Part shown: positions 1 through 64,000 of the stretch, in pieces | How positions within the stretch are numbered: position 1 is the stretch's first letter | Layout of the letters: each line of letters starts with the position of its first letter | Source of the DNA: Deltaproteobacteria bacterium | Lineage (GTDB): Bacteria > Desulfobacterota > Binatia > Binatales > Binataceae | Reading direction: 5' to 3' | Length of the DNA stretch: 64,000 nt | NCBI GenBank assembly: GCA_021801125.1 | Contig: JAJYYI010000114.1 | Location: 1 to 64,000, forward strand | The notes under the pieces: model-generated | What the model saw: only the letters and a program-made list of their open reading frames with translations | Databases searched by the model: none | Told to the model about the DNA's origin: nothing | Translations under genes and position numbers: made by a program

Positions 1-871
1 ACGAATGAATCGTATAGACGCGCCCGCGCTTTTCACGCACCTCCTGAAACAGCCGAGAGGACATTCCGCCCCCGAGCGCGGTGTTCATCACATACCCGGC
101 GTAGCGCAGGTCGTGGGTGTAGCTGACGCCAGGCGAGCCGATGCAAATATGCACCTGTTCCAGCGGACGCTCGTGATGGACAAAAATTCCGTGGCTTTGA
201 GGTGGAGTTGTAGCGACCGGAGCGCCGTCGCCTAAAATCCCGCAAAAGAAGCGCTCGCAGCTTTCGACCAGCGAGCCATGGTCCACCTGACCGGACGCGG
301 CGATAAACACGCGGCCGGCGCGATATCGCTCCTTCATGAACGAGACCATCATCTCGCGGTCGATCGCACCTACCGTCGCCGCGCTCCCGAAAATCGGCAG
401 CGCCAGCGCGTGACCCTTCCAAAAGTTGAGGTTAAACAGGTCGTGAATCAGATCGTCAGGGGTATCTTCCGCTTGGGAGATCTCCTGCAGCACGACGTGG
501 CGCTCGCGGTCGACGTCCTGCGGGCTAAATACCGAGTCAAGGAAGATGTCGGCCAGAATCTCGAGGCCCAGCGGGACATCCTCGCCCAGAACCTTCGCGT
601 AATAACAAGTGTACTCTTTGCCCGTGAAGGCATTGAGCACGCCCCCAACGGCGTCTATCTCTTCGGCGATTTGAGCCGCGCTGCGCTTCTTGGTGCCCTT
701 GAAAAGAAGATGCTCGATAAAATGAGAGACGCCGTTTTCGTGCGGCTCCTCGTAGCGAGATCCGTTTTCGACCCAGACGCCAATCGAAGCGGACAACGCC
801 TGCGGCATCGCCTCGCTCACTACACGGACCCCGTTGGAAAGAACGCTTTTGGCGACCTTAGTCGTCGTCAT
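1..871 (-). CDS. M16 family zinc metallopeptidase (insulinase/processing-peptidase type), 3' end cut by window
   Basis: This frame is absent from the ORF track because it runs off the window without a stop. I translated it from the ATG at 871 through about 290 codons. The inverted zinc motif HxxEH is present as HFIEH at residues 50-54, followed by LLFKGT as usual in the family. A later SRLFQEVREKRG stretch near the window edge matches the conserved end of the first M16 domain. The ATG overlaps the pnp stop (ATGA), so the two are probably translationally coupled. An M16 peptidase directly after pnp is a common arrangement. It probably cleaves peptides; the substrate is unknown. Full-length single-chain members are about 410-440 residues, so roughly a third is missing. 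Confidence 0.93.
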   Translation of the reverse strand, partial: MTTTKVAKSVLSNGVRVVSEAMPQALSASIGVWVENGSRYEEPHENGVSHFIEHLLFKGTKKRSAAQIAEEIDAVGGVLNAFTGKEYTCYYAKVLGEDVPLGLEILADIFLDSVFSPQDVDRERHVVLQEISQAEDTPDDLIHDLFNLNFWKGHALALPIFGSAATVGAIDREMMVSFMKERYRAGRVFIAASGQVDHGSLVESCERFFCGILGDGAPVATTPPQSHGIFVHHERPLEQVHICIGSPGVSYTHDLRYAGYVMNTALGGGMSSRLFQEVREKRGRVYTIHS

Positions 872-2964
872 TTGCTCGCGGACTCGCTAGGCTGCTGAGC
901 CTCACGCAACGACAGACGAATTTTTCCGCTGCGGTCGATCTCGAGCACCTTTACCATAACTTCGTCGCCTTCGTGCAGCACATCTTCGACCCGGCGCACG
1001 CGATGAGGTGCGAGCTGGGAGATATGAACCAACCCGTCGGTTCCGGGCAGAATTTCGACAAAGGCTCCAAACTCGAGGATCTTGCGCACTTTGCCTCGAT
1101 AGATTTTACCCACCTCGGGCTCGGCGACAATCGCGCGAATCGCGTTCACCGCCTTGTCCATCGCGGTCTCGTCCGCCGAGGCTATCGTCACCGTGCCGTC
1201 GTCTTCCACGTCGACCTTGCAACCCGTCTCTTCCACGATTCCGCGGATCACCTTTCCACCCGGGCCGATTACGTCGCGTATTTTGTCCGGCTTGATGCGT
1301 ATCGTCGTGATACGAGGGGCATGGGCGGAGACCGCTTTGCGTGGCGCCGAGATCGCCTTTTCCATCGCGCTGAGCACAAAAAGGCGCGCCTCGCGAGCTT
1401 GATGGAGCGCCTGATGCATCACCTCTCGTGTAACGCCGCCAACTTTGTTGTCCATCTGGATAGCGGTGATTCCAGTGGCGGTCCCGGCGACCTTGAAGTC
1501 CATGTCGCCCAGATGGTCCTCGTCGCCGAGGATATCGGTAAGCACGCGCACCTTGTCGCCATCCTTCACCAAACCCATCGCGATCCCGGCAACCGCGGCC
1601 TTCACCGGCACACCCGCGTCCATCAGGGCCAAACTTCCGCCGCATACCGTCGCCATCGAGGAGCTGCCGTTGGACTCTAGAATTTCCGATACGACGCGAA
1701 TCGTGTAAGGAAATTCCTCCTCGCCCGGCAAAACCGGACCGAGCGCGCGCTCGGCGAGCGCGCCGTGGCCGATTTCGCGCCGCGAAGGGCCGCGCAGAGG
1801 TTTGCTTTCACCAGTAGAAAAAGGAGGAAAATTATAATGCAGAAGAAACTTCTTATATTGCTCCCCGAGCAGCGCGTCGATCTTCTGCTCGTCGACCGAG
1901 GTGCCGAGAGTCACGGTCACCAGCGCTTGAGTCTCGCCACGCGTGAAGAGCGCCGAGCCATGAGTGCGCGGCAGAAGCTCAACCGCCGCGCTTATCGCGC
2001 GAATCTCGTTGCTCTTGCGGTCGTCGATTCGACGGTCCTCGTCGAGAATCGCGCGGCGCACGCGGTCACGCAGGACCTTCTGGTACGCTTCTTTAACGGC
2101 CGTCTTGCGCTCCGGGATGTCGCCACCCAACTCAGCGACCAATTGCTCCTCCACGTCCTGCAGCGCCTTGGCTCGCTGCTTCTTTCCACTGGTCGCCAAC
2201 GCCTCGTCCAGCTTCGGCCCGCCCTTTTGACGCACGGCCTCAAGTATAGCCGGGTCAAGCTCCTTGACCGTGAACTCGCGTTTGGGCTTTCCCGCCAAGC
2301 GGCGCAATTCCTGCTGAATTTCAAAAACCGGCGCTAGCGCCTCATGGGACACGAACAACGCCTCTAGCATCGCCTCTTCATCGATAATGTTGGCCCCGCC
2401 TTCGAGCATCACGATCGAGTCCGGCCTGGCGGCGACCACCAAAGAGAGCGTGCTGTGCTCCATATCGCTGAGCAACGGGTTCGGCACCAGCTTCCCATCG
2501 AGCAAACCCATGCGCAGGGCCGCGACTGGTCCGTTATGCGGTATATCGGACACTTCCAGCGCGGCGGAAGCCGCAATAAGCGACAGTGTGTCGGGGTCAT
2601 TGTCACGGTCGGCCGAGAGCACGGTCACGACCACTTGGGTTTCCCGGTCGTACCCCTTGGGAAAAAGCGGCCTGATCGCGCGATCGATCAGCCGCGAGGT
2701 CAGGATCTCCTTTTCCGACGGACGCCCTTCCCGCTTGAAAAAGCCGCCCGGAATCCGGCCGGCGGCGAAGGTCTTTTCCAGATAGTCAACGGTGAGCGGA
2801 AGAAAATCGACTCCTTCCCGGGCTTCGTGAGCAGACACCACCGTTGCCAACACCATGGTCTCGCCGTATTGCGCCAGCACGGCGCCGTGGGCCTGACGCG
2901 CCAAGCGTCCGGTCTCCAGCGATAGTGACCGGCCGCAGAATTCGGTCTCAAGCTTTTTGTACAT
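868..2964 (-). CDS. pnp: Polyribonucleotide nucleotidyltransferase (PNPase)
   Basis: This 3'-5' phosphorolytic exoribonuclease degrades mRNA and is part of the degradosome in many bacteria. The 698-residue length is normal. Two RNase PH-like cores are separated by an alpha-helical region. The C-terminus has a KH domain with the GPGGK loop and an S1 domain (GKVRKILEFGAFVEILPG). The start MYKKLETEFCG agrees with the family N-terminus. It lies downstream of rpsO, as in most bacteria, and overlaps the next gene by 4 nt. The leader between rpsO and pnp can fold into a nested hairpin, which may control its expression. Confidence 0.98.
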   Translation of the reverse strand: MYKKLETEFCGRSLSLETGRLARQAHGAVLAQYGETMVLATVVSAHEAREGVDFLPLTVDYLEKTFAAGRIPGGFFKREGRPSEKEILTSRLIDRAIRPLFPKGYDRETQVVVTVLSADRDNDPDTLSLIAASAALEVSDIPHNGPVAALRMGLLDGKLVPNPLLSDMEHSTLSLVVAARPDSIVMLEGGANIIDEEAMLEALFVSHEALAPVFEIQQELRRLAGKPKREFTVKELDPAILEAVRQKGGPKLDEALATSGKKQRAKALQDVEEQLVAELGGDIPERKTAVKEAYQKVLRDRVRRAILDEDRRIDDRKSNEIRAISAAVELLPRTHGSALFTRGETQALVTVTLGTSVDEQKIDALLGEQYKKFLLHYNFPPFSTGESKPLRGPSRREIGHGALAERALGPVLPGEEEFPYTIRVVSEILESNGSSSMATVCGGSLALMDAGVPVKAAVAGIAMGLVKDGDKVRVLTDILGDEDHLGDMDFKVAGTATGITAIQMDNKVGGVTREVMHQALHQAREARLFVLSAMEKAISAPRKAVSAHAPRITTIRIKPDKIRDVIGPGGKVIRGIVEETGCKVDVEDDGTVTIASADETAMDKAVNAIRAIVAEPEVGKIYRGKVRKILEFGAFVEILPGTDGLVHISQLAPHRVRRVEDVLHEGDEVMVKVLEIDRSGKIRLSLREAQQPSESASK

Positions 2965-3020
2965 AATAGAGAATCACTCCGGCGAGAAAGAGGCGAGCGC
3001 CGAAGCTGGACGCGGAGAGC

Positions 3021-3082
3021 CCCGGTCCAGTCCGCGACCCTGGCTTTGGCCCTGTCACAAGGCCGAGCCCCGAAGGACCGGG
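3021..3082 (-). promoter_or_regulatory. Nested hairpin in the rpsO-pnp intergenic leader
   Basis: An 8-bp outer helix (CCCGGTCC at 3021-3028 with GGACCGGG at 3075-3082) encloses an inner helix (GGCT..GGCC at 3042-3051 with GGCC.AGCC at 3061-3069). No T-run follows on the minus strand, so it is not an intrinsic terminator. In E. coli the pnp leader forms a double-stranded stem cut by RNase III as part of PNPase autocontrol. The position here is the same, but the function is inferred. Confidence 0.5.
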
Positions 3083-3098
3083 TAAAAAAGACCCGAAT

Positions 3099-3368
3099 TT
3101 ATCTTCGGATACCCAGCTTTTCGATCAGAGCCTTGTAACGGTCAAAATCACGGGAGCGCAGGTACTCCAAAAGTCGGCGCCGTTTGGCAACCAACCTCAA
3201 CATTCCGCGACGCGAATGATGGTCCTTGGCATGGCGCTGGAAATGGCCAGACAACTCATCGATTCGCGCCGACATCAACGCTACCTGCACCTCCGGCGAG
3301 CCGCTATCTTGAGGTGAACGCGCATAGGTAGCTACGACTTCCCGTTTTTTGGCGGCTGCAAGAGACAT
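3099..3368 (-). CDS. rpsO: 30S ribosomal protein S15
   Basis: S15 is a primary 16S rRNA-binding protein of the small-subunit platform. The 89-residue protein shows the typical core, including [16 protein letters not shown] and [21 protein letters not shown]. The ORF track starts one codon earlier at a TTG. I prefer the ATG at 3368, which gives the exact family length and is preceded by a purine-rich AGAGGAAAG. It sits between truB and pnp in the standard order. Confidence 0.98.
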
Positions 3369-3453
3369 CAAACCCTAACTGCTTTCCTCTTTTCTCTAAT
3401 TTTCTTTGACTTTTCGTCTTCTCGTGTATCATACGCCGCCAGCTTAGTAAAGA

Positions 3454-4368
3454 TCAGGCGGCCACGGTCCGAAAAACTCGCAACAATTTGCTCGAATTTT
3501 CGCCCAGCTGCGCTAGAGCGATAAGACGACCGGCGAAGACCACCTTGGCCAGAACAGGTGCCGCGTTTCCTTTGGCGGGCGCCAGCCCCAACGCCGACGC
3601 GTCGCCTTTCAGCACCCTGGATGCAGTGGCGCTGCCCACGCAAATTTCCTCCAGACCCGCAAGCGCGCGACGCATCGAAACCAACAAATCAAAGCCGTGC
3701 CGGGCAAGATGTCCGCGAGCTTCTTCCAGGCGTGCTAACGCCTCGTCAAGACTAAAACTCTCCTGAATCGAAAACCCGGCAGTGCGGATACGTCTTAATT
3801 TGGCTAAAAACGCAACGCTTCCCAGCTCTCGTCCGATATCTCGCGCCAATGCGCGCACGTAAGTTCCCTTCGAACACACCAGCACGAATCGGACTTTACT
3901 GTCTTCCACCCACTCCAGACGCAGCGAATGAATCGTCACCTTGCGCGTCGGCGGGGCGACGGCGATCCCCTTGCGCGCCAACTTGTAAAGCGGCTGACCG
4001 TCACGTTTCACCGCCGAAAAGACCGGAACGGTCTGGGCGATTTCGCCCGCAAAGGTCGTCGCGACCCGCGCCAGCGCAGCTGAATCGACCGACGGCACTG
4101 GAGCGCGCGCGGTTACTTCGCCATGGCTATCCAAGGTATCGGTCTCGACGCCAAGCTGGATCACACCCTCGTATTCCTTGTCGGCGTCTTCGAGGAATGG
4201 CGCAAGCTTGGTTGCCTCACCAATTACGATCGGCAGAAGCCCGCTGGCGAAAGGGTCGAGCGTTCCGAGATGGCCGACGCGGCATGGCCTGACGTAGGGC
4301 TTGACTCGGCGCACGATCTCCGCCGAACTCGGACCGGTAGGCTTGTCGATAAGCAGGATCCCATCCAT
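3454..4368 (-). CDS. truB: tRNA pseudouridine(55) synthase TruB
   Basis: TruB converts U55 in the T-loop of tRNAs to pseudouridine. The catalytic motif GTLDPFASG is present with the nucleophile at Asp38. The KPxGxTS-like N-terminal motif appears as DKPTGPSSAEIV. A central YEG..LG.ETDT region and a C-terminal PUA-like segment complete a 304-residue protein of normal size. It lies between rbfA and rpsO. An 85-nt gap separates it from rpsO. Confidence 0.97.
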   Translation of the reverse strand: MDGILLIDKPTGPSSAEIVRRVKPYVRPCRVGHLGTLDPFASGLLPIVIGEATKLAPFLEDADKEYEGVIQLGVETDTLDSHGEVTARAPVPSVDSAALARVATTFAGEIAQTVPVFSAVKRDGQPLYKLARKGIAVAPPTRKVTIHSLRLEWVEDSKVRFVLVCSKGTYVRALARDIGRELGSVAFLAKLRRIRTAGFSIQESFSLDEALARLEEARGHLARHGFDLLVSMRRALAGLEEICVGSATASRVLKGDASALGLAPAKGNAAPVLAKVVFAGRLIALAQLGENSSKLLRVFRTVAA

Positions 4369-4484
4369 CGCTTTGACGGGTCAGCGGCCGACGCGAATAC
4401 GCACTACCGGTTCGGCGAAAAAGCGCGGCAAATAGCCACAAGACAAGGCCGGCAAGACCGCTCCACTTTATCAAACAGCAACTG

Positions 4485-4844
4485 TTAGTGCTTGGGCTCG
4501 GATTGTCGTAAGAGCAGGTCGATGCGAGCGGCGGTCTCGACGCTGTTATCGAATTCGAAGATTAGCTCGGGCACCACTCGCAGCCCAAGCTCGCGTCCGA
4601 CATGTTGGCGGATGAAGCCGGCTGCGCGCTCAAAGCCGGCGCGCGCCTGCGCCGCTTTAGCCGATCCCTCTAGGTGCGAGAAAAAAATTCGGCAATGGCG
4701 TAAATCCGCACTGATCTCGGCATCGCTAAGCGTGACGCCCCGCAACCTTGGATCTTTAATGTCGCGCTGCAGCATCCCCGCGACCTCACGCAATATAGCT
4801 TCGGCGACTCGCTGCGGGCGCCGGCGTTGTTCATCCGACGACAT
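4485..4844 (-). CDS. rbfA: Ribosome-binding factor A
   Basis: RbfA is a KH-fold 30S assembly factor that acts in 5' end maturation of 16S rRNA and in cold adaptation. The 119-residue protein carries the family pattern: RPQRVAEAILREVAGML at the N-terminus, DPRL.GVTLSDAEIS, then the RIFFSHLEG strand and RVVPELIFEFDNSVE near the end. The neighbours infB and truB confirm the assignment. It is separated from the upstream DUF503 gene by 226 nt, unusually long for this operon. Confidence 0.96.
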   Translation of the reverse strand: MSSDEQRRRPQRVAEAILREVAGMLQRDIKDPRLRGVTLSDAEISADLRHCRIFFSHLEGSAKAAQARAGFERAAGFIRQHVGRELGLRVVPELIFEFDNSVETAARIDLLLRQSEPKH

Positions 4845-5070
4845 CGGGTTATTTAATCAACGGCGGTGTTTCGTAAGCGACTCGACGGACGTCTTGGCCA
4901 TACCGCAAGCCGCGCTCGGCGCGCCACCGGCGCGGGACTTGCTCACGTGCTATCGTCTCCCGCTGCGGCGTCGAAGTGACGCTCATACCCGAGCTAACCA
5001 ACGGCGCGCGCGACCCGACGCTCCCGGCTTCGCGCAAGCTGCCTACGGCGGCCGACGCGCGTCGGCCGCT

Positions 5071-5358
5071 TCAGCAGTTGAGGATCTCCAAATGCTCCTC
5101 GCCGAGCAGGGCAAGGCGCAAGGAGTCTATAAAGTTGACCACCTGGCGCAACGCACTGTCCACGAAAGCGCGGTCGGTGCCCAACTGACAAATGCCAAGT
5201 TCGGCACGCTGCCAGAAATCATGATGGTCGGATTCGACAATCGACACGTTGAACTTGCTGCGCACCCGATCCTTCACAGCCCGCAGAACCTGACGCTTGC
5301 CTTTGAGCGATTGGTTCTCGGGGAGAACCAGAGTCAAACGCAGTATCCCGATTACCAT
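5071..5358 (-). CDS. DUF503 family protein (YlxP-like)
   Basis: This 95-residue protein begins with the family signature IGILRLTLVLPENQSLKGKR and continues VLRAVKDRVRSKFNVSIVE, both hallmarks of DUF503/YlxP. Members sit between infB and rbfA in many bacteria. They have been linked to ribosome biogenesis, but the biochemical role is not settled. The position here is the expected one. Nothing is missing relative to the usual 90-100 residues. Confidence 0.9.
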   Translation of the reverse strand: MVIGILRLTLVLPENQSLKGKRQVLRAVKDRVRSKFNVSIVESDHHDFWQRAELGICQLGTDRAFVDSALRQVVNFIDSLRLALLGEEHLEILNC

Positions 5359-5461
5359 CTCGGCACCAGTTGTAATGACGGTCGACTAGCCACCGGCGTC
5401 CCTGAACGCACAAGTCCGAGCCGGACGTTCTCACTCGAAGACGGTGCGCTGCGCGCAGACC

Positions 5462-8380
5462 TTAGAGCTGCTTTTCGACCCCAACCTCAGGCGAAGCGAA
5501 CTCGCGGCTGGGCGTGTTCAACCGGCGCGCAACTGCCTCGAGCTCGAAGGCTTCGATAACATCTCCCGGTTTCACGTCGTTGAAGTTCTCAAGGCCGATA
5601 CCGCACTCATAACCCGCCTGCACCTCGCGAACGTCATCCTTGAACCGTCTGAGCGATCCAATTTTGCCTTCCCACACAACCCTGCCGTCACGAACCAAGC
5701 GAGCCTGGCTGGAACGCAAAACCTTCCCGTCGAGCACCATCGAGCCCGCGACCTTGACGCCCGAGACGGTGAACACCTGGCGCACCTCGGCGCGACCCAG
5801 GGTCTTTTCACGATAGGTCGGCGCAAGCAGACCCTCCATCGCTTGGCGCACTTCCTCGAGGGCCTGGTAGATCACCGAATAGAGCCTAATATCGACGCCC
5901 TCAGCTTCCGCAAGCGTGGCCCCCTTAGGCTCCGGACGAACATTAAACCCTACGACAATCGCTTTTGAGGCGGCCGCGAGAGTTATATCGGTCTCGGTAA
6001 CGCCGCCTACCGAAGCGTGGATAACGTCAAGCTTGACTTCATCGGTGGACAACCGACGCAGAGCTTGGCCCAGCGCCTCGACGGAGCCCTGGGTGTCACC
6101 TTTCACGATTACCTTAAGTTCTCGCACCTCGCCGGCTTTCATCCGTTCGCTAAGCTCTTCCAGCGAAAGCCGGCTGGTTTTCTGCAGGTCGCCTTCCCGT
6201 TGCTTGGCTTGACGTAACTCGGCAATCTGGCGGGCCTTAGCCTCCTCGCCCACGACGTTGAACGCCACACCGGGTTCGGGAACACTAGACAAGCCGAAAA
6301 GTTCCACCGGAATCGACGGGCCAGCCTCCTGCACGCGCTCGCCTCGATGATCGGCCATCGCCCGGACGCGACCAAAGGAAGTCCCGCAAACGAAGGCGTC
6401 TCCCTGGCGCAGCGTGCCGTCCTGAACCATTATAGTCGCCACCGGGCCGCGGCCGCGGTCCAGCTTCGACTCAAGAACGATCCCGCGAGCGAGACGCGTA
6501 GGATTAGCCTTGAGTTCCAGCACCTCCGCTTGCAGCAAGATCATCTCGAGCAACTGATCGATACCCTGCCGGGTGCGAGCTGAGATCGGCACCGTAATCG
6601 TGTCGCCCCCGTATTCTTCCGGCGCAAGGCCTCGCTCGGCCAACTGCCGTTTGACACGCTCAACATTCGCGTCAGGGCGGTCTATCTTATTGACCGCCAC
6701 GACGATAGGTACTTCGGCCGCTCGAGCGTGAGCAATTGCCTCCTCGGTCTGCGGCATGATGCCTTCATCGGCAGCCACCACCAGGACGACGATATCGGTC
6801 AATTTGGCGCCCCTGGCGCGCATTCCGGTAAACGCCTCGTGCCCCGGCGTATCGATAAACGTCACCGTTTGGCCGTTTACGGTCACCGTGTATGCGCCGA
6901 TGTGCTGCGTAATCCCGCCCGATTCGCCAGCCGCAACGTCAGTGTGCCGAATCGCGTCCAGCAAGGAGGTCTTGCCGTGGTCGACATGCCCCATCACGGT
7001 GACCACGGGTGGGCGCGGTACGAGCTGCTCCGCCGGTGTCTCGACCTCCTCGGTCATCAGCGAATCGACATCCAGCGCGGAGCTTTCCACCTGATACCCA
7101 AACTCACCAGCCACCAAGGCCGCCGTGTCGACGTCCAGCCATTGGTTCACGGTGGACATCGTTCCCAGTTCCATAAGTTGCTTGATCACCGCGGCGGCCT
7201 TGACGCCCATGTTATGGGCGAGATCGCCGACCGAGATTCCCTCCGCAATCCGCAACGTGCGCTTGGACGCCTTCGGCGTGGTAATCGTGGTCTTTTTCTG
7301 CTCTTTGCCAGGCAGCGCACGCCGTTTCTTCGGAAAGCGAAAACCGCGCATCTCCCGCTCGGAGAGCACGTCGGTGGGTTCTTTTTTGACCACTCGTTTT
7401 TTCTTAAGCACGCGCGCGCCGGGTTTGGCTGCAGCCGGCACTCCCATCTCAACCACAGCGCCCGTAGCCGGCGCGGCTGCGCCGGCTACGGGCGCGGCCA
7501 CCTTGGGGGGCGCCGCAGGTGCGGACGCGCTTGGAGCCGTCGGCTTATGCAGATCGATTTTGCCCAGAACTCGTGGTCCGCGTTGCGAGAGATCGTCGAG
7601 GCTAGGCCCTGACGGGCGCGCCACAGGCCTTACGTTTGGAGGCGCAGCGGCCGGTCGGGTTTCCTCCGCGGCCACGCGTTTAGCGGGCACCGCGTGCGGT
7701 GGACGCTCTGGCACACGCTCTTCATGGACCTCGCCGGCGGGTTCGACGGCGCTGGCCGCCCCGACCTCGGCCTTCGCCAGGCTTCCCCCTCGACCGAGCT
7801 CGTCGGCCGAAAGAGTCTCTCGGCTTGTCAGCGCGGCTAATGGAACCTCGGGGCTTATCTTCGGCTGGCTTGGCGCAGTCGCGGGCTTCTCTACCGCTAC
7901 CTCGGCGACTTCAGCGGTTTGCGCTGGTGTTGGCCCCGCTTCAGTTTCGGGCGCTAGAGGCGCCTCAAGACCCATTGGGACTTCGATTCCCAGCGGCACC
8001 TCGGCCTCCGGGGCTTCCAAGCCCTCTAGAAACAGGCTCGCTTCGGCCTCATCTTCAGCGGCAGACGCCGAGCTAAAAGTGAAGGTTTCATCGGGCTTTT
8101 GCGCCGGCGCCTCGGCATGACGACGCCGCAGCACATTGGCTGCCAGCCGCTTTTCGACGATCACGCCGGACTGAGTCTCGACGACTTCTTCGCGGCGAAG
8201 GGCTGCGGCTCGATGAGCTTGCGACTCAAGCTCCGCCTTCACGCGCTCCGCTTCGTTCACGTCGAGCAAGCTAGATTCCGAGCGCGCGCCTTCCAGTTCA
8301 AGGCGTTTGCAACTTGCCAGCACTTCTTCGATGCTGACCCCCCAATCGGCGGCCAGGGTCTTAATTCTCTTTCGCGCCAT
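5462..8380 (-). CDS. infB: Translation initiation factor IF-2
   Basis: IF-2 is the GTPase that brings initiator tRNA to the 30S subunit and promotes subunit joining. At 972 residues it has a long Ala/Pro/Glu-rich linker (about residues 90-330), an IF2-N module near 375-440 and the G domain with GHVDHGKT near residue 464, DTPGHEAF and NKID. Beta-barrel and C-terminal domains follow, ending after GDVIEAFE. The N-terminal IF2 module ([17 protein letters not shown]) sets the start. The linker DNA carries a 17-bp perfect palindrome, listed separately. Confidence 0.98.
7458..7495. repeat. Perfect 17-bp inverted repeat with 4-nt loop inside the infB linker
   Basis: The arm GCGCCCGTAGCCGGCGC (7458-7474) is followed by GGCT and then by its exact reverse complement (7479-7495). 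It lies in the Ala/Pro-rich linker, where sequence constraint is low, and stays in frame, encoding an Ala/Gly/Pro/Val stretch. This could be a small palindromic insertion or a chance product of GC-rich low-complexity coding. Confidence 0.85.
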
Positions 8381-8398
8381 AATATGTTGATCTAAAAT

Positions 8399-8704
8399 CT
8401 AAGCATCGTGTGACAAACTAACCAGATGTTCGAGCTTCTCCGCAAGCGCCTGCCGTTCAGCGCGGGTTACGTTTTGCCTAAGCGAGACGAACGTCTTGAC
8501 TTTCGCTTCAACGAACAGCCGAACACATCCTTTGCGCGGATGGAGATATCCGCCGCGACCATCGAGGCGGCCGCCAGTGTCCACACACACGCCTTCGGGA
8601 TTCGCGACCAGGCGAACCAGCGCTGACTTGAAGTCCGCGGTGCGGCACCCCAAGCAGGTGCGAATCGGCTTACGACTTGATTTCAGCGCCGACGCTGGCC
8701 TCAC
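8399..8704 (-). CDS. rnpM: YlxR/RnpM family RNA-binding protein (DUF448)
   Basis: The signature RTCLGCR near residue 15 and the GRGGYLHP segment identify the YlxR family, recently described as an RNase P modulator (RnpM) in Bacillus subtilis. The 101-residue protein lies between nusA and infB, the near-universal position. The GTG start at 8704 overlaps the end of nusA by 35 nt. Few other in-frame starts would keep the RKPIRTCLGC core, so this start is probable but not certain. Confidence 0.92.
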   Translation of the reverse strand: MRPASALKSSRKPIRTCLGCRTADFKSALVRLVANPEGVCVDTGGRLDGRGGYLHPRKGCVRLFVEAKVKTFVSLRQNVTRAERQALAEKLEHLVSLSHDA

Positions 8705-10076
8705 TCCCGCTCTGGGTCACCGCTGAACCATCCGCGGTCTCTTCCACGTCACGAGTCTGCGACGGCGCGCTGGAATCCTGCTCCCCAGCAGGCGGGCCGG
8801 TCAAGGCCGCTTGTTCAGCAGCCTCCTGGATGGCTCTTTGCTTCTTCTCGACGTGGGCGCGAGCAGCCTCGATCAGCTGATGCGCGCGCTCCCGACTAAT
8901 ACCCTCGATTTCGAGCGTTTCTTCGTCAGCCTCGGCAAGTTGCTCGGCGGAGCGCAAGCCCCATTGGTAAAGCAACTCGGCATTAATCTCACCGACTCCC
9001 TGGATTGCGTTGAGAGAAGCCCGCGCCGCACGAGCTTCCTCCTCAGCCTCCGACTCGCCGCGAACCTCGAGCTTCCAGCCGGTCAAGCGATGGGCCAGGC
9101 GCACGTTTTGGCCGCGCTTGCCGATAGCCAGCGAAAGCTGATCATCCGGCACGATAACCTCCATCGCGCGTTCCTCTTCATCGAGGATAACCTTCGAGAC
9201 CTTGGCCGGCGCCAGCGCGCGGCACACCAACTCAGCCTGATCCTCGGTCCAAGGCACGATGTCTATCTTCTCGCCACGCAACTCCTGGACGATCGCTTGC
9301 ACGCGCGTGCCCTTTACGCCGACGCAAGCACCGACTGGATCGACGTCGCTGTCTTTCGAATATACCGCAACCTTCGCCCGCGCCCCTGGCTCGCGCGCAC
9401 ACTGGCGAATCTCCACGATGCCCTCGTAAACTTCCGGCACCTCCTGCTCGAACAACTTGCGCAGGAATTCCTCAGCAGTGCGAGAAAGCACGATCACCAA
9501 ATCGCGCTCGGTAAGCTGCACGTCGAGGATGAGCGCCCGGATTCGATCTCCTTGCCGATAACGCTCGTGCGGGATCTGTTCCTTTTCGGGTAGCACGGCC
9601 TCGGTCCTGCCGAGGTTTACAACGATATTCTTGCGCTCGAACCGCTGCACGATTCCGGAGGTTATTTCCCCTTTTCTATCCTTGAACTCGCCGTAAATCT
9701 GCTTGCGCTCGGCGTCCCGTATATGCTGAATGAGGTTCTGCTTGGCAGCCTGTGCCGCGATCCGGCCCATGGCCGCGGTGTCCAACTTGATTAGAATTTC
9801 GTCTCCCACCTGAGCCTCGGCATCGTAACTCGCCTGAGCCACGGCCAGCTCGATTTCAAGGGCCGGATTGGAGACCGCCGCGACAACATCCTTTATTTCA
9901 AACAGCTCTACCTCGCCCAGTTCCGGACTGAAGCGAGCTTCGAATCGCCGTTCCGCGCCAAAAGTGCGCTTCGCGGCCGAGAGCATCATCTCTTCGACCG
10001 CTTTGACGACTATCGTTCTTTCGATACCCTTTTCTTTTGAAACCTGGTCGATAACGCGGCTCAGATCGATTTGCAT
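8670..10076 (-). CDS. nusA: Transcription termination/antitermination factor NusA
   Basis: NusA binds RNA polymerase and modulates pausing, termination and antitermination. The 468-residue protein has the N-terminal polymerase-binding domain, an S1 domain (about 135-200), tandem KH domains with VGVKGTRVQAIVQEL and IGKRGQNVRLAHRLTGW, then a C-terminal helix-hairpin-helix-like repeat (IQGVGEINAELLYQWG). An acidic tail follows. The order rimP-nusA-rnpM-infB is standard. The intergenic stretch to rimP is 119 nt. Confidence 0.98.
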   Translation of the reverse strand: MQIDLSRVIDQVSKEKGIERTIVVKAVEEMMLSAAKRTFGAERRFEARFSPELGEVELFEIKDVVAAVSNPALEIELAVAQASYDAEAQVGDEILIKLDTAAMGRIAAQAAKQNLIQHIRDAERKQIYGEFKDRKGEITSGIVQRFERKNIVVNLGRTEAVLPEKEQIPHERYRQGDRIRALILDVQLTERDLVIVLSRTAEEFLRKLFEQEVPEVYEGIVEIRQCAREPGARAKVAVYSKDSDVDPVGACVGVKGTRVQAIVQELRGEKIDIVPWTEDQAELVCRALAPAKVSKVILDEEERAMEVIVPDDQLSLAIGKRGQNVRLAHRLTGWKLEVRGESEAEEEARAARASLNAIQGVGEINAELLYQWGLRSAEQLAEADEETLEIEGISRERAHQLIEAARAHVEKKQRAIQEAAEQAALTGPPAGEQDSSAPSQTRDVEETADGSAVTQSGSEASVGAEIKS

Positions 10077-10195
10077 CGCGTCTCCTCAAATTCGCGGGAG
10101 TGGCCCGCTGCGCGCTTCTCTTCGCCCTGGGCGGCCCAAGGCATAAGGCTTCTTGCGCTTCGACCCGCCGGCGACCTTCCGGTAGCCAAACCGAT

Positions 10196-10684
10196 TCAAT
10201 CGAAATCGTATTCGCGATTAGCCGCCTTGATCTCGCTGAGCTCCAGCCTTTGCCGTTGTCGGCTGAACTCGTCGTCGATCTCTATTGCGTCGGCACTGAC
10301 GACCGCCAGGCGACCCAAGAAATTCTTTTGGCCGCCCTGCGGCGCCCGTAGATACACCCGCACTCGCTCCCCGCGGCAAGCTTCAAAGTCGCTCAGGCGC
10401 GACAGCGGACGGTTAACGCCGGGCGACGAGACCTCTAGAACATAGCTGCCCGCAAATGGGTCGTAGACATCGAGCACACCGTCAAGCGCGCGGCTCACGT
10501 TTTCCAGGTCGTCCAAAGTGACGCCGCCGCCCGGCCGATCCACGGAGAGGCGCAAAAGCCCTCCTTTTGAAGACCTCTTGCATTCAATCCACACCAATTC
10601 GAAGCCTTCACGCTCAATATGAGGCTCAAGTAACTCACATACTTTTTGCGCCGCTGGCTCAAGTCGTATCACCCTCGCGGACAT
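10196..10684 (-). CDS. rimP: Ribosome maturation factor RimP
   Basis: RimP assists 30S assembly. The 162-residue protein shows the N-terminal alpha/beta domain (GFELVWIECKRSSKGGLLRL..DRPGGGVTLDDLE), the conserved YVLEVSSPGVNRPL motif and a C-terminal SH3-like domain ending in ELSEIKAANREYDFD. It is the first gene of the operon. An intrinsic terminator sits only 13-20 nt upstream of its start, so its expression probably depends on read-through of that terminator or on a promoter very close to the start. Confidence 0.96.
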   Translation of the reverse strand: MSARVIRLEPAAQKVCELLEPHIEREGFELVWIECKRSSKGGLLRLSVDRPGGGVTLDDLENVSRALDGVLDVYDPFAGSYVLEVSSPGVNRPLSRLSDFEACRGERVRVYLRAPQGGQKNFLGRLAVVSADAIEIDDEFSRQRQRLELSEIKAANREYDFD

Positions 10685-10696
10685 CTTACCGCCAAC

Positions 10697-10717
10697 AAAA
10701 AATGGGCCCGAAGCCCA
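10697..10717 (-). terminator. Intrinsic terminator just upstream of rimP
   Basis: Read on the minus strand, the sequence is a TGGGC / GCCCA stem with a TTCGG loop, followed at once by six T residues (plus-strand A-run 10697-10702). This is a classical Rho-independent terminator shape. The T-run ends 13 nt before the rimP ATG. It lies in front of the operon rather than behind a recognised gene, so it marks either attenuation of rimP-nusA-infB or the end of a short upstream RNA. Confidence 0.85.
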
Positions 10718-11035
10718 CCTTTATAGCCAGCTTAACTTAAATGAAACAATCTTTCAAGTTAAGCATAGAGAGACGCCCCCTCGCGGGCGCCAATGCCACC
10801 CGGACAGCAATCAGCCGCTGCGCGTTGCGAACCTGTTGGCCCGCAACGCGCTTAAACGGCCAGATGAGTTTAAATAATGAAGCGAGGCTCCCTGAGGACC
10901 CGGCTACGAAGGCGAGGAGTCGACCACTCCACCTGGGCCGCCGCTTCAGGACCCATCCGGAACCTGCAAGCCGATAACATTCTCGCGGAGACTTTCGTCT
11001 CCTTCGCTTAAGGTGTGAACTTAAAGGTCGGCTAC
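10697..11035 (-). ncRNA. Candidate structured leader RNA / attenuator upstream of rimP
   Basis: No convincing gene lies here, but several strong helices do. In transcript order they are: AAGCGA (11009-11004) pairing with TCGCTT (10885-10880) as a closing helix; GGAGAC-GAAA-GTCTCC (11002-10987), a 6-bp hairpin with a GNRA tetraloop; an imperfect rod from GGTTCC (around 10960) to GGGAGCC (around 10888); a 9-bp helix CGCGTTGCG (10850-10842 with 10829-10821, 12-nt loop); a 9-bp helix GCTTAACTT (10764-10756 with 10738-10730); then the terminator. The GNRA loop and the T-run both favour the minus strand. It does not match tmRNA, RNase P, SRP RNA, T-box or the common riboswitch motifs I know. A premature-terminator leader upstream of rimP has been described in Enterobacteria. 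Homology to it is not shown. Confidence 0.55.
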
Positions 11036-11326
11036 CACCTCACATGCTTCTTTCCACCGCAATGCCGCGAGCAGGTTCTTTGTCTCAACGTTGGCGCGCC
11101 TGCGATGCCGCTCGCGCCAGAGAGCAAAGCATCCCACGCGTCATTCACGCTGGAGAATTCTGCGCGACCACGTCAAGTCAGTCCGCGTTCTGGCTCGCGC
11201 CCGAACCATTTAGCCTCTGGCAGCAACAGCCACGGGCTCAAATGCGCCATCCTGCGGGCTTATCACCCTCGGACACACGCGCCGCCACGACGCCGGCGCG
11301 CCATAGCCATCCGACTGAGCGTAAAC

Positions 11327-11635
11327 CTAGAAGGGGAGCCAAGCCTCGCGCGCCTGATGATCGGCTTCGTGGAAAATACTTATCGCACTATCGTAGTCGC
11401 CATCCTTCATCGCCTCCTCGCCAGCCGCGTAGAGAGACTTCGCATGCTTCACGTAACGTGGCCGATTCCCGTCTTTGGCGGCCTTATCAATCAATTTTTT
11501 TGTCTTTGCCGCCACCGCCTCAGCCTGTTCCTTCGACATTGCGTTGTCTTGCGCCCATGCGGAGACACCGGAAGCGCCAGCGATTGCCAACGAAAGCAGC
11601 ACTGCCGCAAGTCGCCCAGAACTAGAGATTTTCAT
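11327..11635 (-). CDS. Small exported protein of unknown function
   Basis: This 102-residue protein has a clear Sec signal peptide (positive MKISSSGR, hydrophobic core, likely cleavage after AWA). The mature part is about 70 residues, charged and helical. Its KSLYAAGEEAMKDGDYDSAISIFHEADHQA stretch is reminiscent of small alpha-helical periplasmic proteins such as SmbP-like metal binders, or of a single TPR. A strong ribosome site AAAGGGGG stands about 8 nt before the ATG at 11635. The metal-binding comparison is only by general pattern. It appears to be a single gene, with no co-directional partner nearby. Confidence 0.7.
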   Translation of the reverse strand: MKISSSGRLAAVLLSLAIAGASGVSAWAQDNAMSKEQAEAVAAKTKKLIDKAAKDGNRPRYVKHAKSLYAAGEEAMKDGDYDSAISIFHEADHQAREAWLPF

Positions 11636-11837
11636 GCGCTTGACCCCCTTTGGGTTAATGGCTCACGTGGCGTCACGCCAGTGTGCCCGTTTATTAAACC
11701 CCATTTAAGTACCATTAAAGGGACGCATACGCAATAATTGAACGCTGTTCGCTTGGCGAAAAAGGAATATGGAATCAACTAGCGTCAACCTTGCCCGAAG
11801 CGCCCTGGTTTTAAGGTCGCGAATCGCTCCGTACCCT

Positions 11838-12407
11838 AGAAGCAGTCTCATAAATACTGTCTGAGGAGGATGAGGATGCAAGCGAGGTGGACGAAGCCGA
11901 GAAAGTTTTCGAGGCGGCGCTCATAGCGGGTCACCAGGCGGCGGAAGTTATGCAGCCAGGCGAACAGGCGCTCGACTTTCCAGCGCCGCCGGTAGCGCCG
12001 CAACTGCCGTCCGTCCTGGTTCGATTACCGACGATCGGGGCGGTTGGGGCGATAAGTTCCATGCCGTCTTCCAACGGCACCTGGTCCAGCCCGTCGCTGT
12101 CGTAAGCCTTGTCGCCGATCAGCCGCTCGGGCGGCTCCACCACGAACCGCTCTTCCAGCGTCGCCGCCACCAACGTGACTTCGCCGGGCGAAGCACTTGC
12201 AGCGTGCGCGGCGACAACAAGACCATTGCGTTACGCCACGGCCGCCCGCGCCCGTCGGCGCGCCGCGGCGGCTCAGGAATCAACTCCCGCACCGCCCGCC
12301 ATTGCTCCTGCGTGAGCTCCACCGCATCGGCACCTCCACCACCGCTTCCTCATCCCCGCCCAAAATTTCCGACTATCTCGCCCAACTCCATTTATGAGAC
12401 TGCTTCT
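11838..12407 (-). mobile_element. Truncated IS5-family (IS427-like) element with intact terminal inverted repeats
   Basis: The element is bounded by perfect 18-bp inverted repeats, AGAAGCAGTCTCATAAAT (11838-11855) and ATTTATGAGACTGCTTCT (12390-12407). At 570 bp it is about 270 bp shorter than a typical IS427-group element. Only remnants of the transposase remain inside. The transposase stop codon overlaps the left repeat, as is common for these elements. A convincing target duplication is not visible. It could still move if a related transposase acts in trans. Confidence 0.88.
11848..12322 (-). pseudogene. IS5-family transposase remnant (internal deletion, frameshift, stop)
   Basis: From a GTG at 12322 the N-terminus ELTQEQWRAVRELIPEP..DGRGRPWRN is typical of IS427-group transposases. 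Directly after it the reading jumps to the C-terminal half, where VVAAHAASASPGEVTLV is visible in a second frame. So roughly 90 codons, including the first catalytic Asp region, are deleted. The PPERLIGDKAYDSDGLD segment follows. Near 12000-12060 another frame change and an in-frame TAA separate it from the end [20 protein letters not shown], which is complete to the TGA at 11848. The protein cannot be active. Confidence 0.88.
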
Positions 12408-12775
12408 AAGGCTCCAGAGGGGCCACTACCCCCGGATTCGGAACGTCCTTTCTTTCGCCGCTCCTCATCGAGCAGAAGAAAATACGCCCCTCGACGCACA
12501 CCCAGAGCAACGCACTGGGTATCTCCCTTTCCCCGAAGCAGGAGCCCCCTGTAATTCAACCCCGATGCCACCTGCGGCAAATGGCGGGGGCTAAAACGAG
12601 CGGATTGCGGCCAAACGGCCTTGGCTCAGTTCCACAGGACCCGGCCTACACAATATTTCATTTTTGTTAGGAGCTTTGGGCCGCCCAGCCTGCCGCCCCG
12701 TAACAGAGATCCGCAGCCTAGTCCACACGGGCAGCGGGCTGAGTCACCCCGGTTCACATTGCTCGCGGCGTTGTT
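12408..12775. other. Intergenic stretch without a recognisable gene
   Basis: This 368-bp stretch lies between the IS remnant and the end of the MaoC gene. Short ORFs on both strands have no recognisable composition, start context or motif. I see no tRNA, strong terminator or repeat here. Confidence 0.6.
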
Positions 12776-13198
12776 CTATTCGACGGCTGCGACAAAAGCA
12801 CCTTTTACCGCAAGTTCGCCCTTTTGATTCGTTGCCTCGAGGTCGCCCTCAATTCGACCCTCGCCGTCCTCTCGATATTTTCGGGTGATCTTCCCCTTGC
12901 ACGTGATGGTATCTCCAGGCCAAACGCGCGTCGTGAAGCGCACCTTAAAGCGGCGTACTTGTCCGATGCCCGCGTAATCGGTCAGGCACCGGGAAAGCAG
13001 CCCGGCCGTAAACATGCCTTGGGCGAAAACGGTCGGAATACCGACTGCTTCGACGAAGGTTTGGTCGTAATGCAATGGAACAAAGTCACCTGAGGCGCCC
13101 GCGTAACGCACGAAGTCGATGCGAGACACATTGTCGACAGTTAGAGCCGGAATCTGCTCCCCCACTGCGACGTGATCGAATTTCAGTTTTTGCGCCAT
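12776..13198 (-). CDS. MaoC-like (R)-specific enoyl-CoA hydratase/dehydratase
   Basis: This 140-residue hot-dog-fold protein carries the hydratase-2 signature YAGASGDFVPLHYD, with the expected catalytic pair Asp38 and His43 (D-x4-H). FAQGMFTAGLLS follows. The C-terminal half contains the strand pattern RFTTRVWPGDTITCKGKI. Such proteins hydrate trans-enoyl-CoA or dehydrate 3-hydroxyacyl thioesters. It lies downstream of a second, FAS1-like dehydratase gene in the same direction. The two short subunits probably form a heterodimer of the type seen in actinobacterial HadAB-like enzymes. The substrate is not known. Confidence 0.88.
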   Translation of the reverse strand: MAQKLKFDHVAVGEQIPALTVDNVSRIDFVRYAGASGDFVPLHYDQTFVEAVGIPTVFAQGMFTAGLLSRCLTDYAGIGQVRRFKVRFTTRVWPGDTITCKGKITRKYREDGEGRIEGDLEATNQKGELAVKGAFVAAVE

Positions 13199-13284
13199 GT
13201 TTCATCCTCGCCGACTGAACGGCCGGCTTTTTATTGCTGGTTGGGACGCCCCCGCGATCGCGGACTCGCGACCACGCCGCCCTG

Positions 13285-13743
13285 CTAAGCGCTATTGACC
13301 GTTTGCCCGGTCTCCAGAATCACCGAACGCGCAACAGCTACCTGCTCGCCCTTGCCGTTGGTGTACCTAGTCTCCAGCACCGTGAAGGTCATCACGCCGC
13401 CGCGGCCACCCGGCTTCTCGTAGACGTCGGCGACCCTTGTGACCCCAGTCAGGACGTCCCCGACGTAGATTGGCTTGAGAAGCTCGAACTCCTGCTCTCC
13501 GTGGAGCACGCGCCCGAGGTCGAATTGCACGGCCGGCATTGAACGCTCGTCCTGCCAGAAGGCGCTCGTCATTAGAAAAGTCACGGGAATTGGCACGCCG
13601 CCATACTCCCGGCGAGCCAATTCGGGGTCGAAGTACGCAGGATTAGGATCCTTGATCGCGCGGGCGAACTCGCGCACCTTTCCCCATTCTATCGGCATTG
13701 TGAACGGTTCCCCAGTTCTGCCTATCGCTGATTTATCTGCCAT
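13285..13743 (-). CDS. MaoC N-terminal-like (FAS1-like) dehydratase subunit
   Basis: The 152-residue sequence has the FAS1-like dehydratase layout: an N-terminal strand and helix with REFARAIKDPNPAYFD, PIPVTFLMTSAFW, then VLHGEQEFELLKPIYVGDVLTGVTRVADVYEK. It lacks the D-x4-H dyad of the companion subunit and is probably the substrate-binding partner. It lies 86 bp upstream of the MaoC-like gene on the same strand and downstream of an SDR gene. This suggests a small beta-oxidation-like or hydroxyacyl-CoA module. Confidence 0.83.
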   Translation of the reverse strand: MADKSAIGRTGEPFTMPIEWGKVREFARAIKDPNPAYFDPELARREYGGVPIPVTFLMTSAFWQDERSMPAVQFDLGRVLHGEQEFELLKPIYVGDVLTGVTRVADVYEKPGGRGGVMTFTVLETRYTNGKGEQVAVARSVILETGQTVNSA

Positions 13744-13830
13744 CAGAATCGACCCTCCTTTAACGCTTCAGGCCGCATCGGCCGCACTTTCCGTGCCGCG
13801 TACACACCGCGGATCAATGGCCTTGCCGGC

Positions 13831-14619
13831 CTAAAAGCCGTAACGCAGGCTTTCCCCGCCGTCCACGACCAGCGTTTCGCCGGTGATGTAGGCGGCCGCG
13901 TCGGAAGCGAGAAATACACACGGAAATGCGACCTCCTCAACACTCCCGAAGCGCCCGAGCGCCCGCGAGCGCATCACCGCCTGTTTAACCGTTTCATTGG
14001 GCCATACCCGCGGGGCCGCGCCTTCGGTGTCTATAGGCCCTGGAGCGATACAGTTCACACGAATTCCTTGCCTGCCCCATTCGGCCGCCAAGGACCTGGT
14101 AAGATTTATCACCCCGGCTTTCGAAGCGCCGTAAGAGGGCATCACCGCAGAGCCCGAGACACCAGCGATTGAAGAAAGGTTGACTATCGAGCCGCCGGTC
14201 TTCTGAGCGATGAACTGTCCGGCGGCCGCCTTGGAGCAGAAAAACACGCCGTCCAGATTGATTCCCACCACTGCCCTCCACGCGTTCGCGCTCAGCTCGA
14301 TGGAAGGCGCCGCGATCCCGGCGCCGTGGTTATTAATCAGTACGTCCAGGCGGCCGAAGTGCTTGACCGTCTCTTCCACCAGCGCTTGGCAAGCCTGCAT
14401 ATCCCTGACGTCGACCGTCAACATCTCGCACTTTCCACCTGCACGTCTGATTTTGTCTCGCGTGGGCTCCAGATGCTCGGCCTTTCGGCTAGCGATCAAG
14501 ACGGGCGCGCCTCGCAGGGCGAACTGTTCAGCGATCGCCGCGCCGATTCCGGTACCACCCCCGGTTACAATCGTGACCTTTCCGACGACGCTGAAAGGGT
14601 CTTTGCCCACGATGCTCAT
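13831..14619 (-). CDS. SDR family NAD(P)-dependent oxidoreductase
   Basis: This is a classical short-chain dehydrogenase of 262 residues. The nucleotide-binding TGGGTGIG lies at 19-26. NNHGAG (variant of NNAG) is near 96-101, and the catalytic triad is Ser150-Tyr163-Lys167 in LSSIAG..PSYGASK. The C-terminal PG-type loop is IAPGPIDT. It resembles FabG-like or 3-hydroxyacyl-CoA reductases. Its position before two dehydratase genes supports a role on acyl-CoA or hydroxyacyl substrates. Exact specificity cannot be read from the sequence. Confidence 0.9.
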   Translation of the reverse strand: MSIVGKDPFSVVGKVTIVTGGGTGIGAAIAEQFALRGAPVLIASRKAEHLEPTRDKIRRAGGKCEMLTVDVRDMQACQALVEETVKHFGRLDVLINNHGAGIAAPSIELSANAWRAVVGINLDGVFFCSKAAAGQFIAQKTGGSIVNLSSIAGVSGSAVMPSYGASKAGVINLTRSLAAEWGRQGIRVNCIAPGPIDTEGAAPRVWPNETVKQAVMRSRALGRFGSVEEVAFPCVFLASDAAAYITGETLVVDGGESLRYGF

Positions 14620-14729
14620 TTTTCCTCTTGTTTCTCCCTTCGCTTAGTTCTTGTCGCTCTACCGCTGGCCCGCGCAACCCAGGCAAGGCGCCGCGCCGCT
14701 GCTTGGCGCGCCCGCGGCATCGCGCCTAA

Positions 14730-15275
14730 TTATTGTTGCGGCTCAAGATGGGCCAGCGCTTTGCGCGCGCGGTCGGCAAGGTCGGGTCGGCTCTGAACCG
14801 CCAGAACCTCGGCGCGCCGATAATGTTCCCGCGCAAAGGCGCGCTGCCCCATGGCCTCGTAAACCTGACCTAGCTTAAACTCGTATTCGGGATCCTTCGG
14901 ACACGCCGCAGCCGCGTCTTGATAATAGCTCAGCGCTTTCCTCAGGTTACCCGTTTTCATCTCCTGAGCCCCTCGGTTGGCGGCTCGGTGCGCCAGGCTT
15001 GTGTCGCAGGCTCCCAGCCCCGCGGAAGTTGCCGCCGACGGAGCCGGGGTGCTGTAGACCGGGCTCCCGGAGGCCCCGGTCTGCGCCTGAAGGGCTGCCA
15101 AGTCGCGCTGCATTTGCTCGAGTTCGGCCTGTTGCTGCTGCAACAGTTTTTGATTTTGCTGCGCGGCTTGGCCGAAGCAACCGGTCATCAAAGCGCCGCT
15201 CAACGCTAAAAGCCCCAGGACGTACGTCCTCGGCTCGACCTGTTTGACGAACCTACCGTTAAACTCCCGTCTCAT
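14730..15275 (-). CDS. Lipoprotein with coiled coil and TPR-like repeats
   Basis: I start at the ATG at 15275 rather than the longer ORF, because this gives a normal lipoprotein signal: basic n-region, hydrophobic core and lipobox LMTGC. A Gln-rich coiled coil (QNQKLLQQQQAELEQMQRDLAALQ) follows. The C-terminal half has TPR-type helices (GNLRKALSYYQDAAAACPKDPEYEFKLGQVYEAMGQ). It is likely anchored to a membrane, facing the periplasm. It lies just downstream of the PKD-domain protein and may belong to the same envelope unit. Function unknown. Confidence 0.75.
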   Translation of the reverse strand: MRREFNGRFVKQVEPRTYVLGLLALSGALMTGCFGQAAQQNQKLLQQQQAELEQMQRDLAALQAQTGASGSPVYSTPAPSAATSAGLGACDTSLAHRAANRGAQEMKTGNLRKALSYYQDAAAACPKDPEYEFKLGQVYEAMGQRAFAREHYRRAEVLAVQSRPDLADRARKALAHLEPQQ

Positions 15276-15327
15276 AGCTGCTTCCAAACCTCCGGCGACG
15301 CTTTCAAGGCCAGCCACGGCGGGTGTT

Positions 15328-15762
15328 CTAGGGCGCCACGAGCACCCCAACGCTGCCAGTCGCCGACCGCCCATCCGTGGTCGTGACGATAGTCGTCACG
15401 ATGTAGGAACCCGGCTGCCGGTAAATATGAGTGACGATCTGCGGCGGTGCTGCGACCGCGCTGCCGTCGCCAAAATTCCAGCGATAGGTAAGCCCCCCGG
15501 TGTCCCGCACGCCACTTACACGGGCGGTAAACGCCACCTCCAACGGCGCATGTCCGTATGCCGGCACGGGAACTAACGCGACTTCGAACAACTCCGCCGA
15601 ACCGGGGCTACCAGAGGCCGACATCGCACCTGCGGCTTGGCCAAAAGCTCCTTTCGCGTAGACCCATGATAATGGAATAGAGCCGGCCAGCAAGAGCGTG
15701 AGTAAAGCAAAGCCCTTCCGGCGTAGCTGGAAAATCAAGTCCGCCCCACGATTCCTGCCCAT
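15328..15762 (-). CDS. Exported PKD-domain protein
   Basis: The C-terminal 90 residues form a PKD fold, recognisable by APLEVAFTARVSG and the signature YRWNFGDGS followed by THIYRQPGSYIVTTIV. A hydrophobic segment (FALLTLLLAGSIPLSW) precedes it as a signal peptide or anchor. The ORF allows a start at 15852. I choose the ATG at 15762 because it puts the hydrophobic core at a normal distance from the N-terminus, though its ribosome site is weak. PKD domains mediate protein or polysaccharide contacts outside the cytoplasm. The partner is unknown. Confidence 0.72.
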   Translation of the reverse strand: MGRNRGADLIFQLRRKGFALLTLLLAGSIPLSWVYAKGAFGQAAGAMSASGSPGSAELFEVALVPVPAYGHAPLEVAFTARVSGVRDTGGLTYRWNFGDGSAVAAPPQIVTHIYRQPGSYIVTTIVTTTDGRSATGSVGVLVAP

Positions 15763-15990
15763 CAGCGGATCACACCTCGCTGAGCATCTAAAGCCCTGTC
15801 TTTCCTCCACTTTCGGTTGGCCGCTATCGCTCAGCTTTTCGGCGGGCCGCATGGGCTCCGCAATCTGAGGTAAGCAACAAGCGCAGCCACCCGACCGGTC
15901 TTAAACCAACGGCTGCGAGCTTGCCGCGGCGAAAACTTTCAAGCGCACTCAATTCATTGCGCGACGGGGCGGGCGAATCCTAGCGAGCTT

Positions 15991-16335
15991 CTAACCTCTG
16001 TAGAGCCACTCGCTTAGGTCCAGCGCGACGTTTTTGTTGTCGGTCAGCACCAGTGATTTGGGCGAGCATTTTATCTGCACGCTTGAAACCTCGGTACCCG
16101 CAGGTAGCACGTAAATCACTTCGCCGGCCAACAGAGATACCAAGCGGACTCGTTCTTCGATGCGCCGTCCGACACCACCGACCTGGTACGGGTCGACAAA
16201 GTAGGTGTAGCCGCGCGCGCGGACGAGGTATGCGTCACACGCCTCGACTACGCCCACGAAGAGCCGCGTCGTATCTTCTCGGAACAGTCTGCGGTCAACG
16301 ATCAGGATGCGGTCTTCTACGTTAAGCGCCGTCAT
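15991..16335 (-). CDS. Conserved-looking hypothetical protein
   Basis: The 114-residue protein has no family I can name. It is beta-rich and hydrophilic, with DRILIVDRRLFREDTTRLFVGVVEACD at the start and a central region VRARGYTYFVDPY. It has no signal peptide or membrane segment. The small-barrel pattern would fit a ligand- or RNA-binding fold, but this is only an impression. It lies alone between the PKD protein and the epoxide hydrolase gene on the same strand. Confidence 0.6.
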   Translation of the reverse strand: MTALNVEDRILIVDRRLFREDTTRLFVGVVEACDAYLVRARGYTYFVDPYQVGGVGRRIEERVRLVSLLAGEVIYVLPAGTEVSSVQIKCSPKSLVLTDNKNVALDLSEWLYRG

Positions 16336-16484
16336 CGTACCAATCGCTCTTTAAGTCTCGAATCGGCGCCGGCGCGTTGTCGCTCGTGCCCAGTCGGGCC
16401 ACGGCGCCAATCGTCGGCTGGCTCTTGTTCTGCTCGCGCCCTTTTACCTGGCGCGCTTGCCGCCCAACCATCTTGCGGCTCGGC

Positions 16485-17660
16485 TCACTGGCCGGCTAAG
16501 CCGACTTCGCTCAGAAAAGCTCTGATATCCGCGGCCAGCGCCTCGGGCTGTTCCATAGCCGCAAAATGGCCACCCGAGGCCATAGCTGTCCATCGCTTGA
16601 GGTTGTACAGGCGCTCGACCCAGCTTCTGGGCGGCCGCAGGATCTCCCTCGGGAACACCGCGAGAGCTGTCGGCACCTCCACCTTCTCGCCGGCTGCCAA
16701 CCGCCACGGTCGGCGGAATTGCTCGCAATACAAACGGATTGAGGAACCTATCGTCTCGGTGAACCAGTAGATCGAAACGTTGCTCAAGAGCTGATCCTTG
16801 CTGAAGCAGCGCTCGACGTCGCCTCCACAGTCGCTCCAGGTCCTGAATTTCTCGATAATCCAGGCGGCAAGGCCCACCGGTGAATCGTTCAGGCCGTAGG
16901 CGAGCGTCTGCGGTTTGGTGCCCTGAATAGCCTGATACCCTGCTTCGAGGCTGCGAAAGCGCTCGGCTTCCTTAAGGAAGAGTTGCTCCGCTTCGCTGAG
17001 GTCGGAGAATTTCCGCCCCTGCGCCGGAATGGCGCCGACCATGTTAAGGTGCAGCGCATGAACGTTTTGCGGGTGTAGCTTCGCCATACACGAGCCAATC
17101 ACGGCTCCCCAATCGCCGCCCTGCACGACAAAATGACGGTAGCCAAGCACGTCGGTCATCAAACGAAAGAGCAGGTCGGCGATGGCCGTCACGTTCATGC
17201 CCGCCTTCCGAGGACGTTCAGAAAAGCCGTAACCCGGCAGCGATGGAGCAACCACCGTGAAAGATTCATTCGCAGCGGGCTCGCCCTGGGCCGCAGGCTC
17301 GGCCAGAAGCGGGATGATCCGCATGAACTCGTAGACCGATCCTGGCCATCCATGGAGGATCAAGAGCGGTTTTGACGCGCGCCCTGCGCGGCCGGTCTGA
17401 TGAATAAAGTGAACTCTCAAACCGCCTACGTCAGCCTCGTAATGGTTAAGGCTATTAAGCTCTCGCTCGTGCCGGCGCCAGTCATAACTGGTGCGCCAGT
17501 AGTCGAGAAGCTCCCTTATATAGGCGAGATTAGTGCCGTACTCCCAGCCCGAGTCGGCAATCTCGTCCGGCAAGCGCGTTCGTTCCAAGCGCATGCGCAG
17601 ATCGTCAAGCGCCTGCTGGGGAATCTCCACCTTAAACGGTCTTACACGCTCTAGGTTCAC
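16485..17660 (-). CDS. Epoxide hydrolase (EHN plus alpha/beta-hydrolase)
   Basis: The first 110 residues match the epoxide hydrolase N-terminal domain (PFKVEIPQQALDDLRMRLERTRLPD..YLRELLDYW-type). The hydrolase core follows with the oxyanion motif HGWPGS, the nucleophile Asp183 in GGDWGA and the catalytic His365 in SGGHFAAMEQPE. A Tyr-rich lid (YWFTETIGSSIRLYCEQ) supplies the epoxide-activating tyrosine. Such enzymes open epoxides to diols, in detoxification or in growth on hydrocarbons. The 391-residue length is usual. The yqeY gene ends 17 nt upstream. Confidence 0.92.
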   Translation of the reverse strand: MNLERVRPFKVEIPQQALDDLRMRLERTRLPDEIADSGWEYGTNLAYIRELLDYWRTSYDWRRHERELNSLNHYEADVGGLRVHFIHQTGRAGRASKPLLILHGWPGSVYEFMRIIPLLAEPAAQGEPAANESFTVVAPSLPGYGFSERPRKAGMNVTAIADLLFRLMTDVLGYRHFVVQGGDWGAVIGSCMAKLHPQNVHALHLNMVGAIPAQGRKFSDLSEAEQLFLKEAERFRSLEAGYQAIQGTKPQTLAYGLNDSPVGLAAWIIEKFRTWSDCGGDVERCFSKDQLLSNVSIYWFTETIGSSIRLYCEQFRRPWRLAAGEKVEVPTALAVFPREILRPPRSWVERLYNLKRWTAMASGGHFAAMEQPEALAADIRAFLSEVGLAGQ

Positions 17661-17676
17661 GCCGATTCCATCCGCG

Positions 17677-18111
17677 TTACCCTTGCTCGAGAAGGCGTTT
17701 GACCATTTCGCTGGCGGTCTTGCCGTCTAGGCGGGCCCCGAAGCGCTCTTTGAGGGTCTTCATGATCACGCCGAGTCGCCGCTCGCCGTTTTCCATTTCC
17801 GCTGAAATGGCCGCCGCCAACTCGGCCTCGCCCAGTTGTTGCGGCATGTAACCGTCGAGCACCTCCGCTTCCTGCTCGTATTGCGCTACCAGTTCCGGAC
17901 GACCAGCCTGTCGCGCGAATCCGATCGCCTCGTCGCGCCTAGCGCGCTCCCGTTTTACTATCTGGAGAATCTCCGTATCGTTGGGCTGGCGGCGTAACTC
18001 CTTCTCCAGCCGCGTGACCTCAGCCATCACCCCTCGGATAGTCATCGTGCGGACCGTGTCGCGTCCTTTGATTGCCGCGCGCAGGTCAGCTTGGAGCTTC
18101 TCTACAATCAT
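17677..18111 (-). CDS. yqeY: YqeY/GatB-like domain protein
   Basis: The 144-residue protein matches YqeY: KLQADLRAAIKGRD at the start, the central EAIGFARQAGRPELVAQYEQEAEVLDGYMPQQL and the end ERFGARLDGKTASEMVKRLL. The fold is shared with the tRNA-binding tail of GatB. A role in tRNA-dependent amidation has been suggested but not proven. The ORF track extends 34 residues further. The ATG at 18111 gives the standard N-terminus. Confidence 0.92.
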   Translation of the reverse strand: MIVEKLQADLRAAIKGRDTVRTMTIRGVMAEVTRLEKELRRQPNDTEILQIVKRERARRDEAIGFARQAGRPELVAQYEQEAEVLDGYMPQQLGEAELAAAISAEMENGERRLGVIMKTLKERFGARLDGKTASEMVKRLLEQG

Positions 18112-18304
18112 TTTCTCACGGCCTCGTTCCCCCCTTCTGCCGCGCCAGGCGGAGAACCCCCTCAACCGAATCAGCGACACGCAGCGAAAGTCATCCCTTT
18201 GTGGGACCGTCACCGTCTGCGGGAACGCCGCATTTTTAGCATACTCCGCGTCCGATTCGAGCGCGAGTTAGAAGATCGGAGCGGCGTGCGCCGGCCTGCT
18301 GGCC

Positions 18305-18736
18305 TTAACTGCCGGGTACATACCAATGGAAGAGCATCAGGTACACAATAACGCCTGTGACCGACACGTACAGCCACAGCGGGAGCGTCACGCGGGCGAT
18401 TTTGCGATGCGCCGGGAAGCGCTCAGAGAAAGCTCGCCGCAAAGTGATCAGAACCAGTGGGATGATCGCGGCCGCCAAGCTTACATGAGTGATCAAAATT
18501 GTGAAGTATAACGGCCGAATCCAACCTTGGCCCTGAAACCGGACGTCGCCGACGTGATAGTGATAAACGCAGTATGAAATAAGAAACGCGCTAGAGACGG
18601 CGAACGCGCAGAGCATGCAGATACGATGGGCCAAAACCCGGCGGCTACGAATCAAGACGTAGCCCGCGACGAGGAGGCAAGCCGCCAAGGCGTTCAGCGT
18701 GGCATTTAGCGCCGGCAAGTCGGCAATCGCGATCAT
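18305..18736 (-). CDS. DUF420 membrane protein (CtaM/YozB-like)
   Basis: This 143-residue protein has four predicted membrane helices and conserved His residues in the pattern of DUF420 (ISYCVYHYHVGD, ILITHVSLAA, HRKIARVTLPLWLYVSVTGVIVYLMLFHWY). CtaM of Staphylococcus aureus belongs to this family and is needed for heme-A-dependent oxidase activity. Here it follows ctaA and ctaB, the heme A pathway genes. This makes a role in assembling a heme-copper oxidase likely. Confidence 0.87.
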   Translation of the reverse strand: MIAIADLPALNATLNALAACLLVAGYVLIRSRRVLAHRICMLCAFAVSSAFLISYCVYHYHVGDVRFQGQGWIRPLYFTILITHVSLAAAIIPLVLITLRRAFSERFPAHRKIARVTLPLWLYVSVTGVIVYLMLFHWYVPGS

Positions 18737-18888
18737 CGGATCACGCTGCGCACGCAGATCCGCAAGCCCGCAGATTGCAGGCGAACGGACGTTTCAAGAA
18801 AAACCCTGGCATCCGACACGGGGCGCTAGTTCCGCGGGATTGAAGATTCAGCACTGAAGTTACCTGTGAAAGACTTGAAACTGTCCAT

Positions 18889-19791
18889 CTAGGGATTGTC
18901 GAGGACCAGCGTGAGCAGGACCAACGGCAGATAGAGCAGCGAGGCAAACAGCAGTCGGCGCGCGGCGTCTCTTTCGTTGGGCCGCTGCGCCATCGCGATT
19001 CCGAAAAATAGCATCCCCAACCCCAGCACCACCGCAACCACGCAATAGACTCGGCCTGCTATACCCAGAAATACAGGCATCAGGCTCACGACGAGCAATC
19101 CAAAGCAGGTTTCAACAATCCGCCGACCGGTGAGCCGCCCCGGCTCGTCAAAGACCGGCAGAAAACGAACGTCAGCTCGCGCGAAGTCGTCGCGATAGAG
19201 CCGTGCGATAGCAAAGGTGTGCGGAAACTGCCAGAAAAACAGGATGCCGAACAGAAGCCAAGGGGCCGGCGTAGCCACACTAGCGGCCGCCGCCCACCCC
19301 GCGACCGGCGGCAACGCTCCCGACACCGCACCGACCACCGTGCAGAATGCCGAACGGTACTTAAGCGGCGTATAGGCGAGCAGGTAAATCACTCCTACGG
19401 CGGCGGTAAGCAGCGCCGCGCTCCAACCCACTTCAGTCGCTAGCACCACCCATCCCCCCACGGTCAAACCGAACCCGAATACCAGCGCCTCGGCCGGATG
19501 CAGACGACCGTCGGGCAAGGGCCGATAACGCGTCCTCAGCATCAGCGCGTCCGCTCGCCGTTCCATGTATTGATTGAGGGTCAAGGTGCCCGCGGCGGAG
19601 AGCGCCGTTCCCACCAGCAGCCTCAATCCAAGCAGCGCACTCAAGGCCCCGCTGCTGGCCAGGTAGAACCCGGCCGACGAGGTCACCAACACCATCGCCA
19701 CGATGCGTGGTTTGGTAAGCGCGAAATAGTCGGCCACCCGATTAGCCGGGCGAGCCATACCCAACGCAGTGTCGGCCGCCGGTTGACTCAC
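18889..19791 (-). CDS. ctaB: Protoheme IX farnesyltransferase (heme O synthase)
   Basis: This UbiA-family enzyme farnesylates heme B to heme O in the inner membrane. The 300-residue protein has about eight or nine membrane helices. The prenyl-diphosphate motif NQYMERRADALMLRTRYRPLP (matching NxxxDxxMxRTxxRPL) and TKPRIVAMVL near the N-terminus are present. Its start overlaps the ctaA stop by 4 nt, so the two are coupled. The oxidase subunits that would use the product are not in this window. Confidence 0.95.
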   Translation of the reverse strand: MSQPAADTALGMARPANRVADYFALTKPRIVAMVLVTSSAGFYLASSGALSALLGLRLLVGTALSAAGTLTLNQYMERRADALMLRTRYRPLPDGRLHPAEALVFGFGLTVGGWVVLATEVGWSAALLTAAVGVIYLLAYTPLKYRSAFCTVVGAVSGALPPVAGWAAAASVATPAPWLLFGILFFWQFPHTFAIARLYRDDFARADVRFLPVFDEPGRLTGRRIVETCFGLLVVSLMPVFLGIAGRVYCVVAVVLGLGMLFFGIAMAQRPNERDAARRLLFASLLYLPLVLLTLVLDNP

Positions 19792-20783
19792 GCTCGAGCC
19801 CGTCCCGCAGTGGCCTTAATCCCAGCCTGTCCCAAGGCCGCCAGATCAGCCGCGAGAGGCCGCGTGAAACGGAAGGCCCTGAGTGTCAGCGTCAGGCTCG
19901 TCGCCAAAAGCGCGGCCCCAAGCGCAACATGAGCCGTGGTCGGGACTACGGCGCGACCGCTCCAGACGGTAAGCGCGCCCAGGCTCACCTGGACGATTAG
20001 CAACGCGCCGAGCAAAAGCGCGACGCGGTAGAGCACCGGCAGGCCTCGATAGAAACGAATCACCCGGAAAACGGTCCACAAAATAAGGATCGCCACCACC
20101 AGTGCGCCCATCCGATGGGCGAAATTGACCGCTACTGGAAATGGAAAGCGGTCGGGCACCAGCCGGCCGAAGGACAGCGGGAAGTCCGGAATAACCAGGC
20201 CCGCGCCCATGTGGCGCATCAGCGCGCCGATCAGGATCTGCGCATATATGCAGGCGGTGGTCAGCGCGGCCAGACTGGCCAGCGGCAATCCACCGCGGTC
20301 GAAGGTGCGCGGTTCTTCCCCTACCCAGCGACGATTGGTAACCACGCACAGGGAAACAACCAAGCAAAAAAACGCTTGAGCGCATCCGGCGTGAGCCACC
20401 GCGATAGCCAGTGGCAGCTTGAACAGAACCGTAAGTCCGCCCAGGACCGCCTGCACGAGAACCAACCCCAGGGCGCACACCGCCATTACGCGAACGCCGC
20501 GGCGGGGTTCCCGACGCACCACCCATAGGGTCAGCGCCAGCGTCAAAAGCGCCACCAGCCCGGCAACCATCCGATGGCCATGTTCGTACAGCACACCGCC
20601 CGTCATCGCAGGGAACAATGTGCCAAACGAAAGCGGCCAATCCGGCACCGCCAGAGCCGAGCCCGTCGAGGTGACGAGCCCGCCGACGAAGATTAGCACA
20701 AAGGTCGCCGACGCCGTAAATATCGCAAACCGATGTAACCCGGTCGCTTTGGTTTCTCCTCGGAGTTCCCCGTACTCAGGCAT
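19788..20783 (-). CDS. ctaA: Heme A synthase (COX15/CtaA family)
   Basis: The enzyme oxidises the C8 methyl of heme O to make heme A. The 331-residue protein has eight membrane helices arranged as a pseudo-duplication. The motif VPDWPLSFG (47-55) recurs as IPDFPLSFG (198-206). Conserved heme-ligand histidines are seen at 68/70 (EHGHR), 131 (AHAG), 223 (AHR) and 285 (TAHVALG). It is the first gene of the ctaA-ctaB-DUF420 unit, divergent from the acyl-CoA ligase gene. Confidence 0.95.
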   Translation of the reverse strand: MPEYGELRGETKATGLHRFAIFTASATFVLIFVGGLVTSTGSALAVPDWPLSFGTLFPAMTGGVLYEHGHRMVAGLVALLTLALTLWVVRREPRRGVRVMAVCALGLVLVQAVLGGLTVLFKLPLAIAVAHAGCAQAFFCLVVSLCVVTNRRWVGEEPRTFDRGGLPLASLAALTTACIYAQILIGALMRHMGAGLVIPDFPLSFGRLVPDRFPFPVAVNFAHRMGALVVAILILWTVFRVIRFYRGLPVLYRVALLLGALLIVQVSLGALTVWSGRAVVPTTAHVALGAALLATSLTLTLRAFRFTRPLAADLAALGQAGIKATAGRARA

Positions 20784-21261
20784 CGGACTGCCATCCAGAG
20801 CTTATTGGCATCTTCAATCCAATCAAGAACGGTTGCGGGCGCAACCTCGCCACGCTTGACCCGATTGTGTTGATTATTATTACCTATCCTGAACGGGGAG
20901 GGAATGCGGTTTAAGGTTGGCTTGCATTTCCCTGGTTTGTCGGCGTAACCAACTGGTCGCGTGGCGTGACGGACCGGCCCTTTGCTCCGCCAACGGCGCG
21001 CGGATCGCTCTTAGCCACAGGGGCGCACACGCCGCGTTGGGCGCCGGCGCCTCGGACTTAAAATTGGCGCCAAGCATAGGCGAGATACCGATACGCTTTC
21101 GATAAAGGCGCGAAGGCACAAGCGGTCATCGCTAGGGTACGACGGCTCGCCAGCGCCTTTACGCTGAAACGCCGCGGCCACGGCGCGCCGTGGCCGCCAT
21201 GACAGGCAGCCGCGCTAAGCTCGGAAGACGGCTTTTGCCATGGGTCAAGAAAAAACCTGCA
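20784..21261. promoter_or_regulatory. Divergent ctaA / acyl-CoA ligase control region
   Basis: This 478-bp gap holds no convincing gene. I see an inverted repeat GGTTGCG-gg-CGCAACC (20831-20846), and 9 bp after it a possible plus-strand -35 TTGACC (20856-20861) with TATTAC at 20878-20883 after 16 bp. The -10 is a weak match and the leader to the ligase would be long. A second palindrome lies at the ligase end and is listed separately. Promoters for both directions are expected here, but none is certain. Confidence 0.35.
21174..21197. repeat. 24-bp perfect palindrome upstream of the acyl-CoA ligase gene
   Basis: The half-site GCGGCCACGGCG is followed directly by its reverse complement with no spacer. 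It lies 65 bp before the preferred start of the ligase gene. A dyad of this length is a plausible operator for a dimeric regulator, such as a TetR/FadR-type protein. As RNA it would be a strong hairpin in the leader. No T-run follows. Confidence 0.8.
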
Positions 21262-23061
21262 ATGAACCCAACGATTTCCGAAGTGACGGTCGGCGCGCTC
21301 TTTGAGCGTCAGGCCAAAACCTTCGGCCCCCGGACGTTTCTTAAGCAAAAGCAAAGCGGCCATTGGCGTTCCTATTCCTGGACTGAGGTAGCCCAGGCCT
21401 CGGAACGCCTGCGAGCCGGTTTGCTCAAGCTCGGCGTGAGACCCACGGATAGGATCGCAATCATTTCCGAGAACTGCCCGCAATGGGTGATCGCGGACCA
21501 AGCGGGGCTGGGATTGGGGGCTACCATCGTTCCGCTCTACACGACGATCAGCACCGAGGAAACACAGTTCATTCTCAACGACTCAGAGGCGGTTGTCGCC
21601 GCCGTTTACGGTGAGGCAACGGCGCGGAAGATCCTCGGACTTAGCCGCAATCTCCCGGCCCTGAAGTACGTCTTGCTGATGCACCCCGGCGCCGTAAGCC
21701 AGCCGGCTTCCGGCACGCTCGGGTCGGCGCCGGCGGTGGTCGCGCCCGGCGACTTTGATCGCGAGGAGCCCGCACCACAATTCGAGGGTAATCGAGATTT
21801 ACTGGCGACGATCATTTACACGTCAGGCACGACCGGCTCGCCCAAAGGCGTGATGCTTACGCACGGGAACCTTCTGGCGAACAGTGAGGTAAGCGCCGCG
21901 GCGATCAACTTGGGCACCGACGATGAACTGCTTTCGTTTTTGCCCTTGGCTCACGCCTTCGAGCGCACCGCCGGCTACTACACGCCCATGGCGGTCGGCG
22001 CGATGATCGCGTACGCTGAAGGGCTCTCGCAACTGGCGCAGAACCTGCGCGAAATTCAGCCGACACACTTTCTGACCGTCCCGCGCCTTCTAGAAGTCGT
22101 GCGCGACCGGGTTCGGCGCGCGGTAGACGAAGCTCCGGCGTACCGAAGAAAGCTCTTCGCCGCGGCGATGAAAGTCGGTCGTCAGGCGGCGGAGTTTCGC
22201 TGGCGCGGCAAACAACCACCGCCTCACGTTGCGCTGGCGATGGCTCTGTTTCGGCCGCTCGTGTTCGCCAAGATTCGCGCATTGTTTGGTTCGCGCCTGC
22301 GTTATCTAATCTGCGGAGGCGCCGCGCTTTCGGTCGAGACCATGAACTTTCTGGCGGCGGCCGAGGTGCCCATTGTCGAGGGTTACGGGCTGACCGAGGC
22401 TGGCCCCGTGGTCTCGGTCAATGTTCACGGACGAACTCGGGCGGGCACGGTGGGCCTGCCGCTTAGCAACGTCGAGGTCACCTTGGCCCCTGACGGCGAA
22501 ATTCTTGTCAGGGGACCAAGCGTGATGAAGGGCTACTACAAGCGCGAGGAGGAAACGCGCGAAGTACTCGACGCCGACGGATGGCTCCATACCGGAGACC
22601 TCGGCACGATCGACGCCGAGGGGTTCATCTCAATCCGCGAGCGCAAAAAAGAGATAATCGTCCTTTCCGGCGGAAAGAACGTCTCACCGGCTTACCTCGA
22701 AAACAAGCTCACGGGCGATCCTTTCATCGCTCAGGCCTGCGTGGTGGGAGACGACCGCAAGCATCTCGGCGCCCTGTTGGTGCCCGACTTCGAGGCGCTC
22801 AAAGCGTACGTCAAGGAGCGCAACCTAAAAGAGACCGCCCACGATGCCCTTACGCGTAGCGCCGAAATCCGCGATTTTTATTCGCGCCGGCTGCGCGAGA
22901 TAAACCGCCACCTGGCCACGCACGAGAAGATCGGGGCCTTCTGCCTCATCGCGCAAACCTTCTCTCAGGAGAACGACGAGCTAACGCCCACTCTCAAGGT
23001 ACGGCGCAAGGTGATCCAGAGCCGCTACCAAAGAGAGATCGAGGCGATGTTTAACGCCTAA
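21262..23061 (+). CDS. Long-chain acyl-CoA synthetase (AMP-forming, FadD-like)
   Basis: The enzyme activates fatty acids to acyl-CoA via acyl-AMP. It contains the P-loop-like motif YTSGTTGSPKGVMLTHGN, the GYGLTEAGPVV motif, the hinge GWLHTGDLG..GFISIRERKKE and the C-terminal Lys region LSGGKNVSPAYLENKL. From the ATG at 21262 the protein is 599 residues and begins MNPTISEVTVGALFERQ, a normal N-terminus. The longer ORF from 21190 would start inside a 24-bp palindrome and adds a basic, non-conserved stretch. No clear Shine-Dalgarno is visible before the chosen ATG. It is transcribed divergently from ctaA. Confidence 0.93.
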   Translation: MNPTISEVTVGALFERQAKTFGPRTFLKQKQSGHWRSYSWTEVAQASERLRAGLLKLGVRPTDRIAIISENCPQWVIADQAGLGLGATIVPLYTTISTEETQFILNDSEAVVAAVYGEATARKILGLSRNLPALKYVLLMHPGAVSQPASGTLGSAPAVVAPGDFDREEPAPQFEGNRDLLATIIYTSGTTGSPKGVMLTHGNLLANSEVSAAAINLGTDDELLSFLPLAHAFERTAGYYTPMAVGAMIAYAEGLSQLAQNLREIQPTHFLTVPRLLEVVRDRVRRAVDEAPAYRRKLFAAAMKVGRQAAEFRWRGKQPPPHVALAMALFRPLVFAKIRALFGSRLRYLICGGAALSVETMNFLAAAEVPIVEGYGLTEAGPVVSVNVHGRTRAGTVGLPLSNVEVTLAPDGEILVRGPSVMKGYYKREEETREVLDADGWLHTGDLGTIDAEGFISIRERKKEIIVLSGGKNVSPAYLENKLTGDPFIAQACVVGDDRKHLGALLVPDFEALKAYVKERNLKETAHDALTRSAEIRDFYSRRLREINRHLATHEKIGAFCLIAQTFSQENDELTPTLKVRRKVIQSRYQREIEAMFNA

Positions 23062-23132
23062 GAGACCTCGCATCCGTCGGCACGGCGAGGCGTGGTTCAG
23101 CGGGCAGAAATTATGCGGCGTGGCCGCGGGCG

Positions 23133-23663
23133 TCAGCCGCTTGAGTTGCCCTTAGCGACCGCGTCCGTATCGTTTCGCTTGCCATCCCCCGCCATCTGGT
23201 CATGAATCGTCATCAGCCGCCGGATCAGGTAAGCGCGGTTTCCTTTAGGCGTCTGCACTTCGATTTCATCGCCTTGGCCGCGGCCTAACAACGCCTTTCC
23301 GAGCGGCGACGAGAGCGAAATTCGGTTGAGCGCGGCGTCCACCTCTTCGGGTACAACGATCTCGAACTCAACCTCTTTGCCGTCGTCCAGGTCTTCAAGC
23401 CAAACTTTGCTGCCCAAGCCGACGCTGTCGCGCGGCACTGAGTCGGCGTTGATTCGCGACAGCTCGGCGATTCGCAATTCGACGTTGGATAATCGCGCGC
23501 GCAAGAACTCCTGTCGTTGTTTGGCCATGGCATACTCGGCGTTTTCCGAGAGATCGCCATGCGCCCGCGCGCGCTCCAGTTCGCGCGGCAGGTCGATCGT
23601 CAGTTCGCGGTGGATAGTCTCGGCTTCTTTACGCAACCGCTGGATCACAGGCAATTCGGCCAT
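23133..23663 (-). CDS. greA: GreA/GreB-family transcript cleavage factor
   Basis: Gre factors insert a coiled coil into the RNA polymerase secondary channel and stimulate cleavage of backtracked RNA. The tip motif GDLSENAEY (36-44) includes the two acidic residues needed for catalysis, Asp37 and Glu40. The coiled coil and the FKBP-like C-terminal domain (SLSSPLGKALLGRGQGDEIEVQTPKG) follow. I use the ATG at 23663 because an AGGAGG stands 8 nt before it; the ORF upstream is not conserved. At 176 residues it is slightly longer than E. coli GreA because of a polar tail. Confidence 0.92.
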   Translation of the reverse strand: MAELPVIQRLRKEAETIHRELTIDLPRELERARAHGDLSENAEYAMAKQRQEFLRARLSNVELRIAELSRINADSVPRDSVGLGSKVWLEDLDDGKEVEFEIVVPEEVDAALNRISLSSPLGKALLGRGQGDEIEVQTPKGNRAYLIRRLMTIHDQMAGDGKRNDTDAVAKGNSSG

Positions 23664-23901
23664 CGAGCTATCCTCCTCCCGTGCGGGTTTTCGTGAGAGT
23701 GGGCGTGCCGGCCGCTTGGCGAGCATCCGAGAAACTCTCGTGCGCAATTTCCGACCCGCCATATGGCGTTCGGCCCCACTCGCTCAACCAAGCGCGGCCA
23801 CGCATCGAAATTCGCCCCCTTAACACCCTCTGTTAACCTACGGGAGCCCGATCCGGCATCGGTTGTCAAGACCTGCCGGACGCGCGCGCATGACGAATCG
23901 T

Positions 23902-24135
23902 TTAGTCGGCGATTATCGAGGTCAAGCTACGCGTAATTCCCCCGATACTCTGGATCTTGTGCACCACCAATTCCCCCAACGACGATACGTCCGGCGCGTC
24001 GGCCACGGCAATAATATCGTAAGGTCCAGTAACCGCGTGCGCTGAGCTAACTCCAGCAACGGCTCTTAGCTTTTGCGATACCTCCTTGGCCTTGCCGGGT
24101 GAAGTGTCAATCAAAATATATGCTCTGACCGCCAT
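23902..24135 (-). CDS. Stand-alone Lrp/AsnC ligand-binding (RAM) domain protein
   Basis: The 77-residue protein is a single AsnC_trans_reg/RAM domain: AVRAYILIDTSPGKAKEVSQKLRAVAGVSSAHAVTGPYD at the start and a second half SLGELVVHKIQSIGGITRSLT. No DNA-binding helix-turn-helix is present. The ATG at 24135 has a GAGAGGGA ribosome site. Such small proteins form dimers that bind amino acids or other small ligands and may act as sensors or partners of full-length Lrp. It lies downstream of the 3-hydroxyacyl-CoA dehydrogenase gene. Confidence 0.88.
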   Translation of the reverse strand: MAVRAYILIDTSPGKAKEVSQKLRAVAGVSSAHAVTGPYDIIAVADAPDVSSLGELVVHKIQSIGGITRSLTSIIAD

Positions 24136-24277
24136 AGACGTCCCTCTCTTTCGCGCAAACCGCCCTGAAGGCGCCTCCGCGTTTATTCCAGGCGAGTCGG
24201 CTTGGCTTGCGACTACGTCAACCCTCGGCAGCGCATCTTGCACGCTCGCAAGGAACGAGAAGATGACCCATCATGAC

Positions 24278-25174
24278 TTAGGTCTGCTGAGTGGCGGGAG
24301 CAATCTGATTACCTTGCGCGTCGTATCGGTAGAAACCGCGGCCGGTCTTGCGTCCGAGAAATCCCGCGTCGACGTACTGTTTGAGCAACGGGCAAGGGCG
24401 GTATTTACTGTCGCCAAGCCCCTTATGGAGCACCTCCATAACCGCAAGACATATGTCCAGTCCGATAAAGTCGGCCAACTCAAGCGGACCCATCGGCTGA
24501 TTGGATCCGAACTTCATGCCGGTGTCGATGTCGAGAACACTGCCCGCGCCTTCATACAGCGCGAACACTGCTTCGTTGATCATCGGAATCAAAATGCGGT
24601 TCACGACAAAACCCGGATAGTCCCGCGCGGTTATAGCCATCTTATCCATCCGCTTGGCCAGGAATAGAGCCGTCGCATAGGTTTCGTCGGAGGTCGCAAG
24701 ACCACGCACTATCTCGACCAGCTTCATCACCGGCGCCGGGTTCATGAAATGGATGCCGATAAAGCGCTCCGCCCTCCCGCTGCGCGCTCCCATGCGCGTG
24801 ATCGAGATCGACGAGGTGTTGGAGGCGAAAATTACCTCGGGACGGCAAAAACGATTCAACTCTTGGAAAAGCGTCGCCTTAACCTTCTCATCTTCGACGA
24901 CGGCCTCGATCACAAGATCGGCTCTCGCCAAGTCTTTGAGTTCGAGCGTAGTGCTGACCCGCCTGAACAGACTGTCGCACGCTTCCCTGGTGATGCGACC
25001 GCGCGACACCGCGCGCTCGAGGCTGTTCGCGATTCGCTTCAAACCCTGCTCGCAAGCATCGCGATCAACGTCGGTCAGGAGCACCTCGAATCCGCTGCGA
25101 GCGGCGACCTCGGCGATCCCAGCACCCATCTGCCCGGCGCCGATCACGCCTATTACGTTTAGTTGATGGTTCAT
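24278..25174 (-). CDS. 3-hydroxybutyryl/3-hydroxyacyl-CoA dehydrogenase
   Basis: The enzyme interconverts (S)-3-hydroxyacyl-CoA and 3-ketoacyl-CoA with NAD(H). The Rossmann motif GAGQMG lies at residues 12-17, with [10 protein letters not shown] in the middle. The catalytic dyad is His142 ([18 protein letters not shown]) and Glu154. The C-terminal dimerisation domain has [19 protein letters not shown] and ends with [13 protein letters not shown]. The 298-residue length fits the Hbd/PaaH type. It is one of several acyl-CoA enzymes in the window. Confidence 0.94.
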
Positions 25175-25428
25175 TCGGCGAGTATTCCTGTACGCGGTTA
25201 CAATCCGCCGCTAAAGCGGGCCGCGAACGTCCAGTCCGAGTTGCCGTGGCGAAGGCTGGAAGCGCGTGGTCCCTGCGCTTATCGGCCTGCCTCAAGTGAC
25301 AAGCAATAACGACTCCAGGTACCGTGAGTCAAACCCCCTCTGCCGCCGTTACCGCCCGCCTCGTTTGCTCGGTCCCTGATTTTAGCGGCTTAATAACGGC
25401 CAGCCTTGCAGTCGGTACCACGCTGACG

Positions 25429-25941
25429 CTACGGCTGCTGTAGTCGAACCACGGTTTGCCCTGCGCTTTTCCACCCTTCGATCCCCTCGGGCATCACGCT
25501 GACGTCCTTGTATCCCGCGTCGACCGCCCGCCGGGCGGCCCTATGCGACGCCGTTCAGGCCTTGTCAAAACAGTAAAAAACCAGTTTTGCGGTTTTGTCG
25601 CGCGGCAGTTCGGTCGACACATCGTAAGCGCTTTCCGAGCTGAGCAAGACGGCGCCGGGGATAACGCCTTCCTGCTCTCGAACCGCGGAGAAGTTAGCGT
25701 CCAAAACGACCACTTTCGGTTGGTTGGACGCCTTCATGCGCACGAGATCGTTAACGTGAACTATTTTAAAATCCTGCTTGTCGGAGGAGCCCAACAACGA
25801 CGGAAGATCGAAGGCGCCGGCGGAAGGCGCCGCCGCAAGGAGGATCAGCACAAGGCCTAAGGTCACCCACGCACCGAACATCAATTCCCGTCGTCTGGCT
25901 CCCTGGGAGAGCCGCGCGCGGACTGTGACTCTTAATGGCAT
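25429..25941 (-). CDS. Exported rhodanese-like protein with in-frame TGA (candidate selenoprotein)
   Basis: The ORF track ends this gene at a TGA (25555-25557) after 128 residues, in the middle of a rhodanese domain. Read through, the frame continues 41 more residues to a TAG (25429-25431). These contain the remaining rhodanese end (TASHRAARRAVDAGYKDVSV, then MPEGIEGWKSAG). The TGA follows LVFYCFDKA, so it takes the place of the second Cys in the C-x4-C pattern that relatives show as YCxNxxCxAS. Cys124 and the TGA codon 129 would form a Cys/Sec pair. The N-terminus is a signal peptide (cleavage near SAGA), so the protein should be periplasmic. The start could also be the ATG at 25881. Selenocysteine, a nonsense mutation or a sequencing error are possible. 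The conserved downstream frame and the adjacent hairpin favour the first. Confidence 0.65.
25517..25551 (-). promoter_or_regulatory. Stem-loop directly after the in-frame TGA (possible bacterial SECIS)
   Basis: Three nt after the UGA the RNA forms GCGUCG (25551-25546) paired with CGACGC (25522-25517). A bulge CAUAGG follows on one side, then a 7-bp inner helix GCCGCCC / GGGCGGU (25539-25533 with 25529-25523) closed by a GGC loop. The apical loop is 22 nt from the UGA and starts with G. Both points agree with the bacterial SECIS description as I remember it (loop about 16-37 nt away, G in the first two loop positions). SelB binding is not shown. Confidence 0.5.
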
Positions 25942-26323
25942 GTGGCTATATTATCGCCCGGCAACTCATTCGGCACTAGTCTTGCGCGTTGATCGCGCAT
26001 TACACCGAAAACCTCAAGCAACGAGCCGTGCCGCTCAAACTATCGAGACACGCCGCCGAGGTGAGCCCGGCAGAACCCAGCGTCGCGCAGTGGCGCGAAA
26101 GCGGCGCCTTTCGAGGGTGCATAGCCTAGCCCGGTCACGCACTGTATGGTTTTGCGTAGCTTTACAATGCGCAAAACGTTCCGCGGCCGATTTCGAAGCG
26201 GGACGGGTCTCCTTCAATGCGGCGTGGCGCCGCTTGACAGGGTCACTTGTACGTTTCAAGATGGTTATGGGTAATATTAAGAATCACTCTCAATTTCACT
26301 GAAGTCGAGCAGTTTGAGAACTC
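25942..26323 (+). promoter_or_regulatory. Upstream region of the iron permease gene with a Fur-like half-conserved site
   Basis: No gene is visible in this 382-bp gap. Near its end are a good -35 TTGACA (26233-26238) with only a poor -10 after 17 bp, and an AT-rich stretch with TTAAGAATCACTCTCAATTTC (26277-26297). The latter resembles a Fur-box right half (AATCATTCTCATTT type). Iron-dependent repression of an FTR1 permease would make sense. The match is by eye and incomplete. Confidence 0.3.
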
Positions 26324-27145
26324 ATGACCTCAACAACCGTCGCCTATTTTCTCTATTCCGCGGGAATCCTTCTACGTGAAGGCTTCGAAGCATTGCTTGT
26401 GGTCGTGGCGTTGGTGGCAGCCGTCAAGCAGCTACAAAATCGCCGCGCGATCAGGAGCATTTACTTTGGCGCGGCGGCGGCGGTTGTAGCCAGTTTAATT
26501 GTGGCGTGGTCGCTCGGCGATCTGCTCAGCGACAACGCAAGTGACGGCCTCGAGGGGATATTTCAGCTGATCGGCGCAGCCACCTTGCTTTACGTAAGCG
26601 CATGGCTGGGGATTCGCGGTCGGGCGGGGAATTGGAAGGCATTTATCAAGGCGCGGGTCGAACAGGCGACGTATAGTCACGCGCCGGCTGCGGCCCTGGC
26701 CTTGACCGCTTTCACCGCGGTGATGCGCGAGGGGGCGGAGACGATCGTCTTTTTCCAGGCGCTGTTGGCGGGAGCCGACCAGGGCACCGAGCGGCACGCC
26801 GTGATGGGTGGGATCGCGCTTGCCAGCGTAGGCTTGGTTGTGCTCGCGGTCCTTTTGCAGCGGGCCACCGCTTGGCTACCCGTCGGACGGTTCTTCAAGG
26901 TGACGTCGATACTGTTAAGCGCGCTTGCGGTGGTGTTTGTCGGGCAGGGAATCGCGAGCCTTCAGGAGGCTGGGCTCCTTCATGCCACGCTCATAGCCCA
27001 GGTGCCGACGGTAAAGATCCTGGGCCTGTTCCCGACCGTACAAAGCTTGAGCGCCCAGCTAACGCTGGTTTTGGTCGTTCTGAGTGTGGTTTTTATACAT
27101 CGTATCCGTGCCATCATGGCGCCGGCACCCGCATCCGAAGCCTGA
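26324..27145 (+). CDS. FTR1/EfeU-family high-affinity iron permease
   Basis: This 273-residue protein has seven predicted membrane helices and the two REGxE iron-binding motifs of the family, REGFE at residues 18-22 and REGAE at 135-139. It transports ferric iron across the inner membrane, in some systems together with EfeO and EfeB. Neither partner is adjacent here. The gene stands alone on the plus strand between the rhodanese gene and the flagellar island. Confidence 0.93.
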   Translation: MTSTTVAYFLYSAGILLREGFEALLVVVALVAAVKQLQNRRAIRSIYFGAAAAVVASLIVAWSLGDLLSDNASDGLEGIFQLIGAATLLYVSAWLGIRGRAGNWKAFIKARVEQATYSHAPAAALALTAFTAVMREGAETIVFFQALLAGADQGTERHAVMGGIALASVGLVVLAVLLQRATAWLPVGRFFKVTSILLSALAVVFVGQGIASLQEAGLLHATLIAQVPTVKILGLFPTVQSLSAQLTLVLVVLSVVFIHRIRAIMAPAPASEA

Positions 27146-27370
27146 ATCTTCCCGCGTCCGCGTCTTCGGCCCACGGCGCTAAACGGCTCCCGGCTTGCCC
27201 GTTGAGAGGCGCCTGGCGACCTCAGCTTAGCCGTCTCGGCAATTGACGGACTGGCTTAAGCCGGCGCCATCCCTCACGTGAACGCGCAGCTGCCAGCACC
27301 AGCGATTTCCATTCATGACGCGGCCAGCGTGGTGCGTCGCCAGCTGGCGCTTGACCCTGCCGCGAAGAAA

Positions 27371-28252
27371 TCAAGCGAGGACGTTGATCAGCGAGCTGCG
27401 CGCGATGGTCGACGCAAGGCCGACCAAAGCCTGCTGCTGCAACTCCGCGAGCGAGAGCGCCGTGCTATCCTTCGCGAGGTTCGCATCAACCAGGTTGCTC
27501 TGGTTGTTCTGCATCTGAGTATTGGTGGCGCTAGCCTGGTTCTGAACGCTTTGTAGAAGTTGCTGGGAGCCGCCCAGTGCGGAGCTGAAATTGCCGAGAG
27601 TCGTAAGGGCGGCTTGCAGTTGCGGCAGGGTCGCCGCCACCGCGCTGGGAGAGTCGCTGCTCAAGGCGCTTATCAACCCGCTAATCGCCCCCATCGCGCC
27701 GGTGTTGGAGGCGGCATCGCCGAACACCTGCTTGCCGTTGAAAGCCAGTGCCACGCTGGTACCATCGGAAAAGGTGACCGAATTGCTGCCGCTGTTGCCC
27801 TGGTAGTCGCCCGAAGCGTTGTACGCCGCGACATTGGAGGCCGTGCCGGCAAAAACGGAGGCGCCGTCGTATTGGAAATTGGCTGCGTTGACGAGCTGAT
27901 TCAAGAGCCCCTGAGCGGTGCTCGCCAATGAACTCAAGTTCGAAGCTGAAAGCGTACCGTTGGACCCCTCGGTGGCAAGCGAGATCGCCTGCTGCAGAGT
28001 CTGAGAGGCCTGCTGCAGTGCGGTGCCGGCTGACTGCAGGACGCTCAAAGCGCTGCCCGCCAGGGTGCCGTCATTGGCGAGCGCGGACTGATTGAGCGCC
28101 AGAATTTGCGACTCGCCCCATACCGCGGGATTGTCGGAGGGTTGGCTCACCTTCAGGCCGGTTGCCATCTGGCTCTGGATGTTTTGAATATTGGTGAAGA
28201 CGTTGTTGAGGTCCTGCGCAACCGAGTTAGCGAAGAAAATATCCGAACCCAT
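27371..28252 (-). CDS. flgL: Flagellar hook-filament junction protein FlgL
   Basis: FlgL (HAP3) joins the hook-filament junction to the flagellin filament. The 293-residue protein has flagellin-like coiled-coil ends: NIQSQMATGLKVSQPSDNPA near residues 25-45 and a C-terminal LSLAELQQQALVGLASTIARSSLINVL. The middle domain is variable, with NFQYDGASVFAGT. It is the last gene of the long minus-strand flagellar block, 18 nt after flgK. No clear terminator is visible between its stop and the convergent iron permease gene. Confidence 0.92.
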   Translation of the reverse strand: MGSDIFFANSVAQDLNNVFTNIQNIQSQMATGLKVSQPSDNPAVWGESQILALNQSALANDGTLAGSALSVLQSAGTALQQASQTLQQAISLATEGSNGTLSASNLSSLASTAQGLLNQLVNAANFQYDGASVFAGTASNVAAYNASGDYQGNSGSNSVTFSDGTSVALAFNGKQVFGDAASNTGAMGAISGLISALSSDSPSAVAATLPQLQAALTTLGNFSSALGGSQQLLQSVQNQASATNTQMQNNQSNLVDANLAKDSTALSLAELQQQALVGLASTIARSSLINVLA

Positions 28253-28270
28253 CGTTAGCCCCCCGCGCCA

Positions 28271-29623
28271 TTATTGGAGATTCGAGATCAGAAACTGCGT
28301 CAAGTTGAGTCCCACCGCGATAGCCCGGCCTGACGCTTCCAGCGCATTCTGGTATTGAAGCAGCATCGTCAGCTGCTCGTTGATCGAAACTCCGCTGACC
28401 GAGCTTTGCAGCTGCTGCAGCGACTGGACGAGATCCTGGGCCTGAGACTGTTGCTGCGAGGCGTTTTGCACCTGCGCGCCGAAAGCCGCCGTGATCTGCG
28501 ACCACGCTTGCCCCGGCGTGCTGCCCGGAAAGGACGCATCCAAACCCGTCGAGTTTTGCAGCGCCGCCATCGCCGCCGCGTTCGATCCGTCTCCGGGAAC
28601 ACCCGCCAGCGTCTGCGCAGCCCCAATCTGAGCCGCACTCAACGACGGATTGACCTGTATCGGACCGCCGGTCGTCGGCACGACGAAAAGCGGAATTCCC
28701 GTCGAGCCGCTCAAGCCGTAACCAGCCTCTTGCTGCGTGTTAACGGCGTTTGCCACGGCGTCGACGAGGCCGTTAATTTGCGCGGCGGCCTGAGAGAGCG
28801 TCGACACCGCCGCTATAGTGCCGCCCACCTCGCCGCCGACCTGGCTATTCGCCACGGCCAGAGCACCCTGCGGCAGTTTTATTTGAAGCGACGCGTTGGT
28901 CCCGGATACGGTCAGTTCCAGTGCGAAAGATTGCGACCCCGAGACCAGCGGTGCGCCGCCGATTGAAACGTTCCCGTTGCTATCCGTCGTGGCTCCCACG
29001 AGGCTTGCCAGGTTTTGAGCGATCGCATTGCGCTGGTCGACAAGGACCGGCGCACTAGACCCGCTCGCTTGCGCGGATTGAATCTGCGTGTTGATCTGCG
29101 CCATCTGCGTTGCGAGGTCATTGACCTGGCCGATTACCGAAGGAAGCCCGGCAAGCGCGTTGCTCTCCGTTTGGGCCAACCCGTTATTGATCGTCTGCGA
29201 TTGTTGCGCCAGGCTCTGCGCAGCCGAGAGCACCGCCTGGCGCAGGCTCATGTCTTGGGGCGAAGCGGAAAGATTCGTGAACGCGTTGAACAGGTTCTGA
29301 ATCGCTGCGCCTAGATTTTGGCCCGATTGCGGCACGAGAAACGTTTGGCCGATCTGCGTGAGCTGCGCATAGCTTGCGTTGTACGACTCTTGTGACTGAG
29401 CGTCGCTGATCTGCGAGTTAATAAACGGAAGCTGTGCGGCCGAGACTCCCGTGACCTCGACTCCTTGACCCACGCCGCCCGGCCCAGTAATAGCGGCCAA
29501 GTCAACCGATTCCGCCGAGTAATTCGGGTTAGAGGCGTTAGCTATGTTGGAGGAAATCGTCGCCAGCGCTTCTTGCGCGGCGTTCACCCCGGTCTGGGCG
29601 ATCGAGATCATGCCGGTAGACAT
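28271..29623 (-). CDS. flgK: Flagellar hook-associated protein FlgK
   Basis: FlgK (HAP1) caps the hook and starts the junction. The 450-residue protein begins with the rod-type motif IAQTGVNAAQEALATISSNIANASNPNYSAESVDL. It then shows the FlgK pattern (GVEVTGVSAAQLPFINSQ), VLVDQRNAIAQNLASLVG and a C-terminal D0 helix SVNEQ-like stretch SGVSINEQLTMLLQYQNALEASGRAI. It lies between the flgN-like gene and flgL, as in many bacteria. Confidence 0.95.
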   Translation of the reverse strand: MSTGMISIAQTGVNAAQEALATISSNIANASNPNYSAESVDLAAITGPGGVGQGVEVTGVSAAQLPFINSQISDAQSQESYNASYAQLTQIGQTFLVPQSGQNLGAAIQNLFNAFTNLSASPQDMSLRQAVLSAAQSLAQQSQTINNGLAQTESNALAGLPSVIGQVNDLATQMAQINTQIQSAQASGSSAPVLVDQRNAIAQNLASLVGATTDSNGNVSIGGAPLVSGSQSFALELTVSGTNASLQIKLPQGALAVANSQVGGEVGGTIAAVSTLSQAAAQINGLVDAVANAVNTQQEAGYGLSGSTGIPLFVVPTTGGPIQVNPSLSAAQIGAAQTLAGVPGDGSNAAAMAALQNSTGLDASFPGSTPGQAWSQITAAFGAQVQNASQQQSQAQDLVQSLQQLQSSVSGVSINEQLTMLLQYQNALEASGRAIAVGLNLTQFLISNLQ

Positions 29624-29628
29624 CGTGC

Positions 29629-29880
29629 CTAACTCCTGCGCTGCTTCTGCGCGCGAACCTCCTCCAACTCGGCGACTCGATACTTGACCGCCTCATACAG
29701 GTGCCTCAGGACAAAGTCGAGCCGTTCCAGCCCTTTGCGGGCCGTGATCAGCTCATCTAGCTGCTCGGCGCTAAACGTGGCGGCTGACAAGCGGTCCGTA
29801 ACCGAGGCGATCTCGGACGCCGTCAAAAGCGCTCCCTCGCGCGTGCCGAGGTTGGACGCAAGCGCGCGGAAATCAGCCAT
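29629..29880 (-). CDS. Small helical protein in the flgN position
   Basis: The 83-residue protein is helical and charged, with KGLERLDFVLRHLYEAVKYRVAELEEVRAQKQRR at the end. FlgN, the export chaperone for FlgK and FlgL, usually lies exactly here between flgM and flgK, but it is 130-160 residues long. So this may be a shortened or divergent FlgN or another helper. Its ATG overlaps the flgM stop by 8 nt, which supports real, coupled translation. I do not assign the name. Confidence 0.7.
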   Translation of the reverse strand: MADFRALASNLGTREGALLTASEIASVTDRLSAATFSAEQLDELITARKGLERLDFVLRHLYEAVKYRVAELEEVRAQKQRRS

Positions 29881-30190
29881 TAGTCAACGCCTTGGTCACG
29901 GCACCGGCAACCAGCGCCGGGTCCGGGTTGTATGCGCCCGAGGCGATAGTCTGCTTGAGGCCGGCGACCAGACTGGATCGAACCGACCCTGACATCCCCT
30001 TCAGCTGACCGACCGTTGCCATCAAAAGCTGCGCCTCGCCGGAAAACTGACTTAGCGCCGCCGGCTGCTCGGAGGTCAACCCCTGACTGGAGGCTTGAGA
30101 GGAGCCGACTGGAGCTGCTTGGCGTCCGCCCGCTACGCCGTTTGGCTGTGGAATCTTGGGCGAAATTCCAGAGTTAATCACGTTTGACAT
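29873..30190 (-). CDS. flgM: Anti-sigma-28 factor FlgM
   Basis: FlgM holds sigma-28 (FliA) inactive until the hook is finished and FlgM is exported. The 105-residue protein has a disordered Ser/Gln/Pro-rich N-terminal half and the conserved sigma-binding C-terminus VRSSLVAGLKQTIASGAYNPDPALVAGAVTKAL, close to the family pattern of VAxLKxxIAxGxYxVd. It lies next to the flgN-like gene and flgK. The 109-nt gap upstream may hold a promoter; a TTAA-N15-GCCG pattern is a weak sigma-28 candidate. Confidence 0.9.
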   Translation of the reverse strand: MSNVINSGISPKIPQPNGVAGGRQAAPVGSSQASSQGLTSEQPAALSQFSGEAQLLMATVGQLKGMSGSVRSSLVAGLKQTIASGAYNPDPALVAGAVTKALTNG

Positions 30191-30299
30191 CTTGATGTTC
30201 CCGGTCGTTCTTCCTGGTTTTACTCAATAAAATCGACAAGTTCACGATTTTTTGCCACCGCCGGCTTTCAGATGAAGTGCTTAAGCTTCACGCACGCCC

Positions 30300-30794
30300 T
30301 CACCACTGCGGCGGTGGCGGGAGCGGCGAAAGCAGTTCATACGCCCCCGCTGGCGGCGGCAACAAAAGCGGCCCGTGCTTGTCATGGGGCAAATTGAGCA
30401 GCGCGGGAGAAACGTTTAGGCTTGCTACGGGCCGGTCTGCGACGACCGAAAGCGGGCGCCGCTGAGCGATAGCCAGCCCGGTTTGCGAAGCCGCACCGCC
30501 ACGACTTTCCATTTCGCGACGAATTTGGTCCACCAGCGGTTTCATCGCCGGCGATCCGGCCAACACCTTGCCAAGGGTGTCCTCAAGAAACCCTGCGTAA
30601 ATCTCGGTCCCCGCGCCGTTGCCCATACCCATCAGACCGCTATTTTCGTCGGTCACCCCCTTTAGGAGCTCATGAGCGACGATTTTGCCGAAAAGAGCGC
30701 CGAAGCCTCGGGCCGCCCTCGACGAAGGTCCGTCGTTCGCCGCCGCGTTGGGCTGGAATATGGGACGGTCAAAACCCGGCACGTTCACTTTCAT
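30300..30794 (-). CDS. flgJ: FlgJ-type rod-binding protein without muramidase domain
   Basis: This rod scaffold protein corresponds to the N-terminal half of enterobacterial FlgJ. The rod-binding core AARGFGALFGKIVAHELLKGV..YAGFLEDTLGKVLA is visible in the first 85 residues. The C-terminal peptidoglycan hydrolase domain is absent and the tail is Pro/Leu-rich. A dedicated lytic transglycosylase gene next to fliG probably supplies the missing wall-opening activity. It lies 6 nt after flgI. Confidence 0.88.
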   Translation of the reverse strand: MKVNVPGFDRPIFQPNAAANDGPSSRAARGFGALFGKIVAHELLKGVTDENSGLMGMGNGAGTEIYAGFLEDTLGKVLAGSPAMKPLVDQIRREMESRGGAASQTGLAIAQRRPLSVVADRPVASLNVSPALLNLPHDKHGPLLLPPPAGAYELLSPLPPPPQW

Positions 30795-30800
30795 GGAAAA

Positions 30801-32048
30801 TCACCTCACTACCAGCCGGCCATAGAGCACGCCGGCTTGCTTGAGCGCCTCGAAGATGGCGACGGTATCGGTTGGCTTAACGCCGACCGCGTTGAGCGTT
30901 TCCGTAATCTGACCTACCGAAGCTCCCTGGGGCGTTACAAAGAAGCGCGACTTTTGTTGCTTGAGCCCAACCCGTGCTGTACGCAATGCGACAGTCCGTC
31001 CGGCAGCAAACGCGTTGGGTTGCGACACCTGCAACTGCGGCTGGATCGTCACCGTGTAGTCGCCGTACGACACCGACGCCTTGCCGACCGTAACGTCGCC
31101 GCCGATCACAACGGTGCCGGTCTTTTCGTTGACCACGACCTTGTCTGACATCGGCGGGTTAATCTTTATGTTGCCTAAAGCAGCCGCCAACGTGGCCTGC
31201 GAGACCCCGGGCGCCAATTTAACCCTGACGCTGCCCGGGCTTTCGACGATCGTCTCGGCGTTTCGGAAGTAACTGTGCACTGCATGCGCTACCGCGTCGG
31301 CCAGCGCGGGATCAGGGTCTTCCAGGTCAAGCTCCGCCACGGACTCATTCGAAAAGGCGCCGGCGATTTGGCGCTCGACCGTGGCGCCCAAGGGTATTTG
31401 GCCTGAGGTTTGGAAATTTGTGCTGACCGACGCCCCCATCGCCCCGGCAAAATAGCCGGCGATCGACACCGCGCCTTGGGCCACCGCGTAGACCATTCCG
31501 TCGGTGCCCTTGAGCGGGCACATAAGCAAGTTACCGCCCTGAATCGAGCTTGCGTTTCCAAGGGCCGAAACCCATACGTCAAGCCTCGTTCCCTTGCGCG
31601 CGTAAGAGGGCATCTCGGCGGTCACGGTCACGCTGGCAAGGTCGATCGGCATTATCATCAAGGGCGAGGTCAACAGATTGGGGGGCAGCGTGACGCCTTC
31701 GTGCTCCAGCGTATTGAGCACGAGCTGAATCGAGTAAAGCGCCATCTGGTTGTCGCCGGTGTTTTGCAAGCCGGCAACAATTCCCAGACCCTGCAGATGG
31801 TTGATTCGGGCTCCGCGAATATGGGCAAAATCCGCCACCGAGGCTTCTCCCACTCGCTCGCCCTGCGAAAAACCGAGCACTCCATGGGGCGGCGGCTCGA
31901 AAACGGGCTCCTGAGCGACGGGCAGCGACGCCGGCGCGGTCTGGCCGAGCGCCGGCGCGACCGCAGCGATTACGCCTATGAGCGAGAGCGCGGCCAGCCA
32001 GCGACGGTCCAGCCGTTCAAGCGCCAGACTTAGAACGGCCATAACCAC
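30801..32048 (-). CDS. flgI: Flagellar P-ring protein FlgI
   Basis: FlgI forms the periplasmic ring around the rod in the peptidoglycan layer. After a signal peptide (cleavage near ALGQ), the 415-residue protein shows the family core: ADFAHIRGARINHLQGLGIVAGLQNTGD, SPLMIMPIDLASVTVTAEMPSYARKGTRLDV and the C-terminal TETLNAVGVKPTDTVAIFEALKQAGVLYGRLVV. Its start overlaps the end of flgH by 19 nt. P-ring and L-ring genes together show that the cell has an outer membrane. Confidence 0.96.
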   Translation of the reverse strand: MVMAVLSLALERLDRRWLAALSLIGVIAAVAPALGQTAPASLPVAQEPVFEPPPHGVLGFSQGERVGEASVADFAHIRGARINHLQGLGIVAGLQNTGDNQMALYSIQLVLNTLEHEGVTLPPNLLTSPLMIMPIDLASVTVTAEMPSYARKGTRLDVWVSALGNASSIQGGNLLMCPLKGTDGMVYAVAQGAVSIAGYFAGAMGASVSTNFQTSGQIPLGATVERQIAGAFSNESVAELDLEDPDPALADAVAHAVHSYFRNAETIVESPGSVRVKLAPGVSQATLAAALGNIKINPPMSDKVVVNEKTGTVVIGGDVTVGKASVSYGDYTVTIQPQLQVSQPNAFAAGRTVALRTARVGLKQQKSRFFVTPQGASVGQITETLNAVGVKPTDTVAIFEALKQAGVLYGRLVVR

Positions 32049-32737
32049 GAGAATATCCTCTCGCCCCAGCCGAACCCCTGCTGGTCGCGCACCTGCCCTT
32101 GGCCGGTCAGCGCGAGGCGCAGGTTAGCCACCGACGACGACGGAACCTGGTTGCTCGAATTGATGTCCTGTGGTCTGACCACGCCGCTGACGACCAAAAG
32201 GTCATCCTCGCCGTTGATCCTGACCCGCCGTTCGCCGTCGATGATGAGGTTGCCTTCCGGCGTGACGTGCGTCACCACGGCGCTCACATTGCCGACAAAA
32301 GTATCGGTCGCGCTCATCGTGCCGTTGCCGGTCTCGCTTGAAGCGTACGAGGTGTTGATCATGCTGGTGGGCGTAATATTCGTGTGCCCGACCAGATAAT
32401 GAGTCAACCCGAACAGGTTCGTAATGCCGCCCTTGATCGATGTGCTGTTGCCCAGCGCGGAATTAGCTCCGGTGCTGCCGGTGAGCGACTCGTTGACCTG
32501 CACGGTTACCACGTCACCGACGCGAAATGCCTTATAGTCCGCAACCAGGTCCGACATGATTTTGTCGACGCCGACCGAGCCGTCGCCCGGTGCGGGAGGT
32601 GTTACGGTCTGCGCCGGCGGTTCTTCGAGACTCTTGGCCATTTTGTCCGTCGGAGGATGCTCAACGACGCGAAAAGTGGAGCATCCGGGGACCGCGGCCG
32701 CCAACAGCAAAATCAAGATCGCTGCGCGCTTCATCAT
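32030..32737 (-). CDS. flgH: Flagellar L-ring lipoprotein FlgH
   Basis: FlgH forms the outer-membrane ring. I start at the ATG at 32737, 8 nt after the flgA stop, because this gives a normal lipoprotein signal with lipobox AVPGC. The longer ORF lies inside flgA. The body shows VGDVVTVQVNESLTGSTGANS, TFVGNVSAVVTHVTPEGNLIIDGERRVRINGE and the end SSVANLRLALTGQGQV, all FlgH hallmarks. Confidence 0.95.
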   Translation of the reverse strand: MMKRAAILILLLAAAVPGCSTFRVVEHPPTDKMAKSLEEPPAQTVTPPAPGDGSVGVDKIMSDLVADYKAFRVGDVVTVQVNESLTGSTGANSALGNSTSIKGGITNLFGLTHYLVGHTNITPTSMINTSYASSETGNGTMSATDTFVGNVSAVVTHVTPEGNLIIDGERRVRINGEDDLLVVSGVVRPQDINSSNQVPSSSVANLRLALTGQGQVRDQQGFGWGERIFSWLWPF

Positions 32738-32744
32738 CGTGACT

Positions 32745-33638
32745 TCACTTGAGATCGATTTCCGCGTGGCCTGGGGCGGTCGCACGCGCCGTAACCAGGC
32801 GCCCGCTGCTTGGGTTCTCCAGCGTGACCGACTCGCCGTCGCCGGCGTCGTTGACCGCCTTCAGATGGGTCAACACGGTGACTGCCCCGTTTCGCACCGT
32901 GACCGCAACCACTTCGCCTGACCGAATCACGATCGCTTTGCGCAGGTCGGAAGCATACAGGACGCGCCCGGCGCGCAACGGCACGAGCATCACGGCGCGT
33001 CCCTCCAGCGTTGAGAGCGGATCGGCCGGACCGCCGAACGCGTCGGTCCATCCTAGGCGGAAATCAGCTTGGGTCACCGTCTGCCCGACGTTCAAGGTTC
33101 GTGCGGCAACCAGCACCTGCTCCTGGACCTGCGCGGTCGCCGAGCAGTAGGTCGTCCCGCTAGGTGACGCCAATTCGACCGTGAAACCTGGGGAAGAAAG
33201 AACGTCAACTCCCGGCGCCACTTCCTTCAAAGTCGCGTTCGGCGGAGGAGCGCAGTCAAGCTTCACCGCGTTCAGCCGCTGGCCCGGCCCCACCATACCG
33301 CGCAGCGCCTCCTTCACCTGCTGCGCTAGCCGCGCTTTAAGCTGCGCCTGTTGCTGCGAAGTCTGGTTCTGCGCAGGGCCTTGCTGCGGCACCGACGATT
33401 GCGCGTGCGCCCCACTCGTCGGAGCGGCGAGGATCGCCATCGCCAGCGACGCGCACCAGAGTACGGCAACAGGACTCGGCGTCCGTCGCGAAACGAAGCG
33501 TCCTGACCGCCGCGAGGAGGGAACCACGTGATGCGGCAGTCGGCCTAGCGCGGCTGCGCGCCGCCGTCTTTGCCTTGCGGCAAACCGAGGGTCCGTCAAA
33601 GCGCCCCGGGTCCGTTCCTGACTGCTAGCGAGCGGCAT
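32745..33638 (-). CDS. flgA: Flagellar P-ring assembly chaperone FlgA
   Basis: FlgA assists P-ring polymerisation in the periplasm. The C-terminal 130 residues form the SAF-type domain: VLVAARTLNVGQTVTQADFRLGW, LEGRAVMLVPLRAGRVLYASDLRKAIVIRSGEVVAVTVRNGAVTV. A hydrophobic signal (VAVLWCASLAMAILAAP) is preceded by about 50 basic residues, so the true start may be later than 33638, for example at an internal GTG. A Gln-rich stretch follows the signal. Confidence 0.9.
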   Translation of the reverse strand: MPLASSQERTRGALTDPRFAARQRRRRAAALGRLPHHVVPSSRRSGRFVSRRTPSPVAVLWCASLAMAILAAPTSGAHAQSSVPQQGPAQNQTSQQQAQLKARLAQQVKEALRGMVGPGQRLNAVKLDCAPPPNATLKEVAPGVDVLSSPGFTVELASPSGTTYCSATAQVQEQVLVAARTLNVGQTVTQADFRLGWTDAFGGPADPLSTLEGRAVMLVPLRAGRVLYASDLRKAIVIRSGEVVAVTVRNGAVTVLTHLKAVNDAGDGESVTLENPSSGRLVTARATAPGHAEIDLK

Positions 33639-33656
33639 CGCCGGCCTCCGCGTGCA

Positions 33657-34451
33657 CTACGCGACGATCACCATGCTGCTCGCCGTAGCCATCATCTGCG
33701 CCGCGACTTGGGTTGCCTTCGAGCCTGCCTCGTAAGCCTGCTGCGCCTGGATCAGCTCGACCATCTCCTCCACGATCGATTCGTTGGGCATCTCCACGTA
33801 GCCCTGCATCACACTGCCAAACCCCTGCTGGTTTGGAATACCGACCTGCGGCGCCCCCGATCCTATCGACTGCAAGTACAGGTTCTGTCCGTACGGCTGC
33901 ATGCCGGCGGGATTGACAAAACGGACGAGCTGAAGTTGACCGAGCACGGTCGGCGCGGGAGCGTTGTTGATTTGAGCAGAGACTTGACCGGACGGGCTGA
34001 TCGTGACGTTTTCCGCACCGGGGGGAATCGTCACGGCGGGGATGATCAAGTAACCGTCAAGGGTGCTGAGCTGGCCATTTTGATTCACGCGCAGGCTGCC
34101 GTCGCGCGTGTAGCCGATATTGCCTCCCGGAAGCTGGACCTGAAAAAATCCGTCACCCTCGATGGCCAAGTCAAGCGGGTTACCCGTGTTCTGAACTTCA
34201 CCCTCCGTGTAAACCTTATCGACCGTCGCGACTCGAGTACCGATACCCACGTTAATGCCGGTCGGCAAAAAACTCTGCGGCGAAGAAAACGTCCCCGCCA
34301 GGCGCAGGTCCTGATAGATCTGGTCCTGGGTGCGCGTGCGCGAGACTTTGTATCCGATAGTGCTGGCGTTGGCCAGATTGTTCGCGATGACCTGTATGCG
34401 CATCTCTTGGGCCTGCATTCCGGTCGCCGCGGTTTCGAGCGCTTGCAGCAT
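33657..34451 (-). CDS. flgG: Flagellar distal rod protein FlgG
   Basis: FlgG forms the distal rod. From the ATG at 34451 (with GGGGGAA just upstream) the protein is 264 residues, the family length. It begins MLQALETAATGMQAQEMRIQ followed by VIANNLANASTIGYK. The core GNPLDLAIEGDGFFQVQLPGG and the C-terminal NVSIVEEM-like MPNESIVEEMVELIQAQQAYE are present. The ORF track start is 28 residues too long. It lies between flgF and flgA. Confidence 0.96.
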   Translation of the reverse strand: MLQALETAATGMQAQEMRIQVIANNLANASTIGYKVSRTRTQDQIYQDLRLAGTFSSPQSFLPTGINVGIGTRVATVDKVYTEGEVQNTGNPLDLAIEGDGFFQVQLPGGNIGYTRDGSLRVNQNGQLSTLDGYLIIPAVTIPPGAENVTISPSGQVSAQINNAPAPTVLGQLQLVRFVNPAGMQPYGQNLYLQSIGSGAPQVGIPNQQGFGSVMQGYVEMPNESIVEEMVELIQAQQAYEAGSKATQVAAQMMATASSMVIVA

Positions 34452-34482
34452 AACCCGTTCCCCCCTTTCGTCGTCGGCGAAA

Positions 34483-35214
34483 TCAGGCGTTGACGTTGAG
34501 CGCGAAGGCTTGATTCGCCTGGTTCCAATTCTCATCGATCATGTGCAGGACGCTCAGCGAGTTGTCATACTGGCGCGCGCTGTCCACAACCGAAACCATG
34601 TCTCCCACGAGATTACCGCTCGACATTTCCAAAAAGCCTTGCCGCACGCCGACCCTATTGCTCGCGGGCAGCGACCTGCCCGAAGCGGTACGGTATAGCG
34701 AGTCCCCCACAGCAACCATGTCCTCTCCAGTGGGGTCGACCAACTTGATTTTCCCGTAGTTCACCGTGCCGATGCTGACGATGCCGCTGGGGGAAATGGT
34801 TATGTTGCCCTTGGGCAGCACGAACTGCGTACCGTCATCCTTGAGCAGCGGATGGCCTGCTGCGTAAAGCGTTCCCATGTTCGGGTCGTCGGTCGTCGGC
34901 ACAACGCTTAGCGCCCCGTCCCTGGTGTAAAGTTCCTGACCGGCCACGTTTTGTACAGCGAGATAGCCGTTGCCCGTCACGTAGACGTCCATCGGGTTTC
35001 CGGTGTCTTGCGCGGGGCCGGGCACCGTCGCGAGCACCGGTCCGGATGGTACCGTTGCGTATTCGTAGGGCGAGCCCGCCCCAGCCTCCGCTTGGGCAAT
35101 AGTCTCGAAGCGCCGGAAGCCGGGCGTCCAGATGTTTGCCAAGTTGCTGCTCTCGCTGCCGAGCTTGGCCATCTCGGCATTCAACCCGGAAGCGGCTACG
35201 TAGAGTCCATTCAT
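34483..35214 (-). CDS. flgF: Flagellar proximal rod protein FlgF
   Basis: The 243-residue protein begins MNGLYVAASGLNAEMAKLGSESSNLANIWTPGF, the rod/hook N-terminal motif. It has GNPMDVYVTGNGYLAVQNV in the middle and a C-terminal coiled coil with SGNLVGDMVSVVDSARQYD. It fits FlgF better than FlgG because it lies in front of flgG and lacks the FlgG core sequence. The start overlaps the fliA stop (ATGA). Confidence 0.93.
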   Translation of the reverse strand: MNGLYVAASGLNAEMAKLGSESSNLANIWTPGFRRFETIAQAEAGAGSPYEYATVPSGPVLATVPGPAQDTGNPMDVYVTGNGYLAVQNVAGQELYTRDGALSVVPTTDDPNMGTLYAAGHPLLKDDGTQFVLPKGNITISPSGIVSIGTVNYGKIKLVDPTGEDMVAVGDSLYRTASGRSLPASNRVGVRQGFLEMSSGNLVGDMVSVVDSARQYDNSLSVLHMIDENWNQANQAFALNVNA

Positions 35215-35798
35215 GAGATCCCCCCCTCCTCTGAAAGCGCTTTTCTAAGCTTGGCGACAGCGCGAGAGACTAAACGCGCGGCCGAACTGATCGACTGATC
35301 GAGAACTTCAGCGATCTCGCGCAAGGTCAGGTCCTCGTAGTAGTAGAGGGCCAGGCCAAGCCGCTCATCGTCGCTCAATCGTTCGGCAATAAGGCGCTTG
35401 ACCTGCGCCCGAAGCATCGGGTCGCCCATCGCGTCGCCGCCCGTTGCAATCGGCTCCGAATCGGCCGGCTCCAGCGGCTGCGGAAAGACCGTATCCGGCG
35501 GCGCTGGATTTCCGCGCAGCATGCGGCGAATCTCGTCGATCATCGCGCCTCGGACGTAAGGCCGAGCAAATAACCCGAAGGTCGTGCCGCGCGCGGGATC
35601 GAAGCGTTGGGCCGCGCGCAGCAATCCCAGGGCTCCGGCCGAGATTAAATCATCCCGTTCAAGCCCGAGACCGGGCGCGATATAGATGCGGTCCATCTCG
35701 CTCAACACCAGCGGCAGATGCGACTCCACCAAGCGCCTCGTTCTTTCTTCCTCGCTCTCACCGCCCCTCTCAGTCTTAATCGCCGGTATGCTGTTCAT
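35211..35798 (-). CDS. fliA: RNA polymerase sigma factor for flagellar operons (sigma-28, FliA)
   Basis: FliA directs transcription of late flagellar genes such as flagellin. Region 2 is clear (HLPLVLSEMDRIYIAPGLGLERDDLISAGALGLLRAAQRFDPARGTTFGLFARPYVRGAMIDEIR). Region 4 has the helix-turn-helix LTLREIAEVLDQSISSAARLVSRAVAKLR. At 195 residues it is about 40-60 shorter than typical FliA, with region 3 compressed into a Pro/Asp-rich linker. It overlaps flhA upstream and flgF downstream by 4 nt each. Confidence 0.9.
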   Translation of the reverse strand: MNSIPAIKTERGGESEEERTRRLVESHLPLVLSEMDRIYIAPGLGLERDDLISAGALGLLRAAQRFDPARGTTFGLFARPYVRGAMIDEIRRMLRGNPAPPDTVFPQPLEPADSEPIATGGDAMGDPMLRAQVKRLIAERLSDDERLGLALYYYEDLTLREIAEVLDQSISSAARLVSRAVAKLRKALSEEGGIS

Positions 35799-37840
35799 GC
35801 GACTTTGCCTACCGGCTCCTGCGCGGCCACTCGGCCGGCGATCTCGGCCCGTACGACGCTCGGAATGTCAGTCGCGCCCAGCACTTTGAGCCTGGGCGAA
35901 ACTCGCCTGACGACCCGCTCGAATGCGCGGCGAATTTGCGGCGACACCATTATCGGCGGAGCGTCGCCGTATCTCTCAGCCGCTCGCGAGATCGCGTAAC
36001 GAACCGCGCTTTCGACTCGGGCCCAGACTTCCGGATGAGCAGGCAGAGCCTCGCCGGCGGCGAGCGCCTGGAAAAACGGCTCCTCCAACGCCGGATCGAC
36101 CGCCACCACCCGCAGTGTCCCGTCCGGCAATCGCAGCGGCTCGCAGATGATGCGGCCGATCCGCGGTCGAATCCGCTCGGCCAGTTCCGCCGGCTCCTTG
36201 GAACTCGACCCCTCAGCCGCGATCGCTTCGAGGATCGCCGGGAAATCCCTGATGGCGATGCCCTGAGAGAGTAGGCTTTGCAGCACTCTGTAGACGGCGC
36301 CGAGCGTAATCCCCAGTCCCGACAGTTCTTCCACGATGCGAGGTACGAGCTTTTGCGCCTTCTCGAGCAGTTCCTCGGCGTCGCGTCGCGTGAGAATCTC
36401 GGCGGCGGCGATCTTGACCGATTCGCTGAAATGCGTGAGCAGCACCGCAAGCGGCTCGATCAGCGTATAGCCCGCCAGCCGCGCCTTTTGTTCGTTGACT
36501 CCGGTAACCCACCAAGCTTTGACGCCGAATGCCGGGTCGGTGGTTTCGATCCCTTTGACGTCCGGCTTCGGCCCCACGTTGCCGGGAATGCCCAACGACA
36601 TGCCGACGCGAAGCTCGGCGCGGGCCAACTCGGTGCCCCGCAAGACGATCCGGTAAGCGTTTTGCGGGAGAGCCAAGTTGTCCATGATTCGCACCTGGGG
36701 AATGGTTACGCCGATTTCATCCCGGATCGTCTCGCGTATTTTTCCAATACGATCGGCAAGCTTCCACGGTTCTCTGACGAAGGGCACCAACCCAGCGCCC
36801 AACTCGAGCCTGAGAATGTCGGGCCACGGGTCGCGCTTGGTCTGCGCGGGCGGAGGCGGCGGTTTGGGCGCCTCCGAGACGGCTCCGGCCGCCCGCCGGC
36901 TGAGCACCGCCTGTGTTCCGGCGAGTCCAACCGCCATCAGCAGAAACGGCGCGTGCGGCAGGCTCGGCAACAAGCCCAACAAGCCGATCAGGAGCGCCGC
37001 TCCCCACATCGCGACGTGGTTGCGAAAAAGTTCATGACCAATCAGAGCGGACAGATCGGCTTCACTCGCGGTGCGCGATACGATCAGTCCGGCGGCGGTG
37101 GAGGTGAGCAACGCCGGTATTTGCGCTGCCAAGCCGTCGCCGATGCTCAGGATCGCGTAGGTCTGGACGGCTTGGCTCGCGTCCAATCCTCTCTCGAAGT
37201 AGCCGATGAAAAAACCGGCGCCGAGATTGATCACCATGATCAAGATCGCCGCTACCGCATCGCCGCGAACGAATTTTCCGATACCGTCCATCGCGGCGTA
37301 GAAATCCGCCTCTTGCGCAAGTTCACGGCGGCGGCGCTGCGCTTCCTGCTCGCCAATCGCGCCCGAGTTCATGTCGGCATCGATCGCCATTTGCTTGCCG
37401 GGAAGCGAGTCCAGGGTAAAACGCGCCGCGACTTCCGCCACTCGGCTGGCCCCCTTGGTGATGACTGCGAAATTGATAATCGCCAAAACCGCGAACACCA
37501 CGATCCCCACGGCGTAGTCGCCGCCCACGACCATCCGGCCGAACGATTGGATAACGTGGCCAGCCGCGGCCTCGCCCTGATCCCCGTGCAGCAGGATCAG
37601 CCGCGTCGAGGCGACGTTGAGCGAAAGCCTGAGGAGCGTGGCGCCCAGGAGCACCGTTGGGAAAGCGGAGAAATCGAGCGCTCTTTTCCCGGTTGCCGTC
37701 GCAACCAGCACCGCGACCGAGAGCCCCAGCGAGAGCGACAACATGACATCGAGCATCGTCGGACCAATCGGCGCGAGCATTCCGCACAGCACGAGCACCG
37801 CGGCCAGTGGTATCGCCAACTCCGAAAGCGCTAGCGGCAT
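35795..37840 (-). CDS. flhA: Flagellar type III export gate protein FlhA
   Basis: FlhA is the main export gate subunit that couples proton flow to protein export. The 681-residue protein has about eight N-terminal membrane helices, the conserved FHIPEP-like loop region with KQMAIDADMNSGAIGEQEAQRRRREL, and a large cytoplasmic domain with LELGAGLVPFV. A 518-residue open frame on the opposite strand is only its GC-rich shadow. flhF and flhG, which often follow flhA, are absent and fliA follows directly. Confidence 0.97.
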   Translation of the reverse strand: MPLALSELAIPLAAVLVLCGMLAPIGPTMLDVMLSLSLGLSVAVLVATATGKRALDFSAFPTVLLGATLLRLSLNVASTRLILLHGDQGEAAAGHVIQSFGRMVVGGDYAVGIVVFAVLAIINFAVITKGASRVAEVAARFTLDSLPGKQMAIDADMNSGAIGEQEAQRRRRELAQEADFYAAMDGIGKFVRGDAVAAILIMVINLGAGFFIGYFERGLDASQAVQTYAILSIGDGLAAQIPALLTSTAAGLIVSRTASEADLSALIGHELFRNHVAMWGAALLIGLLGLLPSLPHAPFLLMAVGLAGTQAVLSRRAAGAVSEAPKPPPPPAQTKRDPWPDILRLELGAGLVPFVREPWKLADRIGKIRETIRDEIGVTIPQVRIMDNLALPQNAYRIVLRGTELARAELRVGMSLGIPGNVGPKPDVKGIETTDPAFGVKAWWVTGVNEQKARLAGYTLIEPLAVLLTHFSESVKIAAAEILTRRDAEELLEKAQKLVPRIVEELSGLGITLGAVYRVLQSLLSQGIAIRDFPAILEAIAAEGSSSKEPAELAERIRPRIGRIICEPLRLPDGTLRVVAVDPALEEPFFQALAAGEALPAHPEVWARVESAVRYAISRAAERYGDAPPIMVSPQIRRAFERVVRRVSPRLKVLGATDIPSVVRAEIAGRVAAQEPVGKVA

Positions 37841-37844
37841 CGGC

Positions 37845-38897
37845 CTACCTCGCCTCCGCCCGCGCCGCGCGCGCTTTCAACTCCGCGCGCATCAGAGCGG
37901 CCAACACTTCCGCCACGGCGCGATAGAACCTGGTCGAAACCTCCTGGCCGATTTCCAAGGTTTGGAACAACGCGCGGCATAGAGGTGGATTAGACACCAC
38001 CGGAATCGCGGCGAGCTTGGCGATTCCGATGATGCGCGCCGCCGCCTCGCCCGCGCCTTTGGCCACGCAAAGCGGCGCGCGGTCGAAACCGCGCCGGTAG
38101 CGCAAAGCCACCGCATAGTGAGTGGGGTTAACCAGCACCACGGTCGAGGTGGCGACCTGCGCCAAGCCGCCCGCCGATTTGCGAGCGCGCTGGCGCATCA
38201 GCTTAAGACGTCGCCGCTTGATCTGAGGATTCCCCTCTTCCTCTTTCAACTCGTCGAGGAATTCCTGGCGGGTCATGCGCAGCTTGTTCTCGAACTGGTA
38301 AAAACGGTAAGCGTAGTCGGTAAACCCCAGTAGAATCATCACGGCGCAGGCCCAGAACGTAAGGAGTCGCGTTGAGTCCTCCAACACGACCAGACCCGCG
38401 GTCACATTCCCGGCGGGATAAGCCGCGATCGCGCGGGTGACCACGTTCCACGTAATCGCGCCGATTGCGAGCAGCCCGAAGACGGGCTTGGCAAGCTGCA
38501 CGAGCAGCTCGGAGGAAAACATTCGCGTGAAGTATTGCAGCGGATTCAGCCGCGAGGGATTGAAGCTCATCCTGACCGGCGCGAAAACCAGGCCCTGAGC
38601 CATCGTGCCGAGAACGGCGCCGGCGAACGCCGCCACCGCCAGCATCATCGGCGCGATCGCGGCGAACTTAAGCTCGCGCGCCAACATTGCCGCGTTGTCC
38701 TCAAAATGGCCGCCGCCGGCGAAGGCTTCAAAGCATGCGCGGGCGGCCGGACCCATTCCCCATGCCACCGCGAGCGCGGCGGCCAGGAACGAGCCCGCGG
38801 CAGTGAGATCGTGGCTTTGCGCGAATTCGCCGCGTTCGCGAAACTTGCGCCGCCGCGACGGCAGCGCCGGATAGGTCTTTTCCGCCTGGTCAGCCAT
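37845..38897 (-). CDS. flhB: Flagellar export substrate-specificity switch FlhB
   Basis: FlhB is an export gate protein that changes specificity from rod/hook to filament substrates after autocleavage. The self-cleaving NPTH motif is at about residue 257, followed by YAVALRYRRG and PLCRALF..IGQEVSTRFYRAVAEVLA. Four membrane helices precede it. The N-terminal KTYPALPSRRRKFRERGEFAQSHD matches the usual amphipathic start. The gene overlaps fliR by 8 nt. Confidence 0.96.
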   Translation of the reverse strand: MADQAEKTYPALPSRRRKFRERGEFAQSHDLTAAGSFLAAALAVAWGMGPAARACFEAFAGGGHFEDNAAMLARELKFAAIAPMMLAVAAFAGAVLGTMAQGLVFAPVRMSFNPSRLNPLQYFTRMFSSELLVQLAKPVFGLLAIGAITWNVVTRAIAAYPAGNVTAGLVVLEDSTRLLTFWACAVMILLGFTDYAYRFYQFENKLRMTRQEFLDELKEEEGNPQIKRRRLKLMRQRARKSAGGLAQVATSTVVLVNPTHYAVALRYRRGFDRAPLCVAKGAGEAAARIIGIAKLAAIPVVSNPPLCRALFQTLEIGQEVSTRFYRAVAEVLAALMRAELKARAARAEAR

Positions 38898-39651
38898 TCA
38901 GCCACGCAAGCATCGTGAACAACGTTCGCGTCCACGCACGCTCCACGCTCCACGCGATACCGGAAGCCTCCAAAAGCATGAGCCCCAGACCCGCCATCGC
39001 AACGGCCGCCGGCGCGCCGATGAGCAGGCTGATTTGCGGCGACATCCGGCTGATTAGCCCCTGGGCAAGACTCACCATCAGCAGCGGCACCATCAGCGGC
39101 ATCGCTATCGAAGTGCCGAGCACCAGCATCCCTTCGGTGCCCTTGAGTATCTGTGCGAGGCTAGGTAGAGCCATCGCACCAAGCGGCGCGACGCGGAGGC
39201 TTTGCCCTAGACCGAGGAAAAGTACGCGCTGCAAGCCCGCACCGAAGAATAAAAACCCCGCCATCGCGATAAAAAACTCGCCGACCACGGCGGTCTCAAT
39301 CGGCGCGTTGAGAATCTCTGAAGCCGAGAGTTCCATTTGCGCCCCGACCACTTCGCCGGCCAGACCGACGGCCGCTATCATCACGGCGGTAGCCAACGCA
39401 ACGGCAAAGCCCACCGCGGCTTCCCGCATAAGAATTACGCCCGCCACTAAGAGTCCGCCGCTCGCCGCAGGGAGCACTACCGTGGCGTTGTTTATAAGCG
39501 AGGCGGCCAGCACTGCCGACAACAAAGCCAACACCGGTGCAGGCACCGAGACGCCGAGCAACGGCGGCAAGGCCATGAAAAAGCCCGCGCTGCGTGTCAG
39601 CAGCAGCATAAAGGCCAGCGGCAACGCGTCTGGCAACGCCATGCTCGTCAT
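38890..39651 (-). CDS. fliR: Flagellar export gate protein FliR
   Basis: FliR forms the core of the export gate with FliP and FliQ. The 253-residue protein has six membrane helices. Typical segments are RSAGFFMALPPLLG near the start, ELSASEILNAPIETAVVGEFF in the middle and the end SPQISLLIGAPAAVAMAGLGLML. I use the ATG at 39651, which overlaps the fliQ stop as ATGA. The ORF track adds 24 non-conserved residues inside fliQ. Confidence 0.93.
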   Translation of the reverse strand: MTSMALPDALPLAFMLLLTRSAGFFMALPPLLGVSVPAPVLALLSAVLAASLINNATVVLPAASGGLLVAGVILMREAAVGFAVALATAVMIAAVGLAGEVVGAQMELSASEILNAPIETAVVGEFFIAMAGFLFFGAGLQRVLFLGLGQSLRVAPLGAMALPSLAQILKGTEGMLVLGTSIAMPLMVPLLMVSLAQGLISRMSPQISLLIGAPAAVAMAGLGLMLLEASGIAWSVERAWTRTLFTMLAWLNG

Positions 39652-39923
39652 GGTTGCCCTACAATCCAAGGCACGGCGTCGAGTGTTTTTCGCACGAACT
39701 CGGTCAGACCGTTCGCCGTCCATGCCGCCAGCAGCCAGGCCACCAGAAACGCCGCGATCAGCTTGGGCGTGAAGGCCACGCTCGCGTCCTGAATCTGGGT
39801 CGCCGCCTGCAGGATGCCGAAGATGATCGCGACGGCAGTCATAAGTCCGAGCGCAGGTGCTGACATCCTAATCGTCGCAACCAACGCCGCCTTGAAAAGG
39901 TCGCCTGCCAACTGCGCTGACAT
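39648..39923 (-). CDS. fliQ: Flagellar export gate protein FliQ
   Basis: FliQ is a small two-helix gate subunit. From the ATG at 39923 the protein is 91 residues (family about 89). It has LFKAALVATIRMSAPALGLMTAVAIIFGILQAATQIQD and the second helix LIAAFLVAWLLAAWTANGLTEF. The longer ORF start is not supported by family length. The order fliP, fliQ, fliR, flhB, flhA is standard. A 164-nt gap separates fliQ from fliP and contains no gene. Confidence 0.94.
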   Translation of the reverse strand: MSAQLAGDLFKAALVATIRMSAPALGLMTAVAIIFGILQAATQIQDASVAFTPKLIAAFLVAWLLAAWTANGLTEFVRKTLDAVPWIVGQP

Positions 39924-40087
39924 TTTCCTCCTCCGCGGCCTCGGACCGCTCACTTCCTGAATGCCGCTCTACTGCCGGCTGGTCACGCGGTCGACGCTCA
40001 CTTTCCCGGCATCCGCTGGGCGGCGCTTATCCGGCACGCGAAGACGACGTGTTATTTCCAATACCCGCAAGTCCCCCCTGTGCCCGC

Positions 40088-40828
40088 CTAGCGAAAGCTG
40101 AGCATCAGCCCCCGCAGCAGCAACGGCCATCCCGAAGCGAGCGTGAACACCAAAAGCTTAAGCGGCAGCGAAACGAGCGTGGGCGGGAGCATGAACATGC
40201 CGAGCGCCATCAGAATCGCCGAGATCGCAAGGTCGATCGCCATAAAGGGCAAATAGATTAGAAAGCCGATACGGAAGGCGGCGGTAAGCTCGCTCGATAT
40301 AAACGCCGGCACCAGTGCGTAAAACGGCAGCGCCGTCGGGTCGGCGGTCACGCCCGAGAGGTCAGCGGTGGCGCCTTTGGCGAGCAACAGGCGCGACATC
40401 GCGAGATCTTCCTTACGCGTCTGCTTGAGCATAAATTCCCGCAATGGCTCTTCCGCGCGCGCCAATGCCGCCTGCGGCTCGAGACCGCCAGACAGATACG
40501 GCTCCAGCGCCTGCTTCTTGATCGTTTTGGCCACCGGCATCATCACGAACAGCGTCAGGAACAACGCGATACCGGTCAGCACCATGTTCGGCGGCTGTTG
40601 CTGCAAGCCAAGAGCCTGGCGCAACAACGAGAGCACGATTACGATGCGCGTGAACGAAGTGAGCATCACCAACAACGCCGGCGCCACAGCGAGCAGCGTC
40701 AGCAGCCCGGCCCATTCCAGCGGCTCTGCCGCGCGCGGACCCGGGTCGAACTGAAGCGTCATCGCCCAACCGGTTGCGGGACTCGCCCCGATCACGGCGA
40801 GCACCGCTAAAGCCGTCCGTCGCCTCAC
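40088..40828 (-). CDS. fliP: Flagellar export gate protein FliP
   Basis: FliP builds the export channel pentamer. The 246-residue protein starts with a signal-like helix, then has the conserved LVMLTSFTRIVIVLSLLRQALGLQQQPPNMVLTGIALFLT and the C-terminal FISSELTAAFRIGFLIYLPFMAIDLAISAILMALGMFMLPPTLVSLPLKLLVF, both highly typical. Its start overlaps the fliL stop. FliO, usually encoded just before fliP, is not found here. Confidence 0.97.
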   Translation of the reverse strand: MRRRTALAVLAVIGASPATGWAMTLQFDPGPRAAEPLEWAGLLTLLAVAPALLVMLTSFTRIVIVLSLLRQALGLQQQPPNMVLTGIALFLTLFVMMPVAKTIKKQALEPYLSGGLEPQAALARAEEPLREFMLKQTRKEDLAMSRLLLAKGATADLSGVTADPTALPFYALVPAFISSELTAAFRIGFLIYLPFMAIDLAISAILMALGMFMLPPTLVSLPLKLLVFTLASGWPLLLRGLMLSFR

Positions 40829-41241
40829 TCGACAACCAGCTCGTTGAAAAGCACGCCTTTAACCGCGCCGCCGAAGCGCTGGTTGAGGTCTCCCGCCAAC
40901 ATGCTCTTGAGCTTCCCTACGCCACTAGCGCTCATCAGGTCCTGCGACGTGTAAAGGCCGGCGTCCACCACAAAGCGGTCGCGAACATAGACGAGGTCGT
41001 GACTAACCTTGTCCCCGCGCCCGCAGCACACTTCGAGCACCGGCGTCGCCTTAAGGTAATGCTCATTTTGTTCCCCACGGTCGGCAAGACGCACCGTTAT
41101 CGCGCCGACTTCCACCAGCGCGGAAGGTTGCTCCGCGTGCGCCGGCGGCGCCACGCTTCGCCAGTATCTGAAGGCCACCCCGCCGGCTCCGGCCAACACG
41201 GCCAGCGCGCTCGCCACTATGACAACAGTCTTCTTGCTCAC
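40825..41241 (-). CDS. fliL: Flagellar basal body-associated protein FliL
   Basis: FliL is a single-pass membrane protein around the stator that supports torque. The 138-residue protein has one N-terminal membrane helix (VVIVASALAVLAGAGGVAF) and a periplasmic domain ending VKGVLFNELVVE, a common FliL terminus. Similarity in the middle is modest, but the location between flgE and fliP is the usual one. It overlaps both neighbours by 4 nt. Confidence 0.85.
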   Translation of the reverse strand: MSKKTVVIVASALAVLAGAGGVAFRYWRSVAPPAHAEQPSALVEVGAITVRLADRGEQNEHYLKATPVLEVCCGRGDKVSHDLVYVRDRFVVDAGLYTSQDLMSASGVGKLKSMLAGDLNQRFGGAVKGVLFNELVVE

Positions 41242-42479
41242 GGCTGGATCGGCATGTTGATGATGGCTGACTCGACATTGTCCTGCGTCTGCAACGCCTT
41301 TGCATTGGCGCCGTACAGGTTCTGTAGGACGACTAGATTGACTAGTTGGTTCGATACACTCACGTTCGACTGCTCGAGTGACGAATTGACTATAGTTCCC
41401 GCCGCGCCGGCGCCCGGAACCGAAATGGCCACCGCTCCGGCGCTGGGCGTCGCCGCGTAGACACCACCGGTGGTAAGCTGAAGGCCGGAGTTGGACGCGA
41501 AAGTTGCCAACGCCACCTGTCCGATTGGTACCGTCTGCCCGTTGGAGTAAGTAACGGAAATCTGCCCTGTCGGTCCGATCTGGCTGCTCACCGGCCCGGC
41601 CGGCGCGTTGCCGTCGGCGACGCCGCTCACGCTGTCGCCTGAGGCAAATTGCGTGATTTTCCCAAAATTGAGACCGAGCGACAGCGGCCCCGCCCCGTTT
41701 GTTAACGTCGCGGTCAACGGGTTGGTCGGAGTGCTTCCTATCACCATTGCGCCGGCGCTATTGAAGTCGAAGGTGCCGCTGTTATTCGTCAACCCGGTGG
41801 TACTGCCGTCAAGCGTCGCCGTCCAGGACCACAGAACGTCCCCGGGATTCCCCGGATCGGGACCATTGTTCTGGAAATAGAAGGTCAACTCGTGGGCGTT
41901 GCCAAGGCTGTCATAAACCGTGACGCTTTCAGAATAGTCATAGGTTGCGGAATTACCTGGGTTGATAGTAGTCGTTGTCGGAATAACCGGATCGCCGGAA
42001 TTGAGATTTCCGGACAATGACACCGTGGTGGAAGCCGTCGGTGCGAGGAGGCTCTGCGGAATTTGCACTGGACCCAAGGCGCCAAGGGTTCCGTTTTTCT
42101 GCACGGTATAGGCAAGAAGCTGGTAGCCGTTGGGGCCGAGCAGCGTGCCATTGGGTCCGAGCGTCAACTGGCCATCGCGAGAAAAAACCTGCTGGCCGGC
42201 CGATGTTTGGTAAATAAAAAACCCGTTGCCCTGAATAGCCATGTCCAAGGGCTGGCCGGTCTGGTTGAGCGAGCCCTCACTGAAATTACTGGTCACTCCG
42301 GAAACGGTCACACCGCCCCCGATCTCGGTAGTGCCGATACTCTGGCCGAGAAGCGTTTCAAAGTCGGCCGTCTGCGACTTAAACCCGATCGTCTGCGCGT
42401 TGGCCAGGTTATCACTGACCGCATTGAGCGCCGTTTCGACAGCCGACAGGCCGGTCTCAGTAATGGAAAAACTCGACAT
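41238..42479 (-). CDS. flgE: Flagellar hook protein FlgE
   Basis: FlgE polymerises into the hook. The 413-residue protein has the N-terminal D0 motif SITETGLSAVETALNAVSDNLANAQTIGFKSQ, the core QPLDMAIQGNGFFIYQTSAGQQVFSRDGQL and a C-terminal LEQSNVSVSNQLVNLVVLQNLYGANAKALQTQD. The middle domain is Gly/Thr-rich and variable, of average hook size. It follows flgD by 32 nt. Confidence 0.96.
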   Translation of the reverse strand: MSSFSITETGLSAVETALNAVSDNLANAQTIGFKSQTADFETLLGQSIGTTEIGGGVTVSGVTSNFSEGSLNQTGQPLDMAIQGNGFFIYQTSAGQQVFSRDGQLTLGPNGTLLGPNGYQLLAYTVQKNGTLGALGPVQIPQSLLAPTASTTVSLSGNLNSGDPVIPTTTTINPGNSATYDYSESVTVYDSLGNAHELTFYFQNNGPDPGNPGDVLWSWTATLDGSTTGLTNNSGTFDFNSAGAMVIGSTPTNPLTATLTNGAGPLSLGLNFGKITQFASGDSVSGVADGNAPAGPVSSQIGPTGQISVTYSNGQTVPIGQVALATFASNSGLQLTTGGVYAATPSAGAVAISVPGAGAAGTIVNSSLEQSNVSVSNQLVNLVVLQNLYGANAKALQTQDNVESAIINMPIQP

Positions 42480-42511
42480 TGTTTACACCCCTTCCGGACG
42501 CCTTGGAGTTT

Positions 42512-43162
42512 TTACGAAACCGAGGTTACGGAACTCGCGGGAACCAACAATCCCGCGCCAAGGTTGAGCATTATCGAACCGTTACTCTTCGTGACCCCTT
42601 GTACCGCGCCCTGTTCGGTAAGTCCGCTTACAGGCGTTCCCGAAGGCGCGAGGATTTGCACCGAGTAGACTCCGTTCGGGGTCCCCGACGGCGGTTGCCA
42701 GGTGAAGGTCTGCGCTGAGCCACCCCCGCTGACGGAGATACTCGCCTGGCCCACCTGCGCCCCCTGCGAATCGGTTACTATCGCGCTGTACGACCCAGCG
42801 GCCCCAGGCGTGAATACAATGGATGTCGATTTGCCATTGTTCACAGCGATCTTCGAGCCCGCCGCGCTAATCGTATGACCCAGGTAGGCGCTCGACGCCC
42901 GAACCAGCGACCCGCTCCCGCTGAGTTCTGACTGAATACTATTGAGCGTCTGGAGTTCGGAAAACGACGCCATCTGCGTGATGTACTGCGTAGGATTCTG
43001 CGGTTGCGTCGGATCTTGGTTCTCTACCTCGGCTATCAGCAACTGAATGAAATCATTCGCCGTCGGCGCAAGGCTACTCGTACTCGACGCGCTATTCTGT
43101 GACGACGCAGTGACAGGCAGGCTGGTAGCACCACTGATCGCTGAAGATCCTCCAAACATCAA
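42512..43162 (-). CDS. flgD: Flagellar hook cap protein FlgD
   Basis: FlgD caps the growing hook and is discarded later. The conserved N-terminal segment ANDFIQLLIAEVENQDPTQPQNPTQYITQMASFSELQTLNSI is present. A beta-rich C-terminal domain follows, with ITDSQGAQV-like and FTWQPPSGTPNGVYSVQI segments (FlgD Ig-like part). At 216 residues it is the normal size. The start overlaps the fliK stop by 4 nt. Confidence 0.95.
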   Translation of the reverse strand: MMFGGSSAISGATSLPVTASSQNSASSTSSLAPTANDFIQLLIAEVENQDPTQPQNPTQYITQMASFSELQTLNSIQSELSGSGSLVRASSAYLGHTISAAGSKIAVNNGKSTSIVFTPGAAGSYSAIVTDSQGAQVGQASISVSGGGSAQTFTWQPPSGTPNGVYSVQILAPSGTPVSGLTEQGAVQGVTKSNGSIMLNLGAGLLVPASSVTSVS

Positions 43163-44775
43163 GACACCTCCTCGGTCGGGAAGATTTCACCCAGCTTCGT
43201 GCCCGCGCCCGAACGCTCGGCGGCTCGCCCGTTGCCGACGTGTTCTTGGTTTTCATGTCCACGGCCGGCGCCGCCCGGGTTAACACTCACGGAAACGCCG
43301 CTGGGCGCAAATCCGAACGACGCGATCGTTTCCTTGAGGTACGGCACCTGGGCCTGCGCTAGCACGACCGCCTCCGCGCTCGACGGAAGAATCGCGGCGC
43401 GCACACCGTCGCTCACCTCGCTAACCACCGCTCGCCCGGTGGAATTCTCGTTCTCGACCCTTAAAAGAGCTGTTCGCACCTGCAACTGCCCACCCGCAGG
43501 AACCGGATCTACCTGCGTGCTTACAGCAACCTGGATACCAGACCCGTTTGCCGTAAATTCTGGGGAGTTACCGCTAGTATTCGGCGAAGCGGAAACATTA
43601 GTGGTTCCGAACAATTCAGTGTTTCGACTATTATTGTACCAATTTGATACGCGCGATTGGTTCAATCCCAAGCGGTTCTGAATAATCGGATTAATCTGTT
43701 GCGACGAGTTCGATTGGGAGGCCTGCAACACGCCGCTCGTCTGAGTTGCCTGCGGAATTAATCCCGCTGAAAGGTCAGCGGGGGAATTAATCGGCTGATC
43801 TTTTCCTGCGCCGGACGTCTTTTGGTTGGAATTCGCAGGTAACGTTACTCGCTTTTCCGTCACGCGAACGGCACCCGAACTGTGCAATCCTTCCGCGATA
43901 TGCGCCGCGGAAGGGGCAGTACCCGCGCCGTCTCCCCTGATGGACACCGGGTTCACGGCTAAACCGCCCGGGTTGTTACGGCTGGCGCCGGGGACCTTCG
44001 CCGTCGTATAGCTTTGATGGGAACCGCCGCCCACTCGCGACTCCAATCCACCGCTCGGCGCCGGTTCCTGGAACAAGGTCGACTGGGGAGGCTGCACTGG
44101 TGGTGAGGATTTCCCGATCTCAAGCCCTCTCGAAGCAGACGATGGAAGGGTCGCCGAAATATCCAAGCCGGCCCTGGATCGCCCCGTGTGGCCCTCGCCG
44201 CTTGAGATTTCCGTCGTGCTAGACCGTGATTTTACGTTCGATGTTTTTGTCGCTGAAGCGGCAGACTTCGGACCGCTGCCACTAAATTCATCTTCCTCGC
44301 CGGCCTTGATTGTCGACGATGGAGGGGGCGCGGCGCGAGTCTCGCCCGGATGCTCCCTTCCTGCGCCAGCGGAGGTCAAGTGCGCCGAATCGGCCCCGAA
44401 CGTAGGAGAACCGGACAGGGCAGACAGCAGCAGCTCCGGGGGAGGAGTCTGCTTCAGAGTGGAGGACCTTGCGACGGTTTGGGCGGCCGTCGACCCTGCG
44501 TCTGCAACTGCGGCGAGCGGCGCTCGCTTTGGGGCGCGAGGCTGCGTCGCCTTGCCCGGTTCTCCGGGCCTGTTTACGCGTTTGGAGACTCCTGACGCCT
44601 GATTCGGTGAGGCACCACCGGACGACGAGGCGGCAACTCCAATGACCAACGCGGCAAAGTTCTCCTTTTGACCATTGCGAGACTCTCGTGCTCCGGCAGA
44701 GTCGCTCGGTGCGCCTGCCCCCAACAAAGGCGTCGCTGCGAGCCCACTTGCCGCGCTCGGCGCTAACGTTTGCAT
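43159..44775 (-). CDS. fliK: Flagellar hook-length control protein FliK
   Basis: FliK measures hook length and triggers the FlhB switch. At 538 residues most of the protein is disordered, rich in Ser, Gly, Pro and Thr. The C-terminal part (about 415-500) has the FlhB-interacting hook domain pattern: GGQLQVRTALLRVENENSTGRAVVSEVSDGVRAAILPSSAEAVVLAQAQVPYLKETIASFGF. Position between fliJ and flgD is diagnostic. It overlaps fliJ by 13 nt. Confidence 0.88.
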   Translation of the reverse strand: MQTLAPSAASGLAATPLLGAGAPSDSAGARESRNGQKENFAALVIGVAASSSGGASPNQASGVSKRVNRPGEPGKATQPRAPKRAPLAAVADAGSTAAQTVARSSTLKQTPPPELLLSALSGSPTFGADSAHLTSAGAGREHPGETRAAPPPSSTIKAGEEDEFSGSGPKSAASATKTSNVKSRSSTTEISSGEGHTGRSRAGLDISATLPSSASRGLEIGKSSPPVQPPQSTLFQEPAPSGGLESRVGGGSHQSYTTAKVPGASRNNPGGLAVNPVSIRGDGAGTAPSAAHIAEGLHSSGAVRVTEKRVTLPANSNQKTSGAGKDQPINSPADLSAGLIPQATQTSGVLQASQSNSSQQINPIIQNRLGLNQSRVSNWYNNSRNTELFGTTNVSASPNTSGNSPEFTANGSGIQVAVSTQVDPVPAGGQLQVRTALLRVENENSTGRAVVSEVSDGVRAAILPSSAEAVVLAQAQVPYLKETIASFGFAPSGVSVSVNPGGAGRGHENQEHVGNGRAAERSGAGTKLGEIFPTEEVS

Positions 44776-45155
44776 GCGAAAAACTCCTCGGCGTTGATCT
44801 CTTCGGTGCGTTCCTTTAAAAGCAACTTTTCAGAGCGGGCGTCTGACTCGATATCGCGGATCCTGTCGTGGGCTGCTTTTGCTTTTGCCGTAATCCCCAC
44901 GGCCGCCCTGACCTCGCCTTTGGTTTCGGCGGCCACCTGATGCCGTTTGATGCGGGCCTCGCCCAGAACGACTAGGTCGGCAAGCATCTCACTGCGCCCG
45001 CATGCGACCTCGGTGGCCTTCAACGCCTCACGACAACTCGAGTCTGCGTGCCGGCTCTTCTCGATCTTGCCAGCCAAGTCCGCCATCGCGGCCTGGTAAT
45101 GAAGTTCTCGAACACGCCTCAGTCGACCGAGCAGGCGACTAGCTATTTGAACCAT
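44763..45155 (-). CDS. fliJ: FliJ-like export chaperone/stalk protein
   Basis: FliJ is the coiled-coil stalk of the export ATPase. The 130-residue protein is almost entirely helical, with RLLGRLRRVRELHYQAAMADLAGKIEKS at the start and a charged second helix. Sequence is not strongly conserved, so the call relies on size, coiled-coil character and location immediately after fliI. It overlaps fliI by 17 nt and fliK by 13 nt. Confidence 0.8.
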   Translation of the reverse strand: MVQIASRLLGRLRRVRELHYQAAMADLAGKIEKSRHADSSCREALKATEVACGRSEMLADLVVLGEARIKRHQVAAETKGEVRAAVGITAKAKAAHDRIRDIESDARSEKLLLKERTEEINAEEFFACKR

Positions 45156-46437
45156 TTTCCGCCATCACCTCATCGAGTTGCGAAATGCTTTGTTCGAGCG
45201 ATATCCCTTCGTTGACGCCTTGCTTCAGAAAGCGATCGAGCTTGTCGTGGATCGCGACGGCTTCGTCGGTGATGCGGTTATTGCCTGGGGCGTACGTCCC
45301 GATCGCGATCAACTCCTCGGCGTCCTTCCAGCGTGAATACAGCTCGATAAATCTGGCTCGGTTCCGCTCATGCTCAGGTGAGGTCACCCGATGGGCCACA
45401 CGTGAGACGGACTCAAGAGGATCGACCGCCGGGTAATGGCCGCGCTGTGCGAGCTTGGCCGAGAGCTTGATATGCCCGTCCAACGCGCCTTTTGCTAGTT
45501 CACCGACGATATCCTGCTCTTCGTGCAGTAGCACCGTATAGATCCCGGTCACGCTTCCTCCCTGAAAGACGCCGGCCTGTTCCACCAAACGAGGCACCAG
45601 GGCGAAAACCGATGGCGGGTAGCCGCGCGCCGTGGGCGGTTCTCCGGAGGCAAGGCCGATTTCACGCTGCGCCATCGCAACCCGCGTCAGGCTGTCCATC
45701 AACAGCAGCACGTTGCGTCCTTTCTTGCGCAGCCAGGTAGCGATCGCAGTTGCCAGGAATGCGCCCTTGACTCGCATCGGCGCCGGCTCGTCCCCGGTCA
45801 CGACGATAACCACCGAGCGCTCGAGCCCACGCGTGCCGAGCAGCTCATCGATGAATTCGCGCGCCTCGCGCCCGCGTTCGCCGATAAGCGCGATAATCGT
45901 GGCGTCCGCCCCGCTCGCGCGCGCCATCATCGCCAGCAGCGTCGATTTGCCGGCCCCAGGCATCGAGAAGATCCCGATCTTCTGGCCCAGCCCCATGGTG
46001 AACAGGCCGTTGATCGCCCGTATTCCGCTATCGAAAGGCTTTTCAATTGGATCCCTCGATCTCAGTTCGGCTGGTGAAGGCTGAATTTCAACTTCCTCGC
46101 CGTCCGGCGGCAACGGCTTCCCGTCAAGCGGCCGGCCGAGGCCATCTAAGACGCGCCCCATGATCCAATCATCCAGCCTGAGCGTGAGCCGCAGCGGTTC
46201 AACCTTGGCCCCTGGCTTGAGCCGGCGCGCCTCCTCGATAGCCAGAAGCAGCAGCCCTTCTTCGCGAAAACCGACCACCTCGGCGATAGTGCCGTCAACG
46301 CTGGCCATGCTTCCGACGGAGAGCGGCGGTCCGCTAGCCTCCAACAACAGGCCGACGGAGCGCGTGAGCCTGCCACACACCGGAAATATTGGCGCGGTAA
46401 AGTTTTGGAGTTCTTTTTCGGCCAATAATAGTTTCAC
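45139..46437 (-). CDS. fliI: Flagellum-specific ATPase FliI
   Basis: FliI powers or loads the flagellar type III export machine and resembles the F1 beta subunit. The Walker A region is FSMPGAGKSTLLAMMARAS, followed by ALIGERGREAREFIDEL and Walker B VLLLMDSLTRVAMAQREIGL. ARGYPPSVFALVPRLVEQAG and GSVTGIYTVL are typical. The 432-residue length is normal. It lies between fliH and fliJ. Confidence 0.97.
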   Translation of the reverse strand: MKLLLAEKELQNFTAPIFPVCGRLTRSVGLLLEASGPPLSVGSMASVDGTIAEVVGFREEGLLLLAIEEARRLKPGAKVEPLRLTLRLDDWIMGRVLDGLGRPLDGKPLPPDGEEVEIQPSPAELRSRDPIEKPFDSGIRAINGLFTMGLGQKIGIFSMPGAGKSTLLAMMARASGADATIIALIGERGREAREFIDELLGTRGLERSVVIVVTGDEPAPMRVKGAFLATAIATWLRKKGRNVLLLMDSLTRVAMAQREIGLASGEPPTARGYPPSVFALVPRLVEQAGVFQGGSVTGIYTVLLHEEQDIVGELAKGALDGHIKLSAKLAQRGHYPAVDPLESVSRVAHRVTSPEHERNRARFIELYSRWKDAEELIAIGTYAPGNNRITDEAVAIHDKLDRFLKQGVNEGISLEQSISQLDEVMAENGSNS

Positions 46438-46451
46438 GCCTGTTTGCCCCG

Positions 46452-47147
46452 CTAATCGCTCGCAGCCTTGGACGGCTTCTTCCTCACCATCGCTCGCTCG
46501 ACCTGAGCCATCGCGGCAGACAGCGAGCCTTCAACGAAAAGCGGACCACACTCAACCCGAAAAGCGCCCGGAGCGAGCAAGGGATCCTCTTTCACGTTGA
46601 GGCCGTTGAGCAGTCCTTCGAGCAATTCGATATCCGAGGGACTGAGAATCACCACTTGAGACCCGCCCGGTTTGAGCGCGACGACCGCTTCTCGAACCGC
46701 TTTGGCGAGAAACGCTTTGCGCAAAGCGTTCGCCCCGGTAAGCCGTTTGAGCAGGCCCAGGCAAAACTCGATACTGAACGATTCGAGCTCGGCGACTGAG
46801 CCTTTATGAAGCCTGGCCAACTCGCGGCTGACGCCTTTTAGCGCTTCAATGGTTCGCGCGGCTTCGGCTTTTCCTTCCGCCATGCCGCGCTCCCGCCCTT
46901 CGTTGCGCGCGTTCTCGTAAAGTTTGGCCGCCTCTGCTCTCGCCGCGTTGATTCCGTTTTGGTATCCGCTCTCGTAGCCGTCTTTGCGCGCCTTTTCGAA
47001 TTCCTCCGCGACGCGGCTTTGATGAATTTCCTCTTCGTTTTGCTCTCGCTTGCGCTTGAGCGCGGCGAGACTTGGAAACGAATGCGCGCTGCCTCTTGGC
47101 GCTTGAGCGTCGCGGGTGCGCACGTCGGCGCCTGCTCCAGCGTTCAT
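46452..47147 (-). CDS. fliH: Flagellar assembly protein FliH
   Basis: FliH regulates FliI and links it to the C-ring. The 231-residue protein has a charged coiled coil with Gly-repeat character (DGYESGYQNGINAARAEAAKLYENARNEGRERGMAEG) typical of FliH. A C-terminal domain similar to the V/F-type stator subunit follows (LGLLKRLTGANALRKAFLAKAVREAVVAL). Its start overlaps the fliF stop (ATGA). Confidence 0.9.
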   Translation of the reverse strand: MNAGAGADVRTRDAQAPRGSAHSFPSLAALKRKREQNEEEIHQSRVAEEFEKARKDGYESGYQNGINAARAEAAKLYENARNEGRERGMAEGKAEAARTIEALKGVSRELARLHKGSVAELESFSIEFCLGLLKRLTGANALRKAFLAKAVREAVVALKPGGSQVVILSPSDIELLEGLLNGLNVKEDPLLAPGAFRVECGPLFVEGSLSAAMAQVERAMVRKKPSKAASD

Positions 47148-48820
47148 GCCGCCTCGCTTAAACCACCCGAGCCTAAGTGGCCGCCGCCGCTACTCGCAGC
47201 CGGTTCTTCCATCCATTTGCGGAGAATCGCAGCAACGGCAGCCGGGTCGCGTTCCGCCTCTGAATTTACGCGCAGCCGCAGATCGTGCTCGGGTTTCGCT
47301 TCAACGCGCCCTTTCTCAGCCGCTCCCGCAGCGTCGGAGATCTCGGAAATCTGTTTCTTGAGCCGGTTGGCCAAGCGGCGCCGGCGAAGGCTTCGCACGG
47401 CCATCCATCCTCCCAGCCCCACGATCAGCAATCCAAGCGTGGCTGCCGCGGTGACGTAAGTGAGGTTGCTGAACAGATCACGCAGCTGCTCAGCAAAGGA
47501 GGGCGGCGGCGGTACGTAAGGATGAGCAAGGGCCGCGCTCTTTACTTCCACCACATCGCCCCGCGCCGGGTCCCCACCCACCGCGGCCGTAAGCAAAGAC
47601 TTTATTTCTCGCAGCCGCTCTTCCGGCTGCGGTTCGAACACGCTCCCCTTGTAAATTCCGTCAACCACCGCAGCCACGGAGACACGGCGCACCGCAAAGG
47701 CCTCGCGCGTCTCCTGAATGTCGCGGCTGGAGGGACGATAGTTGATGACGTCGTGCCTGGAGTAGGGGGAGTTGCTCGAAATCGCGGCCGGGGTCGGCAC
47801 CGCTTTGGGCGTTGCTCCGGACTGCGGCTTTGCGGCGTCAGCCTGGTTTTGATCGTTGCGCGAAGGGACCGGTGAGGGAATGGGCAGGTTCGATGTGAGC
47901 CCCGGAATCCCCATCGCGGTTTTGTCCGCCACCGGCTCCTCATTGTGTTCCTCGCTCACCACGGCGGGTTTGTTACCGTTTCCGTACAGATGCATCGTCT
48001 CGAGCCGCTTGCGTTCGTCAAGCTCGACCGAAACCTCGACCACATAGCGGCCGGAGCCCATCACCTTTTGCAATATCTGGTCGGCCTTGGCCTCCAGTTC
48101 GCGCTCCATTTTCTGGCGCACCATCACGGCTTCCGAAAAACCGTCGCTGTTCGGCGCGGGAAAGAGCACCGTACCGTCGTTGAGCGTCACGGAGACGTCG
48201 TCGGCTCGCAAACCCGGCAGGGCGGAAGCGACCAGATGCGCAATCGCACGCGCGGTAATGCCGTCGATTACGCCCCCGAAAACCGGCGTCAGCATCACCG
48301 AAGCGCGAGACCCCTGTTCCGGGCCTAGAGCGAACGGAGACGGCCGGCTAATCGCGAGCATCACGCGCGCGTTTTCAATCGACCGCATATCCATTATCGT
48401 GCGCTCCAATTCGCCCTGTAGAGCGCGCTGGTAAGCGACTTGTTCGACAAAGTCGCTCGCGCCCAGAGCCGGCCGGTCGAACAAAGAAAAGCCGGCCTGG
48501 CCGCCGGAAAACCCGGGGCCCGATAAAAGCAGCTCTTTCGCCTCGTGGATCCTGCCGTCGGTCACTTTTACCCAGTCCTGACCGGCGATGTAACCGATGC
48601 CGTGGCGCCTAAGTCGTAGCTTCAAAGTCGCCATGTCAGCGGGCGAGAGGTTGGTGGCGAGAACCTCGGTGTCTTCGGACCAATGAGCCGCGATCGCAGC
48701 CACCGCCACCAGCGCCGCCACCAGAACCCCGCATCCCACGTCGAAGACGAGCCGATTCTTCGCCCTCCACGCCAGAACCAGTTCCGATGCACGGGTTAGC
48801 CAGAGCTTGACCGCGTTCAC
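47144..48820 (-). CDS. fliF: Flagellar MS-ring protein FliF
   Basis: FliF forms the inner-membrane MS-ring. The 558-residue protein has an N-terminal membrane helix, the YscJ-like periplasmic domain with DMATLKLRLRRHGIGYIA, SLFDRPALGASDFVEQVAYQRALQGELERTIMDMRSIENARVMLAISR, and LPGLRADDVSVTLNDGTVLF. A second membrane helix near residue 455 and a cytoplasmic tail that binds FliG complete it. It lies between fliE and fliH. Confidence 0.96.
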   Translation of the reverse strand: MNAVKLWLTRASELVLAWRAKNRLVFDVGCGVLVAALVAVAAIAAHWSEDTEVLATNLSPADMATLKLRLRRHGIGYIAGQDWVKVTDGRIHEAKELLLSGPGFSGGQAGFSLFDRPALGASDFVEQVAYQRALQGELERTIMDMRSIENARVMLAISRPSPFALGPEQGSRASVMLTPVFGGVIDGITARAIAHLVASALPGLRADDVSVTLNDGTVLFPAPNSDGFSEAVMVRQKMERELEAKADQILQKVMGSGRYVVEVSVELDERKRLETMHLYGNGNKPAVVSEEHNEEPVADKTAMGIPGLTSNLPIPSPVPSRNDQNQADAAKPQSGATPKAVPTPAAISSNSPYSRHDVINYRPSSRDIQETREAFAVRRVSVAAVVDGIYKGSVFEPQPEERLREIKSLLTAAVGGDPARGDVVEVKSAALAHPYVPPPPSFAEQLRDLFSNLTYVTAAATLGLLIVGLGGWMAVRSLRRRRLANRLKKQISEISDAAGAAEKGRVEAKPEHDLRLRVNSEAERDPAAVAAILRKWMEEPAASSGGGHLGSGGLSEAA

Positions 48821-48844
48821 CTATTCGCCCCCGTTCGCGCACCT

Positions 48845-49132
48845 CTAAATCGGCATATTCATGATTTGCTGGTAGGCCTGAACGGCCTGCCGGCGAAGCG
48901 CCATCAGGAAACCGAGTGAAATATCGGCTCGCTCGGCGGTTACGGCGGCTTGGGTCAAATCGGCCCGGCCCGCAGCGTACTCCGCACTCAACTTGTCCGC
49001 CGCTTTAAGCAGATTGTCCGCCCGCTCCAATACGGCCTCGAAGCCGCCGGCGGAAACGGATTTCCCGTCGGATTGCGCCGTTTGAATCGCCGCCTCCGGA
49101 AGAGACGGCATCACTCCCTGAGCACCCCCCAT
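48845..49132 (-). CDS. fliE: Flagellar hook-basal body complex protein FliE
   Basis: FliE joins the MS-ring to the rod. The 95-residue protein has the family C-terminus LTQAAVTAERADISLGFLMALRRQAVQAYQQIMNMPI and a preceding helix. Size and position between flgC and fliF agree. The N-terminal 30 residues are not conserved, so the exact start may be a few codons later, for example at the second Met. Confidence 0.94.
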   Translation of the reverse strand: MGGAQGVMPSLPEAAIQTAQSDGKSVSAGGFEAVLERADNLLKAADKLSAEYAAGRADLTQAAVTAERADISLGFLMALRRQAVQAYQQIMNMPI

Positions 49133-49161
49133 GCTCTTATCCCCGCTAAGATTCGGGCTTC

Positions 49162-49575
49162 TCAGTAGAGCATGTTAATCGCGGAAAGCATGGCGCTCTT
49201 GGCGCTTTCGATCGCGGCAAGATTCGCCTGATAAACTCTTGCCGCCTCGAGCACGTCAACCATCTCATTGACTGGGTTAACGTTGGGCTTGCTCACCAAC
49301 CCCTGCTGGTCCGCCAAAGGGTTGCCGGGGTCGTAAGTTTTGCGCGGAGCGGAAGAGTCTGTCACGACCGCGGCGGCCGCCACCCCGAGACCGACCGGTT
49401 CACCACCTTCACCATAAACAGCCCGCGAAGTGAATACCGGCAACCTTCTTTTGTAAGGGCCACCCTCTGGCGAATTTATCGAATCCGCGTTCGCGAGGTT
49501 CTGCGAGCTCAGCGTAATCCGCAAGCTCTCGGCCGAAAGCGCACTGGCAGCGATTTGAAACACCCCTTGGATCAT
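49162..49575 (-). CDS. flgC: Flagellar proximal rod protein FlgC
   Basis: This is one of the proximal rod proteins. From the ATG at 49575 the protein is 137 residues. It starts MIQGVFQIAASALSAESLRIT and has the rod motif SQNLANADSINSPEGGPYKRR. The family end is YDPGNPLADQQGLVSKPNVNPVNEMVDVLEAARVYQANLAAIESAKSAM. The longer ORF adds seven non-conserved residues. Confidence 0.95.
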   Translation of the reverse strand: MIQGVFQIAASALSAESLRITLSSQNLANADSINSPEGGPYKRRLPVFTSRAVYGEGGEPVGLGVAAAAVVTDSSAPRKTYDPGNPLADQQGLVSKPNVNPVNEMVDVLEAARVYQANLAAIESAKSAMLSAINMLY

Positions 49576-49643
49576 GTCCGCCCCTTTTCTTCCCACCGCT
49601 CGCTCTCACCCCGCGAAGCGGCAGGCAGCAGTTTGCCACGAGG

Positions 49644-49988
49644 TCAGCTATACGCCGTCTTCAACCGGTTCATCATGTCGCCGAAAAGCTTCATCGTTGC
49701 GACGTAAGCAAGCGAGTTATCAAACACCTCGCCCAGCTCTCTGGAGACATCCACGCCCGACGAATCCGCTCTCACATTTTCCGGCGCCACCCGCACCGCA
49801 CCGAGGTCCTTCGGCGTGTCCGCGCCGCTCGAAAGATCTTCAGCTACCCTCTCCAGCATGCGCTTAAAGTCGATATCCCGTGGCAGGTAACCCGGAACGT
49901 CCCCGTTGGCCAAATTCTCCGCCAGAATCGACGCGCGTACCGATCGCGCGTTCAATGCGGAGACCATTATTAGCCCGGCAGCATTCAT
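49644..49988 (-). CDS. flgB: Flagellar proximal rod protein FlgB
   Basis: The 114-residue protein has the rod N-terminal motif ALNARSVRASILAENLANGDVPGYLPRDIDF and the C-terminal helix LAYVATMKLFGDMMNRLKTAY. It leads the flgB-flgC-fliE-fliF group. The 75-bp gap upstream is markedly AT-rich for this genome and may hold an internal promoter, although I could not identify a convincing -35/-10 pair. Confidence 0.94.
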   Translation of the reverse strand: MNAAGLIMVSALNARSVRASILAENLANGDVPGYLPRDIDFKRMLERVAEDLSSGADTPKDLGAVRVAPENVRADSSGVDVSRELGEVFDNSLAYVATMKLFGDMMNRLKTAYS

Positions 49989-50063
49989 AGTTCCGAGTCA
50001 ACCTTTCACTGGTCAACAGTACCAAGTATATTCCCCAGATTCAAGCCTCTCATACATATTTAT

Positions 50064-50729
50064 TTACTGTATTTTCCGGTCTCCATCATAACCGCGGGAT
50101 ATACCAGTCATATATATTCGGTACCATTCATAGACCGCCTTATTCCACTTAATTTGCTCACGCTGATTGAGCGAATGATACAAGCCCGCGCGCTGCCAGA
50201 AGCTTCCTTTGCGGTCCATCACTATCTTCAAGATCTTCGCGCCAGCGACGAGATTCGTCGCTGGATCCAGAAGCTGTTCTTTGGAGAAACCCAGCCTATG
50301 GCCCCAAAACGAGAACTTTATCTGCATCAGGCCGATATCGGCATCCGGAGTGCCGGAGAGCAGCGCCGCCGCCTCTTGTTGCGAGCGACAGTAATACTGA
50401 TGCCCGCGGATATTCAGGGCCCACGGATGCCAACCGCTTTCCGCGCCCGCAACCGCAACCAACAGCGCGAGCGGTACGCCGGTTTTTCGCGCCGCCTCGC
50501 GATAAGGGTCGCGAGCCGGCTCCGAGGGGGACAACCCCGCGCTTGGGATCCCTGCATGAGCGGCCGGACGCCCTTCTGTCGCGGAAGGCAGTCGCCTTTC
50601 GGTGCTCTCGAGGTCGGATTCAGCGGAAGCCGCAAGGCTTCGCGGGGCGCATACCGCGATCAGAAGGATCAGAAGGAATAGCGCCCTGGAGCAAACAGCG
50701 AGGCCGCCTCTGCTCACTTTCCAGGTCAC
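50064..50729 (-). CDS. Lytic transglycosylase (SLT-like), flagellum-associated
   Basis: This exported peptidoglycan lyase has a signal peptide in the first 33 residues and a disordered linker. An SLT domain follows, with the catalytic Glu97 in AVAGAESGWHPWALN, the GLMQI motif (as DIGLMQIKFSFWGH) and the NLVAGAKILKI helix. Its start overlaps the fliG stop as ATGA, so it is made with the motor proteins. Since FlgJ here lacks a muramidase domain, this enzyme probably opens the wall for the rod, like SltF of alphaproteobacteria. That role is inferred from position. Confidence 0.88.
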   Translation of the reverse strand: MTWKVSRGGLAVCSRALFLLILLIAVCAPRSLAASAESDLESTERRLPSATEGRPAAHAGIPSAGLSPSEPARDPYREAARKTGVPLALLVAVAGAESGWHPWALNIRGHQYYCRSQQEAAALLSGTPDADIGLMQIKFSFWGHRLGFSKEQLLDPATNLVAGAKILKIVMDRKGSFWQRAGLYHSLNQREQIKWNKAVYEWYRIYMTGISRGYDGDRKIQ

Positions 50730-51694
50730 TCGACCAGCTCGTCGCCCGCCCGTACGCGAATTTTGCCCTCGTGGTCGAGCCTCAAGGCAACGCTCGTGAT
50801 TTCGCGTCGCGCCGCCTGGACGTCGCGCATCAAGACCCTACCCATGGTCTCCATCTCTTCGCGTACGACCTCGCGATTTTCGTCGGTAAGGGCGGCGAGG
50901 ACCGCTTCGCGGCGCTCTTGGTCGATACCCTTGAGCGCGAGCGCCAGGCGCTCTGCTTTGACTTCAGATAGGACCGCTTGCAGCGTGCGCCGGTCAAGCG
51001 TGAGCAGGTCTTCGAAGTGGAACATCTCCTGTTCAATTGCCCGCGCCCGTTCAGGATCATGGGCGCGCACTCGTTCAACGACGCGCGAGGCGGTTTCCGA
51101 GTCGAGCTGACTGAGCACCTGCGCGGTAAACTCTACCGCGCGGGCGTGCCCGTCATCGCCGTCGCCGGACTGGTTCGACAGGGCCGCTTCCAGGACTTCC
51201 AGCACCGCATCTGCGCCGGCGGGAGATATATGGACTCCACGCGACAGGCATTCGACGACCTCGACCTTTTGTTCCTCGCCCAAGTGGGAAAGGGCCTCCG
51301 CCGCGAATCGGGGCGGCAGACGGATAAGGACCGCGGCGATTAACTCCGGCTTTTCCGCCTTTAGAAATTCACCGAGCACCTTTGGAGAACTCTTTTCTGC
51401 CATCGTTTGCCAGCGGTCGCGGCGCATGATTCGATCAACTCCTTCGCTTCCGTACGCCATCGCCAGCGCTTCGCGGATTTGCGTGATCGGCCCGACGCCA
51501 AAATTGCTGAGAAACTGCCGAAATGCGAGCCTTGTCGCCTCTTCGTCGGGCCTGGCTGCCGCGTATTGCTGCTCGACGTAATGGAGCAAGCGCCTGACTT
51601 CTTCGGCGGAAAGATGCTTGAGCACTTTAGCGACGGAATCCCGCTCCAACCCCAAGATTAGGAGAGCAGCTTTTTCCATACCTGTGAGCGTCAT
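50726..51694 (-). CDS. fliG: Flagellar motor switch protein FliG
   Basis: FliG couples the MS-ring to the stator and generates torque. The 322-residue protein has the N-terminal LTGMEKAALLILGL..LSAEEVRRL domain and a middle domain. The C-terminal torque domain is FEDLLTLDRRTLQAVLSEVKAERLALALKG, followed by EEMETMGRVLMRDVQAARREI. The usual EHPQ motif of the middle domain is replaced by EKPE (KAEKPELIAAVLIRL), which may alter the FliM contact. It overlaps both neighbours by 4 nt. Confidence 0.95.
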   Translation of the reverse strand: MTLTGMEKAALLILGLERDSVAKVLKHLSAEEVRRLLHYVEQQYAAARPDEEATRLAFRQFLSNFGVGPITQIREALAMAYGSEGVDRIMRRDRWQTMAEKSSPKVLGEFLKAEKPELIAAVLIRLPPRFAAEALSHLGEEQKVEVVECLSRGVHISPAGADAVLEVLEAALSNQSGDGDDGHARAVEFTAQVLSQLDSETASRVVERVRAHDPERARAIEQEMFHFEDLLTLDRRTLQAVLSEVKAERLALALKGIDQERREAVLAALTDENREVVREEMETMGRVLMRDVQAARREITSVALRLDHEGKIRVRAGDELVE

Positions 51695-51993
51695 TCCGCC
51701 TTCAGCAAGCTCCAGTTGACCGGGGCGGCGCCTCGCAGCGGTCGTTCAGGAATCTCCGTGACCTCGACGAAACGGATATCATCGCGAATGACCAACCGTC
51801 CTCGCGCCACAGTCGTGCCGTTAACGCTGATCTCGACGCCGGCCGAAGGGTCTTCCAGTTCCGCTTTGACCACATCACCAACGGCCAGCGTGGCAATCTC
51901 ACCGAAGGTAAAGCACATACGACAGAGGATCACGTTGACCTCAACGTGCATCGCCCGCGCGTTCGGAAAGACATCCCCCATCCGACGATCCAA
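51691..51993 (-). CDS. Second FliN-like SpoA-domain protein
   Basis: The 100-residue protein is a single SpoA (FliMN C-terminal) domain: HVEVNVILCRMCFTFGEIATLAVGDVVKAELEDP..VEISVNGTTVARGRLVIRDDIRFVEVTEI. This is the C-ring building block that dimerises with the FliM C-terminus. It lies between the second FliM-like gene and fliG. A separate, longer FliN is encoded after the first FliM gene, so the cluster has two sets. Its product may be a structural C-ring part or an export docking protein. Confidence 0.82.
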   Translation of the reverse strand: MDRRMGDVFPNARAMHVEVNVILCRMCFTFGEIATLAVGDVVKAELEDPSAGVEISVNGTTVARGRLVIRDDIRFVEVTEIPERPLRGAAPVNWSLLKAE

Positions 51994-51996
51994 CCT

Positions 51997-52866
51997 CTAG
52001 TCCGTATTTTCCTGAGGATCCCGAAGGCGCAACCTTGCGAGCCGTCCGTCAAGCTCCACTTCGAGCGGCAATAAGCGAGGCTTCCCGGACGTCCCAAGCC
52101 ACGCCTCGTTCGGATCGGGCAAAAGTATCGTATCCCCTGGCTTAATCACCTCCAGTTCCGCCAAGGGAACGCTAAATGAAGCGAGCACTACCGCGGTTTC
52201 GATCGGCAGGCGCCACGTTGAACGCGCGACCGTCGACTCCTCCGTTTCGCGCGGCTCCTGGGCCTCGCGCGCAACCAGGCGCGACGCCATCTCCGCGCCC
52301 AGCAGCACACACAGCGGAGGTTCCGGGCACGCCGACGCTGGCATTTCGGCGTTGTACTTGAACAGTAGAATTTCGTGCAGGTTTGCGAGGGCGCCGCCAA
52401 CGTCGCGCAATCTTCCTCGACTAATCACCCGTGGCTCGCGAAAGCCCGAGTTCGCGTACGCGGACAGAAAGACCCGGGTGACGCGTTCCGCGGCTCTCCA
52501 GAAGGCGCCCTCTTCCAACGGTGTAAGAGCGCGATTACTCAGCTCCCGCCGGAGATTAAACCAGCCGGCGATGATGCGACAACTGAACTCCGCCGAGAAG
52601 AGCACCGCACCCGCATACACAAACTCCTCTGCGCAAAACAAGGTCGCGTAACTATTCTCCGAGAAGGGCTCGAGCGCCTTCGCCGCTTTTTCCTGGACAA
52701 AACCCGAAAGACGCATCTTGGCCGCACGCCCCAAAGATTCGGCGACGTCCCCCACCAGGCTTTCGTGCATCGCGGCAAGGAACTGTAGTTTCTTTCCAGC
52801 CACTCTTGCCTGGGTGAGCTCAAGTTTGCGATTCTCTAGCGCTAAACCCTTGTCCTGCTCGCTCAT
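51997..52866 (-). CDS. Second FliM-like switch protein, without CheY-binding N-terminus
   Basis: This 289-residue protein has a FliM-type layout: an N-terminal helical part, a CheC-like middle domain (FCRIIAGWF-like strand, then SNRALTPLEEGAFWRAAERVTRVFLSAY) and a C-terminal SpoA domain (RLPIETAVVLASFSVPLAELEVIKPGDTILLPDPNEAWL). The LSQxEIDALL motif that binds phosphorylated CheY is missing; the N-terminus is MSEQDKGLALENRKLELTQ. It lies between motB and the short FliN-like gene. Divergent, but the order and folds support FliM. Confidence 0.78.
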   Translation of the reverse strand: MSEQDKGLALENRKLELTQARVAGKKLQFLAAMHESLVGDVAESLGRAAKMRLSGFVQEKAAKALEPFSENSYATLFCAEEFVYAGAVLFSAEFSCRIIAGWFNLRRELSNRALTPLEEGAFWRAAERVTRVFLSAYANSGFREPRVISRGRLRDVGGALANLHEILLFKYNAEMPASACPEPPLCVLLGAEMASRLVAREAQEPRETEESTVARSTWRLPIETAVVLASFSVPLAELEVIKPGDTILLPDPNEAWLGTSGKPRLLPLEVELDGRLARLRLRDPQENTD

Positions 52867-53669
52867 CGCTCGGTCTGGCGGTCCGGCTTTATCAGAATAT
52901 CCACTCGGCGGTTAAGCGCTCGCCCTTCTTCGGTTTCGTTGCTAGCAATTGGCCTGTAAGGTCCGTAACCCGCGATGGAAAGCTGGTTTGGATCTAGGCT
53001 GGAATGGGTCAATAAATAGCGCAACACATTCCCCGCTCGCTCGGCCGAGAGGTCCCAATTGTCAGTAAAGCGGGAATTATGAATAGGAATCGGATCGGTG
53101 AATCCTTCAACGCGCATCTGGTTTTCCAGATTTGCGATATCCGCCGTGACCGCCGCTAAAACGGGCTCTTGTTCGACTTGGATTTCAGCCTCTCCGCTCT
53201 TGAAAAAGCGCGCTGCGGCGAGCGAGATTACCAGACCGTCCGGGGTCAGCCGCAGCGACACGCCGGAATTTCCATAGCGGCTTAAATCGCGCTCGATTCG
53301 TTCTTTGAGCGCCTTCAACTCGGCCACAAACACGCGCGGCAAGGCAGAGGAATTGAGAGATTCTTCGGGCGACTTCAACGGATCAGCGCCCGTCTGAGGC
53401 GCGCGTAGATTCGCACGTGCCGGCTGCCGGCGCGCACCGCTTACCCCTTGCGCCTGACCGGGCCTCAGACCCCCAATCAGCGGTCTTGCTCCTATCATGC
53501 GCGCAACGGATTCGATGCCCTCCTCGAGGCGGGTTTCCTTCAGCGAAAGCGCGAATAAGAGAACGAAAAGGGCGAAAAGAGTTGTGATGAAATCGGCGTA
53601 AGATATAACCCAGCGCTCATCCGATTCATGCTCGCCTTCACCCCCCTCGAAATCTCCAAATAGGTCCAC
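52863..53669 (-). CDS. motB: Flagellar stator protein MotB
   Basis: MotB anchors the stator to peptidoglycan and carries the proton-binding Asp, seen as Asp26 in ISYADFITTLFALFVLLFAL. A Pro/Gly-rich linker follows. The OmpA-like domain has VRVEGFTD-type NQMRVEGFTDPIPIHNSRFTDNWDLSAERAGNVLRYLL and ends SIAGYGPYRPIASNETEEGRALNRRVDI. The 268-residue length is standard. Its stop overlaps the second FliM-like start. Confidence 0.95.
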   Translation of the reverse strand: MDLFGDFEGGEGEHESDERWVISYADFITTLFALFVLLFALSLKETRLEEGIESVARMIGARPLIGGLRPGQAQGVSGARRQPARANLRAPQTGADPLKSPEESLNSSALPRVFVAELKALKERIERDLSRYGNSGVSLRLTPDGLVISLAAARFFKSGEAEIQVEQEPVLAAVTADIANLENQMRVEGFTDPIPIHNSRFTDNWDLSAERAGNVLRYLLTHSSLDPNQLSIAGYGPYRPIASNETEEGRALNRRVDILIKPDRQTER

Positions 53670-53687
53670 CTTCTTCCAGGCCGTTCC

Positions 53688-54572
53688 CTACGCGGCGCGC
53701 GCCCGCCGGTCTTCACCCACATGCTCCTTGCCTGCTCCGCTTCCGCGACTGTTCGCCGAACTGCTCGTAGCGCCTTCCTTCAGGTAGCTGCGTACGGCGC
53801 TCGCCGACATACCGTCCTTTATCGCCAAGACTCCGGCAACCACAATCGTATCCAGTAGTCTCTCGGCCTTCGCCCGCGTCCGCATCTTGCGCGCCAGCGG
53901 CAATGCCACCAGGTTGGCAAAACCAACGCCGTAGACCGTGGCGACGAAGGCGGTGGCGATGCCTTCGCCGACGTGCGAAGGATCCGCCAGATTGTGCATC
54001 GTGTGGATCAAGCCCAGCACCGCGCCCAAGATGCCGAAGGTCGGCAGATATCCTCCCGCAGCCTGAAAGACCTCCGCGCCGGCGGAGCTATTTTGATGGC
54101 GCTCGTATAATACGCGGTCGAAGAACGCTTCGATCTTCTCCCTTTCCGCGTTATTAGCGATTAGCTTAATACCGGAAATCAGCGTCGGATACGTTTCCTT
54201 GCGGGAAAACTGCTGAAGCGCCACGCCGCCATCCTTCTTGTTAACATGAGCGTACGTAGCGAGCCTATCTACCAAATCAAACGGTCGCGGCAGGTCGTCG
54301 GTTATGATCTTTCTAAGGTCGAAGATCGCGGCCTTCAGGTAAAATGGCGAAAACGAAACCATGCATGCCGCAACCGTCGCGCCGACTACGATCAGCGCCG
54401 CGCTCAGCTGGAAAAGGCTTCGTACATCGCCACCCTCAAGCCACTGGCCAATGAGAACAAAAGCGGGGCCAAAAACGATACCAAGAAGACTCGCCAAATC
54501 CAGCGAGCCGCCCTTCTCTTCGATTACTAGTTCGCCGTTTTCGCCGCCGTTCTGACGTGCCGGCTCACTCAT
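53688..54572 (-). CDS. motA: Flagellar stator protein MotA
   Basis: MotA forms the proton channel with MotB and contacts FliG. The 294-residue protein has four membrane helices. The conserved segments are GIVFGPAFVLIGQWLEGG, the cytoplasmic loop with TYPTLISGIKLIANN and GGYLPTFGILGAVLGLIHTM, and GEGIATAFVATVYGVGFANLVALPLARKMR. The N-terminal 25 residues and the Ser/Gly-rich tail are extensions. It lies 18 nt before motB. Confidence 0.94.
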   Translation of the reverse strand: MSEPARQNGGENGELVIEEKGGSLDLASLLGIVFGPAFVLIGQWLEGGDVRSLFQLSAALIVVGATVAACMVSFSPFYLKAAIFDLRKIITDDLPRPFDLVDRLATYAHVNKKDGGVALQQFSRKETYPTLISGIKLIANNAEREKIEAFFDRVLYERHQNSSAGAEVFQAAGGYLPTFGILGAVLGLIHTMHNLADPSHVGEGIATAFVATVYGVGFANLVALPLARKMRTRAKAERLLDTIVVAGVLAIKDGMSASAVRSYLKEGATSSSANSRGSGAGKEHVGEDRRARAA

Positions 54573-54578
54573 GATCGC

Positions 54579-55022
54579 TTACCTCGCAGGGTGAGTCAGG
54601 CTTCGATGCTGCGACGCTCCGTCGGATTCAACAACTTCGATGATCCGCGCTCCGATCTGCTCGCCTTCAAACACCACCTCCGCGCGGGCAAAGAGCAGGC
54701 CGTTGACGTACACATCCAACGGTTCGCCCGTGCGCTTGTCTAACCGTAAGACATTCCCTGAACGAAATTGCCGCGGAATCTCCTTTACCGTCATCACGGT
54801 TCTGCCGACTTCAACTGCCACGGTCAGCGAAATCTCGTTGAGCGTGTCCTTGAAGACCATAGAGCGGTCGCCGCTGGGCGCCGCCGGCGGCGTGGTGTTA
54901 CCCGTCGGCTGGTCAGCGGGCGACTCGCCGCCGCCACCCGCTATTCCGTCGCGCACTTCCTTTTCCTGCCCTTCCATTTTCTGCAACTCTTCTACTTTTC
55001 CTGAATCAGAACCCGCCGCCAC
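54579..55022 (-). CDS. fliN: Flagellar motor switch protein FliN
   Basis: The 147-residue protein has an N-terminal disordered linker (Gly/Pro-rich) and a C-terminal SpoA domain LNEISLTVAVEVGRTVMTVKEIPRQFRSGNVLRLDKRTGEPLDVYVNGLLFARAEVVF, ending RIIEVVE. This closely follows FliN of other phyla. A GTG at 55022 overlaps the upstream fliM by 31 nt. A later ATG at 54977 is possible. Confidence 0.93.
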   Translation of the reverse strand: MAAGSDSGKVEELQKMEGQEKEVRDGIAGGGGESPADQPTGNTTPPAAPSGDRSMVFKDTLNEISLTVAVEVGRTVMTVKEIPRQFRSGNVLRLDKRTGEPLDVYVNGLLFARAEVVFEGEQIGARIIEVVESDGASQHRSLTHPAR

Positions 55023-55855
55023 CCGCGATCCTCAACTACCAATCCGGTACCCAACCGGCTTTTGCCAGCGTAGATATCCACTGCTGCACTGTGGTCCTTT
55101 AACTTGCCCAGCGGTATGTAATGCCCAGGTTTAACCGCGCGCAGATACGCGAAACTTGCCTCGAATGATCTGAGCACCGCGGAGATTTCCACCTTCAACC
55201 CTCCGGCGCGCCTTCGCGCGCTAACGTTGTCCCCGAGGTCGCTCCCGCTCGCGCTCACGGCCTCCCTAAGCCTCCCCCTCATAGCCATCATTGGGGGGAG
55301 TTCCACCGCTCCCATTACGGCGCCGTTGCTCTCTTCCGCCGCGCTGCTGAAGCACACCACCTTATCCTCCGCAAGCAGCGCCTCCGCGGCTAACATCTCA
55401 GCGCTGAACGCGCCCGTCGCCACGGCGTCAACTCCAAACAATCCCTTGAAACCCACTGAAAAGGCTTCCGCCACCGCTCTCCCCAGCAGCTTGCCAATCG
55501 CGGCCAATTCGAACTCACTCATCATCGCGGCCTCATCGCTCTTGCGGACATCCGAAAAGATCATACCAAGCGCAAGCTTTTTCAGCACCGAACCCATTCC
55601 TAAGAGTCCGCCGGCGCGCCCACCAAAACGAAGCGGTATGACGATCCCGCCGGGCAACCCGGCAAGCACCTCTCCCAGGGAGGCGATCTTTATCGCCGGC
55701 AGGGTCATTCCCATCGACACGGCAAGCCGCGGCAACCTCGCCCTTATCGCCTCAAAAACCTTCCCACAAGGCCCGCGCAAAAGAACCAATTCCTCCGGGC
55801 TCAACGTGTAGGTTTCAGAAAGCGCGACAAGACCGTAGTCGATTACCTCCCCCAT
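54992..55855 (-). CDS. fliM: FliM-type flagellar switch protein (first copy)
   Basis: I start at the ATG at 55855, which has GGAG 8 nt before it, 22 residues after the ORF-track start. The 287-residue protein has a CheC-like middle domain (GIVIPLRFGGRAGGLLGMGS, EAAMMSEFELAAIGKLLGRAVAEAFSVGF) and a C-terminal SpoA domain (LKVEISAVLRSFEASFAYLRAVKPGHYIPLGKLKD). It is followed by fliN, as FliM usually is. The N-terminus has no LSQxEIDALL-like CheY-binding motif. Similarity is divergent and a FliY-like role is an alternative. Confidence 0.78.
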   Translation of the reverse strand: MGEVIDYGLVALSETYTLSPEELVLLRGPCGKVFEAIRARLPRLAVSMGMTLPAIKIASLGEVLAGLPGGIVIPLRFGGRAGGLLGMGSVLKKLALGMIFSDVRKSDEAAMMSEFELAAIGKLLGRAVAEAFSVGFKGLFGVDAVATGAFSAEMLAAEALLAEDKVVCFSSAAEESNGAVMGAVELPPMMAMRGRLREAVSASGSDLGDNVSARRRAGGLKVEISAVLRSFEASFAYLRAVKPGHYIPLGKLKDHSAAVDIYAGKSRLGTGLVVEDRGWRRVLIQEK

Positions 55856-56043
55856 CTGCCATTCTCCGGAGGGCCAAGTACTACGACTGGCCAAGGCAAG
55901 CTGACAGTCTTTCCATGTCAACTTGCTCGAAATCTACCAACCATAACGCAACTGGTCAATGCGTTCGAAAAAAAACTCGAGTACTAACGAGTTTATTGGT
56001 AAAACCAAATGCCCTCGCCTGAGGGGCGCCGAGGAGGAATCAG
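55856..56043 (+). promoter_or_regulatory. Divergent fliM / fliC control region with three inverted repeats
   Basis: The spacer contains AACGCA-N9-TGCGTT (55945-55965), AAACTCG-N8-CGAGTTT (55973-55994) and TTGGT-AAA-ACCAA (55996-56008), closely packed. A small hairpin CCCTC-gcct-GAGGG follows, directly before the AGGAGG ribosome site of fliC. I could not find an exact sigma-28 or sigma-54 box. The nearest GG/GC pair has 11 rather than 10 spacing bases. The repeats may be sites for a flagellar regulator or mRNA structures. Confidence 0.45.
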
Positions 56044-57288
56044 ATGCTGAGTCTTGTGACTAATGAGTCAGCGATGATAGCCGCTGACGCTTTGAACACA
56101 AACCAAAATCAACTTAATACAACCATACAGCAGCTCGCTACCGGTCAACGTATAGTGAACGCCGCTATCGATCCGGCGGGTCTAGCGATCTCTCTCGAAA
56201 TGAATGGTCTTTTAGGCTCTCTAGGACAAGCATCGACCAACGCAAGCAACGCTCAAGGCATGCTGCAGACCGCCGACGGCGCGCTACAAAACATCGGTAA
56301 CGCTTTGACTACGATGCAACAGTTAGCCTCCGAGGCGGCCGACGGCACGATCAACAACACGCAACGCGCCGCGCTGAATTCCCAATTCACTCAGTTGTTC
56401 AACGAAATAAACAATATAGCTCAGAGTAGCCAATTCAACGGAATCAATTTGCTCCAAGGCGCAAGTACAACATTCCAGGTCGGCCCGGACAATAACGCCT
56501 TGAGTCAGCTTCAGGTCTCAATGCCAAATGTTTCCGCTGCCGGTCTTTTGAATTCGTCTGGTCCCGCTTCAGTGGCCTCTGGCACCGAAATCTATACCAG
56601 CGGAGCCAACCAGAACCTCGCCATCGCCGATCCCACGGGAGCCTTTAACTTGCTGGCCTCCGGTACCGGCAACGCGGCCGACACCGCCACCTCTAACAAT
56701 CCAACTGCCACCGCGCCGACAACGCCGGGGGACACTCTCGCCGCCGCGAGCCCGGCCTACATCACTCTCACCGTGACGAACGTAACGCAGGTAAGCGGCT
56801 CTCCGAATCAGGTGACCTTTAGTGTCGCTGATTCAAATGGAAATCAAGGTAAGTTCACGGTTGGGGGGACAAACGGCTTATACGTGGAGAACCTCGACAG
56901 TACCGGCCTGGATTTCGGCTTCTCCAGCACTAACAACTACACGGTTGGCCAGACGATCACGCTCTCTTTCTATGGCAGCGGTTCCCTTGCAAACATTTCG
57001 ACCCAGTCACAGGCTCAGTCGATGATCACCGCCACAACCAACGCGCTGGCCACGCTGGCGGGTTATCGGGGTAACATCGGCGCCTACGAGCAGGATCTCT
57101 CTACGGTGTCCGCAAACCTTACGTCCGAACAGCAGAACCTCACTTCGGCCTTGTCGAATATCCAAGACGCGAACGTCGCTTCGACCTTCGCCACGTTCAC
57201 CAAGGAGATGGTGTTGCAACAGGCGGGTATCTCGGTGCTTAAGCAGGCGGACTCCATACCGCAACAGCTCGCTACGCTGTTCCCGTAA
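56044..57288 (+). CDS. fliC: Flagellin
   Basis: This is the filament protein. The 414-residue sequence has conserved D0/D1 ends: NQLNTTIQQLATGQRIVNAAIDPAGLAISLEMNG and TINNTQRAALNSQFTQLFNEINNIAQSSQFNGINLLQG at the N-terminus, and NIGAYEQDLSTVSANLTSEQQNLTSALSNIQDANVASTFATFTKEMVLQQAGISVLKQAD at the C-terminus. The middle domain (about 180-320) is variable and Thr/Ala/Asn-rich. AGGAGG stands 7 nt before the ATG. It starts the plus-strand filament unit fliC-fliD-fliS. Confidence 0.96.
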   Translation: MLSLVTNESAMIAADALNTNQNQLNTTIQQLATGQRIVNAAIDPAGLAISLEMNGLLGSLGQASTNASNAQGMLQTADGALQNIGNALTTMQQLASEAADGTINNTQRAALNSQFTQLFNEINNIAQSSQFNGINLLQGASTTFQVGPDNNALSQLQVSMPNVSAAGLLNSSGPASVASGTEIYTSGANQNLAIADPTGAFNLLASGTGNAADTATSNNPTATAPTTPGDTLAAASPAYITLTVTNVTQVSGSPNQVTFSVADSNGNQGKFTVGGTNGLYVENLDSTGLDFGFSSTNNYTVGQTITLSFYGSGSLANISTQSQAQSMITATTNALATLAGYRGNIGAYEQDLSTVSANLTSEQQNLTSALSNIQDANVASTFATFTKEMVLQQAGISVLKQADSIPQQLATLFP

Positions 57289-57307
57289 TAACTGAGCCTG
57301 GCAGCCT

Positions 57308-57333
57308 CGGATGACGCCGCATGGCGTCATCCG
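57308..57333 (+). terminator. Strong hairpin after flagellin gene
   Basis: A perfect 11-bp stem CGGATGACGCC / GGCGTCATCCG with a GCAT loop begins 20 nt after the fliC stop. No T-run follows, so it may act as an mRNA-stabilising 3' structure or a partial terminator that lets less transcription reach fliD. Confidence 0.55.
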
Positions 57334-57465
57334 GGTACGGGGCGCGCGCAGTCGCAAGATCCGGCCGTGACTCACCCCCCAAATTCATGGCCTATCCGCC
57401 CCGGCGGCGCGCTCCGTACTCGAATGACGCCATCGACCAATGCTTTGTCAGAGAGGAAATAAATC

Positions 57466-59178
57466 ATGGGTGCATCGGCGCCAATTAGTCTTCCGAATTT
57501 CGCCAATATCAATTTCAATACGATAATCACCTCGATAATCGCAGCCGCTGAGGTTCCGATCGGCGCCTTGAATCAACAGGTTCAAGGCGAGCAGGCAGCA
57601 ATTAGCGCTTTGGGGACAGTTCAGGGCGATCTTAGCTCGCTGCAAAGCGCGCTTGATCCATTTCAGAACTATAATTCTTCGCCACCAATGACCGCCTCCG
57701 CACAGTCCGAAGCGCCCTTTAGCGCGTCCGTGACGGGCTCTGCAACGCCCGGAAGCTACAGCGTCACCGTGAATCAGTTAGCTGCCGCACAAGCGCTGGC
57801 TTCGCAGGGCTATTCCTCGGCGAGCGACACCGTGGGCACCGGAACGATCACGTTAACCGTCGGAGGCGTGCAGAATCAAATCACGATAAACTCCAGTAAC
57901 GACACGCTTTCCGGCGTGGCAAGCGCGATCAACTCGGCCAACGTGGGCGTTACGGCCCAGGTGATAAATACTGGCCTGCCCTCGGACCCGTACCGGCTCG
58001 AGCTTATCTCGAACCAGACCGGCACCGCGAACGCTTTTCAGGTTTCGACGAGCCTCACCGGCGGCACGGCGCCCAACTTCGCGACCTCTAGCGTTGGACC
58101 GGTTGATTACAGCGGCATCACGGGCACGGCAAACAGCTCTACCAACGGACCTTTGGTCAGCGGCACTTACAGCGCAACCGATACCCAGGGCTTTACGTTC
58201 ACCGTAACCCAGGGCGGTACGGTCGGCTCGAGCGCGATTACCATCGCATGGCAAAACGGTACCGGCGGAAGTGGCACCATAACCGTTCCGTCGAACTACT
58301 CCGCCGGCTCGCTTATTTCGGTGGCTGACGGCCTGCAGCTTTCGTTCAACGCGACCGGAGGCACACTTAATACTAACGACACCTTTTCCGTCGCGGCCTT
58401 CAATCCGGTGGTTCAAAGCGCCCAAAATGCGCAAGTGGTCGTCGGCAACCAGGTTATCAGTTCCGGCACAAACACAATCTCCGACGCGATCCCGGGTGTC
58501 ACGCTCAGCTTGACTGGAACCGGCGGTCCCTACTCTCTTCAGGTTGCGGAAGATACCAGCACCGAGGCGAACCAAATACAGACCTTCGTTAAGGCCTATA
58601 ACCAGCTCCTTTCCGACATTAATACGAACACGGTCGCCGTGCCCGGCCAAAACACTCCGCCGTTGAATGCAAACGGTCCGCTTGAATCGCTGCTCTTTGG
58701 CCTCAACTCGGCGCTTGGAACGATTAACCTCTCTCAACTCGGCATCACGATAGACGGCAACGCGGTGACGAACAACAACGGCCAACTGGAATTTAGTCAG
58801 AGCGCCTTCGACGCCGCGGTGCAGAGTAATCCGACCGGCGTCCAGAATGCGATGAACCAGCTCTATGGAGTTCTCAACGGCCTCGTTTCCGACGCGCTCA
58901 CTCCAAACACCGGAGTAATCGCGTCGGAAACGAATTCATACCAGAATCAGGTACAGAGCCAGGAGCAGCAAATCTCCTCAATGCAGCAGCAAGTCCAGCA
59001 AGAGCAAACTAATTTGGAAAATCAGTATAGTCTACTCCAAGCGCAGATCGAACAGTATAGCTCGATTATGAGTATGCTTGAGGCCGAAAGCGGGATCTCT
59101 AACCCCATTTCGAGCAGCTCAAGCGGAAGCAGTTCGAGCAGCTCAAGTAGCAGCAGCCTGAGCAGCCTGCTCGGCTAG
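57466..59178 (+). CDS. fliD: Flagellar filament cap protein FliD
   Basis: FliD caps the filament and helps flagellin fold at the tip. The 570-residue protein shows the N-terminal coil (EVPIGALNQQVQGEQAAISALGTVQGDLSSLQSAL), PGSYSVTVNQLAAAQALASQGY, and the C-terminal region LGITIDGNAVTNNNGQLEFSQSAFDAAVQSNPTGVQNAM. A final helix follows. The last 25 residues are almost all Ser. A ribosome site AGAGGAAA precedes the ATG. It lies 177 nt after fliC, behind the hairpin. Confidence 0.93.
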   Translation: MGASAPISLPNFANINFNTIITSIIAAAEVPIGALNQQVQGEQAAISALGTVQGDLSSLQSALDPFQNYNSSPPMTASAQSEAPFSASVTGSATPGSYSVTVNQLAAAQALASQGYSSASDTVGTGTITLTVGGVQNQITINSSNDTLSGVASAINSANVGVTAQVINTGLPSDPYRLELISNQTGTANAFQVSTSLTGGTAPNFATSSVGPVDYSGITGTANSSTNGPLVSGTYSATDTQGFTFTVTQGGTVGSSAITIAWQNGTGGSGTITVPSNYSAGSLISVADGLQLSFNATGGTLNTNDTFSVAAFNPVVQSAQNAQVVVGNQVISSGTNTISDAIPGVTLSLTGTGGPYSLQVAEDTSTEANQIQTFVKAYNQLLSDINTNTVAVPGQNTPPLNANGPLESLLFGLNSALGTINLSQLGITIDGNAVTNNNGQLEFSQSAFDAAVQSNPTGVQNAMNQLYGVLNGLVSDALTPNTGVIASETNSYQNQVQSQEQQISSMQQQVQQEQTNLENQYSLLQAQIEQYSSIMSMLEAESGISNPISSSSSGSSSSSSSSSSLSSLLG

Positions 59179-59350
59179 CGACGAGATCGGCGGGCAGCGA
59201 TCTTGTTTTGTGCTGGTCGCCGCGGTCAAAAGTGCGAAAGCCTTGTCGAAGTAGGATGTGACCCTTTGACTTCTTTGGTATACCGGACTCGACTAAGGCT
59301 ATCCATTTCCCTGAGCTTCTTCATTCCGCGGCCGTGAGAGAGTGCGATAT

Positions 59351-59896
59351 ATGGAACCGAAACAATCTTCTCGTTTTGAGGGAGAAGCGCTTAACGCGTA
59401 CCGAAAGGCCCAATCCGCGGCCTCCAGCGCTGAACGCAGCATAGCGGATACCTACGGTCGAATGGCGGCCAGCTTCGATAATATTGAGGCCTCCTTGAAA
59501 CGCAATGAGCATCAGCAGACGCTGCCGCTAATCGAGCGATGCTGGCTCACTTTGTTCTATATCAACTCGATGCTTGATAGTTCCCAGGACAGCGATATCA
59601 TTGCACGAGTGACAATTCTGAATCTCTTCGTCATGAAGCGATTAGCTCGTGCTAGACGGAGCGGTCTTGCAAGCGATGTCGAGGGTATCGGCGCGGTACT
59701 CGCCAGGCTTAGCGAAATCTTCCTTGCGCTCGATTCCGCGAAGCAGGCTGAGAGCACGGGAGAACACCAGAGCCTTCAGCCTGAGCAAGCCATTCGGGCC
59801 GTGGCTGCAACTGGCGAAGCCGCGTCAAGCTGGGCGCCCGTTCAGACGGTTTCGCCAGTTGCGGCCGCGGAGCTAGGGCGCAGCCAAGCGTTATGA
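59351..59896 (+). CDS. fliS: FliS-like flagellin chaperone with C-terminal extension
   Basis: FliS keeps flagellin soluble before export. Residues 15-120 form a FliS-type helical bundle: NAYRKAQSAASSAERSIADTYGRMAASFDNIEASLKR, LPLIERCWLTLFYINSMLDSSQDSDIIARVTILNLFVMKRLARARRSG, then VLARLSEIFLALDSAKQAE. A 55-60 residue Ala/Gln-rich tail beyond the bundle is unusual. The ATG at 59351 has GAGAGAG upstream; a GTG at 59342 is the alternative. Gene order after fliD supports the call, although the sequence is divergent. Confidence 0.8.
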   Translation: MEPKQSSRFEGEALNAYRKAQSAASSAERSIADTYGRMAASFDNIEASLKRNEHQQTLPLIERCWLTLFYINSMLDSSQDSDIIARVTILNLFVMKRLARARRSGLASDVEGIGAVLARLSEIFLALDSAKQAESTGEHQSLQPEQAIRAVAATGEAASSWAPVQTVSPVAAAELGRSQAL

Positions 59897-60390
59897 GGAC
59901 GATAGCAGGCGGCGGCAACACCAGATACTTCATGGGTCTCGAACGCCCATCGAACGCCCATGAGAGCCTGCGTTCCGAGCGCTGGCTCACTTTTGGTTTT
60001 CGCCACCGATGCCTTGCGAAGGCCACGTCGCGCGTCTTCGCAGACGAAACAGCGGTCCGACATGATCATCAGTGCGCTTCACGCGTCAATCCGCGGACGG
60101 CGCTCACGCTTGCGCTGGCGATTGCGATTGCGGCGCTCATCAGGCCGGCACGTGTGAGCGCTCAGTGGACTTACAACACCGACCAAGGCGAAAGGTCAAC
60201 TAAAGAGACCAGCGATAAGAACTCATCGACCATAGTGTCGAACCCTCCTCCGGTGGTCGATAGCTCCGCACCGGCGCAGCCAATTCCGAACATCCCGCTC
60301 ATTCTGGCTCCGCCCTTTACGCCTGGTGGACCCAGAGGTACTGGAATGTCGCCCGTCCCGCCACAAGGCGTCGCGCCCCTTCCTCGCTGA
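59893..60390 (+). CDS. Uncertain protein with one membrane/signal segment and Pro-rich tail
   Basis: The ATG overlaps the fliS stop as ATGA, consistent with coupling. The 165-residue frame has a polar, His/Arg-rich N-terminal 70 residues that look poorly constrained. A clear hydrophobic segment follows (ALTLALAIAIAALI, then ARVSAQ, a possible signal cleavage site), then a Pro/Ser-rich tail. The real gene may start nearer the hydrophobic part, but no ATG or GTG is available there in frame. No family is recognised. A 6-bp hairpin (60399-60413) follows the stop. Confidence 0.4.
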   Translation: MRTIAGGGNTRYFMGLERPSNAHESLRSERWLTFGFRHRCLAKATSRVFADETAVRHDHQCASRVNPRTALTLALAIAIAALIRPARVSAQWTYNTDQGERSTKETSDKNSSTIVSNPPPVVDSSAPAQPIPNIPLILAPPFTPGGPRGTGMSPVPPQGVAPLPR

Positions 60391-60398
60391 CATTTTCG

Positions 60399-60413
60399 GA
60401 GCGCGAAGCGCTC
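60399..60413 (+). terminator. Short GC hairpin after the 59893-60390 frame
   Basis: GAGCGC-gaa-GCGCTC forms a 6-bp stem with a 3-nt loop 9 nt after the stop codon. There is no T-run, so termination would be weak or Rho-dependent. It is the only candidate end signal of the fliC-fliD-fliS unit. Confidence 0.3.
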
Positions 60414-60661
60414 GTCTGATTCCCGGCGCGGTCAACATCGCGATGACCTTCTGGCAGGGCGCGAGCGCCGCCGACTTGCTCGTACGCGATGGGTGGCGAA
60501 GAAGATTGCAAACCTTTCCGTAAATTATCCTGGCTTTATATTGAAGAGAGCCGTAAAGTAGCTGGTCCACGCCGCATGGCTGCGTTCAACGCGCGATTGC
60601 GCTATCGTTTAGGCACCCGCGCTTACGAGCGCCCTAGAGCGGAGGATTTGTTCGGGGCACT

Positions 60662-63385
60662 TTGTTTCCCGCTTCCTTCGCAGGACGAGGCGGTCTGAAT
60701 CTAGGCGTGTCTACCAGTCTACCGCGAGATACATTTGCGCCGACGGAAGGCGGTCGCCGCCCGCATCCGTACCCTCGCGCCCAGGCGCAGGGGAGCGCCG
60801 CTTTCCTGCCTTCCATTCCGTTTTCGCGGGTGGGTTCGATATACGGCGTCGCGGTCGCGCTAATCTGCGGCGACGCATTCGGTAACCTGGGTTACCACCT
60901 GAGTAGTCCGTCGACGCTCTGGTTGGCGACTTCGGCGGCGGTCCTTCTTTTCCTTTTCCGTCGAGCCAACGTGGGTCTTGTTGTGGCCCTGCTGGCTCTG
61001 GCCGGTTCCGCCACGCTTGCCGTCGGCGAGATCATGACCAGGCAGGTCGGGCCCCGCTCGATTCAACGTTTCGCGGACGGCAGTGAGCTTAGCGTCGAAG
61101 GGATCCTTTGGCGCGAGCCGGAACGCTCTTACGGTAGGTTGCGGCTGCTGGTCCGAGTTAGGACGGCTAAGCAGGACGGTGGCGACTGGCAGCCGTGCGA
61201 GGGAATGTTGCGTGCAACGCTGCTCGAGCAAGGTAGCTACAGAATCGGCGACCGCCTGCGTATGAAAGGGCGTCTGCGCTTTCCGCGCAACTACGGCGAT
61301 CCCGGCGAGTTCGACTACGAAGCCTATATGGCGCGAGCCGGAATCGTGGCAACGATGCTGATTCGCGAACCGGGCCAGATCACCGTTCTGAGTCACCAAG
61401 CGTGGTTTCCATGGAGCGTGATTGAGAGAGCGCGCGCCCATATCGCGAGGTTCATCGACGCTACCCTGAGCTATCCCGAACGAGAAGAGGCCCGCGCTCT
61501 AACGATCGGCGACCGTGGCGGGCTGGGAACTCAACTACGCGACGACTTTGCTCTAACCGGAATGGCCCACCTCTTGATCATTTCAGGACTGCACATGGGC
61601 TTTGTCGCCGCCGTGGCTTTCATGTTCGCGCGCTTGGTCTTATCCGCCGCGCGCCGCCTGTTGATCTTCGGCTGGGCCAACAAAATCGCTGCCCTGATCT
61701 CAGCCTTTGCGGTCGTGGCGTACGCTCTCGTCGCGGGTCATCATGTCTCGACCATCCGCGCGGTCATCATGGTCGCCACCTACGCGGTGGCTATGGTGCT
61801 GGACCGCTCCAGCAATCCGCTCGCGGCTTTGGCCACCGCCGCCGCGGCGATAATCCTGGCGCTGCCAGGTTCGACCGCGGACATCGGGTTTCAGCTTTCG
61901 TTCGCGACGGTGGGTGCGATCGTGCTCGGGATGCGCCGGTACAGCGCCTGGTGGCTGAGCCTTTGCGAGCGCCGATTGCTCCATCTGCGCCCGGCGTGGC
62001 CGCTGTATCGCGCAGCGGGATGGCTCGGCGGTTATCTGGCCCTGTCGTGCTACGCGACCGCGGGAGTCCTTGCGCTGACCGCGTACCATTTCAATCAATT
62101 CTCACTCATTGGGCCGCTCGCCAACGCCGTCGTGGTTCCAATCATGGGACTGGCGGGAACGATCGGCACCTTATGTGCCGTCGCACTGAGCGTTTTGCTG
62201 CCGCGCGCCGCCTCGGTCCTATTGTACGCGTCGAGCACGTTTCTGGCCGCCGGCGCCTATCTGGCACGCTTCTTCGCCGCGTGGCCCTTGGCGTGGGTGC
62301 GATGCTTTACGCCAACCTTTATAGAGGTGGCGATCTTTTATGGATTGATTCTCCTGTGGCTGACCAGACCGCTGGCCAAGCACGGGTCTGTTGACCATTC
62401 GGCCGTCGGCTATGGCAGCCGCGCAGAGTCGGAAGCAGCCAGCAACAAAATCGGACCGGCAAGTTGGCGACGGCCGGCGCTGATTATCTTGCTGGTCGCG
62501 CTGGTCGCCGACGGCTCATGGTGGGGCTATCAACGGTTCTTTAACCCCACCCTGCGCATCACCTTCCTGGCGGTCGGACAGGGCGACGCTACGGTGATTC
62601 AGTTTCCTGGCTCTCGCGTGATGGTGATCGACGGCGGCGGAGGGCTGAGCCCGGCCTTTGATCCTGGTGAGCGGCTGGTGGCGAGGTTCTTGTGGTCGCA
62701 AAAAGTAATGCATGTCGACTACCTGACGCTAAGCCACCCCGACTTTGACCATTATGGCGGCCTCACTTTTCTGGCGCGCAACTTCGGACCGAGGGAATTC
62801 TGGGCGCCGAACTTTTCGAGCCCTGACCCGCATTACGCCACTCTGCTCGCCGCGCTCGCGCTCGGGGGCGTGCGGTTGCACCTGCTCAACAGCTCAACGA
62901 CGCTGGAAGCTATCGGCGGCGTCGAGCTGCGCTGCGTTAACCCACCCGCGCTGGGCGCCGGCACTCACAACAACGGCTCGGCGGTGCTCATGTTCTCGCG
63001 CGGCGCGAATCGGGTCTTATTCACCGGTGATATCGAAGCCAAGGCTGAGCAGGCGCTAATCGCGACCTACGGCGGAGAACTTCGCGCCGCGTTGATCAAG
63101 GTTCCGCATCATGGGAGCAAGAGTTCGTCAACCGCGGCGTTTGTCAACGTCGTGCACCCGGCTGTGGCCGTGATCTCACTGGGCCATCTCAACCGCTTTC
63201 ACTTCCCTTCTCCCTTAGTCGTGGAACGGTACATCGCCGCGGGCGCTCGAGTTTTGCGCACCGACGAGGATGGCGCCATCACGGTCGAACTCGGCCCGGA
63301 CACGATGCGCGTAAGGACAAGTCGTCGCCCAAGGGTTGGCGAGTTTGCTCCGAAAAGCGCTCTTTCTTCGCCTGAGAAAGGTTGA
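60662..63385 (+). CDS. comEC: ComEC/Rec2-family DNA internalisation protein
   Basis: This inner-membrane channel passes single-stranded DNA during natural transformation. The 907-residue protein has N-terminal membrane helices with an OB-like DUF4131 part (SVEGILWREPERS..CEGMLRATLLEQGSYRIGDRLRMKGRLRFPRNYGDPGEFDYEAYMARAGI). The competence domain follows (FALTGMAHLLIISGLHMGFVA, STADIGFQLSFATVGAIV), then a C-terminal metallo-beta-lactamase domain with LSHPDFDHYGG and KVPHHGSKSS. The TTG at 60662 is only the ORF limit. GTG codons at 60707 or 60830 may be the true start. Confidence 0.92.
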   Translation: MFPASFAGRGGLNLGVSTSLPRDTFAPTEGGRRPHPYPRAQAQGSAAFLPSIPFSRVGSIYGVAVALICGDAFGNLGYHLSSPSTLWLATSAAVLLFLFRRANVGLVVALLALAGSATLAVGEIMTRQVGPRSIQRFADGSELSVEGILWREPERSYGRLRLLVRVRTAKQDGGDWQPCEGMLRATLLEQGSYRIGDRLRMKGRLRFPRNYGDPGEFDYEAYMARAGIVATMLIREPGQITVLSHQAWFPWSVIERARAHIARFIDATLSYPEREEARALTIGDRGGLGTQLRDDFALTGMAHLLIISGLHMGFVAAVAFMFARLVLSAARRLLIFGWANKIAALISAFAVVAYALVAGHHVSTIRAVIMVATYAVAMVLDRSSNPLAALATAAAAIILALPGSTADIGFQLSFATVGAIVLGMRRYSAWWLSLCERRLLHLRPAWPLYRAAGWLGGYLALSCYATAGVLALTAYHFNQFSLIGPLANAVVVPIMGLAGTIGTLCAVALSVLLPRAASVLLYASSTFLAAGAYLARFFAAWPLAWVRCFTPTFIEVAIFYGLILLWLTRPLAKHGSVDHSAVGYGSRAESEAASNKIGPASWRRPALIILLVALVADGSWWGYQRFFNPTLRITFLAVGQGDATVIQFPGSRVMVIDGGGGLSPAFDPGERLVARFLWSQKVMHVDYLTLSHPDFDHYGGLTFLARNFGPREFWAPNFSSPDPHYATLLAALALGGVRLHLLNSSTTLEAIGGVELRCVNPPALGAGTHNNGSAVLMFSRGANRVLFTGDIEAKAEQALIATYGGELRAALIKVPHHGSKSSSTAAFVNVVHPAVAVISLGHLNRFHFPSPLVVERYIAAGARVLRTDEDGAITVELGPDTMRVRTSRRPRVGEFAPKSALSSPEKG

Positions 63386-63529
63386 AAGTGCTCCGGGACT
63401 GTGTGAGACTAGTTTTTCGAAAGGATGGCCGCGCGCATGGGGAACAACAGCGCGGCTACAGCGCACGCCTGCGTGCGCGCCACATCGATCGCGCCACGTT
63501 ACACAGATACCGAGGAAACATTTGTAGAT

Positions 63530-63970
63530 ATGGCTCAAGAAACGCAAACGACAGACCAAGGTCCGCGCCCGATTGTTCCTTTCCTGAGGCTACATCCCAA
63601 GCCCCATCTTGTAGGCAAAAAGTGCCGTTGCGGAGCGATTTTTGTGGATTCGCGCGCGGTGGCCTGCGCTAAATGCGGCGCCGACGGTCAGTTCACTGAA
63701 ACGAGGCTTTCCAACCACGGAAAGGTGTATGTTTTCTCCGTCGTGCACCAGTCCTTTCCGGGCATCAAAACGCCATATATAAGCGCGATTGTGGACCTGC
63801 CCGAAGGTGCGACCGTGCGAGCGAACTTGGTGGATGTCAGCCCTGAAGAGGCGGAAAAGGACCCAAACAAGGTTTTCGGAATGCCGGTCGAGTTTACCAC
63901 GAGCGTGGCTGGCAAAGACCGTGAGGGCCACGACGTGATCGTGTTCTCGTACCGCCCCGCCAAGGCTTAA
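63530..63970 (+). CDS. DUF35 zinc-ribbon/OB-fold protein (acyl-CoA-associated)
   Basis: The 146-residue protein has the rubredoxin-like zinc ribbon of DUF35 with Cys32, Cys34, Cys46 and Cys49 (CRC..CAKC) and an OB-fold half (GKVYVFSVVHQSFPGIKTPYISAIVDLPEGATVRANLV). Such proteins accompany thiolases and HMG-CoA-synthase-like enzymes and help channel acyl-CoA. The ATG at 63530 has GAGGAAAC upstream. The ORF-track start is 35 residues too early. The partner is probably encoded downstream, outside the window. Confidence 0.88.
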   Translation: MAQETQTTDQGPRPIVPFLRLHPKPHLVGKKCRCGAIFVDSRAVACAKCGADGQFTETRLSNHGKVYVFSVVHQSFPGIKTPYISAIVDLPEGATVRANLVDVSPEEAEKDPNKVFGMPVEFTTSVAGKDREGHDVIVFSYRPAKA

Positions 63971-63991
63971 GCGTATGGGAGGCCGGTGCAA

Positions 63992-64000
63992 ATGATCCGC
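63992..64000 (+). CDS. Possible start of the next gene (cut by window edge)
   Basis: GGAGG at 63979-63983 stands 8 nt before an ATG at 63992 (ATG ATC CGC), 22 nt after the DUF35 stop. DUF35 genes are commonly followed by a thiolase, but only three codons are visible and nothing more can be said. Confidence 0.35.

Follow-up and report, generated by a model that had tools for sequence, protein, structure and literature searches.

A 64,000-nt stretch of DNA from an uncultured bacterium, here called the window, carries the genes rimP-nusA-ylxR-infB in this order, as determined by a Pfam domain search (Table 1). The source genome is referred to as G000. The sole congener compared, G030, is deposited as 'Deltaproteobacteria bacterium isolate FK3.bin127'. 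On the upstream side of rimP, a small gene (11327-11635, minus strand) encodes a protein of 102 aa that is predicted to be exported and is without Pfam match. This gene was found in only three of the 41 family genomes, and a paralogue of its product, 78% identical, is encoded elsewhere in the source genome (G000:C59:91157-91462).

A previous sequence-only reading described the region in front of rimP as a single structured leader of approximately 340 nt. The elements on which it was based, i.e., a closing helix, a GAAA-capped 6-bp hairpin, a rod, a palindrome and a terminator, are all present on the minus strand at the places given. Their interpretation is discussed below.

Table 1. Genes and features of the rimP locus in the window, all on the minus strand.
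Feature	Position	Description
infB	5462-8380	Pfam IF-2, IF2_N
ylxR (DUF448)	8399-8704	Pfam YlxR
nusA	8670-10076	Pfam NusA_N, S1, KH_5
rimP	10196-10684	Pfam RimP_N and DUF150_C; ATG at 10684
GUUGG directly after U-tract	10692-10696	GTTGG or ATTGG in most of the family
U-tract of terminator, 6 T	10697-10702	T-run in 21/21 family sequences
rimP-leader terminator hairpin	10700-10720	invariant GGGC and GCCC (21 family sequences); unique in genome
Putative transcription start, just 5′ of hairpin	10720-10723 (~10722)	6-9 nt downstream of predicted -10
Predicted -10 element TAAGCT	10729-10734	17-nt spacer to -35; placement relative to hairpin common to family loci
Predicted -35 element TTGAAA, rimP operon promoter	10752-10757	TTG in 21/21 family loci
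Palindrome GCTTAACTT..AAGTTAAGC	10730-10764	second 9-bp helix of the sequence-only reading; overlaps -35 and -10
Spacer hairpin, 14 bp, 4-nt loop	10820-10851	in spacer upstream of promoter; conserved in genus; without U-tract
Closing helix, GNRA hairpin and rod	10868-11014	non-conserved spacer DNA

The terminator in front of rimP

As is the case for the general rimP-leader, the terminator is located upstream and on the coding strand of rimP-nusA-infB. Its core stem UGGGC/GCCCA (10717-10713 / 10707-10703) encloses the loop UUCGG and can be extended into the U-tract. A premature terminator with six T residues had been correctly recognized at this place by the sequence-only reading; only its distance to the rimP ATG is 12 nt instead of 13. 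This distance falls inside the range of 4-130 nt of the general rimP-leader. Two other family loci exceed it, with over 130 nt between the hairpin and the rimP match. The stem core comprises only 5 bp before the pairing runs into the U-tract, and a mechanical terminator scan of the window did not list this hairpin.

The GGGC/GCCC stem followed by a T-run precedes rimP in each of the 21 family loci examined, and both hairpin and U-tract are 100% identical between the source genome and its congener. In the family alignment of the stem, 97.6% of the cells are paired. The stem is invariant across the family and does not covary, so covariation does not prove the pairing itself. The 21 family loci served to build a covariance model (32 positions), which matches 38 of the 41 family genomes, with one match in 37 of them and two in G037. 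Of the three genomes without a match, two yielded no rimP and one yielded a fragment only. The single match in the source genome is the site upstream of rimP. A sample of 118 genomes of the phylum yielded matches at E ≤ 0.01 in 41 of them, and of the 29 phylum match loci fetched, other than the source's own, 24 directly adjoin rimP, 23 of these in sense orientation.

Some individual loci show additional features. The two matches in G037 have equal scores (G037:C25:9412-9443 and G037:C80:630-661) and may stem from duplication of a contig end or from a second copy. Five phylum loci (L057, L064, L067, L069 and L074) have a match to the terminator model with no RimP within the stretch fetched. Four family loci (L012, L021, L023 and L024) have an apparent second possible hairpin, of the type GTTCGCC..GGGCGAAC, between the U-tract and rimP. 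The window lacks this second hairpin, with just 12 nt between U-tract and rimP.

The predicted promoter and the spacer upstream

Immediately upstream of the terminator, a sigma70-type promoter-like sequence is present (10757-10729), and each of the 21 family loci has a counterpart of it. The top-scoring promoter match 5′ of the hairpin starts with TTG in all of these loci, compared to 6.7% of shuffled upstream sequences, and 5% of the shuffled sequences attain the median score. The predicted -10 element, which in the window is a weak match to TATAAT (3/6), ends 7-15 nt before GGGC in the family loci. In the congener, TTGAAA and the 17-nt spacer following it are identical, and the promoter as a whole is 93% identical. 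With the promoter at this position, the predicted transcript would extend from approximately 10722 to 10697. The segment of about 10765-11035 is situated upstream of the predicted start and is regarded as spacer outside the attenuator. In some loci of other families within the same class, a TATAAA-like element, read by eye, is located at a greater distance upstream; an abutting promoter may therefore be a trait of this family.

The sequence-only reading mentioned two 9-bp helices in this region. Both are present; however, one overlaps the predicted promoter, whose sequence accounts for it better (10764-10730), and the other is in fact a stem of 14 bp (10851-10820). Within the palindrome formed by the former, sequence identity to the congener amounts to 91% and only 7/9 pairs are kept, indicating that it is constrained as a promoter rather than as a helix. 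The 14-bp hairpin, GCGCGTTGC..GCAACGCGC, includes two G-U pairs. With its loop it reads GCGCGTTGCGGGCC-AACA-GGTTCGCAACGCGC in the window, and its equivalent at the same place in G030 reads GCGCGTTGCAGACC-GTCC-GGTCTGCAACGCGC. All 14 pairs are kept between the two genomes, in both of which the hairpin is single-copy, with one compensatory double change and two changes from G-U to Watson-Crick pairs.

The domain further upstream, which contains the closing helix AAGCGA/TCGCTT (11009-11004 / 10885-10880), the GAAA-capped hairpin (11002-10987) and the rod, is not conserved. Most of the segment upstream of the promoter shares 42-47% identity with the congener. For the rod domain this value is 42%, compared to 21-44% for shuffles of the same stretch, and a covariance model of this domain found no match at the orthologous place in the congener, even at E 10. 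On the congener alignment, 3/6 pairs of the closing helix are kept. Of the six aligned pairs of the GNRA hairpin, five are kept, but three of these are G-U pairs and the GNRA loop is missing, so its conservation is weak at best. Among relatives, the helices of the sequence-only reading have thus fared differently: the 14-bp hairpin is conserved within the genus, whereas the closing helix, the GNRA/rod domain and the promoter palindrome are not.

The folding energy of the whole segment (351 nt) is far lower than that of dinucleotide shuffles (z -6.25), and the congener's segment also folds below its shuffles (z -3.6). The signal is unevenly distributed: 100-nt windows around the 14-bp hairpin reach z -4.5 to -6.1 and the promoter/terminator part z -4.4 to -5.1, while the closing-helix/GNRA/rod domain has a z of -1.8, with control stretches of the window ranging from +1.5 to -2.8. 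Since the signal originates from the hairpin and from the promoter/terminator part, the segment is not confirmed as a single structured leader of approximately 340 nt. An Rfam search of the segment yielded no family at cut-off. Permissive thresholds gave chance-level matches only, the best being RAGATH-36 with 19.6 bits against a cut-off of 70. Neither a tRNA search nor a plasmid DNA similarity search with the segment found anything. A tmRNA is ruled out, as the ssrA gene of this genome is located on another contig (170.7 bits).

Probable attenuation of the rimP operon

According to Naville and Gautheret (2010; PMC2965389), no attenuator is more ubiquitous than the rimP-leader. In their description it is a short terminator situated 4-130 nt ahead of the gene, with a GGGc(...)gCCC stem that is conserved and no larger conserved structure, and NusA has been proposed as the protein that reads it (PMC2965389). 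The terminator in the window corresponds to this general rimP-leader, and not to an unrecognized RNA class as had been supposed when premature termination before rimP was taken as enterobacterial only. It shares with it the short hairpin with invariant GGGC/GCCC, the U-run, the position upstream of rimP-nusA-infB, the distance to the gene, the lack of a larger conserved structure and the restriction to rimP, as illustrated by the single match in its own genome and the 24/29 phylum loci beside this gene. It differs in its lineage, an uncultured deltaproteobacterial group, and in the predicted promoter that abuts the hairpin in this family, which would limit the terminated RNA to about 26-35 nt.

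The functional element is therefore quite likely a transcription attenuator of this known general type and, by analogy, probably a NusA-feedback terminator. RNA polymerase would start from the predicted promoter at about 10722, upon which the hairpin UGGGC-UUCGG-GCCCA, followed by UUUUUU, would be formed almost at once. Transcription could then stop in the U-tract, resulting in an RNA of approximately 26 nt, while part of it would read through into rimP-nusA-ylxR-infB. NusA may raise termination at this site, as the analogy to B. subtilis and E. coli suggests, in which case a surplus of NusA would lower the expression of its own operon. In B. subtilis, NusA is autoregulated in that it stimulates termination within its own 5′ leader (PMC12288461). 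The suggestion of the sequence-only reading that NusA could be the sensor is in line with the published proposal. Moreover, since the predicted promoter abuts the terminator, the terminated RNA would be very short, leaving no room in that transcript for an upstream antiterminator, which favors a protein- or polymerase-driven mechanism such as NusA feedback. These results extend the rimP-leader attenuator to an uncultured family of deltaproteobacteria, in which a predicted promoter abuts the terminator, and to the phylum of this family.

Two described leaders allow a closer comparison. The distance from the start of transcription to its termination before rimP is 31 nt in S. agalactiae (PMC4448216). 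An intrinsic terminator at about this distance, in front of rimP-nusA-infB, is common to both bacteria, although start and stop were mapped by RNA-seq in S. agalactiae and are predicted here. The Rfam family RF01770 (rimP) shares the operon and the terminator in front of rimP. Its covariance model has no match in the genome of the window or in the 14 family relatives searched, and the tandem terminator with CCCg..cGGG, described in some Gammaproteobacteria, is not seen here.

Other readings of the leader and the spacer hairpin

The hairpin starts within a few nucleotides of the putative transcription start and its stem sequence is invariant instead of covarying, both of which would suit a stem-loop that stabilizes the mRNA at its 5′ end or binds a protein there and is not a terminator. 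Such a role is unlikely in view of the uninterrupted U-run that follows the stem in 21/21 loci and of the termination observed at the equivalent site of S. agalactiae. A structured leader RNA of about 340 nt, representing a new class that senses NusA or ribosome-assembly status and thereby controls the terminator, is very improbable. The low folding energy of the whole segment, the similar tendency in the congener and the compensatory change in the 14-bp hairpin are in its favor. However, the fold signal is local, the promoter-like element found family-wide separates the upstream helices from the terminator, the rod domain is conserved neither in sequence nor in fold, and 18/21 family loci have no comparable hairpin, yet do possess the terminator. 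More generally, the very low folding energy of a long intergenic region can stem from separate pieces instead of from one RNA, in this case the hairpin, the promoter palindrome and the terminator.

The spacer hairpin calls for an explanation that concerns the spacer only and is compatible with the attenuator. It might belong to a transcript from the upstream side (e.g., that of the small exported-protein gene, 11635-11327, with its long 3′ region) as the 3′ end, a site of processing or an independent small RNA, and we consider this a tentative option with a somewhat less than even chance. That the hairpin, together with the surrounding spacer, constitutes a minus-strand RNA of its own, restricted to the genus and unrelated to the rimP attenuator, is rather improbable. 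The absence of a U-tract, the lack of a conserved promoter in the searches and the distance of approximately 475 nt to the upstream stop codon all argue against the reading as part of a transcript from the upstream side. That the hairpin belongs to the small gene itself has become less likely, because no hairpin of this sort is present downstream of the paralogue in the source genome, which also counts against an RNA from the upstream side. Although the basis is only two or three genomes, position and pairing are kept in both members of the genus, and the G-U pairs are compatible with pairing on the minus strand only. Stems of at least 12 bp within 700 nt upstream of rimP occur, among the 21 family loci, only in G000, G030 and G024. 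The same three genomes, and no others of the family, have the small exported-protein gene upstream of rimP. The spacer of G024, the third of them, contains a hairpin of 14-15 bp that is unlike the one of the window in sequence and place.
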